Positions 1-44,616 of a stretch of DNA of 44,616 nt are shown here, piece by piece. Positions within the stretch are counted from its first letter, which is position 1. Every line of letters begins with the position of its first letter. The DNA comes from Clostridia bacterium (GTDB taxonomy: Bacteria; Bacillota; Clostridia; Oscillospirales; CAG-272): NCBI GenBank assembly GCA_017466375.1, contig JAFTUH010000013.1, forward strand, positions 1-44,616. The letters run 5' to 3'. The notes under the pieces are model-generated. The model searched no databases, was not told the DNA's origin, and worked only from the letters and a program-made list of their open reading frames with translations. Position numbers and translations under genes: made by a program.

Positions 1-23
1 AGTAAAAGGAGTGAGCAAGTTTC

Positions 24-425
24 ATGGCTACTGCTAACAACGGCAAGAAAGTAATCAAGAAGCGCCGCGAGCGCAAAAACGTTGAGAAGGGCACAGCACC
101 TATCAGCTCCACCGTCAATACCACTCTCGTAACGAGCACCGACGCAGCCGGCACCGCAATCAGCTGGGCATCTGCAGGCGAGAGGGGCGTCAAGGGCTCC
201 CGTAAGTCCACCCCGTTCGCAGCACAGACCGCCGCTGAGACCGCTGCTAAGATTGCCGTAGACCACGGCATGAGAACCGTCGAAGTATTCGTAAAGGGTC
301 CCGGCCCGGGACGTGAGTCCGCAATCCGCGCACTGCAGACTGCCGGTCTCGACATCACGCTGATCCGTGACGTAACCCCGATCCCGCATAACGGCTGCCG
401 CCCGCCGAAGCGTCGTCGTGTATAA
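24..425 (+). CDS. rpsK: 30S ribosomal protein S11
   Basis: S11 is a small-subunit platform protein that contacts 16S rRNA near the mRNA exit path. The 133-residue product has the family signature [14 protein letters not shown] around residues 91-104 and the conserved basic end [11 protein letters not shown]. The first ~35 residues form a Lys/Arg-rich leader, as in many Firmicutes. An AAAGGAG ribosome site lies about 10 bases before the ATG. It is the first complete gene in the window and is followed 21 bp later by rpsD, matching the conserved rpsM-rpsK-rpsD-rpoA-rplQ alpha operon; rpsM presumably lies just upstream, outside the window. Confidence 0.97.
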
Positions 426-446
426 TCGAAGAGAGGAGAAACCATA

Positions 447-1073
447 ATGGCAAGATATACCGGACCTTCCTGCAAACTTTGCCGCAGAGAAGGAAAGAAG
501 TTGTTTCTGAAGGGCGATCGCTGCCTCAGCGATAAGTGCTCTATCTCCCGCCGTCCCACCGTTCCGGGCCCGCATGCACAGGCTCGCAAGAACGTCAAGG
601 AGTACGGTCTGCAGCACAGAGAGAAGATGACGGCACGCCGCTACTACGGTGTCCTCGAGAACCAGTTCAAGTCCTACTACGTTCAGGCCGACAAGCAGGA
701 GGGCGTTGCAGGTGCAAACCTTCTGAGCCTTCTGGAGCGCCGTCTTGACAACGTAGTGTACAGAATCGGTCTCGCAAGCAGCCGTAAAGAGGCTCGTCAG
801 CTGATCCGTCACGCACATTTCACGCTGAACGGCAAGAAGGTAGACATTCCGTCCATCATTCTGAAGGTCGGCGATGTAATCGCGCTGAAGGATAAGTCCC
901 GTTCTTCCGAGAAGTTCAAGGTTCTCGCAGAACAGATGGCAGCTGTCATCACCCCGAAGTGGCTTGAGGTTGACAAGGATAACTTCTCCTGCAAGGTCAT
1001 CGCGATCCCGCAGAGAGACGATGTCGACTTCCCGTTCGAGGAGCAGCTCATCATCGAGCTCTATTCCAAGTAA
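447..1073 (+). CDS. rpsD: 30S ribosomal protein S4 (zinc-binding type)
   Basis: S4 nucleates 30S assembly on the 5' domain of 16S rRNA. The 208-residue protein has the N-terminal S4 domain and then an S4 RNA-binding fold (residues ~98-160, starting RRLDNVVYRIGLASSRKEARQ). Cysteines at 9, 12, 26 and 31 make up the four-Cys zinc site of the C+ form of S4, which implies that this genome need not rely on the Cys-free paralogue here. A GAGAGGAG ribosome site precedes the ATG. It lies between rpsK and rpoA in the alpha operon; S4 is the known translational repressor of this operon in E. coli and B. subtilis, but its target would lie upstream of the window. Confidence 0.97.
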   Translation: MARYTGPSCKLCRREGKKLFLKGDRCLSDKCSISRRPTVPGPHAQARKNVKEYGLQHREKMTARRYYGVLENQFKSYYVQADKQEGVAGANLLSLLERRLDNVVYRIGLASSRKEARQLIRHAHFTLNGKKVDIPSIILKVGDVIALKDKSRSSEKFKVLAEQMAAVITPKWLEVDKDNFSCKVIAIPQRDDVDFPFEEQLIIELYSK

Positions 1074-1076
1074 TAA

Positions 1077-1108
1077 CCTGCCGGTGTTTCATTCTGCGGA
1101 ACGGCAGG
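1077..1108 (+). promoter_or_regulatory. stem-loop between rpsD and rpoA
   Basis: A 7-bp perfect stem (CCTGCCG / CGGCAGG) encloses an 18-nt loop immediately after the rpsD stop codon, in a 133-bp gap that is unusually long for this operon. There is no U-tract, so it is more likely an mRNA processing, stability or attenuation element than a full terminator. No clear promoter was seen in the rest of the gap. Confidence 0.4.
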
Positions 1109-1206
1109 CAGCATAAGCGCGCCGCGCAGAAGATTGTATCGGCAAGATATCCGTCACCCGGCAAATTTGTGGATTTGCACTAAAGATTAACGGAGGGTTA
1201 TTATTC

Positions 1207-2178
1207 ATGATAGAAATTGAAAAGCCGAATATTACGACTGTGAACTTGTCAGAAGACGGCAGAAACGGAAAGTTCATCGTTGAACCTTTGGAGAGAGGTT
1301 ACGGCGTTACGCTCGGTAACTCGCTCCGCCGTGTTCTTCTGAGTTCCCTCCCCGGCGTCGCTGTTACGAACATTAAGATCGACGGCGTGCTTCACGAGAT
1401 TTCCACGATTACGGGCGTTAAAGAAGACGTCTGTGAGATCGTTCTCAACGTGAAAGGCATCACCGCGAAGCTGTACAGCGATCACGCAAAGATGGCGGTC
1501 ATTGACGTGACCGGTCCGTGCGTGGTTACCGCCGGAGACATCAAGCCGGATCCCGATATTGAGATTCTGAATCCGGATCTTCACATTGCAACAATCGGCG
1601 AAAACGTTCGATTCTATATGGAGCTGACGTTCGACCACGGTCGCGGGTACATCTCCCAGGAAAAGAACAAGCAGATTTACACCGCTGCTTCGCAGAACGT
1701 AGCTGTTCCGCTTGGCACGATCTTCACCGACTCGATCTACACGCCCGTGTACAACGTAAACTATACGGTTGAGAACACGCGTGTAGGCAGCAATACGGAT
1801 TATGACAAGCTGACGCTGGAAGTTCTTACGAACGGCACCATTTCTGCCAAAGAAGCGATTTCTCTTGGCGCCAAGATACTCAACGAGCATCTCAATTTGT
1901 TCGTCGATCTGTCCGACGAGGCAAAGAACGCGGAAATCATGGTTGAGAGCAAAGAAACCGTTAAGGAAAAAGTCCTTGAGATGACCATTGAGGAGCTTGA
2001 CATGTCTGTCCGCAGCTTCAACTGTTTGAAGAGAGCAGGCATTGATACCGTTGAGGATCTGACCAACCGTACCGAAGAGGATATGATCAAGGTCAGAAAC
2101 CTGGGCAAGAAGTCGCTTGAGGAAGTTATTCTCAAACTGCACTCCCTCGGTCTTGATCTGAAGAAAGAGGAAGAGTGA
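1207..2178 (+). CDS. rpoA: DNA-directed RNA polymerase subunit alpha
   Basis: Alpha dimerises through its N-terminal domain to nucleate RNA polymerase assembly, and its C-terminal domain contacts UP elements and activators. The 323 residues cover the full family length: the N-terminal domain carries [20 protein letters not shown] (residues ~27-46), and the CTD begins near [20 protein letters not shown] with the helix-hairpin-helix segment [13 protein letters not shown]. The ATG is preceded by CGGAGGG with a 10-nt spacer. It sits in the standard position between rpsD and rplQ, so it is probably transcribed from the ribosomal promoter upstream of the window. Confidence 0.98.
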
Positions 2179-2223
2179 CGCGCGGACGCGCAACACATCT
2201 AAACGCAAAGGAGGACATGTAAC

Positions 2224-2601
2224 ATGCCCGGTACCAGAAAACTCGGCAGACCGACCGCTCACAGAAATGCGATGCTTCGCGGTCTTGTCACTTATCTGAT
2301 AGAAAACGGCTCCATCGAGACGACTCTCACCCGTGCGAAGGAAGTTCGTGCGATCGCAGAGAAGATGGTCACGCTTGGCAAGACGAACACGCTTGCAAGC
2401 CGCCGTGCCGCCCTTGCTTACATCACGAAGGAGGACGCTGTATCCAAGCTGTTCAGCGTTATCGCTCCGAAGTATGCAGCAGTAAACGGCGGTTACACCC
2501 AGATCTATAAGCTTGGTCCCCGTCGCGGCGACGGCGCTGAGATGGCACTTATCAAGTTCGTGGATCTCGAAGAAGCAAAGGCAGACGAGGCAGCAAAATA
2601 A
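2224..2601 (+). CDS. rplQ: 50S ribosomal protein L17
   Basis: L17 is a large-subunit protein near the polypeptide exit tunnel. The 125-residue product starts [19 protein letters not shown], the canonical opening, and carries the [20 protein letters not shown] core. A strong AAAGGAGG site precedes the ATG. It is the last gene of the alpha operon and is followed 29 bp later by an intrinsic terminator. In many Firmicutes rplQ is followed by ECF transporter genes (ecfA/ecfT) and truA; here the operon simply ends and a convergent hydrolase gene follows. Confidence 0.97.
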
Positions 2602-2630
2602 GCTGAACGCCCGCTGAAATGCAAACAACA

Positions 2631-2663
2631 AAGGCACTTCCCAAATCGGGAGGTGCCTTTTTG
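2631..2663 (+). terminator. rho-independent terminator of the alpha operon
   Basis: A 12-bp stem, AAGGCACTTCCC / GGGAGGTGCCTT with one T-G wobble and a short loop, is followed by a T run. It lies just after rplQ and ends the rpsK-rpsD-rpoA-rplQ transcript. Confidence 0.85.
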
Positions 2664-2680
2664 CGTAGGGGAGGACAGGG

Positions 2681-2735
2681 AGGACGACGGGGAGAAACTT
2701 TTTGCAAAAAGCTCCCCCGCACTTGTCGTCCCCCG
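2681..2735. repeat. imperfect palindrome with GGGGAG...CTCCCC core
   Basis: A nested inverted repeat: outer arms around GACGACGGGGAG / CTCCCCCGcacttGTCGTC enclose an inner ACTTTTTGCAAAAAG palindrome. It lies between the convergent rplQ and hydrolase genes, so it could act as a terminator for the minus-strand transcript. It resembles short palindromic intergenic elements of gut Clostridia. Only one copy is visible here, so its repeat status is an inference. Confidence 0.45.
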
Positions 2736-2743
2736 TCGTATGT

Positions 2744-5841
<3,098 letters not shown>

Positions 5842-5848
5842 TCAAGGG

Positions 5849-5882
5849 AAAAACACCGCCGTGCTCCGTGGAGGCGGCGGTG
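5849..5882 (-). terminator. terminator of the SLH/M23 surface-protein gene
   Basis: On the minus strand a GC-rich stem (arms CACCGCC / GGCGGTG, extendable) is followed by TTTTT. It starts about 7 bp after the surface-protein stop codon and lies upstream of ligA. Confidence 0.7.
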
Positions 5883-5888
5883 CAGAAG

Positions 5889-7583
5889 TCATTTCAGATA
5901 CGTCCAGCGCAGACCGTACGTGGTGTAGATAATTGTTTGCGAGCGGACGAACAGGGCGTTCTCGGGATACACGTTGCCGCTGCCCGTCAGAGCCATGGAG
6001 GTCTGATATTTGCCGCGGATTACGGCGATGTGGACGTGGGAGCCGGTAGCACCGCCCGCGACGCCTGCGTGGTAAAAATACTCACCCTGCGCCACAGTCT
6101 GTCCGATGTAGAGATCGCTGACGTTATTGTCGTGCATAAACACAACGGTCATATAATCGATGGTGCCGTCGGCATAAACGACAGGCTCCTTGCTTTCCAG
6201 CCAGACGGTGTTATAGCGGTTGTAGCCGCGGTCGACGCGGACGATTTCGCCTGTGAACGGGGCGAAGACCGCACCCGAGCGCGTCGTGATATCCAGCGCG
6301 TTCTGCTTCTGGTGAGAGAAGTTGTCGTAGTAACCCTGCGTGATCATCATATCCTCCGCAGGATAGATGGCGAATTCATAGCCCTGCTCGTTGACGACCT
6401 CGTCGAATTCGAAAGACCAGAGCTGCTCATAGCCCTCCTCACCGAGCGGGCGGAGCGTGATCGCGTTGCCGTCCTTGCCGGTCTCATTGGAGAGTGCGAG
6501 CGTCGGATCCTTTGCGGAAAGGAGATACCATCCGCGATCGGCAGTGCCCGCATACTGCAGAATGAACTCGGCAGCGTACGGGGAGCTTGCGCTGAACAAA
6601 GCCGCGCTCTGCAGATAATTGAAGCCGAGCAGGCGGTTGTAGCCGCCCTTGGACGCCGAGGAGAACAGGCGGTATGTGCCGTTTTCCGTCTGCTCGACGC
6701 GGAATTTCTGGGAAATATCGTCGGTGCGGGCCCACGTCGTGACTTTTACGCCTTCGTAATCCTGATTGGCACCGTCAACGAATACGTTGAGGCAGCGCTT
6801 TTCACCGGAGACGGTAATTGTGTATTTTCCGTCCGGCAGGGATTTGATCGTGGAGTAGCCCTGCGATTTGATGTAGGCATCCACTTCCTTGTTGTCCTCA
6901 TTCCAAAGAAGGAACTGAACGTCACGGTAGTTGAGAAGCCCCTTCTGCACGAGGGAGAAGGACAGCGTCTGCTCGGAGTCCTTGCACGTAGTATCCAGCG
7001 TGCGGTACAGCATCAGGGTTGCCTGACCGCGTGTGACCTCTTTTTCGTTTTCGGAGCAAATACCGATTTGCTTGCCGATCCTAACGGTATCCTCCAGGGA
7101 AAAACCGGAGCCGTAGCCAAGCGCGTTCAGCATATATTTCATGAACACGGGCGTGGATACGCTGTCGTCGGGGAAGAAAAGTTTACTATCCTCGGATACG
7201 ATGCCGCGGTGAACAAAATAGCCGACGTACGGGCTTCCCCAATCGGGGATATCGATGAATTTGTGCGGATAATTGTTCTGCAGAACGTCGGATTCCTCAC
7301 CGAGCAGGCGGATGACCATGATGATGCATTCAAGGTTGGTGAGAGGACGCTCCAGCGCGAAGTTGATGACACCGTCCACGGTGCCGACGCCGCTCATAAG
7401 ACCGAGGTAGTAGAGGCGCTCAGCGGCCTGTTCTTCTGTGATTTGGGGGTTGACTTTCAGTACGGAGTCAACGGATGTACTGTCGGCGGCAGTATCGGTC
7501 GGCAGGACATCTGCGGCAGTGACCGGCTGCATAAGCAGAAACAGGGAAAGCAGTATGCAGACGGCAGAGTGCAGTTTTCGCAT
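5889..7583 (-). CDS. secreted SLH-domain / ricin-like / M23-like surface protein
   Basis: A 564-residue exported protein of modular build. Residues 1-24 form a signal peptide (basic start, then LLSLFLLMQPVTAADV). Residues ~45-190 resemble S-layer homology repeats (for example PHKFIDIPDWGSPYVGYFVHRG), which would anchor it to wall polymers. Residues ~255-400 look like a ricin-type beta-trefoil (NAITLRPLGEEGYEQLWSFE). The C-terminal ~140 residues match the LytM/M23 fold, with GSHVHI (H516, H518) and D431. The usual first zinc ligand, His four residues before that Asp, is Gln427, and the nearest His is at 424, so catalysis is uncertain. It probably acts in cell-wall binding or remodelling. The promoter is clear and it has its own terminator. 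Confidence 0.8.
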   Translation of the reverse strand: MRKLHSAVCILLSLFLLMQPVTAADVLPTDTAADSTSVDSVLKVNPQITEEQAAERLYYLGLMSGVGTVDGVINFALERPLTNLECIIMVIRLLGEESDVLQNNYPHKFIDIPDWGSPYVGYFVHRGIVSEDSKLFFPDDSVSTPVFMKYMLNALGYGSGFSLEDTVRIGKQIGICSENEKEVTRGQATLMLYRTLDTTCKDSEQTLSFSLVQKGLLNYRDVQFLLWNEDNKEVDAYIKSQGYSTIKSLPDGKYTITVSGEKRCLNVFVDGANQDYEGVKVTTWARTDDISQKFRVEQTENGTYRLFSSASKGGYNRLLGFNYLQSAALFSASSPYAAEFILQYAGTADRGWYLLSAKDPTLALSNETGKDGNAITLRPLGEEGYEQLWSFEFDEVVNEQGYEFAIYPAEDMMITQGYYDNFSHQKQNALDITTRSGAVFAPFTGEIVRVDRGYNRYNTVWLESKEPVVYADGTIDYMTVVFMHDNNVSDLYIGQTVAQGEYFYHAGVAGGATGSHVHIAVIRGKYQTSMALTGSGNVYPENALFVRSQTIIYTTYGLRWTYLK

Positions 7584-7664
7584 AGGAAAGTACGCTCCTG
7601 AAATGTAAATAGACGGGTACGGTTACCCGAGTGTAAATGCGGAAAAGAATCCACATTCCACTCT

Positions 7665-7693
7665 ATTATACTACATTTGAAAGAAAAAATCAA
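7665..7693 (-). promoter_or_regulatory. promoter of the SLH/M23 gene
   Basis: Minus strand TTGATT, a 17-nt spacer and TATAAT, 82 bp before the ATG. This is a sigma-A type match. Confidence 0.75.
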
Positions 7694-7741
7694 CTCTTTT
7701 TTGCAGTATCCCCATTTTGCGGGGGATGATGCAGAAAACAG

Positions 7742-7771
7742 AAAAAAGACTGCCGTTTCGGGCAGCCTTTC
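7742..7771 (-). terminator. terminator of the cyclophilin gene
   Basis: Minus-strand stem GGCTGCC / GGCAGTC with a short loop, followed by TTTTTT just after the cyclophilin stop codon. Confidence 0.75.
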
Positions 7772-7777
7772 TGTTTC

Positions 7778-8353
7778 TTATTCCTTTACGGTACGGATTG
7801 TTTTGATGACCTGACTTACGAGCGGTCTGTCGTCGGAGTTCGTCTTCGTCGTTGCGATCGCATCCACGACCTCCATACCCTCGATTACGCGTCCGAATGC
7901 GGCATACTGACCGTCCAGATACGTCGAATCCGCGTGTACGATAAAGAACTGCGAGCTTGCGCTGTCATAACTGCGGGAGCGCGCCATGGAGATGACACCG
8001 CGCACGTGCGAGATATTGTTCTGCACGCCGTTCACGAGGAATTCTCCCTTGATATTCTTGCCGGAGCCGCCCATACCCGTGCCGGTCGGATCGCCGCCCT
8101 GGATCATGAAGTTTTCGATGACGCGGTGGAAGATGTGCCCGTCATAGAAGCCTGCATCGGCAAGCGAGGTGAAGTTCTCTACCGTGATCGGTGCAACGGC
8201 AGGATACAGCTCGAGGCGGATGACGCCGCCGTTTTCCATAGTGATTTCAACCATAACAGGTTCCCCGTTATCTCCGCTGTCGCCGCCTGAGCAGCCTGCC
8301 GTGCAAGTGATGATCAGGACAAGGGACAGAAGAAGGGTAATAATTCTCTTCAT
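7778..8353 (-). CDS. lipoprotein cyclophilin-type peptidyl-prolyl isomerase
   Basis: It probably catalyses cis-trans isomerisation of Xaa-Pro bonds in proteins outside the membrane. The 191-residue product begins with a lipoprotein signal (hydrophobic core, then TAGC with lipidated Cys21), followed by a Gly/Asp/Ser linker and the cyclophilin domain. Visible motifs are IFHRVIENFMIQGGDPTGTG (catalytic Arg and the GGD), SSQFFIVH and LDGQYAAFGRV. The His often found in the LDGxH position is Tyr, as in some bacterial members. The ATG follows GAAAGGA. It is a single-gene unit with a consensus promoter. It complements the parvulin lipoprotein at 26657-27745 as a second extracytoplasmic foldase. Confidence 0.93.
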   Translation of the reverse strand: MKRIITLLLSLVLIITCTAGCSGGDSGDNGEPVMVEITMENGGVIRLELYPAVAPITVENFTSLADAGFYDGHIFHRVIENFMIQGGDPTGTGMGGSGKNIKGEFLVNGVQNNISHVRGVISMARSRSYDSASSQFFIVHADSTYLDGQYAAFGRVIEGMEVVDAIATTKTNSDDRPLVSQVIKTIRTVKE

Positions 8354-8402
8354 GCGGAAATAAACATCCTTTCTTGAATTTCAGCGATTTTGCGCTGTTA
8401 CC

Positions 8403-8431
8403 ATTATACCCCATCCGGCGCCGTATGTCAA
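8403..8431 (-). promoter_or_regulatory. consensus promoter of the cyclophilin gene
   Basis: Minus strand TTGACA, exactly 17 nt, then TATAAT: a perfect sigma-A consensus, 50 bp before the start codon. Confidence 0.85.
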
Positions 8432-8515
8432 ATGATTTTTGAAATTCGGTACGGTTCGTTTGAAAAAGCGCCGCTTTGCATATACTGGATACAGAACACG
8501 AGGGGAGGGCATCGG

Positions 8516-9580
8516 ATGAAAACGGAAACATGGGTGAGGCTTGCGGCGATCGGGATCTGCACCGCGTTTGCGGCGGCGGCGGTGTACGTCGTGATCCGAT
8601 CTTTTCTGGGGATTCTTCTGCCGTTTGCACTTGCGGCACTTGTGGCGTCGCTTTTGCGTCCTGCCGCATCCTTTCTCCACCGCCGCTTCCGATTGCCGGA
8701 GAAGATCGGCGGTACGGTGCTCATCCTCGGTGCGGTCACCGTCCTTTCGTGGGGGATCGTTGCCCTTGGACGGTGGCTGTACGAATCGGCAAGAGAACTG
8801 ATCGCCGCACTTCCCGCGATGCTGAATGACGCGGACAATCCGCTCAGACGGTTTACGGATCTCATCGAAAAAATCGGCGGCACGAAGGAGAACGCAGGCG
8901 ATCTTGAAGCACTGTACGGGATGCTCTCCGGCATGGTGGAGGAAGCGATCAGTGCCGCCAGCGCCGCGCTCACCTCGGGCGCTACGGCTGTCATTATGCG
9001 CCTGCCGCACGTGATCTTATCCGTTGTGGTCGGTGTGATTGCGCTGTTCTATCTGTTTTTTGACCGGAGCGCGATCCGTCGGCAGCTTCGCTTTTTTCTC
9101 AGCGAGCAGACGCTTGCAAAGCTCGGCGGATTCTTCTCGCGGATGCGTGCGGCGATCGGCGGCTATGCGCGGGCGTATCTCGTACTGCTCTTTCTTACCT
9201 ATGCGGAGCTGCTCGCCGGATTTCTCCTTTTGGACGTCGATCGCCCGGCCGTTATCGCCGCGATCGTTGCCGTCGTCGATTTTCTGCCCGTGTTCGGCGT
9301 CGGGACCGTGCTCCTGCCGTGGAGTATTTTTGCCTTCCTTGGCGGGGATATGTTCCGCGGCGTGGGACTTTTGATCCTGTTCGGCGTGATGTATATCGTG
9401 CGCCAGTTTGTTGAGCCGCGTCTGCTCGGCAGTACGATCGGGATCCATCCCCTCTTTACGCTGTTTGCGTTTTTTGCAGGACTCTCCCTGTTCGGCGTGT
9501 GGGGATTGATCATTGCGCCGATTCTGCTCTACGGTGCGAAGGCGGTCTTTGCCGGACTGACAGAGGCGCGGCCGGAGTAG
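8516..9580 (+). CDS. AI-2E family transporter (permease-like)
   Basis: A 354-residue multi-pass membrane protein of the AI-2E/PerM/YtvI family, whose members include exporters and Na+/H+ antiporters; the substrate cannot be told from sequence. Hydrophobic segments occur at about residues 12-40, 63-82 and 160-185, and densely from 205 to 345, with the family's soluble helical region (residues ~85-155) between. The C-terminal motif VEPRLLGSTIGIHPLFTLFA is typical. The start at 8516 was chosen because a GGGAGGG site lies 8-9 nt before it; an upstream in-frame ATG at 8390 would add an unlikely 42-residue polar leader. The stop is TAG, one of three genuine TAG stops in the window. Confidence 0.9.
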   Translation: MKTETWVRLAAIGICTAFAAAAVYVVIRSFLGILLPFALAALVASLLRPAASFLHRRFRLPEKIGGTVLILGAVTVLSWGIVALGRWLYESARELIAALPAMLNDADNPLRRFTDLIEKIGGTKENAGDLEALYGMLSGMVEEAISAASAALTSGATAVIMRLPHVILSVVVGVIALFYLFFDRSAIRRQLRFFLSEQTLAKLGGFFSRMRAAIGGYARAYLVLLFLTYAELLAGFLLLDVDRPAVIAAIVAVVDFLPVFGVGTVLLPWSIFAFLGGDMFRGVGLLILFGVMYIVRQFVEPRLLGSTIGIHPLFTLFAFFAGLSLFGVWGLIIAPILLYGAKAVFAGLTEARPE

Positions 9581-9677
9581 CGGACGGCAAAAATTTTCGG
9601 GCGATTTGCAAATCGTTTATACCTAAGTCAAAAAATACGTGTATACTGTATATACAAACATGAAGGGGGCGATATGT

Positions 9678-10358
9678 ATGCAAAAAACGGAAATGCCGAC
9701 GATGGAAGAGATGGAGCTTACCGTATCGGGGCGTCCGGCGCCGCTGTCGGATGTGATGAAGGAATTCCGCACGCAGATGCACCTGTACGCGGCAGGAATC
9801 CGCACCGTCGTCATGAAGCTCGAGACGATGGATGAGGAATTCCACGCCAAATACGACTACAATCCTATCCACCATATCGAATCCCGCCTGAAGGAGCCGC
9901 GGTCCATTTTCGATAAGATGAACCGGCTCGGCATCGCCGCTACGATTGAGGAGATGAAAAAATCCCTCACCGATATCGCAGGCGTGCGCGTCATCTGCAA
10001 TTACATAAGCGATACGGAAAAGGTCGCGGAGCTGCTTCTCAAGCAGGATGACGTTGAGCTGATCCGCAAATCGAACTACATCACCCATCCGAAGGAAAGC
10101 GGATACCGATCTCTGCATCTCGTTGTAAGCGTGCCGGTATACCTGTCCGAGCGGACGGAGCGAGTGCCCGTCGAGGTGCAGATCCGCACGATCGCCATGG
10201 ACTGCTGGGCGAGTCTGGAACATCATCTCCGCTACAAGGCGGCGGGAGACGTGCCGGAGGATCTCAGATACCGGCTGAAGATCTGCGCGATGGCGATTTC
10301 TGAGGTCGATACGGAGATGCAGGAGATCAAACGTGCCATGGATCGCCTGCCGCGCTGA
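9678..10358 (+). CDS. relQ: RelQ-like small alarmone synthetase (GTP pyrophosphokinase)
   Basis: It transfers pyrophosphate from ATP to GDP/GTP to make (p)ppGpp. The 226-residue protein consists of the synthetase domain only, without the HD hydrolase, TGS or ACT domains, which is the small alarmone synthetase architecture. Visible motifs are DIAGVRVICNYISD, HPKESGYRSLHLVV and VEVQIRTIAMDCWASLEHHL, all conserved in RelQ/RelP. The ATG at 9678 follows GAAGGGGG at 8 nt; in-frame ATGs at 9639 and 9660 lack a site. RelQ rather than RelP is inferred from overall similarity. Its 3' end overlaps the convergent lipase-like gene by 32 bp. Confidence 0.9.
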   Translation: MQKTEMPTMEEMELTVSGRPAPLSDVMKEFRTQMHLYAAGIRTVVMKLETMDEEFHAKYDYNPIHHIESRLKEPRSIFDKMNRLGIAATIEEMKKSLTDIAGVRVICNYISDTEKVAELLLKQDDVELIRKSNYITHPKESGYRSLHLVVSVPVYLSERTERVPVEVQIRTIAMDCWASLEHHLRYKAAGDVPEDLRYRLKICAMAISEVDTEMQEIKRAMDRLPR

Positions 10359-10968
10359 TATACTCCTCGAGGGACTTTTCATACGATTCGGGACGGTGCG
10401 CGTCGATGGATGTGTACCGTCCTTTTTCGCCGATCTCCAGCATTGTGCCGACGTGCGTGTAGCCGAGTGCGGCAGGCGGCAGATGCGTCACGGCATCGTC
10501 CAGATTGCGCACGACAGTGAACGTCTGCCAGCGTTCTTTTGGCCAGAGCGTGCCGGGCAGCCGCCACAGTACACGCGGCGCGCCGAATCCGAATCCGCGC
10601 AGATGTTCCCGATACGGCTTGTGGGTGAACCATATGTACTCGTGGCAGAGCATGGCAAGTGCGCCGCCGTGGCTGTATCCCGATACGGTGACGTGTGTTT
10701 CGTGCGTTTTCGCGATTGCTTCGGCGATATACGGCTCAGCGCTTTTCCAGACGCGGAGAAAGCCGCGGTGGCACATCCATCGGTGCGGCATATCGCGGTA
10801 GGGAAGCGCGGGGAAATCGAGATTGTTTTCCCAGTCGGTGCTGCCGCTGCTCGCTTCGAACAGGATGTAGAGCGTGCCGTTTTCTCGGTGGAAAGCGAAG
10901 CTGGCATCGTTTTCAGCCCGTACGTACCGTGCGTGCAGCGTCAGTGAGAAGAGCTCGGCGAGATTCAT
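10327..10968 (-). CDS. lipase class 3-like alpha/beta hydrolase
   Basis: A 213-residue cytosolic protein with no signal peptide. The nucleophile elbow is GYSHGGALAMLCHE (GxSxG); a later Asp in RNLDDAVTHLPP is the probable acid, and the His in RYTSIDAHRPE may complete the triad. LYILFEASSGSTDWENNLDF matches the start of the lipase (class 3) domain. The substrate is unknown and could be a lipid or phospholipid. The ATG follows GGAGGAAAGG. The last 32 bp overlap antisense to the end of relQ, so the convergent mRNAs share complementary tails. Confidence 0.82.
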   Translation of the reverse strand: MNLAELFSLTLHARYVRAENDASFAFHRENGTLYILFEASSGSTDWENNLDFPALPYRDMPHRWMCHRGFLRVWKSAEPYIAEAIAKTHETHVTVSGYSHGGALAMLCHEYIWFTHKPYREHLRGFGFGAPRVLWRLPGTLWPKERWQTFTVVRNLDDAVTHLPPAALGYTHVGTMLEIGEKGRYTSIDAHRPESYEKSLEEYISAAGDPWHV

Positions 10969-11041
10969 AACCTTTCCTCCTTCGTTTTTCAGAGAATGGA
11001 TTTCTGTACGAAATAATTGCGCGCCGGGATCGGATTCTGTC

Positions 11042-11070
11042 TTGACATCCGAGGAAGTTTGTGCTATTAT
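11042..11070 (+). promoter_or_regulatory. promoter of the 259-residue membrane protein gene
   Basis: TTGACA, a 17-nt spacer and TATTAT (with an overlapping TATAAT 5 bp later), about 70 bp before the ATG. Confidence 0.8.
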
Positions 11071-11136
11071 ATAATAGTATTGTGAGTAGTATGCGCGGGC
11101 GCGCAGTCACAAATCTTACATAACGGAGTGTAAACC

Positions 11137-11916
11137 ATGGAAACAAAGAGAAATCTCAAATACTTCACCGCGAAAGGACTGTCGCCTCTTACGATTGCCG
11201 GTTGGATTGTGATCGCGATCGGCGTGATACTGTTTGCTTTGCCCGGCGTGAAAATGTACGGAGTTATCGGCATTATTGTAGGTATCGGTGCGCTGATCTT
11301 TTCCGGCAGCGGCAAGGCAAGCGGTGACGATATCGAATATCAGGCCGGCGAAAAGATTAAGGATATGATCGAGTACGGTATGAAGCGCTTCGAGCTGTTC
11401 GAGAAGCACCTCAAGTACCTCCAGCCGCTGACGCTTCGCGGATACGAGTTCAACGATCAGGTCTACTACAAGAAGGGTTCCGACGGAAAGAACCGTACGA
11501 GCGTGTATTCTGCCGCTGTTCTGTTCTTCACGGGTGAGCGTATCAACATTCACCACAAGCATTTCTCTTTCGTTGATGAGACGGTCGACGAGGAGCTCGG
11601 CGGATCGTACAAGTATATCGACCTCGACCATGCGGAGGTGCAGTCCTTCCCGTTCGAGCGTCAGATCGGCAACCGCCTCTACAAGTTTACCGACTATCAT
11701 TTCGTGCTGTTCGGCAAAGACGGCAAGGAAGTGTTCAACATTTCCGTTGAATACGGCGCAGATATCGACAAGGCTTGCTCCGATATCAACCGTATCATCG
11801 ACATCCGTACCAAGGCATACTACGAGAAGCTCGCGCGCGTTGAGGCAGACCGCAAGGCAAGACTTGAGGAAGCCGCAGCGGCTGAGGCTGCCGCTGCTGA
11901 AACAGCAAACGCATAA
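11137..11916 (+). CDS. membrane protein of unknown function
   Basis: Not recognised. The 259-residue product has two adjacent hydrophobic segments (residues ~17-36 and ~40-56) that form a membrane hairpin, then a ~150-residue soluble domain rich in aromatic and charged residues (RINIHHKHFSFVDETVDEE, YHFVLFGKDGKEVFNISVEY). It ends in an Ala/Glu-rich helix with RVEADRKARLEEAAAAEAA. The soluble part alternates beta-strand-like stretches in a manner resembling a PH-like or YcxB-like fold, but this is only an impression. It has its own promoter and terminator and is monocistronic. GGAG lies upstream of the ATG. Confidence 0.75.
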   Translation: METKRNLKYFTAKGLSPLTIAGWIVIAIGVILFALPGVKMYGVIGIIVGIGALIFSGSGKASGDDIEYQAGEKIKDMIEYGMKRFELFEKHLKYLQPLTLRGYEFNDQVYYKKGSDGKNRTSVYSAAVLFFTGERINIHHKHFSFVDETVDEELGGSYKYIDLDHAEVQSFPFERQIGNRLYKFTDYHFVLFGKDGKEVFNISVEYGADIDKACSDINRIIDIRTKAYYEKLARVEADRKARLEEAAAAEAAAAETANA

Positions 11917-11923
11917 TGATTCA

Positions 11924-11955
11924 GGAGATGTGCGAAAGCACGTCTCCTTTTTTTG
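11924..11955 (+). terminator. terminator of the membrane protein gene
   Basis: A 10-bp stem GGAGATGTGC / GCACGTCTCC with a GAAA tetraloop and one wobble, followed by eight T residues. Confidence 0.88.
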
Positions 11956-12107
11956 CGTCGATTTAAGACAATTGTCGAGAATGAAACCCTTTCCCCGTGC
12001 AGTATATGCGGGGAGGGGGATTTGTATGAGAGTACGGTGCGCGGTCTGCGTGTGATTTGGCAGTCGCCGAAAATCCACCGACTATCCCGTGAAAGCGATC
12101 CAACAGG

Positions 12108-12137
12108 AAAAGGCAGAGACGACAGTCTCTGCCTTTT
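12108..12137 (-). terminator. terminator of the XRE regulator gene (bidirectional)
   Basis: A perfect 13-bp stem, AAAAGGCAGAGAC / GTCTCTGCCTTTT, with loop GACA. It sits 3 bp beyond the stop codon of the minus-strand regulator and could work in both directions. Confidence 0.85.
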
Positions 12138-12140
12138 GTG

Positions 12141-13247
12141 TTATTTGGCGGTTTCGGAGAGCTTTCGGACAATATCCCGGAAGCGATCGGTGCTTCGGAT
12201 GCTGTCATACCGCTTGTGCTTCAAATGCTCCAGCATATAAAAGCTCTGCGTGTGCTCCGTTAGCTCGTGAAAATCCTTGCTGATTTCGGGATAGACAAGC
12301 TGATCGACCAAGAGCGAGGTGTAGTGTTTGCCGCGATCCTCAAAATACGCTTTGTCGTATGCGAGGGTATGCGTGCACATTTTTTCAAGGGAGGCAAGGG
12401 CGTCCTCCTCTCTGCCGAGCGAGATTTCGTACGTGGAGATGAGCCAGTGGTTCTGTGAAAGCCGGCAGTGATGAAACAGCAGATCTTCTCCGTATATCAT
12501 ACGGTACAGCGCGCCGGATGTCTTCAGAATCTCAATCTTTCTCTCCCATGTGGAGCGATCGTTCGGGAGATCCTCATGCAGTGCCAGCCGCTCAATCGCC
12601 GTGCCCAGACTATCTGTCAGCTTGTCGATTTCATCCTGAATGTACCACTGCGTGTTTCCGTCACCGATACCGCTGGACAGCGCAAGTTCCCGGCGGTATT
12701 TCATCGGCGTGAGAAGGTTTGCCGCCTCACGTGCTTTCTCTGCGCGGTTCGTTTTGCTGTAAATCGCAATCAACGTTGTGATCACATCATAGCGGATGCT
12801 CTCGTCACTGCAATCGCCGATCACCGAACGGCAGAGTGTCTCCGCCTCCGTAAGGAGTGCATCGTCTTTCGTTTCCTCCCACAAGATGTAGAGAGACGTG
12901 GCGAGATCCGCTTTGATTTCCGCATCATTGGGAAAGCGTGCATGGGCATTTCTGGAAAAGGATACTTGCTTCTCCGCGGTGCCGACTTCCGAAAGGCGTG
13001 CCATCTCTTTTTTGATATTTGAAAGTTCTTCTTCTCTCTCGGACAGCTTATACCCGAGCAGCTCATCCGTGCTGACGGAAAAGAAATCGGCAAGGGCGGG
13101 TAGCAGCTCGATGTCAGGGTATCCGCTTTCCGATTCCCAACGGGAGATCGCCTGCGGTGTCACGCCAAGGGCTGTGGCAAGTGTTTCCTGCGTAATACTG
13201 TTTTCTAAACGCAATTTTTTGATAATCGCGCCGATTTTGATAATCAT
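12141..13247 (-). CDS. XRE-family transcriptional regulator with TPR-like C-terminal region
   Basis: A 368-residue DNA-binding protein. Residues ~5-66 form a Cro/C1 helix-turn-helix (ITQETLATALGVTPQAISRWE). The rest is helical, with spaced Leu/Ala patterns suggesting TPR-like repeats, the layout of regulators that sense a peptide or partner protein. The ATG follows GGAGG. It is divergent from the four-gene operon starting at 13489, and both promoters carry a CGAATCA half-site, so it probably regulates itself and that operon. A perfect palindrome, GTAAGCTTAC, lies between its -10 and its start. The ligand is unknown. Confidence 0.85.
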   Translation of the reverse strand: MIIKIGAIIKKLRLENSITQETLATALGVTPQAISRWESESGYPDIELLPALADFFSVSTDELLGYKLSEREEELSNIKKEMARLSEVGTAEKQVSFSRNAHARFPNDAEIKADLATSLYILWEETKDDALLTEAETLCRSVIGDCSDESIRYDVITTLIAIYSKTNRAEKAREAANLLTPMKYRRELALSSGIGDGNTQWYIQDEIDKLTDSLGTAIERLALHEDLPNDRSTWERKIEILKTSGALYRMIYGEDLLFHHCRLSQNHWLISTYEISLGREEDALASLEKMCTHTLAYDKAYFEDRGKHYTSLLVDQLVYPEISKDFHELTEHTQSFYMLEHLKHKRYDSIRSTDRFRDIVRKLSETAK

Positions 13248-13271
13248 ACCGTACCTCCAAAATGGAATTTT

Positions 13272-13281
13272 GTAAGCTTAC
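13272..13281. promoter_or_regulatory. candidate operator palindrome in the regulator leader
   Basis: The perfect 10-bp palindrome GTAAGCTTAC lies between the -10 box and the ribosome site of the minus-strand XRE gene, a position suited to autorepression. Confidence 0.35.
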
Positions 13282-13287
13282 TGTTTT

Positions 13288-13315
13288 ATTATATCATAAT
13301 CGGCGGGCGAATCAA
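13288..13315 (-). promoter_or_regulatory. promoter of the XRE regulator gene
   Basis: Minus strand TTGATT, a 16-nt spacer and TATAAT. The -35 box lies within the sequence CGAATCAATGATCAATTCG, which contains the same CGAATCA half-site as the divergent promoter. Confidence 0.7.
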
Positions 13316-13400
13316 TGATCAATTCGTTGTTGCGGATGTAAAGGGACGGTTTATAGATCCGGCTCTTTCGCTCTACCATTGGTGGAATGATTAGAAATCT

Positions 13401-13432
13401 GTCGAATCAGTCTTGACAGAAAGTGATTCGAC
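13401..13432. promoter_or_regulatory. 9-bp inverted repeat over the -35 of the divergent operon
   Basis: GTCGAATCA (13401-13409) and TGATTCGAC (13424-13432) form a perfect 9-bp inverted repeat with a 14-nt spacer centred on the TTGACA box. This is the placement of a repressor operator. The likely binder is the adjacent XRE regulator or the ArsR-type protein encoded in the operon. Confidence 0.6.
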
Positions 13433-13441
13433 GTGTATCAT
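13413..13441 (+). promoter_or_regulatory. promoter of the four-gene unknown operon
   Basis: TTGACA, a 17-nt spacer and TATCAT, 48 bp before the first start codon; overlapped by the inverted repeat at 13401-13432. Confidence 0.75.
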
Positions 13442-13488
13442 ATAAGTGTGATCACGAGAAAGAATGCCATGGCGGAAAGGAAACAGAG

Positions 13489-13995
13489 ATGACCTATTTG
13501 GAAATCGATCAAGCGATTGTGGATATCACGCGGCAGATGTGTGCCGAGTGCAAAGTTAGACTGGATGCGATCCCGAAGGAGAACGGTACGGAGCGAAAAG
13601 CGGTTCAACTGGAATACGGGATGTACACGTTCTGCGGAAATGCGGGTGTGCTGTTTAATACCGTTGGCAAGCGAGAAGACGGTCTCCGGAGGAGACAGAC
13701 TTTTTTGAAAAGGTATCTGTCCCGCTGTCCGGAGCTGCAAGGTTTGTACGAATCTCTTGGAGATGACGAAAAAATGCGCTTCCTTGCCGCATGGCAGGCG
13801 GAATTGTTCATCCGCGATCAGTGGCTGGATGCACAAACGGCAGATCTTGCCGCCGCCGAGACGGCAGGAGATGCAAAAAGCGTATTTGAACTGAAAATCA
13901 AAATCGGTGCGGTGCGGAATATGTTCGCCGCATGGGAAGCGTGGCGTGCGGAAAACGGTGTGTATCCGCATCTGTTTGAGGAGGGAAGTATATGA
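13489..13995 (+). CDS. unknown protein A of a tandem paralogous pair
   Basis: Not recognised. The 168-residue soluble protein appears mostly helical, with no signal peptide or membrane segment. The start at 13489 follows AAAGGAAA at ~7 nt and an in-frame ATG at 13423 lies inside the promoter -10 area, so it was rejected. Shared landmarks with the next gene occur in the same order: RLDA (24 here, 20 there), EY (42/41), a Gly after an aromatic run (50/51), LYE (86/92), DDEK (92/98) and a C-terminal Trp within acidic helix (149/154). This suggests tandem duplication and divergence. It ends in an ATGA overlap with protein B. Confidence 0.7.
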   Translation: MTYLEIDQAIVDITRQMCAECKVRLDAIPKENGTERKAVQLEYGMYTFCGNAGVLFNTVGKREDGLRRRQTFLKRYLSRCPELQGLYESLGDDEKMRFLAAWQAELFIRDQWLDAQTADLAAAETAGDAKSVFELKIKIGAVRNMFAAWEAWRAENGVYPHLFEEGSI

Positions 13996-14480
13996 GCGGT
14001 TCGGGATTTTATACGATTGCCATTCGCGCAATAAACGCGGAAACCGCACGGCTTGACGCCTTCTGTGAGGCGCTGGATAAGAATCCGACGGAGAAGAAAC
14101 AGCAGATCGTCGAGTACAAACGTGCAAAGTACAGATATGCCGGTGTGACGAATGTTTGGTGTGCGGTTTATAACGCATACAGAACGAGAGCGCGGAATGC
14201 CGCTACCCATTATCTGCCCAAGTGGGTGGATGCGGTATTTGTGCGTAATTCCGCGTACGTATCTTTGTATGAAAACGCGGCTGATGACGAAAAGCCGGAC
14301 TATGCGCTGTACTACGGTGCGTCAGCTCTTGCAGAGGAGAAGATCGCGGATCTTTCGGCAAAAATTCCCCTTGCTACCGACTGGGAGAGGGTCGAGCTTG
14401 AAGAACGGCTCGGCGGACTTCGCTTTGCCAAGTCATGCATGGACGAGGCGTGGGAGCAGCGGAAGGATGTGATCGGATGA
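13992..14480 (+). CDS. unknown protein B of a tandem paralogous pair
   Basis: Not recognised. A 162-residue helical, soluble protein whose order of conserved landmarks matches that of protein A, including LYENAADDEK against LYESLGDDEK. It is rich in Tyr, Trp and Arg in the middle (YRYAGVTNVWCAVYNAYRTR), which could indicate a nucleic-acid or partner-binding surface, but this is speculative. Its ATG overlaps the stop of protein A (ATGA) with GAGGGA upstream, and its own stop overlaps the next start in the same way. Together the pair may form a heterodimer. Confidence 0.7.
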   Translation: MSGSGFYTIAIRAINAETARLDAFCEALDKNPTEKKQQIVEYKRAKYRYAGVTNVWCAVYNAYRTRARNAATHYLPKWVDAVFVRNSAYVSLYENAADDEKPDYALYYGASALAEEKIADLSAKIPLATDWERVELEERLGGLRFAKSCMDEAWEQRKDVIG

Positions 14481-15013
14481 AAGAAAAACTGGCTTTGCTC
14501 AAGCTTCTTGCCGATGAAACGCGGCTGGAAATTCTGAACATCCTGCTCAAGGAAGATTCCTACGTCGAAAAGCTGGCGTGCGAGCTATCCCTGACACCGG
14601 CGACGGTTTGTTACCATCTCAAAAAGATGGAGTCGGCGGGCGTAGTCAACTGCTCGCGATCGCAGTTCTATATGATCTATTCTGTAAATCGGGCGATTTT
14701 TGATAAGCCGCTGTACGAGCTGATCAAAAAGGACGATGCCGTCGTGGATACGGAGGAGAAATACAAAAAAGAAGTGCTTTCGCACTTCTTCAGATACGGG
14801 AAACTCACGCATTTGCCCACGCAGAGAAGGAAACGGGAGATCGTGCTTTGTGAAATTGCGGGGCGGTTTGAGCCGGGACGGCGGTACACGGAAAAAGAGG
14901 TCAATGAAATCATTCACGCGATCCATGACGATCACTGCACCGTCCGCCGGGAAATGATCGCCTGCGGACTGATGGCGCGTGAAAGAGAGATGTACTGGAT
15001 ACTGCAAAAATGA
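14477..15013 (+). CDS. ArsR-type HTH regulator with C-terminal DUF2087 domain
   Basis: A 178-residue probable transcription factor. Residues ~1-75 form an ArsR-like winged helix (LLADETRLEILNILLKEDSY, then TPATVCYHLKKMESAGVV as recognition helix). Residues ~105-178 match DUF2087 (KLTHLPTQRRKREIVLCEIA ... RRYTEKEVNEIIHAIHDDHC), a small domain found on bacterial regulators. No metal-binding Cys pair of classical ArsR (ELCVCDL) is present, so the signal is unlikely to be a metal at that site. The start at 14477 overlaps the previous stop (ATGA) with GGAAGGA upstream; the longer frame from 14435 was rejected. Confidence 0.85.
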   Translation: MKEKLALLKLLADETRLEILNILLKEDSYVEKLACELSLTPATVCYHLKKMESAGVVNCSRSQFYMIYSVNRAIFDKPLYELIKKDDAVVDTEEKYKKEVLSHFFRYGKLTHLPTQRRKREIVLCEIAGRFEPGRRYTEKEVNEIIHAIHDDHCTVRREMIACGLMAREREMYWILQK

Positions 15014-15210
15014 ATCGGATTACAATTTCGGAAAAGATACGGCACTACCGCCGTGAGCGCGGTCTGACGCAGAAGGAGTTCGGGGAGATTATCGGTGTCT
15101 CGCCGCAGGCAATTTCCAAATGGGAGCGGTGCGAGTGTTATCCGGATATCACCTTTCTGCCGGAGATTGCGAAACTACTGTCTTGTGATATAAACGATTT
15201 TTTTGGATGA
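15010..15210 (+). CDS. small XRE-family helix-turn-helix protein
   Basis: A 66-residue protein that is almost entirely a Cro/C1 HTH (GLTQKEFGEIIGVSPQAISKWERC), followed by the ITFLPEIAKLLSCDINDFFG tail typical of short XRE proteins. It overlaps the preceding gene by ATGA, completing three consecutive four-base overlaps. It probably binds DNA as a dimer and could antagonise or cooperate with the larger XRE protein encoded divergently. It is the last gene of the operon; a long stem-loop terminator follows. Confidence 0.85.
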   Translation: MNRITISEKIRHYRRERGLTQKEFGEIIGVSPQAISKWERCECYPDITFLPEIAKLLSCDINDFFG

Positions 15211-15277
15211 AATCGGATTGTATATTGGCGCGAGAGCCAAGGAGATGAGAGTGGGTGAATTTGCCGAAGGCAAAGAG

Positions 15278-15327
15278 GGAGGGAGAAGAAACTACGGCGT
15301 GTGAGTTGGTTCTTCTCCCTCCTTTAT
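15278..15327. terminator. long bidirectional terminator between the HTH operon and thiI
   Basis: A perfect 13-bp stem GGAGGGAGAAGAA / TTCTTCTCCCTCC with a 19-nt loop, followed by TTTATT on the plus strand. It lies between two convergent genes. Confidence 0.7.
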
Positions 15328-15333
15328 TCATTT

Positions 15334-16515
15334 TTACCCCTCAAACTGCGATACCACCATCGAGAATCGGCTTTCCCACGCCTCCTCGAGAAGGGTATCG
15401 TAATCGAGCTTTTCCTCCTGCGCGATCACCTTTTCAAGCACGGGCTGCGTCTTCGGATGGCGCGGCGTGAATACGGTGCAGCAGTCCTCGTACGGCAGAA
15501 TTGACGTCTCAAATGTGCCGATGTGCCGCGCCGTGCGCACGATCTCCTCTTTGTCCATGCCGATGCACGGGCGGAAGATCAGCCGGTCAGCCGCCGCTTC
15601 CGTTACGGTGAGTGCCGCCATTGTCTGGCTTGCGACCTGTCCGAGGCTCTCTCCCGTGATCAGTGCGGACGCACCGCACCGCTCCGCCATGCGGCAGGAA
15701 AGGCGCATCATAAAGCGGCGGAGCAGGAGCGTGAAGTAATCCTCCTCGCAGTTGTCGCGGATCGCTTCCTGAATCTTCGTCAGCGAGATGACGTGCATAC
15801 GGATCGGACCGCAGTATTCCGTCATGATCCGTGCAAGGGAGGCGACCTTCTCGCGCGCACGGTCACTTGTGTAAGGGATGCTTTCAAAATAGAGCGCGTC
15901 CAGCGCAAGACCGCGGCGCGCCATCATGTAGCCTGCCACCGGGCTGTCGATGCCGCCCGAGAGAAGCAGAAGTCCCCGTCCGCTTGAACCGAGCGGGACA
16001 CCGCCTGCACCGCGATCCTGTCCGGCATGGATGTACGCCGCCGTGTCGCGGATCTCCACGCGGACGGTTACGTCCGGATGATCCAGATCTACCTTCAGAT
16101 CGGGACGCATCGAGAGGATGACACCGCCGATCTCCGCGCCGATCTCGGGGGATTTCAGCGGGAATTTTTTATCGGAGCGCTTTGCCTCCGCGCGGAATCG
16201 CTTTGCGCCCGCAAGATACGGCGGCAGATATTCGCGTGCGACGCGGCAGATGTCCTCCATGGATTTTTCCGCGACGGCGGCACGGGATACGCCCACGAAG
16301 CCGAACACGTGCTTTGCCTGCTCGAACATCTCGTCCATGTCCTCAAAATCGGACAGCGGCGTGATGTACAGGGTGCTCTGAGCGGCGCGCACGTCAAATT
16401 TTCCGATGTGAGAAGCACGGCGGCGTACCTCGCGCAGCAGAATGCTCTCAAAGCGGGAGCGGTTTGCCCCCTTCAGAATGATTTCACCGTATTTGCAGAG
16501 AATGATTTCTTTCAT
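15334..16515 (-). CDS. thiI: tRNA 4-thiouridine synthase ThiI
   Basis: ThiI adenylates U8 of tRNA and inserts sulfur to give s4U; in some bacteria it also feeds thiazole synthesis. The 393 residues comprise an N-terminal ferredoxin-like region, a THUMP domain (residues ~60-165) and a PP-loop pyrophosphatase domain with LLLLSGGIDSPVAGYMMARR (185-200). There is no rhodanese extension, the usual Firmicutes form. PYEDCCTVFTPRHPKT near the end is a family motif. The ATG follows AAAGGA. The gene lies 5 bp after a winged-helix regulator gene, so the two are probably cotranscribed; the cysteine desulfurase often found upstream is absent here. Confidence 0.96.
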   Translation of the reverse strand: MKEIILCKYGEIILKGANRSRFESILLREVRRRASHIGKFDVRAAQSTLYITPLSDFEDMDEMFEQAKHVFGFVGVSRAAVAEKSMEDICRVAREYLPPYLAGAKRFRAEAKRSDKKFPLKSPEIGAEIGGVILSMRPDLKVDLDHPDVTVRVEIRDTAAYIHAGQDRGAGGVPLGSSGRGLLLLSGGIDSPVAGYMMARRGLALDALYFESIPYTSDRAREKVASLARIMTEYCGPIRMHVISLTKIQEAIRDNCEEDYFTLLLRRFMMRLSCRMAERCGASALITGESLGQVASQTMAALTVTEAAADRLIFRPCIGMDKEEIVRTARHIGTFETSILPYEDCCTVFTPRHPKTQPVLEKVIAQEEKLDYDTLLEEAWESRFSMVVSQFEG

Positions 16516-16520
16516 ATTCG

Positions 16521-17189
16521 TTATCCTTTATCTGAATGATCTGTTTGCAGAACGAGTGCGAATCCGCCGTCACGGTCAGGCAGAATCGCGCGGTAGGCGG
16601 GCAGGGCGGCGAGTTTTTTGCGCAGATACGTCACATATACGCGTACCGAATCGGAACCGTGGCGGGAGAACGCTTCCTCCAGCCGGGAGCGCTTTGCCGC
16701 GTGCGGATACGCTTCCGTCAGCGCCGTGAGGATTTTCTCCTCGCAGGGAGTGAGCGCAACGCGCGTACTTCCGCTGACGGCGAAACCGCCCTCCACACGG
16801 ATTCTCTCCGGGTGTGCGGTCGGAACATCCGTCGGGGAGTTTGTGCGTGCATGATCGGAGCACAGCGCGGAAACGGCACGTCGGAACTGTGCAAAGGACA
16901 GCGGCAGGGACAGCGTGAGCGATGGTGTCGGTGTCCATTCCGGCATCGCGCCGCTTTTTGTGAAAAGAATCACGGCGGCGCCCGATTCGGCGTGTGCCTC
17001 TTTGGCGGCGGCGATGGCATCTGTATCCTCTCCGTCGCAGATGATCAGCCGTGCGGGGACACCCTCGCAGGCTTGTCCGCTGACGCCGCAGAGGATCGCC
17101 GCGGTCTGTGCCCATTTCGCCCGTTCGGGGAAGAGAAGTACCTCGCCCTCCGAAAAAGCGGCGGCGCATGAAAAAAGATTTGTCGTCAT
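16521..17189 (-). CDS. atypical response-regulator-like protein with OmpR/PhoB-type winged helix
   Basis: A 222-residue probable transcription factor. The C-terminal ~95 residues form an OmpR/PhoB winged helix (VALTPCEEKILTALTEAYPH, SDSVRVYVTYLRKKLAALPA, then YRAILPDRDGGFAL for the wing). The N-terminal ~110 residues resemble a degenerate receiver: RLIICDGED could hold the Asp, but the conserved Lys-Pro near the end is replaced (LSLPLSFAQF). It may therefore work without phosphorylation. It sits upstream of thiI in the same direction and divergently from the PiT phosphate permease. Regulation of either neighbour is an inference. Confidence 0.75.
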   Translation of the reverse strand: MTTNLFSCAAAFSEGEVLLFPERAKWAQTAAILCGVSGQACEGVPARLIICDGEDTDAIAAAKEAHAESGAAVILFTKSGAMPEWTPTPSLTLSLPLSFAQFRRAVSALCSDHARTNSPTDVPTAHPERIRVEGGFAVSGSTRVALTPCEEKILTALTEAYPHAAKRSRLEEAFSRHGSDSVRVYVTYLRKKLAALPAYRAILPDRDGGFALVLQTDHSDKG

Positions 17190-17223
17190 CCGTCATACCT
17201 GTCCTGTCCGAATCCATATGTAT

Positions 17224-17252
17224 ATGATACCAAGTTCCCGCCGTTTTGTCAA
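17224..17252 (-). promoter_or_regulatory. promoter of the regulator-thiI unit
   Basis: Minus strand TTGACA, a 17-nt spacer and TATCAT, 35 bp before the regulator ATG, in the intergenic region divergent with the PiT gene. Confidence 0.75.
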
Positions 17253-17289
17253 TCGGATGACAGGATTTTTGACGGGTGAGGGAGGATTT

Positions 17290-18222
17290 ATGCCGATTTT
17301 TCTTTTGCTTGCGGTCACTGCGCTGATTTTTCTGAACGGAGCGACCGATGCTTCCAATGCGATCGCCGCCGCGGTGTCCTCGGGTGCGCTGAGTATGCGC
17401 CATGCTGCGATTCTGTCGGCGATTGGCAACGCGCTCGGCGGCGTTTGCGCCGCTCTCTTTTTCGGCAGGATCGGGGAATCGGTTGAGTCGGCGGCGGATT
17501 TCGGCTCTTTTGGCGCGGTAGGTGTGCTTGCCTCTCTGCTCGCCACGGTGACATTTACGGCGATCGCATGGCGGATGCGCCTGCCGACGAGTGAGAGCCA
17601 CGCACTTTTAGCCGCTGCCGCAGGAGTGCGCGCCGTTCTCGACGGGGACGGGATTCTCACTGCGATTGCGCCGTCGCTTCTCTGGATGACGCTGTGCACG
17701 GTCGGCGGATTCGGTGCGGGCGTGCTTTTTGCGCACTGTATGCCGCGCACGATGCGGACGCGTACCGTTCGCCGATGGCAGATCGTTTCTGCAGGCGCGG
17801 CATCCTTTTTCCACGGGGTACAGGATCTGCCGAAGTTTCTCGCGCTCCTCGCCGTGGCAGGCGTGTCCGATTCGCGTCCTCTGTGGATGGCGGCGGTCGG
17901 CGTGATGGCGCTCGGCACCTTGCTCGGCGGCAGACGGATGACGGAGGCGGTTGGAACGGAGCTTGCCGATCTGACACCGTGCGGTGCGCTTGCCTCCGAT
18001 TTTGCTGCCGCCGGTACGCTTTTCCTCCTTAGCATGGGCGGTGTGCCTGCCTCTACCACGCACGCAAAAACGGCGGCGGTTGCCGCTGCGGCACTCCGTG
18101 TGGACGGATGCTCTCTCCATAAGCGGCAACTCGGTCGGTTCATCCTCGCGTGGATCGTTACGTTTCCCGTGTGCGCCGCATTGGGGGCCGCCTTCGCCCG
18201 TGGTGTCCTCTTTGCATTTTAG
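17290..18222 (+). CDS. PiT-family inorganic phosphate permease
   Basis: A 310-residue integral membrane protein of the PiT family, which takes up metal-phosphate by cation symport. Both halves of the family signature are visible: near the N-terminus NGATDASNAIAAAVSSGALS and near the C-terminus GVPASTTHAKTAAVAAAALR, the inverted-repeat halves of the transporter. About eight to ten hydrophobic segments cover the sequence. The ATG at 17290 follows GGGAGG at 4-5 nt; the open frame extends upstream but through the divergent gene and promoter, so it was not used. The stop is TAG. It may be controlled with the divergent PhoB-like protein. Confidence 0.9.
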   Translation: MPIFLLLAVTALIFLNGATDASNAIAAAVSSGALSMRHAAILSAIGNALGGVCAALFFGRIGESVESAADFGSFGAVGVLASLLATVTFTAIAWRMRLPTSESHALLAAAAGVRAVLDGDGILTAIAPSLLWMTLCTVGGFGAGVLFAHCMPRTMRTRTVRRWQIVSAGAASFFHGVQDLPKFLALLAVAGVSDSRPLWMAAVGVMALGTLLGGRRMTEAVGTELADLTPCGALASDFAAAGTLFLLSMGGVPASTTHAKTAAVAAAALRVDGCSLHKRQLGRFILAWIVTFPVCAALGAAFARGVLFAF

Positions 18223-18251
18223 CATAATTTTGCAGGAAAGAAAAAATTATG
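18223..18251 (+). terminator. weak A+T-rich stem-loop after the PiT gene
   Basis: CATAATTTT / AAAATTATG (9-bp perfect stem) begins directly after the TAG stop. It has no downstream U-tract and may be only a weak terminator or a 3'-end stabiliser. Confidence 0.4.
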
Positions 18252-18269
18252 ATCGTTTGGCAATTTGTA

Positions 18270-18298
18270 TTGACACGGCGGAAATCGTGTGCTATAAT
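18270..18298 (+). promoter_or_regulatory. consensus promoter of the GH109-like gene
   Basis: TTGACA, a 17-nt spacer and TATAAT: a perfect sigma-A match about 70 bp before the start codon. Confidence 0.85.
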
Positions 18299-18367
18299 TA
18301 CGTTGATGAGGCCGGTTTGACAGAATGCCGGTTTCAAAATATCGTAAAAAATGGGGATTAAATCGTT

Positions 18368-19597
18368 ATGGGAAAAATCAGACTTGGTTTGATTGGCCTG
18401 AGCCAGCGCGGATTCGGTCTGTTGAAGGCCGTTATCGTGCCGGAGGAGAACCGCCGCGACAACGTCGAGGTCGTTATGGTCTGCGATCTGTACGAGGATC
18501 GCGCAACCGAGGCCGCCGATTATCTGGAGAAGATCGGCGAGAAGCGCCCGATCGTTACACTGAATCATCATGATGTTATCACCAGTCCCGACGTGGATGC
18601 GGTTATCATCATGACCTCGTGGGAGAGCCATATTCCGCTTGCCATCGAATCGATGGAGAACGGCAAATACACCGCGATGGAAGTCGGCGGTGCGTATTCC
18701 GTCGAGGATTGCTTCAAGCTGGTCGACGCATATGAGCGCACAGGCATCCACTGCATGATGCTAGAGAACTGCTGCTACGGCAGAAATGAGCTGATGGTTC
18801 TGAACATGGTCCGTCAGGGTCTGTTCGGTGACATCGTACACTGTGCCGGCGGCTATCTGCACGATCTTCGCTCCGAGATCGCACACGGTGTGGAGAACCG
18901 CCACTACCGTCTGCGCAACTACAAGAACCGCAACTGCGAGAACTATCCGACGCACGAACTCGGTCCGATCGCAAAGGTGCTCGATATCAACCGCGGCAAC
19001 CGCATGGTATCTCTCGTTTCCGTGGCATCCTGCGCAAAGGGACTCCACGAGTATATCGACAAGACCGAAGAGGTCGACAAGAATCTTCTGAACGTCGAGT
19101 TTGCACAGGGCGATATCGTTACGACGATCATCAAGTGTGCGCACGGTCAGACGATCACGCTTACGCTGGATACCACGCTCCCGCGCTACTACTGCCGCGG
19201 CTTCACTGTCCGCGGTACGAAGGGTATGTACGAGGAGGCAAACGGTACCGTGCTTCTGGATCCCGAACACGACGAGATGAACTGGAAGGAGCACTGGGGC
19301 TGTGCTGAAAATTACCGCGAGGAGTGGGAGCACCCGATCTGGAAGAACTTTTTGAACGACGGTGTCCGCGGCGGTCACGGCGGCATGGACTGGCTCGTAT
19401 TCAGCGCATTCTTTGAGTCGATCGAGCGCGGCATCGCTCCGCCGATCGATACATACGACACGGCAGCATGGATGTCGATCACGCCGCTGTCTGAGCAGTC
19501 GATTGCGATGGGCGGTGCGCCCGTCGCTATCCCGGACTTCACGAGAGGCGCATGGTGCGACCGCAAGTTTGAAGCGAGCTGGGAGTACGACGTCTGA
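18368..19597 (+). CDS. Gfo/Idh/MocA-family protein resembling GH109 glycosidases
   Basis: A 409-residue NAD(P)-dependent protein with an N-terminal Rossmann fold (IRLGLIGLSQRGFGLLKAVI). Segments match the glycoside hydrolase family GH109 branch rather than a typical dehydrogenase: MMLENCCYGRNELMVLNMVR, the YPTHELGPIAKVLDINRGNR block and the GGHGGMDWLV block, and the PDFTRGAW end. GH109 enzymes cleave alpha-N-acetylgalactosaminides by an NAD-cycling mechanism. No Tat or lipoprotein signal is present, so it would act in the cytosol on an imported sugar. A classical oxidoreductase activity cannot be excluded. It has its own strong promoter and a terminator, so it is monocistronic. Confidence 0.85.
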   Translation: MGKIRLGLIGLSQRGFGLLKAVIVPEENRRDNVEVVMVCDLYEDRATEAADYLEKIGEKRPIVTLNHHDVITSPDVDAVIIMTSWESHIPLAIESMENGKYTAMEVGGAYSVEDCFKLVDAYERTGIHCMMLENCCYGRNELMVLNMVRQGLFGDIVHCAGGYLHDLRSEIAHGVENRHYRLRNYKNRNCENYPTHELGPIAKVLDINRGNRMVSLVSVASCAKGLHEYIDKTEEVDKNLLNVEFAQGDIVTTIIKCAHGQTITLTLDTTLPRYYCRGFTVRGTKGMYEEANGTVLLDPEHDEMNWKEHWGCAENYREEWEHPIWKNFLNDGVRGGHGGMDWLVFSAFFESIERGIAPPIDTYDTAAWMSITPLSEQSIAMGGAPVAIPDFTRGAWCDRKFEASWEYDV

Positions 19598-19612
19598 TTT
19601 TTGGATAAACAC

Positions 19613-19645
19613 AAAACCGCTTTCCGAAAAGGAGAGCGGTTTTCC
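19613..19645 (+). terminator. terminator of the GH109-like gene
   Basis: A 13-bp stem, AAAACCGCTTTCC / GGAGAGCGGTTTT with one wobble and a GAAAA loop, then CCATTTTTTT. Confidence 0.88.
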
Positions 19646-19664
19646 ATTTTTTTGCATAAAACTC

Positions 19665-19693
19665 TTTACTGCTGTGCGGAAATGTGATACAAT
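19665..19693 (+). promoter_or_regulatory. promoter of ddh
   Basis: TTTACT, a 17-nt spacer and TACAAT, 31 bp before the ATG at 19724. Confidence 0.65.
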
Positions 19694-19723
19694 AAAGCAT
19701 AGTTTTTTTTGCGAGGTGTTTTT

Positions 19724-20701
19724 ATGATTCGTATAGGCATTATGGGTTACGGCAATCTCGGACGCGGGGTTGAACGTGCCGTTATGAAAAATCCCGATAT
19801 GGAAGTGGTTGCGGTGTTCACCAGACGCGCGCCGGAAACACTGAAGATTCTCACTGAGGGTGCCGTTGTCGCGTCCGTCGCCGATGCCGAAAAGTATGTC
19901 GGCAAAATCGACGTGATGATCCTCTGCGGCGGCTCCGCTACGGATCTCCCTGTGCAGGGACCGCAGTATGCGCGCCTGTTCAATATCGTGGACAGCTTTG
20001 ATACGCACGCGAAGATTCCCGAGCATTTTGCCGACTGCGATGCCGCTTCCCGTGAGGGCGGTACCGTCAGCGTGATCTCCGTCGGTTGGGATCCCGGTCT
20101 GTTTTCGCTCAACCGTCTGTACGGACGCTGCATCCTTCCCGACGGTAAGGATTACACGTTCTGGGGGCGCGGTGTCAGCCAGGGACATTCCGATGCCATC
20201 CGCCGCATCGATGGCGTGATCGATGCGCGCCAGTATACGATTCCCGTGCCGGAGGCTGTGAAGGCTGTCCGCCGCGGTGAGAATCCCGATCTGACCACGC
20301 GTGAGAAACATACGCGTGAGTGCTTTGTCGTTGCCGAAGAGGGCGCGGATCTTGCACGCATCGAACGCGAGATTGTCACTATGCCCAACTATTTCGCCGA
20401 TTACGATACGACGGTGCATTTTATCACGAAAGAAGAATTGGAGCGCGATCATAAGGGGATTCCGCATGGCGGTCGTGTCATCCGCAGCGGGGAAACCTCC
20501 GACGGCGTAGGTCATGTCGTTGAGTATTCGCTCACGCTCGATTCCAATCCGGAGTTTACCTCCAGCGTGCTCGTCGCCTATGCGCGTGCTGCCGTGCGGC
20601 TTGCCAAGGAGGGCGTATCCGGTGCGAAAACCGTGCTTGATATCCCGCCGGCCTATCTGTCTGCCGAGACGGGCGAGGAATTGCGAAAGACTCTGCTTTG
20701 A
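19724..20701 (+). CDS. ddh: meso-diaminopimelate dehydrogenase
   Basis: Ddh reductively aminates tetrahydrodipicolinate to meso-diaminopimelate in a single NADPH-dependent step, supplying peptidoglycan and lysine. The 325-residue protein has the NADP-binding start IRIGIMGYGNLGRGVERAV, FTRRAP for the 2'-phosphate pocket, CGGSATDLPVQGPQYA, VGWDPGLFSLNRLYG and the catalytic-region GRGVSQGHSDAIRRI, all family hallmarks. The ATG at 19724 follows GAGGTG; an ATG 15 nt earlier overlaps that site. Its presence supports a DAP-type wall, the kind a class B sortase usually attaches to. The gene stands alone between a promoter and a terminator. Confidence 0.96.
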   Translation: MIRIGIMGYGNLGRGVERAVMKNPDMEVVAVFTRRAPETLKILTEGAVVASVADAEKYVGKIDVMILCGGSATDLPVQGPQYARLFNIVDSFDTHAKIPEHFADCDAASREGGTVSVISVGWDPGLFSLNRLYGRCILPDGKDYTFWGRGVSQGHSDAIRRIDGVIDARQYTIPVPEAVKAVRRGENPDLTTREKHTRECFVVAEEGADLARIEREIVTMPNYFADYDTTVHFITKEELERDHKGIPHGGRVIRSGETSDGVGHVVEYSLTLDSNPEFTSSVLVAYARAAVRLAKEGVSGAKTVLDIPPAYLSAETGEELRKTLL

Positions 20702-20739
20702 TTTGTTCGGGAAACGCGATCCTGCATGTAAGTGCGCAG

Positions 20740-20782
20740 GGGAGAGAAAACGTCGGTGTTTGCGCCGGTTTCTCTCCCTTTC
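20740..20782 (+). terminator. terminator of ddh
   Basis: GGGAGAGAAA / TTTCTCTCCC, a 10-bp stem with an inner CGG/CCG extension, followed by TTTCT. It starts 38 bp after the ddh stop. Confidence 0.65.
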
Positions 20783-20827
20783 TGCCGTACTGCGTGAAAA
20801 AATTACTAATTATAATGAAAAAATCTC

Positions 20828-20856
20828 TTGACATGGCGTGTCCGATGTGCTATAAT
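20828..20856 (+). promoter_or_regulatory. consensus promoter of the rpmG-secE-nusG-rplKA operon
   Basis: TTGACA, 17 nt, TATAAT: a perfect sigma-A promoter. It leaves a leader of about 130 nt before rpmG that holds two short GC-rich hairpins and a small open frame. Confidence 0.88.
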
Positions 20857-20885
20857 GATTCTACCTCAGTGTGGAGGTTCTTTTT

Positions 20886-20999
20886 TTGCGCGTCAAAATG
20901 CAGAAAAAACGTCCGCCGAATGAGGGAGGTACGCGGCGTCAAACGCCGACATTCAACGGGACGAAAATCCCGAATTTTCAAGGAGGTGCCGATACATGA
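20886..20999 (+). CDS. possible leader peptide upstream of rpmG
   Basis: A short open frame starts with TTG at 20886, 8 nt after GGAGG (20873-20877), and encodes about 37 residues ([19 protein letters not shown]...), basic at the start. Its stop overlaps the rpmG start as ATGA. If translated it would couple to rpmG. The first four codons read MRVK, as does L33 itself, which could mean an old duplicated start or chance. No homologue was recognised; it may be untranslated leader. Confidence 0.25.
20934..20972 (+). promoter_or_regulatory. two hairpins in the rpmG leader
   Basis: Hairpin 1 is CGGCGT-caa-ACGCCG (20934-20948) and hairpin 2 is CGGGA-cgaaaa-TCCCG (20957-20972), just before the AAGGAGG ribosome site. 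They could control access to the rpmG start. No known leader family was recognised. Confidence 0.4.
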
Positions 21000-21145
21000 G
21001 AGTTAAAATCACTCTCGCCTGCAGCGAATGCAAGCAGCGCAATTACAACACGATGAAGAACAAGAAGAACGATCCGGATCGTCTTGAACTGAACAAGTAT
21101 TGCCGCTTCTGCCGCAAGCATACTCTCCACAAGGAATCCAAATAA
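20996..21145 (+). CDS. rpmG: 50S ribosomal protein L33 (zinc-binding)
   Basis: A 49-residue large-subunit protein starting [19 protein letters not shown]. Cysteines 9, 12, 36 and 39 form two CxxC pairs, the zinc-dependent C+ form. It is preceded by AAGGAGGTG. The rpmG-secE-nusG order is the standard Firmicutes one; the tRNA-Trp gene often found between rpmG and secE is absent, the gap being only 18 bp. Confidence 0.95.
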
Positions 21146-21163
21146 TTTTTAAGGAGAAACGCA

Positions 21164-21460
21164 ATGGCTGAGAACGAAAAGAAAGTTCCCGTATCCGAAG
21201 ACGCGGAGACGAAGGAAGTCGCTAAAGCCGGCGCAAAGACGGCTAAAGCAAAAGAAAAGAAGCCCTCGCTCTTTTCCAGAATCGGCTCTTGGTTCCGGAC
21301 GACCAAGGCTGAACTCAAAAAGATCGCATGGACACCCCGTAAGACGCTTTGGAAGAACACTGCGCTCGTCCTCGTCGCTATGGTGGTGCTCGCCGTGGTG
21401 ATCGGTCTTCTTGATGTTGTTTTCCTCGCAGCGATCGATGGTCTGAGCGCCATCTTTTGA
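21164..21460 (+). CDS. secE: preprotein translocase subunit SecE
   Basis: SecE clamps SecY in the SecYEG channel. The 98-residue product has a charged, Lys/Ala/Glu-rich N-terminal extension (residues ~1-42), the conserved amphipathic stretch RTTKAELKKIAWTPRKTLWK and then a single transmembrane helix (LVLVAMVVLAVVIGLLDVVF). One membrane segment is the usual Gram-positive form. The ATG follows AAGGAG. It lies directly between rpmG and nusG. Confidence 0.95.
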   Translation: MAENEKKVPVSEDAETKEVAKAGAKTAKAKEKKPSLFSRIGSWFRTTKAELKKIAWTPRKTLWKNTALVLVAMVVLAVVIGLLDVVFLAAIDGLSAIF

Positions 21461-21473
21461 CGGGTGACGGTAC

Positions 21474-22022
21474 ATGAGCGACATCAATGAGATGAACGCA
21501 GGCCCCAGATGGTATGTCGCGCATACCTACTCCGGCTACGAAAACAAGGTTAAGATGAACCTTGAAAAAATCGTCGAGAACCGTGGCATGGGTCACCTCA
21601 TTTTCGACGTGCGCATTCCGGTCGAGACGATCGTCGAATCGGACGGAGGCGTTGAGCGTGAGATCGAGAATAAGATCTTCCCGTCTTACGTTCTGGTAAA
21701 AATGATCATGACAGACGAAAGCTGGCACGTCGTCCGCAATATCCGCGGTGTGACGGGCTTCGTCGGTCCGGGATCCAAGCCGGTCCCGCTGACCGATGAG
21801 GAAGCAGCCGCTATCATCTCCGAGGAGATCGTCCAGTCTGCAGCAGCCACCGTCGCCGTCGGCGATATGGTTGACATCGTAGAGGGCATCTTCATGGGAT
21901 ACAGCGGTAAGCTCAGCGAGATCTCTGCCGACGGCACCGAGGTCACTGTCATCGTATCTACGGTCGGCCGCGATATGCCGATCAATCTGGGCATCAAGGA
22001 CGTCCGCAAGTCGGCAAACTGA
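21474..22022 (+). CDS. nusG: transcription termination/antitermination factor NusG
   Basis: NusG binds the RNA polymerase clamp and modulates pausing and termination. The 182 residues include the NGN domain (PRWYVAHTYSGYENKVKMNL, later FPSYVLVKMIM and RNIRGVTGFVG) and a C-terminal KOW motif (GDMVDIVEGIFMGYSGKLSE). Family length is typical (about 175-185). A GGGTGACGGT sequence precedes the ATG 13 bp after secE, so translation is close to coupled. rplK follows after a 127-bp structured leader. Confidence 0.97.
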   Translation: MSDINEMNAGPRWYVAHTYSGYENKVKMNLEKIVENRGMGHLIFDVRIPVETIVESDGGVEREIENKIFPSYVLVKMIMTDESWHVVRNIRGVTGFVGPGSKPVPLTDEEAAAIISEEIVQSAAATVAVGDMVDIVEGIFMGYSGKLSEISADGTEVTVIVSTVGRDMPINLGIKDVRKSAN

Positions 22023-22060
22023 TGCTTTGATAGCGAAATCGCTAAATTTTGGGAACCGGT

Positions 22061-22120
22061 CCTCCCGTCATGCACGAAGAGCCGGAATCGTGGGAGGAAG
22101 AAAATTTTTCTGATTCTTCC
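22061..22120 (+). promoter_or_regulatory. structured leader of rplK with overlapping hairpins
   Basis: Two stems share bases: CCTCCC (22061-22066) with GGGAGG (22092-22097), and GGAAGAA (22096-22102) with TTCTTCC (22114-22120). They cannot both form fully. A third small stem, TAGCG-aaat-CGCTA, lies at 22031-22044. In many bacteria L1 represses translation of rplK-rplA by binding this leader; whether the known L1 motif is present could not be decided by eye. Confidence 0.4.
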
Positions 22121-22149
22121 GTCATAAACCACATACGGAGGTTTTTCTT

Positions 22150-22575
22150 ATGGCAAAGAAAATTGTCGGTTATGTCAAGCTCCAGCTTCAGGCAGGTAAA
22201 GCAACTCCCGCTCCGCCGGTAGGTCCTGCACTCAGCCAGTACGGCATAGCAATCCCGAACTTCACCAAGGAATTCAATGAGCGCACCAAGAAGGACATCG
22301 GTCTGGTTATCCCGGTCGTTATCACCGTTTACGCTGACCGTTCCTTCACCTTTATCACCAAGACCCCGCCGGCAGCCGTTCTAATCAAGAAGGCTTGCGG
22401 CATCGAGACTGCATCCGCTGTTCCGAACAAGACGAAGGTCGCTAAGATCACCAAAGAGCAGGTCAAGCAGATCGCTGAGACGAAGATGCCCGACCTCAAC
22501 GCCGCTTCTCTTGAGGCAGCTATGAGCATGATCGCAGGTACCGCCCGTTCTATGGGTGTAACGGTCGAGGAATAA
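22150..22575 (+). CDS. rplK: 50S ribosomal protein L11
   Basis: L11 forms the base of the GTPase-associated stalk and is needed for RelA activation and factor binding. The 141 residues include [20 protein letters not shown], the NTD-binding site, and a C-terminal RNA-binding domain ending [18 protein letters not shown] precedes the ATG. L11 is the substrate of PrmA, whose gene at 43512 is interrupted by a stop codon. Confidence 0.98.
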
Positions 22576-22588
22576 GGAGGACGCACAG

Positions 22589-23281
22589 ATGACTAAGGGT
22601 AAGAAATATGTCGACAGCGCGAAGCTGATCGAGAAAGCAAAATTGTATGATCCCACCGAGGCAATTGACCTCGTATGCCAGACGTCCAAGGCAAAGTTCG
22701 ACGAGACCGTTGAGCTGCATGTTCGTCTTGGTGTTGACTCCCGTCATGCAGACCAGCAGGTCCGCGGCGCGGTTGTTCTCCCGAACGGTACCGGTAAGAA
22801 GGTACGCACCCTCGTTTTCGCGAAGGGTGACCACGCAAAGGCTGCCACTGAGGCAGGCGCTGACTACGTCGGTGACGTTGATCTCGTTGAGAAGATCATG
22901 AAAGAGAACTGGTTCGAGTTCGACATCGTTATCGCTACCCCCGACATGATGGGTACGATCGGTCGTCTCGGTAAGACGCTCGGTCCGAAGGGTCTCATGC
23001 CGAACCCGAAGGCAGGTACCGTCACGATGGACGTTGCCCGTGCCGTAACGGAGGCTAAGGCCGGTAAGATCGAGTACCGTCTGGACAAGACCAACATCAT
23101 CCACTGCCCGATTGGTAAGGCATCCTTCGGCGCTGAGAAGCTCGCTGAGAACTTCAACGCACTGATGGGCGCGATCATCAAGGCAAAACCGGCTGCTGCA
23201 AAGGGACAGTATATCAAGAGCTGCACCATCGCTTCTACGATGGGCCCCGGTATCCACGTCAACGCAAGCAAGCTCGGCTGA
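22589..23281 (+). CDS. rplA: 50S ribosomal protein L1
   Basis: L1 forms the mobile L1 stalk that helps release E-site tRNA and is a translational repressor of its own operon in many bacteria. The 230-residue protein shows [20 protein letters not shown] at the start and the signature region [26 protein letters not shown] lies before the ATG, 13 bp after rplK. A strong terminator follows 15 bp after the stop, so rplJ and rplL, its usual next genes, are not cotranscribed here. Confidence 0.97.
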
Positions 23282-23295
23282 TTTTCCTGAAACAT

Positions 23296-23327
23296 ACCCG
23301 CTGCGATATTCGCGGCGGGTGTTTTTT
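23296..23327 (+). terminator. terminator after rplA
   Basis: ACCCGCTGCG / CGCGGCGGGT (10-bp stem with one wobble, ATATT loop) followed by GTTTTTT. It closes the L33-SecE-NusG-L11-L1 transcript. Confidence 0.88.
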
Positions 23328-23364
23328 GTTTACAGTATTTTTACAGCGCAACAGGTTTTCTCCC

Positions 23365-23394
23365 TTGACCGTATAGGTGATTTTGTTGTATAAT
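23365..23394 (+). promoter_or_regulatory. promoter of the DUF1538/PII-like operon
   Basis: TTGACC, an 18-nt spacer and TATAAT, about 29 bp before the GTG start. Confidence 0.75.
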
Positions 23395-23422
23395 ATATGT
23401 AGTAATCTCCGGGAGGTCTGTT

Positions 23423-24940
23423 GTGCGCAAATTATTGAAGGCGAAAATCAGCGAATCTGTCTCCGCCGTGCTGCCGATCACGGTGATCGTCGTTGTGCTG
23501 AGTATCGCGCTCGGGTTGTCCACCCCGATCCTTACCTTGTTTTTGATCGGCGCGTGTATGCTGATTCTCGGTATGGGCTTGTTTACGCTCGGTGCCGATA
23601 TGTCTATGATCGTTATCGGCGATAAAATCGGCTCCACGCTGACGAAATCCCGTTCACTTCCGCTGATTTCGTTCGTTACGCTTCTGATCGGCGTGTTCGT
23701 TACGATTGCGGAGCCGGATCTTACCGTGCTTGCGGAGCAGGTCTCGCCGGCGAATCCTTTTCTGATTACGGGAACTGTCGCACTCGGCGTCGGTATTTTT
23801 CTTGTGATCGCCGTTTTGCGTACATTTTTGCGTGTCAAGCTTTCCTACCTCCTCGTCTTTTTTTATGCGATCGTTTTTGTCCTCGCCGCATTTACCTCCA
23901 AGGATTATCTCGCGCTCGCATTTGATTCGGGCGGCGTGACGACGGGCGTTATCACCGTTCCGTTTATTCTCGCGCTGAATAAAGGTTTTTCCGCTGTCCG
24001 TGCCGATAAGGATTCCGGTGAGGACAGCTTCGGCATGGTCGCGCTTGCTTCGGTGGGCCCGATTCTCGCTGTGCTGATTCTCGGCATTTTCTCCGATACT
24101 CCGCCGGACGCATCCGTATCCGAGGCAATTTCGGATACTATGGTCAATAACTCCCGTGATTTGTTCGGGCTGTTCGGGCACGCACTTCCCGATTACGCGA
24201 TCGAGGTCGCTGTGGCACTTCTGCCGATCGTCGTGCTCTTTCTCATTTTCCAGTTCGTGAAGATCCGTATGTCCGGCAGTGAGCTGATCAAGATTTTTGT
24301 CGGACTCCTCTATACATACGCAGGACTTGTCATTTTTCTCACCGGCGTTAACGTCGGCTTTTTGCCCGTCGGTAATCTCGTCGGAGAAGAGCTCGCCGTG
24401 CAGCCGTATAATTGGATCCTCATCCCCCTCGGTCTTCTGATCGGATACTTTATCGTGTCCGCCGAGCCTGCCGTGCACGTCCTCAATAATCAAGTTGAGG
24501 AGATCACGGGTGGTGTCGTCTCCCGTCACGCGATGATGGTCTGTATGTCCGTCGGCGTTGCCGTATCCGTATCGCTTGCGATGGTGCGCGTACTGACCGG
24601 TATGAGTATCTGGTGGTTGATTATTCCCGGATACCTCACTGCGCTTTTGCTCACCTTTGTGGTGCCGCCGATCTTTACCGGTATCGCGTTTGACTCCGGC
24701 GGTGTTGCTTCCGGACCAATGACGGCTACGTTTCTTCTGCCTCTGGCGATGGGAGCGTGTGACGCGCTTCCGAACGGCAATATTCTCACCGATGCGTTCG
24801 GAGTCGTTGCCATGGTTGCCATGACGCCGCTGATTGCGATCCAGATCATGGGTCTCATGTACAAGATCAAGATGGCGAAGGCAGAGCGCGTGAAGCCGGG
24901 CGCAGATTCGTGCGAGATCATCGAGCTGTCCCTTACGTGA
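23423..24940 (+). CDS. DUF1538 family multi-pass membrane protein
   Basis: A 505-residue integral membrane protein of the DUF1538 family, possibly a transporter; the function is unknown. It has at least twelve hydrophobic segments and a clear internal repeat: AFDSGGVTTG at residues 166-175 and AFDSGGVASG at 422-431, and AEP at 96-98 and 347-349, an offset of about 250 residues. Such duplication is characteristic of secondary transporters. The start is GTG with GGGAGG six nt upstream. It is followed 19 bp later by a PII-like gene, a pairing known for this family, which suggests regulation by a small-molecule sensor. Confidence 0.85.
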   Translation: MRKLLKAKISESVSAVLPITVIVVVLSIALGLSTPILTLFLIGACMLILGMGLFTLGADMSMIVIGDKIGSTLTKSRSLPLISFVTLLIGVFVTIAEPDLTVLAEQVSPANPFLITGTVALGVGIFLVIAVLRTFLRVKLSYLLVFFYAIVFVLAAFTSKDYLALAFDSGGVTTGVITVPFILALNKGFSAVRADKDSGEDSFGMVALASVGPILAVLILGIFSDTPPDASVSEAISDTMVNNSRDLFGLFGHALPDYAIEVAVALLPIVVLFLIFQFVKIRMSGSELIKIFVGLLYTYAGLVIFLTGVNVGFLPVGNLVGEELAVQPYNWILIPLGLLIGYFIVSAEPAVHVLNNQVEEITGGVVSRHAMMVCMSVGVAVSVSLAMVRVLTGMSIWWLIIPGYLTALLLTFVVPPIFTGIAFDSGGVASGPMTATFLLPLAMGACDALPNGNILTDAFGVVAMVAMTPLIAIQIMGLMYKIKMAKAERVKPGADSCEIIELSLT

Positions 24941-24959
24941 CGGCTTTCAGGAGTGTAAG

Positions 24960-25682
24960 ATGAACAATCAAGAATATAAACTGGATCTGGTGGTCACCAT
25001 CGTCGATCACGGGCAGGACAAAAAGGTTCTGGCTATGTATCGGTCGATGTCTGTGACAACGTGGATGAGTACATACGGCCGAGGTACCGCGCCGAGTGAG
25101 ATGATGCAGTATCTCGGACTCGGTGAGCCGGAGAAGGACGTGCAGTTTGCGGTCGTTCCCCGTGCGATCGTGCCGGAGATTTTCGGTGAGCTGTCCAAAC
25201 GGATCTCCATTGAAAAGCCGGGACACGGAATTGTGTTTACCGTGCCGCTCAGCAGTATCGCGGGCAGACGCGCGCTCAAGGAGATCTGCGAGACAGGCAA
25301 TTTCCTCAAAAAAGCGAAGGAGGCACCTACCATGGAAGAGAAAAAATCCGGTGCATCGTATGAATACAGTCTGATCGTGACGATCCTGAACAGCGGATCG
25401 GCGGAAGCGGTTATGGACGCGGCAAGAAAAGCGGGCGCAGGCGGCGGCACCGTCATTCACGGACGCGGTCTGAATGCGAAAAATGCGGAGAAATTTTTCG
25501 GTTTTACGATTCAGGCAGAGAAGGATATGCTTCTGATCGTCGCGCGGACGACGGAGAAGGATGCGATCATGCGAGCCATCGCCGAGGCAGAGAATATGAC
25601 GGCGGAGGGACGCGGCATCACGTTCTCGCTTCCCGTAGACAGTCTCGCAGGCATTTCCCGCATGATGAAAACGGAAGAATAA
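24960..25682 (+). CDS. tandem PII-like (nitrogen regulatory protein family) protein
   Basis: A 240-residue soluble protein made of two PII-like domains. Domain 1 (residues ~5-110) begins YKLDLVVTIVDHGQDKKVL and contains a T-loop-like stretch around TTWMSTYGRGTAPSEMM. Domain 2 (~135-235) begins YEYSLIVTILNSGSAEAVMD with GGGTVIHGRGLNAKNAEKFF. Neither shows the canonical uridylylated Tyr motif of GlnB/GlnK, so this is a divergent member. In PII proteins the T-loop docks on target transporters, so binding to the DUF1538 neighbour is an obvious inference. It is the second gene of the operon, with CAGGAG before the ATG. Confidence 0.8.
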   Translation: MNNQEYKLDLVVTIVDHGQDKKVLAMYRSMSVTTWMSTYGRGTAPSEMMQYLGLGEPEKDVQFAVVPRAIVPEIFGELSKRISIEKPGHGIVFTVPLSSIAGRRALKEICETGNFLKKAKEAPTMEEKKSGASYEYSLIVTILNSGSAEAVMDAARKAGAGGGTVIHGRGLNAKNAEKFFGFTIQAEKDMLLIVARTTEKDAIMRAIAEAENMTAEGRGITFSLPVDSLAGISRMMKTEE

Positions 25683-25750
25683 TAAAAAAGCGCACCGTAA
25701 GGCGTGATGTTCTTAGCGGAGAAATCACGAAGCATTTACCTAATCCCACA

Positions 25751-25798
25751 GTAGGGGCGAACTGTGTTCGCCCGCGGGCGTTCGCAGAACGCCCCTAC
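25751..25798. repeat. double-hairpin intergenic palindrome
   Basis: Outer arms GTAGGGGCG / CGCCCCTAC enclose two inner hairpins, GGGCGAAC-tgt-GTTCGCCC with one base shift, and GGGCGTTC-gca-GAACGCCC. Short palindromes of this GTAGGGGCG class recur in many gut Clostridia genomes (general knowledge); only one copy is seen here. Confidence 0.6.
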
Positions 25799-25833
25799 GG
25801 ATAGGAAAAATTTGCTCCGCACCAAACAAATAA

Positions 25834-25865
25834 CGACCCCGACAAATTCTGTCGGGGTCGTTTTT
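25834..25865. terminator. strong terminator inside the island
   Basis: CGACCCCGAC / GTCGGGGTCG, a perfect 10-bp stem with a 7-nt loop, then TTTTT. It could end the PII-like transcript (plus) or the DUF4375-like transcript (minus). Confidence 0.85.
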
Positions 25866-25887
25866 AATCTGTTTGACAAATAAAATT

Positions 25888-26289
25888 TTACAGTTCAATT
25901 GTTTTGGCATATTCCTCTAATATATCATTAAGCTCTGCTTCGTTTTCATAAAAAACATCATCGCACCGCTCCAACGTTTTCTCCGCGAGTTCATCTTCCC
26001 TTTCTTCTAATACTAGATACGCTTTATACGCTTTCCGAAGATTATCTTTATGTATTACGGGGAGAATCTTTTCTAAAATAGACATTTCGTTTTGTAAATC
26101 CGCAGTGTTTTCAACATTTGTAAAATATTGATCATGTCCTCCATTATTGATCTCACTTTGATACGTCATCAGTTGCGCATACGGGGAATCTGCTTTTTCT
26201 TCAGTCCATAATTCCCACATTTTGTTCCACTTGCGTTGTTCTTCGGTTAATTTCACTTCCTTTTTCTTGAAAAAGCTAAACAGTCCCAT
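25888..26289 (-). CDS. DUF4375/DMP19-like acidic protein
   Basis: A 133-residue soluble, helical protein with a marked excess of Glu and Asp over Lys and Arg. YQSEINNGGHDQYFTNVENT matches the signature of DUF4375, the family of the Neisseria DNA-mimic DMP19. Codons are visibly A+T-rich compared with its neighbours, which suggests transfer. The ATG follows AAGGAGC. The N-terminus, MGLFSFFKKK, resembles that of small immunity-like proteins. The family is often linked to repressor antagonism or phage/toxin contexts, but function here is unproven. Confidence 0.7.
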   Translation of the reverse strand: MGLFSFFKKKEVKLTEEQRKWNKMWELWTEEKADSPYAQLMTYQSEINNGGHDQYFTNVENTADLQNEMSILEKILPVIHKDNLRKAYKAYLVLEEREDELAEKTLERCDDVFYENEAELNDILEEYAKTIEL

Positions 26290-26340
26290 TTTATTGCTCC
26301 TTATAAATTTTATTTATCGTTCTGCGTTATCGCCAGTTTC

Positions 26341-26359
26341 GCCTTTGTAATACAAAGGC
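26341..26359. repeat. short hairpin in the island
   Basis: GCCTTTGT-aat-ACAAAGGC, an 8-bp perfect stem. No gene association is evident. Confidence 0.4.
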
Positions 26360-26397
26360 ATAGGGCAAAACCCATACCCTTAAGGTAGCACGTACCA

Positions 26398-26535
26398 AAG
26401 GCTCCCTCCGGGAGGGAGCTGGCGCCGTAGGCGACTGAGGGAGAGCGCGTTACAATAAAGCTAATTCAAACTCCAAGTCGCGCAGGCTCCTTCCACCGCT
26501 AACGCGGTCCCCCTCCCTCCCGGAGGGAGGCTTTT
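26398..26535. repeat. MITE-like element with terminal inverted repeats
   Basis: The left end AAAGGCTCCCTCCGGGAG and the right end CTCCCTCCCGGAGGGAGG are near-perfect inverted copies that bound about 138 bp with no open frame. Internal GGCGCCGTAGGCGACTGAG and ACCGCTAACGCGGT palindromes add structure. The layout resembles non-autonomous miniature elements of gut Clostridia; only one copy is visible. Confidence 0.6.
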
Positions 26536-26561
26536 CATTATCGCCATTATATCACAAATCG

Positions 26562-26587
26562 GCAGAGAAAACAAGTTCTCTGCCGAA
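26562..26587. terminator. hairpin near the right edge of the island
   Basis: CGGCAGAGAA-acaag(t)-TTCTCTGCCG, a 10-bp stem with a 6-nt loop and no T-tract on either side. It may be an insulating hairpin or a weak terminator. Confidence 0.4.
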
Positions 26588-26656
26588 ATCATGTGCTTGC
26601 ATATTCTCCGTTAAGGATAACAGAGAAAAAGGTGCGCTTTTTCTTATGTTGAAATG

Positions 26657-27745
26657 TTATATCGAATAATTTACTGCGGCATCGCGGACGGAGTAGCGTG
26701 CGATCTCCTCTTCGTTGACGGTGATCTCCCCCATCAGCGATTCAAGATACGCGAAAAAATCCGCGCTTGCTACCGTGTCGGCGTATTCGTTGAAGAAGTC
26801 TTTGTTCGTGGATTCGTTGTAAGCGTTGTCCTCGAGTTCCAGCCGCTTGATGTAGTGCGTGCCGTAATTGCTTTCCACGCGTACCCACGAGCCGATTTCG
26901 AGATCGAAAGCCGCATCCACAACCTCGCTGATGAACGGCGTATCCTCCGTGAGGTAGTATCCGTTTACGTAGAATTTGTCCTCGGAATATTTCTCGTATA
27001 CGTCGGCGAACTCCTCGCCGTTTGCCAGTGCCGCATCAATCGCGTCGATCGTTGCCTGCTTTTCGGCAAGCTCCGCCTCCGTCAGCGCACGCGTCAGCGC
27101 ATTGCCGGAGGAATCGTACTGCGGATAGCCCGCCTCGTTTGTCACCTGCGTGTTCGCATCGTTGACGTATATGTGACGGACACGGACGTAATTGTCGCGG
27201 TAGTACGCATCGAGGTCTTCCTCACTCAGCGCACGCGGTCCGTTTTCACCGTACAGATAATCATACAGCACGATCTTCTGATCCTCTGCAATGTAAATGT
27301 CGCGGAGAATGTCGGCGTTGATGCCGAAGTTTGCGAGCATGGCGTTGAATTCGCGTGTGTTTCCGTTGGCGTATTCATTGATAAGATCGGTGATGTAGAG
27401 GTCGATGTCCTTGAGCATGGCGTCAGGCATACTCAGTTTGTACTGATCGAACAGCTCCATGCAGATCAGGTCGCGCTTCACGTTGCCGAGCACGACGCCG
27501 TTCAGGTATTCCTCCGTTGTTACGTTGTCGTACAGGATTGAGTCCCAGAACTGATCCGTGTCGGTCATGTCCGTGTATGAGTAGAGAAATCTTCCTTTAT
27601 AAGAGGAGAGCCAGTAGCGGTAGACATTCGTTGAAATTTCGTTCTCACCGTAGGAGAGGGCAGCGGTCATTTTCGCGCAGCCGGCGATCGGCAGAATGAG
27701 GAATGCTGCCAGCAGAAGGGAGAGCAGTTTCAGCGTGGTTTTCAC
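26657..27745 (-). CDS. lipoprotein parvulin-type peptidyl-prolyl isomerase / foldase
   Basis: A 362-residue extracytoplasmic chaperone like PrsA/SurA. The signal peptide ends in the lipobox IAGC (Cys23). A SurA_N-like helical region occupies residues ~30-160, followed by a PpiC-like domain (residues ~195-305, starting VRVRHIYVND and including GEEFADVYEKYSED and VDAAFDLEIGSWVRVESNYG). It would help fold secreted proteins after SecYEG. The start is GTG with AAAGGA 10 nt upstream. It has its own promoter inside the 64-bp gap after mfd, and together with the cyclophilin lipoprotein gives two secreted-protein foldases in this window. Confidence 0.9.
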   Translation of the reverse strand: MKTTLKLLSLLLAAFLILPIAGCAKMTAALSYGENEISTNVYRYWLSSYKGRFLYSYTDMTDTDQFWDSILYDNVTTEEYLNGVVLGNVKRDLICMELFDQYKLSMPDAMLKDIDLYITDLINEYANGNTREFNAMLANFGINADILRDIYIAEDQKIVLYDYLYGENGPRALSEEDLDAYYRDNYVRVRHIYVNDANTQVTNEAGYPQYDSSGNALTRALTEAELAEKQATIDAIDAALANGEEFADVYEKYSEDKFYVNGYYLTEDTPFISEVVDAAFDLEIGSWVRVESNYGTHYIKRLELEDNAYNESTNKDFFNEYADTVASADFFAYLESLMGEITVNEEEIARYSVRDAAVNYSI

Positions 27746-27777
27746 GTTTGTACATCCTTTCGCTTTGTGATGGTGAC

Positions 27778-27806
27778 AGTATAGCGCATCGTGCGGGATA
27801 ATTCAA
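27778..27806 (-). promoter_or_regulatory. promoter of the parvulin gene
   Basis: Minus strand TTGAAT, a 17-nt spacer and TATACT in the 64-bp gap between mfd and the parvulin gene. Confidence 0.7.
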
Positions 27807-27809
27807 GCA

Positions 27810-30800
27810 TTAGTCATGACGGATTTGCAGATATTTCGTTAACAGATCGGTGGCAAAGTCCGTCATGCGGATTTTTTTCTTCGTTCCCGGACGGCATACG
27901 AGGGCGGGCTCGCCGCCGAGCACCATACGGATCTGCGTTTGCGGGAAGGCGTTTGCGAGTGCGGTCATCGATGCCGGATCCACCGTGTCGGGGACGAGGC
28001 GGAGTGCGCCGTCGCGCTCCTCAATTTTTTTCAATCCGGTCTTTGCACCGAGCGCGCGGATCAGGGCAATCTTGCAAAGGCTGACAGCCGCAGCCGGCGG
28101 CTCACCGAAGCGGTCGCACAGCTCGTCGAGTGTGTCTTCGTAATCCTCGTATACGTCGATGCGGGCAATCTTCTTGTACATCTCCATCCGCTGCGGCGCG
28201 CCGGGGATGTAGCTTGCCGACAGATACGCGTCCTCGCGCATATCGACGGCGCATTCGGGCTTCGCTTCGGTTTGGATTCCCTGTTCCTCCAGCACGGCTT
28301 CATTCAGAAGCTTCACGTACATATCGTAACCGACGGCTTCCATGTGTCCGTGCTGCTGGGCACCGAGCAGATTCCCGGCACCGCGGATCTCAAGATCGCG
28401 CAGGGCAATTTTGAATCCTGCGCCAAACGCGGCGTATTCCTTGATGGCGGAGAGGCGCTTTTCCGCGATCTCCGTCAGCTGTTTCATCTTCGGATAGGTG
28501 AAGAACGCATACGCGCGGCGGCTTGATCGACCGACCCGTCCGCGGATCTGATGCAGCTGGGAGAGCCCGTACCGGTCTGCGTTTTCGATCACGAGCGTGT
28601 TCGCGTTCGGCACGTCAATGCCCGTCTCGATGATCGTTGTCGAGACGAGAATGTCGATCTCTCCCTTGACGAGATCAGACCAGATCTCCTCCAATTCCTC
28701 ACGATCCATGCGTCCGTGCGCCACGGCGATCCGTGCGTCGGGCAGATCCTTCGAGAGGCGTCCCGCGACGTTGTACACGGCCTCGATACGGTTAATGAGG
28801 TAGAACACCTGTCCTCCTCGTCTGAGCTCACGACGGAGCGCCTCGAGAATGATGCCCTCATCGTGCTCCAGAACGTACGTCTGTACAGGCGAGCGCATGC
28901 CGGGTGCCTCTTCCAGAACGCTCATGTCCACGATGCCGCCCATCGCCATGTTGAGCGTACGTGGGATCGGTGTCGCCGTCAGCGTCAGCACATCCACGTT
29001 TTCTCCGATCTGCTTCAGCTTTTCCTTCTGCTCCACGCCGAAGCGCTGCTCCTCATCCACGATGATGAGACCAAGATTGGCAAACTGCACGTCTTTGGAG
29101 ATCAGGCGGTGTGTGCCGATGATGATGTCCACGTCTCCGCGGCGGAGCTTGCGGACCGTGGCCGCCTGCTGAGACGGCGTGCGGAATCGGGAGAGCATGT
29201 CGATTTCAATCGGGAAGCCGCGCATGCGGCTCTGAAACGTCTGGAAATGCTGGAAAGCGAGGATCGTCGTCGGTACGAGCACGGCAACCTGATAGCCGCT
29301 CATCACCGCCTTGAACGCGGCGCGGAGTGCGACCTCTGTTTTGCCGTAGCCGACGTCGCCGCAGAGCAGACGGTCCATCGGATAATTTGCTTCCATGTCG
29401 CGGCGGATGTCCTCGATGGCGGTGAGCTGTCCCTCCGTTTCCTCATAGGGGAAGGCGTCCGCAAACTGGCGGCACATATCGTCATCCGGATCAAATGCGA
29501 TGCCGGGCGTGCGCTTGCGCTTGGCGTAGAGCTGGATCAGCTCCTTTGCCATCTCTTTCGTTGCCGCTTTCGCCTTTGTTTTGGCGCGCGTCCAATCTGC
29601 ACCGCCCATTTTGGACAGCTTCACGGAATCGGTGTCGCCGCCCGTGCCAATGTATTTCGAGACAAGATCGAGCTGATCGACGGGGAGGAACAGCTTATCC
29701 GTTCCGGCGTAGCGGATCGTGATATAATCACGCGTCGTGCCGTCCACGGTGATGTTTTCGATACCGACGTACTGTCCGACGCCGTACACGGTATGCACGA
29801 CGAGATCCCCGATCTCCAGATCGGCGTAGGAGAGGATCGCCTCGGTCGCTTTCTTCTTCGTTTTCGATTTCTGCGTGCGGCGGAGTGCGCGTGCGGATCT
29901 CTGTGCGGCAGAGAAATTGAGCAGGGCGAATTTCGGCGCGAGCAGCTCATATCCTGCGGAAAATGCGCCTGTCAGAAGGGCGATCGGCTTTATTTTCCCC
30001 GTCGCGCTTTCGTAGAACGTGCTGTCTGCCGTATCCGCCATCGCGGCGGTCAGCCCGTCGTCAAACAGCGTTTTTTGCAGATTTTTCGCCTCCGGCTCAT
30101 TTTCGCATACGATTGCGGTCATGTAGCCGTTTTTGACGTAGTTTGCAATATCCTCGCGGAGCAAAGCGATGTTGCCGGCGTAGGCGGGGATGTGGCTCGT
30201 TGTAAAATTGTACGAATTGGTCTTTGTACCCGTGCCGCCGAACGCCTCAAGACAGAGCAGCGGCATGATGTTTGCACATCCCGCGACCGTGTCCCAATCG
30301 CGCAGATAGACACCGCCCGTGCGGAAGGCGGGCAGCTCGCCGATTTCGGCAAGATCCGCCGCTGTCTGTGCGAGAAGTGCTTCGCAGGACTCGGCTTTTG
30401 TGCCGCACGCCTGTGTGCCGCGCACGACGATCACGCCGGAGAAATAATCGAGCAGACATGTGCTTTCGGGATAGATCAGCGGCAGATATTTATCTGCAAA
30501 ATCGATCTCCATCCCACTCTCCAAATGGGCAATCTCGCCCGAGAGCGTTTCAAGCACGCGCGGGTCTTTCCCCGCGGCGGCGATTTTTTTGATGTGGCGT
30601 TTGAGAAGCGCCGCAATCAGCTCCCGCATCTCAGAGGAGAGGATCACCTCGCGCACCGGCGGGAACAGAATCCTGCCGTCCGCCGTTTCGAGAAAACGTT
30701 GTGTCTCCACATCAAACGTGCCGATGCGGTCGATCTCATCGCCGAACAGCTCAATACGGTAGGGCAGGGCGGCAGGCGGATACACGTCCACGATGCCGCC

Positions 30801-31349
30801 GCGGATGGCGAACTGTCCCGCGCCTTCGACCAGCTCCCCTCGTGTGTATCCCGATGCGCTCAGTCGTGCGGCAAGCTTTTCCGTATCAACGGGCGTGCCG
30901 GCATCGATGGCGATCGTACGGTCGGCGAGCATCGACTGCGGCATCGTGATCTGCAGTACCGCCTCGGGCGTTGCCGTCAGAATCACGGGATCGGCGCTGT
31001 GCGTCAGGGCAGAAAGCACGCGAAGCCTCTCATGCTCGTACTCATGGGAGGCTGTGACGTTATTGAAGTTGTAGTCCCTCGCCGGGAAGTGCATGGCGGG
31101 GATGCCCGCGTTTTGCAGCAGCGCGGCGGTCTGTGCGGCCTCCTTTTCCTCGGGCGAGAGGATCAGCACGCACTGATCGGCAAAATCCTCGCAGAGTGCG
31201 GGCAGAAAGACATCCGCCGCGCCCTCGGACAGACCGACCGCTTCCATCTGGCGGAATCGGCCCCGCTCCAAAGAGGTGCGGATGGCGGAAACCATCGTTT
31301 CATATTCGCGGTTTTGCCGCAGAACGCTTGTCAGAAGAGACGTATTCAC
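27810..31349 (-). CDS. mfd: transcription-repair coupling factor
   Basis: Mfd displaces RNA polymerase stalled at DNA damage and recruits UvrA. The 1179 residues cover the family length. Visible elements are the UvrB-like N-terminal module, the RNA-polymerase-interaction region starting DLEIGDLVVHTVYGVGQYVG, the Walker A motif LLCGDVGYGKTEVALRAAFK, the DEEQ helicase motif (IIVDEEQRFGVEQKEKLKQ), the TLTATPIPRTLNMAM motif and the C-terminal TRCF domain. The start is GTG overlapping the pth stop (GTGA), so translation is probably coupled. pth-mfd pairing is common in Firmicutes. Confidence 0.98.
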   Translation of the reverse strand: MNTSLLTSVLRQNREYETMVSAIRTSLERGRFRQMEAVGLSEGAADVFLPALCEDFADQCVLILSPEEKEAAQTAALLQNAGIPAMHFPARDYNFNNVTASHEYEHERLRVLSALTHSADPVILTATPEAVLQITMPQSMLADRTIAIDAGTPVDTEKLAARLSASGYTRGELVEGAGQFAIRGGIVDVYPPAALPYRIELFGDEIDRIGTFDVETQRFLETADGRILFPPVREVILSSEMRELIAALLKRHIKKIAAAGKDPRVLETLSGEIAHLESGMEIDFADKYLPLIYPESTCLLDYFSGVIVVRGTQACGTKAESCEALLAQTAADLAEIGELPAFRTGGVYLRDWDTVAGCANIMPLLCLEAFGGTGTKTNSYNFTTSHIPAYAGNIALLREDIANYVKNGYMTAIVCENEPEAKNLQKTLFDDGLTAAMADTADSTFYESATGKIKPIALLTGAFSAGYELLAPKFALLNFSAAQRSARALRRTQKSKTKKKATEAILSYADLEIGDLVVHTVYGVGQYVGIENITVDGTTRDYITIRYAGTDKLFLPVDQLDLVSKYIGTGGDTDSVKLSKMGGADWTRAKTKAKAATKEMAKELIQLYAKRKRTPGIAFDPDDDMCRQFADAFPYEETEGQLTAIEDIRRDMEANYPMDRLLCGDVGYGKTEVALRAAFKAVMSGYQVAVLVPTTILAFQHFQTFQSRMRGFPIEIDMLSRFRTPSQQAATVRKLRRGDVDIIIGTHRLISKDVQFANLGLIIVDEEQRFGVEQKEKLKQIGENVDVLTLTATPIPRTLNMAMGGIVDMSVLEEAPGMRSPVQTYVLEHDEGIILEALRRELRRGGQVFYLINRIEAVYNVAGRLSKDLPDARIAVAHGRMDREELEEIWSDLVKGEIDILVSTTIIETGIDVPNANTLVIENADRYGLSQLHQIRGRVGRSSRRAYAFFTYPKMKQLTEIAEKRLSAIKEYAAFGAGFKIALRDLEIRGAGNLLGAQQHGHMEAVGYDMYVKLLNEAVLEEQGIQTEAKPECAVDMREDAYLSASYIPGAPQRMEMYKKIARIDVYEDYEDTLDELCDRFGEPPAAAVSLCKIALIRALGAKTGLKKIEERDGALRLVPDTVDPASMTALANAFPQTQIRMVLGGEPALVCRPGTKKKIRMTDFATDLLTKYLQIRHD

Positions 31350-32011
31350 GATTCACTCTCCGATTTCTTTACAGGCGGACGGTGTCCGTTGCACAGCCCC
31401 ATCGCACCCTCGAAATCGCCGGCGAAGATCATCTCTGCCGCTTTGTCGATGAGAGGAAAGCAGGAGACGAGATTTGCGATCTCCTCTTTGGGAAGAACGC
31501 CGAGTACCCACGAAACGAGATCGTACTGGGGCGACGGCTTCTGTCCGACGCCGAGCCGGATGCGCGGATACGCCGCCGTGCCGAGATTTGCTTCGATGTT
31601 CTTTAGCCCGTTGTGCCCGCCGTGCGAGCCGTCTTTTCTGACGCGCATCCGTCCCGTGTCCTGATAAATATCGTCCACGAGGATGAGGATATTCTCCGGC
31701 GGGATCTTGTAGAAATCCGCCGCCTGACGGATTGCCTCGCCCGATGCGTTCATGAACGTCTGCGGCTTCATGAGAAGAACGCGGTGCGTGCCGAGCCGTG
31801 CATCCGCGCAAAGTGCGTTGAATTTCGCCCGTGTGCACGAGACGCCGAGCTTATCCCCGAGGTAATCCAAAGCGAGGAAGCCTGCATTGTGACGCGTGCG
31901 CTCGTACTCCCGACCGGGATTGCCAAGCCCTGCGATGATGTGCGTCGGCGCACTGTCGGGGGAATCCTTTTTCGTTTCGATTTTTTTGAACAGTTCAAAA
32001 ATGTCAGCCAT
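31346..32011 (-). CDS. pth: peptidyl-tRNA hydrolase
   Basis: Pth releases tRNA from peptidyl-tRNAs that drop off the ribosome. The 221-residue protein has a ~24-residue N-terminal extension, then IIAGLGNPGREYERTRHNAGF (catalytic His in HNAG), LMKPQTFMNASGEAI, LVDDIYQDTGRMRVRKDGSH and GGHNGLKNIEANLGT. The active site is intact. The chain is longer than most Pth (about 190) because of the leader and a charged tail. It heads the pth-mfd operon. Confidence 0.96.
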   Translation of the reverse strand: MADIFELFKKIETKKDSPDSAPTHIIAGLGNPGREYERTRHNAGFLALDYLGDKLGVSCTRAKFNALCADARLGTHRVLLMKPQTFMNASGEAIRQAADFYKIPPENILILVDDIYQDTGRMRVRKDGSHGGHNGLKNIEANLGTAAYPRIRLGVGQKPSPQYDLVSWVLGVLPKEEIANLVSCFPLIDKAAEMIFAGDFEGAMGLCNGHRPPVKKSESES

Positions 32012-32097
32012 AATCCTGCCTCATATGATCCGATGACGCACAAAAAGGCAGCTCGCCACGTAACGCGCGCTGCATCGGATTTCGTATTCTTTCCTAT

Positions 32098-32126
32098 ATT
32101 GTATCGCAAATTTGCCCGAATTGCAA
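32098..32126 (-). promoter_or_regulatory. promoter of pth-mfd
   Basis: Minus strand TTGCAA, a 17-nt spacer and TACAAT, 87 bp before the pth ATG. Confidence 0.6.
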
Positions 32127-32230
32127 CCGTCATTTCCGAAAAAATCTTCCGCTGTATGAAGTTTTTTCCTCCCGTTTGCGGAAAAATGTAAACAGACGGT
32201 GAAAAAACGGATAAATCTTTCTGCCATCCC

Positions 32231-32259
32231 TTGTAAAATGCGAGAAAACCTACTATAAT
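32231..32259 (+). promoter_or_regulatory. promoter of srtB-rlmA-GT2
   Basis: TTGTAA, a 17-nt spacer and TATAAT, 39 bp before the srtB ATG. Confidence 0.75.
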
Positions 32260-32297
32260 AGAATAAATAACGCAATCATGTAAGGAGGGATTCAGAG

Positions 32298-33350
32298 ATG
32301 AAACGGCTGTTTCGCAAAAAGAATATGAATACGCCAAAAGCGGATCCGTTTTCTTTCACACAGGAGACGGAGCTGAATTACGACAGAGACCCGTTCCTCC
32401 ATTCCCTCAAGGAGCAGACGAAGGAGAGCATTCCGCTTTCCCGTGAGCCGGAGAAGGAGCCGCGCGGGGCAAAGCTCGCAGGCGTTATGCGGACGGTGCT
32501 GCTCGTGATCTGTATCGCAGTGTGTGCAGGCAGCTGCCTGTATCTGATCGACAATTTCCGTCAGAAGGCCGAGGCGGAGGCGCTGTACGGCGAAGCTGCC
32601 GCGGAGTTTGATGCCGCCGGACTGGACTTCGGATTCTCGGCGGCTCCGGAGAAGGACAGCACACAGCTTTCCAAGGATTCCGTGCAGCAGTCTCTCACGT
32701 CGCTTTCGGTTTCCATTGAAAAGCAGGAGAACGCCGATGCATCCGAGGATGCGGAGTCGGGTGCGTATAATGAGGAACTTCAGAAGCTCCGTGCTCTGCT
32801 CGGCAGTTACAAGGAGCGCAACGAGGATGTCTGCGGATACATCAGTATTCCGGGCGTGAATATCGCGTACGTCGTCGTGCAGGGTGAGGATAACGATTTC
32901 TACCTCAACCACAACTACAAGGGCGAGCCGCTTGTTGTCGGCTCGATCTATATGGATTATCGGAACAGTGAAACGTTGTCTGAGAACTACAACACCGTTC
33001 TCTACGGACACAATATCGAAACGCCGGGCATCATGTTCCACGGCGTGACCGATTTCTTCAACAAGAATATCTTCGATAACGAGTATATCTATCTCTATAC
33101 CATGGACGGCGTGTACGTCTATAAGGCGTTTGCCATCTATGATACGAGACCGAATTCGGGCTATATCCGCACGGAATTTGAGACGGCGGAGGAGTTTGCC
33201 GGCTTCCTTGCGGAGATGCAGTCGCGCTCCCGCATCAAGTCCGATGCACAGCTCGGTGCGGAGTCGCACATTCTTACGCTTTCTACCTGTACGAACTACA
33301 ATAACGGACGCTATGCACTCCACGCGTATCTTGTGGATTACATACACTGA
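32298..33350 (+). CDS. srtB: class B sortase
   Basis: A membrane-anchored transpeptidase that cuts surface proteins at a sorting motif and joins them to peptidoglycan. The 350-residue protein has a cytosolic ~60-residue N-terminus, one transmembrane helix (~63-85), a linker rich in Ser/Glu/Gln and the sortase fold. The catalytic triad is visible: H238 in VLYGHNIETPG, C331 in LTLSTCTNYN and R338 in GRYALHAYLV. The long helical insert before the catalytic core and TLSTC followed by an Arg at +7 support class B. A candidate substrate is encoded at 37662-38474. The gene starts an operon with rlmA and a GT2 gene, an unusual combination. Confidence 0.93.
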   Translation: MKRLFRKKNMNTPKADPFSFTQETELNYDRDPFLHSLKEQTKESIPLSREPEKEPRGAKLAGVMRTVLLVICIAVCAGSCLYLIDNFRQKAEAEALYGEAAAEFDAAGLDFGFSAAPEKDSTQLSKDSVQQSLTSLSVSIEKQENADASEDAESGAYNEELQKLRALLGSYKERNEDVCGYISIPGVNIAYVVVQGEDNDFYLNHNYKGEPLVVGSIYMDYRNSETLSENYNTVLYGHNIETPGIMFHGVTDFFNKNIFDNEYIYLYTMDGVYVYKAFAIYDTRPNSGYIRTEFETAEEFAGFLAEMQSRSRIKSDAQLGAESHILTLSTCTNYNNGRYALHAYLVDYIH

Positions 33351-33364
33351 TCGGGCGGGGAAAT

Positions 33365-34243
33365 ATGGCTTTTTGTGACTTTTTGATCTGTCCGCTTTGT
33401 GCCGCGCCTCTTGTCAGAGAGGGTGCGAGTCTGTTCTGTACGGGCGCACGGAAGCATTGCTACGACATCGCCTCGAGCGGATATGTGAATCTTCTGCCGC
33501 CCGGGAAGGGGAAGAATGCCCGCACGGGTGATGACGCCGGTATGATTGCGGCACGGACTGCCTTTCTCACGGGCGGCTATTATGACGTGATTTCCGACGC
33601 GGTTGCTGAGATCGCCGCTACGAATATCCCGAAAAGGGAGGGGCGGATCGCCCTTCTCGATGCAGGATCCGGCGAGGGGTATCACACCTGCCGCATTGCG
33701 CGCGGCATTGCTTCGGCCACGGGCAGGCATATTGATGCACTCGGTGTCGATGCTTCCAAAAAAGGAGCCGCCGCCGGTGCCAAACTCGCCGCACGGACCG
33801 CTGCGGACGGAGCGGATATCTCTTTTGCCGCCGGCAATATTTTTTCGCTTCCGGTGAAAGATCACTCCCTTGACGTGATGCTCAGCCTGTTTGCGCCGAT
33901 TCCTGCGGCGGAGGCGATGCGTACTCTGAAGGACGATGGGATTCTCGTTGTCACCGCATCTGCGGCACGGCATCTGTGGGAGATGCGCTGTCTTTTGTAC
34001 GATGAGGTCAGAGAGGGGAACGCCGAGGCAGCAACGCCGGAAGGATTTGTTCTGAAAGAAAAACGGGAGGTGCGCGCATTGGTGCACATTCCCGATAACG
34101 GGACGCTTATGCATCTGTTCACGATGACGCCGTTCTATTACCGGACGCCCGAAAGCGGACGTGCGCGTCTTGCGAGTACGGAATCGCTTGACGTGTCGGT
34201 GATGGCGGATCTGTACGTTTTTACGAAACGAAAGGACTTTTGA
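33365..34243 (+). CDS. RlmA-like 23S rRNA (guanine-N1) methyltransferase
   Basis: A 292-residue SAM-dependent rRNA methyltransferase resembling RlmA(I)/RlmA(II), which methylates guanine in hairpin 35 of 23S rRNA. The N-terminus has a zinc ribbon (CPLCAAPL ... LFCTGARKHCYDIASSGYVN), then LDAGSGEGYHTCRIARGI for SAM binding. Whether the target is G745 or G748 cannot be told. It lies 14 bp after srtB and overlaps the GT2 gene region, so the three are probably cotranscribed. RlmA(II) confers tylosin resistance in some species, an established fact about the family and not shown here. Confidence 0.85.
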   Translation: MAFCDFLICPLCAAPLVREGASLFCTGARKHCYDIASSGYVNLLPPGKGKNARTGDDAGMIAARTAFLTGGYYDVISDAVAEIAATNIPKREGRIALLDAGSGEGYHTCRIARGIASATGRHIDALGVDASKKGAAAGAKLAARTAADGADISFAAGNIFSLPVKDHSLDVMLSLFAPIPAAEAMRTLKDDGILVVTASAARHLWEMRCLLYDEVREGNAEAATPEGFVLKEKREVRALVHIPDNGTLMHLFTMTPFYYRTPESGRARLASTESLDVSVMADLYVFTKRKDF

Positions 34244-34245
34244 TA

Positions 34246-34983
34246 ATGGAGCCGCATATTTCAGTTTGTATTCCCATGTATAACGAGGCGGAAATCTGTG
34301 CCGATACGGCGCGGACACTGCACCGTGCCATGGAATCGTTCCGCGAAAAATACGGTTGGTCATACGAGGTGATCTTCTCCGATGACGGAAGCCGGGACGG
34401 CTGTGCCGATATTGTGCGCAAGGTCGCCGAGGACGAGCATCTCGCCGGCGTACGCGTCGTCGGATACGGTGAGAATCGCGGCAAGGGAGCCGCCGTGCGT
34501 GAGGCGGTTTTGGCTTCAAAGGGTGAGATCGTTTTGTACACGGACTGCGATCTTGCATACGGTACGGATGTGATCGCCGATGCGGTCAGCAGATATGCGG
34601 ATGGTGTGGACGCCGTGATCGGCAGTCGGAATCTGACGGAGGACGGCTATGCGGGATACACGTTCATGCGCAAGCTGGCATCAAAAATGTATATCAAGGT
34701 GCTTTGTCTGGCGGCAGGCTTCAAGCTGTCCGACTCGCAGTGCGGATGCAAATCGTTCCGCGGCGAGATGGCACGGAAGATTTTTGCAAAATGCGAGACG
34801 AATGGCTTCGCGTTCGATTTTGAGGTGCTTCTTCTTGCCGGTAAGATTCATGCGAATATTGCGGAGATGCCTGTGAAGATCATCAATCACCGTGAATCAA
34901 CGGTGCACGTCGTGCGCGACAGCGTGAAGATGCTCAGAGATTTGGCAAAGATCAAAAAGAGAGTCAAAAAAGTTGAGTTCTGA
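34246..34983 (+). CDS. family 2 glycosyltransferase (dolichyl-phosphate-glucose synthase-like)
   Basis: A 245-residue cytosolic GT-A fold enzyme. HISVCIPMYNEAEICADTAR opens the fold, VIFSDDGSRDGC is the first Asp motif, YTDCDLAYG is the DxD-type metal site, and DSQCGCKSFRGEMARKIF is characteristic of the Alg5/DPM1-like branch that charges polyprenyl phosphate. The C-terminus lacks membrane helices. The ATG at 34246 follows AAAGGA at 9 nt; a TTG 6 nt earlier would be too close. It could supply a lipid-linked sugar for wall or surface glycans. A terminator follows. Confidence 0.85.
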   Translation: MEPHISVCIPMYNEAEICADTARTLHRAMESFREKYGWSYEVIFSDDGSRDGCADIVRKVAEDEHLAGVRVVGYGENRGKGAAVREAVLASKGEIVLYTDCDLAYGTDVIADAVSRYADGVDAVIGSRNLTEDGYAGYTFMRKLASKMYIKVLCLAAGFKLSDSQCGCKSFRGEMARKIFAKCETNGFAFDFEVLLLAGKIHANIAEMPVKIINHRESTVHVVRDSVKMLRDLAKIKKRVKKVEF

Positions 34984-34989
34984 AAATAA

Positions 34990-35024
34990 AAAACAGCCCA
35001 TGCAGATGCACGGGCTGTTTTCTC
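34990..35024. terminator. bidirectional terminator between the GT2 gene and rpsR
   Basis: AAAACAGCCC / GGGCTGTTTT, a 10-bp stem with a 12-nt loop, between two convergent genes, with T-runs on both strands. Confidence 0.85.
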
Positions 35025-35031
35025 ATTGGAA

Positions 35032-35349
35032 TCAGTCGCCGATGTAGGGCATGAGCGCAACGTGGCGCGCACGCTTGATGGCGATGGTCAGCTGACGCTG
35101 ATGCTTTGCGCAAGCACCGGAGATACGGCGGGGAAGAATCTTCGCTCTCTCGGAGACGAACTTCTTCAGACGGTTCGTATCCTTGTAATCGATGTCATCG
35201 ATCTTGTCAGCGCAGAACGCGCAGACTTTCTTTCTTCTGCGGTTCATCGGACGTGCGGGACGCTGTGCAGCGTCTGCAGCCGGTCTGGTTTCAGTAGCCT
35301 CTGCTGCAACTTCCTCAGCTGCAACGGCTTCGTTTCTTTCCATATCCAT
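35032..35349 (-). CDS. rpsR: 30S ribosomal protein S18 with long acidic N-terminus
   Basis: S18 pairs with S6 on the platform. The 105-residue product has the canonical core [20 protein letters not shown] to [20 protein letters not shown] (C-x2-C ... C zinc-like site). About 34 N-terminal residues, rich in Glu and Ala, precede the core and are absent from most S18 (about 75-80 residues). The start was chosen for AGGAGG ten nt upstream. Third gene of rpsF-ssb-rpsR. Confidence 0.95.
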
Positions 35350-35391
35350 GCTTATGAGACCTCCTGTTAAAATTCAGTGTGCTGCCAACAG

Positions 35392-35853
35392 TCAGAAGGG
35401 CAGCTCTTCGTCTACTTCCTCGAACTTTGCGGGAGCCGCCTGTGCGGATGCAAAGGACGGTGCGCCGTAGTTATCGGGAATGTAAGCGGTGCCGGACTGC
35501 GCGCCGGCGGGACTCTCGGATTTCGCATCGACGAAAAATGCTTCGTCAGCTACGACTTCGGTGGCATAACGCTTCTGTCCCTGCTGGTCAGTCCAGGAGC
35601 GCGTCTGGATGGATCCGACGACGCAGATGGAGCTTGCCTTGCGGAAATAGCGCGTGATGAACTCCGCGGTCGATCTCCACGCAGTGACGTTGATGAAGTC
35701 AGCCTGCGCTTCCTCGCCGTTCTTCGGGCGGTACGCACGGTTAACAGCGATTGAGAACGAGGTAACGGATACACCGGAGGGCGTGGTCTTCAGCTCGGGA
35801 TCCGCCGTGAGACGGCCGCCGAGAATGACCTTGTTGAAGTTGAAGTTAGCCAT
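35392..35853 (-). CDS. ssb: single-stranded DNA-binding protein
   Basis: SSB coats single-stranded DNA and recruits repair partners. The 153 residues start with an OB-fold (FNKVILGGRLTADPELKTTP), followed by a Gly/Ala/Ser-rich linker and the acidic tip DEELPF that binds RecO, PriA and others. It lies 3 bp after rpsF and 42 bp before rpsR, the conserved rpsF-ssb-rpsR cluster. Confidence 0.97.
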   Translation of the reverse strand: MANFNFNKVILGGRLTADPELKTTPSGVSVTSFSIAVNRAYRPKNGEEAQADFINVTAWRSTAEFITRYFRKASSICVVGSIQTRSWTDQQGQKRYATEVVADEAFFVDAKSESPAGAQSGTAYIPDNYGAPSFASAQAAPAKFEEVDEELPF

Positions 35854-35856
35854 GGC

Positions 35857-36168
35857 TTATGCCTCAGCCTTCTTTGCATCTTCGTGGCGGATGACGAGCG
35901 AGCGCATGATGCCGTCGGTGATACCGAAGACACGCTCAAGCTCAGCCGGGAATTCGCCCTTTGCCTCGAAGTTGACGAGAACGTAGTAGCCGTCTTCTTT
36001 GTCATCGATCGGGTATGCAAGGCGACGCTTGCCCCACTCGTTGACCTCGGAAGACTTGCTGTTCTCGGCGATGAGAGTCGTGAACTTCTCAACGAGCGCC
36101 TTGACTGCATCTTCTGCAAGCGTGGCGTCAACGATGAACAGGACCTCATACGAGTTGAACTTTTCCAT
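35857..36168 (-). CDS. rpsF: 30S ribosomal protein S6
   Basis: A 103-residue S6 with the ferredoxin-like start NSYEVLFIVDATLAEDAVKA, WGKRRLAYPIDDKEDGYYVL and the end ITDGIMRSLVIRHED. It heads the rpsF-ssb-rpsR operon, preceded by GGGAGGTG. Confidence 0.97.
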   Translation of the reverse strand: MEKFNSYEVLFIVDATLAEDAVKALVEKFTTLIAENSKSSEVNEWGKRRLAYPIDDKEDGYYVLVNFEAKGEFPAELERVFGITDGIMRSLVIRHEDAKKAEA

Positions 36169-36175
36169 GATTTAC

Positions 36176-36258
36176 ACCTCCCTATGGACTTCAGACCGCT
36201 GATGTAAGATTTTCAGCGGCAGAGAGACGGACGCCGAAAGGAGTCCGTTCAGACAAGT
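36176..36258 (-). promoter_or_regulatory. candidate S6:S18-type leader of rpsF
   Basis: The minus-strand leader, about 90 nt, folds into CGGAC-loop-GTCCG and CCGCTGA-aaatcttaca-TCAGCGG before the ribosome site. The known rpsF leader motif is bound by the S6:S18 complex through a CCG-containing bulge that mimics rRNA; whether that exact motif is present cannot be decided here. Confidence 0.4.
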
Positions 36259-36287
36259 ATTATACCACGCTTTTCCTTCCGTGTCAA
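36259..36287 (-). promoter_or_regulatory. consensus promoter of rpsF-ssb-rpsR
   Basis: Minus strand TTGACA, 17 nt, TATAAT: perfect sigma-A consensus. Confidence 0.88.
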
Positions 36288-36323
36288 GAGATTTTCAGTA
36301 TAAATCACCGATATAATAGAAGA

Positions 36324-36351
36324 AAAAAGGCGCGGTGCACGCTCTTTTTTT
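36324..36351. terminator. orphan hairpin between the divergent rpsF and gap promoters
   Basis: AAAAAAG-gcg-loop-cgc-t-CTTTTTTT resembles a terminator but ends no gene on either strand. It may insulate the divergent promoters. Confidence 0.4.
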
Positions 36352-36390
36352 GTGAAAATGTTAAAAATATGATAATTTTGAAAAAAAGGC

Positions 36391-36419
36391 TTGTATATTC
36401 CACGGTTTTGATATAAAAT
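36391..36419 (+). promoter_or_regulatory. probable promoter of gap
   Basis: TTGTAT, a 17-nt spacer and TAAAAT, in an A+T-rich stretch 77 bp before the gap ATG. A second TATAAT lies at 36421-36426. Confidence 0.5.
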
Positions 36420-36495
36420 ATATAATCGGAAACGTGTGAATCGCTTCCTTACGTTGTTCCCAATAAAAAATCATATATTTTTGGAGGATTTTATC

Positions 36496-37512
36496 ATGTC
36501 TGTTAAAGTTGCTATTAACGGCTTCGGTCGTATCGGCCGTCTGGCTTTCCGTCAGATGTTCGGTGCAGAGGGTTACGAAGTAGTTGCTATCAACGACCTC
36601 ACCAGCCCCAAGATGCTCGCTCACCTGCTCAAGTACGACACCGCACAGGGTCGCTACGAGCACGACGTTACCGCTGACGATGAGGCAGGTACCATCACCG
36701 TTGACGGCAAGACGCTCAAGATCTACGCTGAGAAGGACGCCAACAACTGCCCGTGGGGTGAGCTCGGCGTTGACGTAGTTCTCGAGTGCACCGGCTTCTA
36801 CACCTCTAAGGACAAGTCCATGGCACACATCAACGCAGGTGCGAAGAAGGTTGTTATCTCCGCTCCCGCAGGCAACGATCTGAAGACCATCGTTTACAAT
36901 GTAAACCACAATACCCTTACCAAGGATGACCAGATCATCTCCGCTGCATCCTGCACCACGAACTGCCTTGCTCCCATGGCTAAGGCTCTGAACGATGCAT
37001 ACGCTATCCAGTCCGGTATCATGACCACCGTACATGCATACACCGGTGACCAGATGATCCTTGACGGTCCCCACAGAAAGGGTGACCTCCGCCGCGCTCG
37101 CGCAGGTGCTCAGAACATCGTTCCGAACTCCACCGGCGCTGCAAAGGCTATCGGCCTCGTTATTCCGGAGCTGAACGGCAAGCTCATCGGCGCAGCACAG
37201 CGCGTTCCCACCTGCACCGGCTCCACCACGATCCTGATCGCAGTTGTTAAGGGCAAGGACGTTACCAAGGAGAGCATCAACGCCGCTATGAAGGCTGCTG
37301 CTACCGAGTCCTTCGGCTACAACACCGACGAGATCGTTTCCTCCGACGTTATCGGTATCCGTTACGGTTCTCTGTTCGATGCTACTCAGACGATGGTTGC
37401 AAAGATCGACGACGACACCTATCAGGTACAGGTTGTTTCCTGGTACGACAACGAGAACTCCTACACCTCTCAGATGGTTCGTACGATCAAGTACTTCGCA
37501 GAGCTCAACTAA
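36496..37512 (+). CDS. gap: glyceraldehyde-3-phosphate dehydrogenase, type I
   Basis: The glycolytic NAD-dependent enzyme that makes 1,3-bisphosphoglycerate. The 338-residue protein starts [19 protein letters not shown] and has the catalytic [10 protein letters not shown] with Cys153 and the C-terminal [21 protein letters not shown] after the first strand favours NAD. The ATG at 36496 follows TTGGAGGA; an upstream in-frame ATG at 36436 lies in the promoter region. Codon choice is strongly biased, as expected of a highly expressed gene. pgk and tpi do not follow; the gene ends at a terminator. Confidence 0.98.
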
Positions 37513-37523
37513 TCCGATCGCAC

Positions 37524-37557
37524 AGACAGGCGGGGAGCAATCCCCGTCTGTTTTTTT
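37524..37557 (+). terminator. terminator of gap
   Basis: A stem CAGGCGGGGA / TCCCCGTCTG (one wobble) with a GCAA loop, followed by seven T residues. Confidence 0.88.
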
Positions 37558-37590
37558 GCGCAAAAAATGCAAAAACTCCGTTTTGCCCCC

Positions 37591-37619
37591 TTGATTTCCC
37601 ACGGGGGAGAGAGTATAAT
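37591..37619 (+). promoter_or_regulatory. promoter of the sorting-signal protein gene
   Basis: TTGATT, 17 nt, TATAAT, 42 bp before the ATG. Confidence 0.75.
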
Positions 37620-37661
37620 ATAATTAGGATGGATTCATGCTTTGGCGAACGGAGGGATGGT

Positions 37662-38474
37662 ATGCGGAAAAGGATACTTTGCGCGGTACTGTTACTCTGC
37701 TTTTTTTGTGCGCTGATTCCGGCTGCCGCATCTGCCGATTTTGCAAACGGCGAGGTCATCTTTGCCCAGCGGTACGCCGATTTCGACGATCCCCGGGAGA
37801 CCGGTATCCGCATCGGAACGGGCGGGGCAGTTCCTGCCGTATCGCTGCAGAACGGTGCTTTGCACATCGATGTCACCGATGATCGGAAGGCGTACGTTCT
37901 TCTGCCCGACGTGCCCGGTGGCGCGGCGTGGAGTGATACATATATTGTGGAGTTTACGTTCCGCTTTACGGAGATTGCCGAAGCGAACGGCTATTTCGGC
38001 TTTCTGATGAATGCGGCGGGCGAGGAACCGCTGAACCGCAAGGAACTGATCCTGCGCGCAAACGGTACCTGTGACGGTATCGGTACGTTCGGAGACGATC
38101 TTGCCGGCGCTGTTGCCGCAGGGGAGACGGTGTTTGTTACTGTACCCGTTCAACACGGCATGATGTACGAGGTCCGGGTTTCGTGCGGTGCGTTTTCCGA
38201 AACCCTGTCTCTTCCGTCGCTTACTAAGCTCGGGGAGGGACGGCGCGGATTTGTGCTTCGTAACGCTTCTGCGGCGGTCGAATCGGTGACGGTAACAAAC
38301 GGCGCGGATTTTGAAGAAAAAATCGGGCAGTACGCGTCGTCGTCGTACAGACCGCCTGCCGGTGATCTTGTCGATCTGCCTTCTCCGTCTACGAACGATT
38401 ACGCATTTCTTGCGTTGGCACTCGCACTTGGCGCTGCGTATGCGGCGCGCTGTGTGTATCGCCGCCGTGCATAA
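37662..38474 (+). CDS. secreted protein with C-terminal sortase-type sorting signal
   Basis: A 270-residue exported protein of unknown role. It has a signal peptide (RKRILCAVLLLCFFCALIPA), a beta-rich domain of ~200 residues (for example TYIVEFTFRFTEIAEANGYF) that suggests a concanavalin-like jelly-roll, and a C-terminus with SPSTND (residues 241-246), a ~20-residue hydrophobic stretch and RRRA. That order of motif, membrane segment and basic tail is a cell-wall sorting signal. SPxTx-type motifs are recognised by class B sortases such as C. difficile SrtB, so the srtB product at 32298 is the likely partner. The ATG at 37662 follows GGAGGG. Confidence 0.75.
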   Translation: MRKRILCAVLLLCFFCALIPAAASADFANGEVIFAQRYADFDDPRETGIRIGTGGAVPAVSLQNGALHIDVTDDRKAYVLLPDVPGGAAWSDTYIVEFTFRFTEIAEANGYFGFLMNAAGEEPLNRKELILRANGTCDGIGTFGDDLAGAVAAGETVFVTVPVQHGMMYEVRVSCGAFSETLSLPSLTKLGEGRRGFVLRNASAAVESVTVTNGADFEEKIGQYASSSYRPPAGDLVDLPSPSTNDYAFLALALALGAAYAARCVYRRRA

Positions 38475-38512
38475 ATTGCCGATCTCGGTGGAAAAATGGA
38501 ATACAGACGTCT

Positions 38513-38548
38513 CGGGACTGCGTTTTTTTGCGCAGTCCCGTCCTTTTA
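38513..38548 (+). terminator. terminator of the sorting-signal protein gene
   Basis: CGGGACTGCG / CGCAGTCCCG, a perfect 10-bp stem with an 8-nt loop, followed by TCCTTTT. Confidence 0.8.
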
Positions 38549-38603
38549 GTGATAAAAAATCGGCTCGTTCACAAAATGTTAACGGAATATATTTATATTC
38601 GTG

Positions 38604-38632
38604 TTGAATTTAGGGGCGTAAAATGGTAAATT
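38604..38632 (+). promoter_or_regulatory. promoter of the heat-shock operon
   Basis: TTGAAT, a 17-nt spacer and TAAATT, with the CIRCE operator 13 bp downstream. Confidence 0.55.
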
Positions 38633-38644
38633 GTTAGTCGGAAG

Positions 38645-38671
38645 TTAGCACTTTAGCGTTTTGAGTGCTAA
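38645..38671 (+). promoter_or_regulatory. CIRCE operator (HrcA-binding site)
   Basis: TTAGCACTT - 9 nt - GAGTGCTAA matches the CIRCE consensus TTAGCACTC-N9-GAGTGCTAA with a single mismatch in the left arm. HrcA binds it to repress the hrcA operon, so the chaperone genes here are under HrcA autoregulation. Confidence 0.95.
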
Positions 38672-38707
38672 AACCGGACAGTGATCGAAAGGAGGCGTGC
38701 CACCCGA

Positions 38708-39784
38708 ATGACGGAAAAAGGACTGAGCGAAAGAAAGAAACTGATTCTGAAAGCGGTAATTGAGTCTCATATCGAGATGGGAGAGCCGGTCGGCAGTAAA
38801 TATCTGACGCAGTATAAGCAGATCGCGTATTCGTCTGCTACGATCCGCAACGAAATGGCAGAGTTGGAGGAGATGGGCTATCTTGTGCAGCCGCATACAT
38901 CGGCAGGACGGATTCCCTCCGAGGCGGGCTACCGCTTCTACGTCGATTCTCTCATTGAACGGTACGATATGACCACTCGCGAGGTCGCTGAATTGAAAAG
39001 TGCTCTCCGCTCCCGACAGGCGGAGCTGGACGGCATCCTCGATGAGGCGATGCGGCTTGCGTCTTCCATGACGAATTACACTGCGCTGGCACTGCGTTCC
39101 CGCCATCATACGAGCGTTGTCAACCGCTTTGAGGTGATCCGCGTGACGGACCGCAAGCTGGTGCTCGTGATGGTTATGTCCTCGGGCGCGGTCAAGAGTA
39201 AGAACATTCTCTCCGAGCTGCCGCTGTCCGATGCTGCCGCGACACTGCTCTCTCAGACGCTCAACGAATATCTCACGTCCGTTACGGCGGATGAGATCAC
39301 GCTGCCGCTTCTGATGGAGATGGAGCGCCGCATGGGTGCGTATGCGTATCTCGTCAGTCCGGTGTCGAAGGGCGTGTACGAAACGCTCACATCCTTCTCC
39401 GGCGGGGAGCTGAAGTTTGACGGTATCAACCGACTGCTCTCATATCCCGAGTATTACGACTTCGACAGGCTGAAGCAGATGCTCCAGATGTTCGAGCAGA
39501 AGGATGATCTGATGCGGCTTATCTCCGAGGAGACACGTGCGGTCGAGCAGTCCGGGGAGGACAGCAAGGTGCAGGTCTATATCGGACACGAGAATCTCGT
39601 GAACATCATGGACAATTCCACCTTGATTCTCAAGACGATCAAAAGCGGCGGTCAGACAATCGGCACGATCGGCATCATAGGACCTACGCGTATGGATTAT
39701 TCCCGCGTTATCTCCATGATCGATCAGCTGACTGCCAATATCAGCGACGCCCTTGCCGGGGCGGATGAAGAAAATCCCGGGTAG
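38708..39784 (+). CDS. hrcA: heat-inducible transcription repressor HrcA
   Basis: HrcA represses class I heat-shock genes through CIRCE and needs GroE for activity. The 358-residue protein has an N-terminal winged helix (SERKKLILKAVIESHIEMGE, YSSATIRNEMAELEEMGYL) and the GAF-like dimerisation domain, with the signature GIIGPTRMDYSRVISMIDQL at the end. The ATG at 38708 follows AAAGGAGG at 12 nt. The stop is TAG. It heads the operon hrcA-grpE-dnaK-dnaJ-prmA and overlaps no other gene. Confidence 0.97.
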   Translation: MTEKGLSERKKLILKAVIESHIEMGEPVGSKYLTQYKQIAYSSATIRNEMAELEEMGYLVQPHTSAGRIPSEAGYRFYVDSLIERYDMTTREVAELKSALRSRQAELDGILDEAMRLASSMTNYTALALRSRHHTSVVNRFEVIRVTDRKLVLVMVMSSGAVKSKNILSELPLSDAAATLLSQTLNEYLTSVTADEITLPLLMEMERRMGAYAYLVSPVSKGVYETLTSFSGGELKFDGINRLLSYPEYYDFDRLKQMLQMFEQKDDLMRLISEETRAVEQSGEDSKVQVYIGHENLVNIMDNSTLILKTIKSGGQTIGTIGIIGPTRMDYSRVISMIDQLTANISDALAGADEENPG

Positions 39785-39795
39785 GAGGTATAAAT

Positions 39796-40389
39796 ATGAG
39801 TGAAGAGATAAAGAAGGACGCACCGGAGGATCCGGTCGTGTCGCAGGCAGGCAGTGAGGCGGATGCGAAAACCGATACTGCGGCAGGCAAAAAGGATAAG
39901 GATACAAAGGATGTAAAAAAACTCCGTGCACTGATCGCGGAGATGGAAAAGAAAATCGAAGCGTGTGAGACAGAGTGCGCTGATACGAAGGATAAATACC
40001 TCCGCACACTTGCTGAGTACGATAACTTCCGCAAACGCAGTGCGAAAGAGCGCGAGGGGATCTACGCTGACGCGACTGCCGACAGCGTGAAGGGACTGCT
40101 CCCGCTTCTGGATAATCTGAAGCAGGCACAGCAGTACGCCGACGGAGATCCCGCAAAGGTTGCCGAGGGTGTGAAGATGATCCTCTCCTCTGTGCCCGAT
40201 ATTCTCGGGAAGATGGGCGTCACCGAATTCGGTCAGCCCGGCGAGACATTCGATCCCGCGATCCACAACGCAGTCATGCACGTGGAGGACGACGAACACG
40301 GCGAGGGAGAGATCCTCGAGGTTTTCCAGTCGGGCTACCGCATGGGAGACAAAATTATCCGCTACGCCATGGTGCGCGTGGCAAACTGA
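39796..40389 (+). CDS. grpE: nucleotide exchange factor GrpE
   Basis: GrpE releases ADP from DnaK. The 197-residue protein has an acidic/Lys-rich N-terminal tail, a long coiled-coil (about residues 38-100, with YLRTLAEYDNFRKRSAKERE) and the beta domain (VTEFGQPGETFDPAIHNAVM to GYRMGDKIIRYAMVRVAN), which is the family signature. TAGGAGG precedes the ATG. It lies between hrcA and dnaK. Confidence 0.97.
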   Translation: MSEEIKKDAPEDPVVSQAGSEADAKTDTAAGKKDKDTKDVKKLRALIAEMEKKIEACETECADTKDKYLRTLAEYDNFRKRSAKEREGIYADATADSVKGLLPLLDNLKQAQQYADGDPAKVAEGVKMILSSVPDILGKMGVTEFGQPGETFDPAIHNAVMHVEDDEHGEGEILEVFQSGYRMGDKIIRYAMVRVAN

Positions 40390-40429
40390 GTAAGCCAAAC
40401 AATCTATTATATATATTTGGAGGATTTGA

Positions 40430-42277
<1,848 letters not shown>

Positions 42278-42284
42278 TAATCAG

Positions 42285-42325
42285 CCAAACGGCGCGAGGG
42301 GAGTTTCAGCTTCCCTCGCATTTGG
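42285..42325 (+). promoter_or_regulatory. stem-loop between dnaK and dnaJ
   Basis: GCGAGGGGAG / CTTCCCTCGC with outer CCAAA / TTTGG arms and a 6-nt loop, in the 92-bp gap. No long U-tract follows, so it is more likely an attenuator or processing site that sets DnaK above DnaJ than a full stop. Confidence 0.6.
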
Positions 42326-42369
42326 CGTTATACTATTTCTCTCCGCACGGCGGAGAAAGGTGAGTGACA

Positions 42370-43500
42370 ATGGCAGAAGCAAAGCGTGACTATTACGAGG
42401 CACTCGGCGTTGACAGATCGGCGGACGAGGCTGCCATCAAAAAAGCATACCGCACTCTGGCGAAAAAGTATCATCCGGACATCAATCCGGGAGACGCGGA
42501 GGCGGAAAAGAAATTCAAAGAAGTGAATGAGGCATATGCCGTGCTTTCCGATCCCGAAAAGAAGGCGAAGTATGACCAGTTCGGTCATGCCGCGTTTGAG
42601 GCGGGCGGCGGCGGAGGCGGCTTTGGCGGTTTCGGCGATTTCGGATTCGATATGTCGGATATCTTTTCCAGCTTCTTCGGCGGAGGATTCGGCGGCGGTG
42701 GATCTGCGCGACGCGGTCCTGTTCGCGGAGACGATATCAACGTGCGCCTGACGCTTTCCTTTGAGGAGGCGGTCTTCGGCGTGAAGAAGGAGATCTCCTA
42801 CCAGAGAGTGCAGAAGTGTTCGGACTGTGCCGGATCAGGCGCGGAGAAGGGCACTTCCCCCAAAACGTGCACGACTTGCGGCGGCTCCGGACGCGTGCGT
42901 GTTCAGCAGCGGACGCCGCTCGGGATGATGCAGACGCAAAAGGCGTGCGACGCGTGCGGCGGTAAGGGTAAGATCATCGAAAAACCGTGCCAGTCGTGCC
43001 GCGGTAACGGATACGTCCGTGCGACGAAAAAGTTGGACGTCTCTATCCCGGCAGGTATTGATGACGGCGAAAGAATCGTTCTGCGCGGGCAGGGAAGCGA
43101 CGGACGTGACGGCGGTCCTGCGGGAGATTTGTACATTTATGTCAGCGTGCGTCCGCATGCCGTGTTTGAGAGAGAGGGTACGGATATTTACTGTGAAATC
43201 CCGATCTCCTTTACGGAGGCGGCGCTTGGCGCGGAGATTGATATCCCGACGCTGGAGGGAACGGAAAAATACTCGATCCCCGAGGGCACGCAGACCGGCA
43301 CGACGTTCACGCTTCGTCAGAAGGGTGTTCCTGTTGTGAATTCGAAAACGGCACGAGGATCGCTGCATATCACCGTGACGGTCGAGGTGCCGAAAAACCT
43401 CAGCGGTGAGCAGAAGGATCTCCTCAGAAAATTCGCGGAGAGCCGCGGTGAATCGAACACAAAGGGACGCGAGAAGTTCTTCAAGCGTTTCTTCAAATGA
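42370..43500 (+). CDS. dnaJ: molecular chaperone DnaJ (Hsp40)
   Basis: DnaJ delivers substrates to DnaK and stimulates its ATPase. The 376-residue protein has the J domain ([20 protein letters not shown], with HPD in YHPDINPGD), a Gly/Phe-rich region, the zinc domain with four CxxCxGxG repeats ([32 protein letters not shown]) and the C-terminal beta domains. ATG 42370 follows GGAGAAAGG at 9 nt; a GTG 6 nt upstream is too close. The stop overlaps the region of the prmA start. Confidence 0.97.
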
Positions 43501-43511
43501 TCGGAGGGCGT

Positions 43512-44459
43512 ATGGAATACGGTATGATTGAAAATTACGACGATAAAAGCTGGATCTGCATCCGTGCGTCGGCGGACAGAGAGCATCTCGATATTCTCTC
43601 AGCCGTCATGAGCATGGTCGATAACGCTCTTATGATCGAGGATTTCTCTGACGTGGAGAAGGAACTTGACGGCGTGTACGGCGATCTGATTGATGAGGAG
43701 CTGCTCGCGAAGGATCGCACGAAAGCGGCGGTGTCCGTGTTCGTTCCCGAGGAGAAGAATCCCCGCGAGGCGGAGTTTTTCGTCCGCGCGCGTCTTGCCG
43801 AGTGCGGCATCGATGCCGAGATCACCTACTCCGGCGTGTCCGAGGAGGACTGGGCGGATTCGTGGAAGAAATACTATAAGCCGATCAAGACGGGCAAGCG
43901 GCTCGTGATCGTGCCTGTGTGGGAAACGTATGAGCCTACACCGGAGGAGGTCACGGTGCTGATGGATCCCGGTATGGCGTTCGGTACGGGAACGCACGAA
44001 ACGACACGTCTCTGTGCGACGCTGCTTGAATCGTACGTGAAGGACGGGTGCACCGTGCTTGACGTCGGCTGCGGCAGTGGTATCCTCGCGATCAGTGCGT
44101 GCAAGCTCGGCGCGGCAGAAGCGTATGCGTGCGATATCGATCCCGTGGCGGTACGGATCGCGAAAGAAAACTGTGCACTGAATCACACCGATACGGTGAC
44201 GTGCGCGGTGTCCGATCTTCTGTAGGATGTGCCGGCGAAAACGTACGACGTGTGCGTGGCGAATATCGTCGCGGATGTCATCATCCGTATGGCGCCCGAT
44301 ATCGGCGCGTTCATGAAGGACGGCGGTGTGCTGATCGTTTCCGGCATCATTGAGGAGCGTGCAGAGGAGGTCCTCTCCGTGCTCAGAGAGAACGGACTTT
44401 CTGTGATCGACAGCCGCCGTGAAAACGGTTGGTATGCCGGTGTGGTCAAAAAATCGTAA
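43512..44459 (+). pseudogene. prmA: ribosomal protein L11 methyltransferase, interrupted by an in-frame TAG
   Basis: PrmA trimethylates L11 at several sites using SAM. Reading through the TAG at 44223-44225 gives 315 codons, the normal length for the family. Before the TAG are the N-terminal L11-binding domain (MIENYDDKSWICIRASADRE) and the SAM motif VLDVGCGSGILAISACKLGA; after it, in the same frame, come VCVANIVADVIIRMAPDIGA, GGVLIVSGIIEERAEEV and ENGWYAGVV. The stop replaces codon 238 and leaves a 237-residue product lacking the N-x-x-ADVI catalytic loop. The start at 43512 follows CGGAGGG. TAG is a genuine stop elsewhere in the window, so this is a nonsense mutation, a sequence error or a recoded site. 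It is the last gene of the heat-shock operon. Confidence 0.85.
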
Positions 44460-44463
44460 TAGG

Positions 44464-44500
44464 AAGCGGTCGTGCGGCGAATGCTGTACGACCGCTTTTT
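44464..44500 (+). terminator. terminator of the heat-shock operon
   Basis: AAGCGGTCGT / ACGACCGCTT, a perfect 10-bp stem with a 14-nt loop, followed by TTT. It lies 5 bp after the prmA stop. Confidence 0.85.
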
Positions 44501-44511
44501 GAGGGTGTAAT

Positions 44512-44543
44512 GCAGGAGGGGCGAGGCGCGCAGCCCCTCCTGC
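44512..44543. repeat. GC-rich hairpin after the heat-shock operon
   Basis: GCAGGAGGGGC / GCCCCTCCTGC, an 11-bp perfect stem. No gene is associated. Confidence 0.6.
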
Positions 44544-44558
44544 ACCACCTCCGCGCCA

Positions 44559-44588
44559 AAGAGGGGGAGGGGAAGACCTCCCCCTCTT
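44559..44588. repeat. second GC-rich hairpin at the window end
   Basis: AAGAGGGGGAGG / CCTCCCCCTCTT, a 12-bp perfect stem with loop GGAAGA. It and the previous hairpin form a palindrome cluster between the heat-shock operon and the window edge; no reading frame is seen there. Confidence 0.6.
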
Positions 44589-44616
44589 GGAACTCCCTCT
44601 CAGGGGAACAGCTACA

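Follow-up and report, generated by a model that had tools for sequence, protein, structure and literature searches.

Four overlapping genes, A to D, in a 44,616-nucleotide contig of a Clostridia bacterium (JAFTUH010000013.1; the whole stretch that was analysed is called the window here) make up a conserved operon, best explained as a small, horizontally exchanged and self-regulated effector-repressor unit, a reading that we hold with about even confidence. The preliminary description of the window had named an operon of two helical and two DNA-binding proteins and proposed that it belongs to a self-contained switch. Our comparisons show that this unit is indeed conserved, and from its operator we infer that it is autoregulated.

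Organization of the operon

All three internal junctions of the operon (Table 1) are ATGA overlaps (A/B, 13992-13995; B/C, 14477-14480; C/D, 15010-15013), so that the reading frames and overlaps described beforehand were confirmed. The same is true of the ArsR-HTH/DUF2087 and XRE assignments of the last two products. In Pfam, protein C matches ArsR HTH_5 (PF01022, 2.3e-12, 47 bits for a cut-off of 22) and, as its second domain, DUF2087 (PF09860, 1.8e-25, 89.3 bits for a cut-off of 22.4), and protein D matches HTH_3 (PF01381, 3.1e-12, 46.8 bits for a cut-off of 23). Below their cut-offs, C matches the SdpR model of NCBIfam (8.7e-13, 48 bits, cut-off 100) and the HTH of D finds its best NCBIfam match in the MqsA antitoxin family. 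Compared with the PADLOC models of known anti-phage systems, A and B are without any match, and D aligns only with the HTH segments of RmrA and further models. The matches of C are mostly to HTH segments of Csa3 and of CARF-type models; a single Csa3 model spans residues 7-174 at 41 bits, C itself having no CARF domain.

Table 1. Genes and regulatory elements of the operon, in window positions
Feature	Coordinates	Strand	Description
Palindrome TCTACCATTGGTGGA, core ACCATTGGT at 13375-13383	13372..13386	+	Proposed D site
Inverted repeat TGATTAGA-N6-TCGAATCA	13388..13409	+	Upstream of the -35 box, conserved across loci; proposed C site
Second inverted repeat GTCGAATCA-N14-TGATTCGAC	13401..13432	+	Encloses the -35 box
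Sigma-70/A-type promoter TTGACA-17-TATCAT	13413..13441	+	Near-consensus (11/12 matches), conserved across loci
Gene A	13489..13995	+	168 aa, all-helical, new family, without family match
Gene B	13992..14480	+	162 aa, all-helical, probable paralogue of A, without family match
Gene C	14477..15013	+	178 aa, ArsR-type winged-helix plus DUF2087 regulator, core of the module
Gene D	15010..15210	+	66 aa, XRE/Cro-type DNA-binding protein, bare XRE domain

About 70 loci, among them some that represent the same genome twice, were annotated with HMMs and gave 31 A-B-C-D, 17 A-C, 10 A-C-D and 6 B-C-D arrangements, together with the rarer forms A-BB-C-D, B-A-C-D and AB fusion-C-D (two of each); two more are cut by contig ends. 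C is present at every locus whose contig continues, A and B are interchangeable before it, and D follows it at most loci. Four-base overlaps are the commonest class at the A>B, B>C and C>D junctions and are tied with short gaps at A>C. Since dozens of species have the operon and four-base overlaps are commonest at nearly every junction type, its arrangement is beyond chance, and the conserved gene order supposed in the preliminary description is not a property of one genome. The idea that the proteins are made in a fixed ratio finds no support as a general rule, many loci consisting only of A-C, A-C-D or B-C-D. In three species a YkgJ-like Cys-cluster protein (CxxxCxxCC) is encoded in or before the operon (L041:4353-4811, L044:4390-4812 and L052:3529-4128); two of the three lack A and carry the insert between B and C.

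Distribution

When 84,980 species genomes were scanned with a pattern for B, 34 loci were recovered, all of them in metagenome assemblies of Clostridia or Oscillospiraceae; the sample names seen for these loci refer to hindgut sites in deer, sheep, goat and buffalo. Within the window's own family, C was found in 71 and A in 66 of 295 genomes, and every genome with A also has C (Fisher p about 2e-60, relatedness not corrected). Both genes lie nearly always on the same contig and strand, at a distance of a few bases to about 1 kb. Outside the family but within the class, A was found in none of 290 genomes and C (E<=1e-20) in one of 340. Among the genomes sampled, the module is confined to one taxonomic family.

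Within the genus, the operon is present in three genomes (G000, G001 and G004) and was not found in two (G002 and G003); such a patchy occurrence is that of an accessory element. One of the two, G002 (thiI 87% identical), has between the same flanks a 171-aa ORF instead of A-D plus gene R, which encodes an XRE-TPR protein (12141-13247, minus strand) and is divergent from A. This ORF (L184:7755-8270), located between the gene of a 259-aa protein and thiI, encodes a protein resembling the GrpB/UPF0157 family. Searches for phage, plasmid or viral relatives of the module gave no matches, and neither RNA elements nor a tRNA integration site were found at the locus. The annotated flanking genes in the window are mostly housekeeping genes and do not form a defence island; further upstream, a 564-aa protein (positions 5889-7583) has a ricin-type lectin domain and resembles M23 peptidases weakly.

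More distant pairs were found through the outgroup in three other families of the same order. In the four genomes concerned (G647, G740, G800 and G803), a 123-aa protein is encoded directly before an ArsR-DUF2087 protein, with an ATGA overlap of the two genes in 4/4 cases. The match of its C-terminal region to A (P 3e-4, score 28.2; ten block shuffles reached at most 16.9) is suggestive of homology, and because such A-like/ArsR-DUF2087 pairs exist in other families, the A-C pair is probably older than the four-gene operon. At the G647 locus, the A-like gene is itself overlapped by an M29-type aminopeptidase gene (L187:132-1124). ArsR-DUF2087 proteins of Priestia, Paenibacillus, Peribacillus and Deinococcus plasmids have the same two domains and are 27-34% identical to the G647 outgroup protein; the four that we looked at differ from the operon in having no evident A- or B-like neighbour among the annotated genes, the gene standing alone or by unrelated genes. 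DUF2087 seems to be a general C-terminal domain of different regulators. In other Clostridia (L059-L069) it is either joined in one chain with a Cys-rich domain and a LuxR-like HTH or makes up a protein of its own of about 95 aa.

Proteins A and B

Profile searches of A and B led to no characterised family, in agreement with their earlier description as helical proteins of no known family: neither has a match in Pfam or PADLOC at E<=1, nor an NCBIfam match near the cut-off. Scans of every member of the deeper A and B alignments gave only scattered weak matches in Pfam, NCBIfam, PADLOC and PHROGs, the best of which (7e-4, 3/27 members) is to a PHROG without function. A weak first match for A, L022, was discarded, as it sits in a HAD-phosphatase-like ORF. 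The AlphaFold models of A (pLDDT 93.3) and B (pLDDT 95.9) have a common order of six helices, two long, two short and two long. Foldseek comparison of the models with the PDB gave nothing at E<=0.001, and a viral structure library gave no match. The best VIA-align hits, HscB for A (Z 5.8, 87 residues, rmsd 3.6) and a designed immunogen for B (Z 6.5, 88 residues, rmsd 3.9), are in the chance range for helical bundles. The predicted fold is hence without a clear known match, which does not by itself prove it new. The searches of Pfam, NCBIfam, PADLOC, PHROG and the PDB revealed no sign of a toxin, nuclease or enzyme in A or B, a result still compatible with a new toxin, and neither protein has a membrane-like segment (highest 19-residue hydropathy 0.77 for A and 0.51 for B).

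That A and B are tandem paralogues, as first described, is likely from their profiles and models, with sequence evidence that is itself only suggestive. Their profiles align in register but weakly (hhalign, P 0.011); a second profile comparison gave P 0.0036 locally and P 0.0096 over the full length (1-161 versus 5-167), with 1/12 block shuffles scoring equally high. It is this in-register match, together with the agreeing helix layouts and the mutual replacement of both genes before C, that makes common descent likely.

Fusion and reassortment

Natural single-chain A-B fusions occur in two species (L169 and L170), and a B-B fusion was found at L050/L174, which suggests that A and B physically associate. 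Parts of the operon are also exchanged between lineages. C of L032 is 94-95% identical to C of L167, L027 and L028, whereas the A proteins of the same loci are only 25-29% identical (95% for C versus 29% for A in the comparison with L167). Similarly, L026 and L029 have a dS of 0.02 for C, 1.7 for B and 2.6 for D. In a Mantel comparison of pairwise distances, A shows no correlation with B (rho 0.12, p 0.08); correlated distances were found for C with D (0.52), for A with D (0.49) and for B with C (0.48). By sequence comparison, the parts of the operon reassort, the A and B lineages included. The dN/dS values of A and B are low, mostly 0.06-0.25, without sign of positive selection, so that diversity comes mainly from allele replacement. 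The B gene of L032 (3902-4489) looks chimeric in comparison with L026 and L039, its N-terminal part belonging to one B lineage and its C-terminal part to another, which suggests recombination inside the gene.

A conserved promoter-operator

The promoter-operator before gene A (13372-13441) is the most conserved DNA compared at the locus, above gene A itself. In pairs of loci whose A proteins are less than 35% identical, its mean identity is 74%, for 53% in A DNA, 64% in C DNA and 50% in the preceding DNA. The -35 box TTGACA lies at 13413-13418 and the -10 box TATCAT, which is TATAAT in most relatives, at 13436-13441. The -35 box lies between paired TGATTAGA/TCKAATCA half-sites; the half-site TGATTCGA is found between both boxes (13424-13431). 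A repeat search showed that the arms of the second inverted repeat (13401-13409 and 13424-13432) are 9 nt long and 100% complementary. A dimeric HTH repressor would be expected to use inverted repeats of half-sites placed, as here, upstream of and across the -35 box, and the conserved operator overlaps the operon's own promoter, the sequence layout of an autoregulated operon.

The palindrome follows the presence of D. The exact ACC-N3-GGT core, with a chance of about 3% per region, was found in 39/45 upstream regions of loci with D and in 3/19 of those scored as D-less. Two of these three exceptions (L035 and L041) are contig ends, and the third (L164) has an ORF resembling a frame-shifted D after C. 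Indeed, in the A-C loci whose contig runs on without any trace of D, the core is absent (16/16). This co-variation links the palindrome with D and the TGATTAGA sites with C; because the D-less loci belong mostly to one clade, the link between D and the palindrome may rest on few events.

Close copies of the operator were found at the operon only. In the window's own 2.19-Mb genome, the C-type operator with up to two mismatches occurs at one place, the operon. Across 13 genomes, every match with up to one mismatch lies at the operon and none away from it, a count that takes in a contig end apparently leading into the operon contig (G006:C22:108-129). Other two-mismatch matches in these genomes are few and, in most genomes, close to the control with the reversed pattern. 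A compound operator pattern with up to three mismatches retrieved only two additional sites, both poor, and a strict 58-base pattern with fixed spacing was set aside, as it missed even the window's own site. The circuit thus seems to regulate only itself, although more degenerate sites may exist; with its only close operator matches at the operon, its output would be A and B themselves.

Discussion

In the mechanism that we favour, C, as a dimeric ArsR-type protein, would bind the TGATTAGA/TCKAATCA half-sites around the -35 box, D would bind the adjacent ACCATTGGT palindrome, and both together would hold the near-consensus promoter shut. A and B would be made in step with C through translational coupling and would associate with each other, probably also with C, their state setting how much C stays on the operator. 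They are most likely effectors of a stress-, toxin- or defence-like kind, the synthesis of which would rise upon release of the repressors. The replacement of A next to a nearly constant C argues against a highly specific A-C interface. Points against an effector-repressor operon are the lack of a toxin, nuclease or enzyme signature and of a clear fold, the lack of phage or plasmid relatives, and the housekeeping flanks. A role of the module in defence, stress or signalling is possible. More tentatively, and with the chances rather against it, the operon could be a new kind of mobile module for immunity or stress, with exchangeable all-helical cassettes (A, B, A-B or B-B) before a constant ArsR-DUF2087 repressor and an optional XRE repressor that has its own operator; a phage or stress signal acting on A and B would then free this operon only.

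Parts of this circuit have known counterparts. In the SdpRI system of Bacillus subtilis, the partner SdpI sequesters the ArsR-family autorepressor SdpR (PMC1626106). On our reading, both systems join an ArsR-type autorepressor and a partner encoded with it in a one-operon feedback circuit. In contrast, SdpI is a membrane protein, whereas A and B have neither a membrane-like segment nor a Pfam match; the gene order also differs, and C has an added DUF2087. The WYL-type regulators BrxR and CapW (PMC9122601, PMC9122588), which hold defence operons in check, are likewise dedicated repressors that stand by uncharacterised or harmful effectors and act on the promoter of the operon itself, but here the regulators belong to other families, there is no known defence effector, and the window offers no defence-island neighbourhood. 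A literature search, beyond the reach of which lay most subscription papers, returned nothing on this operon.

The alternative that survives best, which we nevertheless consider doubtful, is that A and B have no effector role and are sensors or co-regulators that bind a small molecule and alter the binding of C, the targets being unlinked genes with degenerate operators. This would account for the small A-like protein directly before the ArsR-DUF2087 gene at all four loci of the other families, for a constant C with varying partners, and for the absence of a recognisable catalytic family in A and B. The operator searches speak against it, since no match with up to one mismatch was found away from the operon in the 13 genomes and two-mismatch sites were few and near the control. 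Furthermore, a sensor that controls its own synthesis alone has no evident use.

Small, overlapping and co-oriented genes with a downstream HTH partner are also the layout of a reverse-order type II toxin-antitoxin system such as higBA or mqsRA, in which case A and/or B would be toxins and C, with D, the antitoxin and autorepressor. The likeness to these systems (PMC6987408, PMC6918082) extends to an uncharacterised or toxin gene in first and an HTH gene in second place, to a patchy occurrence, and to autorepression from one operator region, which is presumed here. The operator over a near-consensus promoter, the turnover of the slot and the MqsA match of D, below cut-off as it is, fit as well. 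We still find this reading unlikely: no toxin fold or family was found in A or B, C consists of an ordinary ArsR HTH and DUF2087 instead of MqsA or HigA and has no recognisable toxin-neutralising domain, and A or B is dispensable provided that one of them remains. The operon also often encodes two helical and two DNA-binding proteins and has two operator types, unlike higBA and mqsRA.

The weakest reading is the one of the preliminary description, which counted five genes and three regulators. As an integral part of the switch, R would sense a signal and control the operon. In its favour, the promoters of R and A face away from each other, the space taken up by R and A-D is occupied in the sister species by another gene, and a few other modules have a long XRE protein nearby. 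At none of the other loci analysed, however, is there a homologue of R beyond its HTH, and most modules have no long XRE neighbour, which makes this very improbable and led us to reject R as a conserved fifth gene and to regard it as a local neighbour. XRE-TPR regulators are common.

A and B represent two protein families that none of the searched libraries annotates, and DUF2087 regulators gain with them a consistent genetic partner and a candidate operator. With close operator matches at the operon only, a short fragment carrying the promoter would be expected to be repressed by C and D, with A and B as the sole output. If A and B are effectors, the operon would be a new self-controlled module of gut Clostridia that evolves through swaps of its effector genes.
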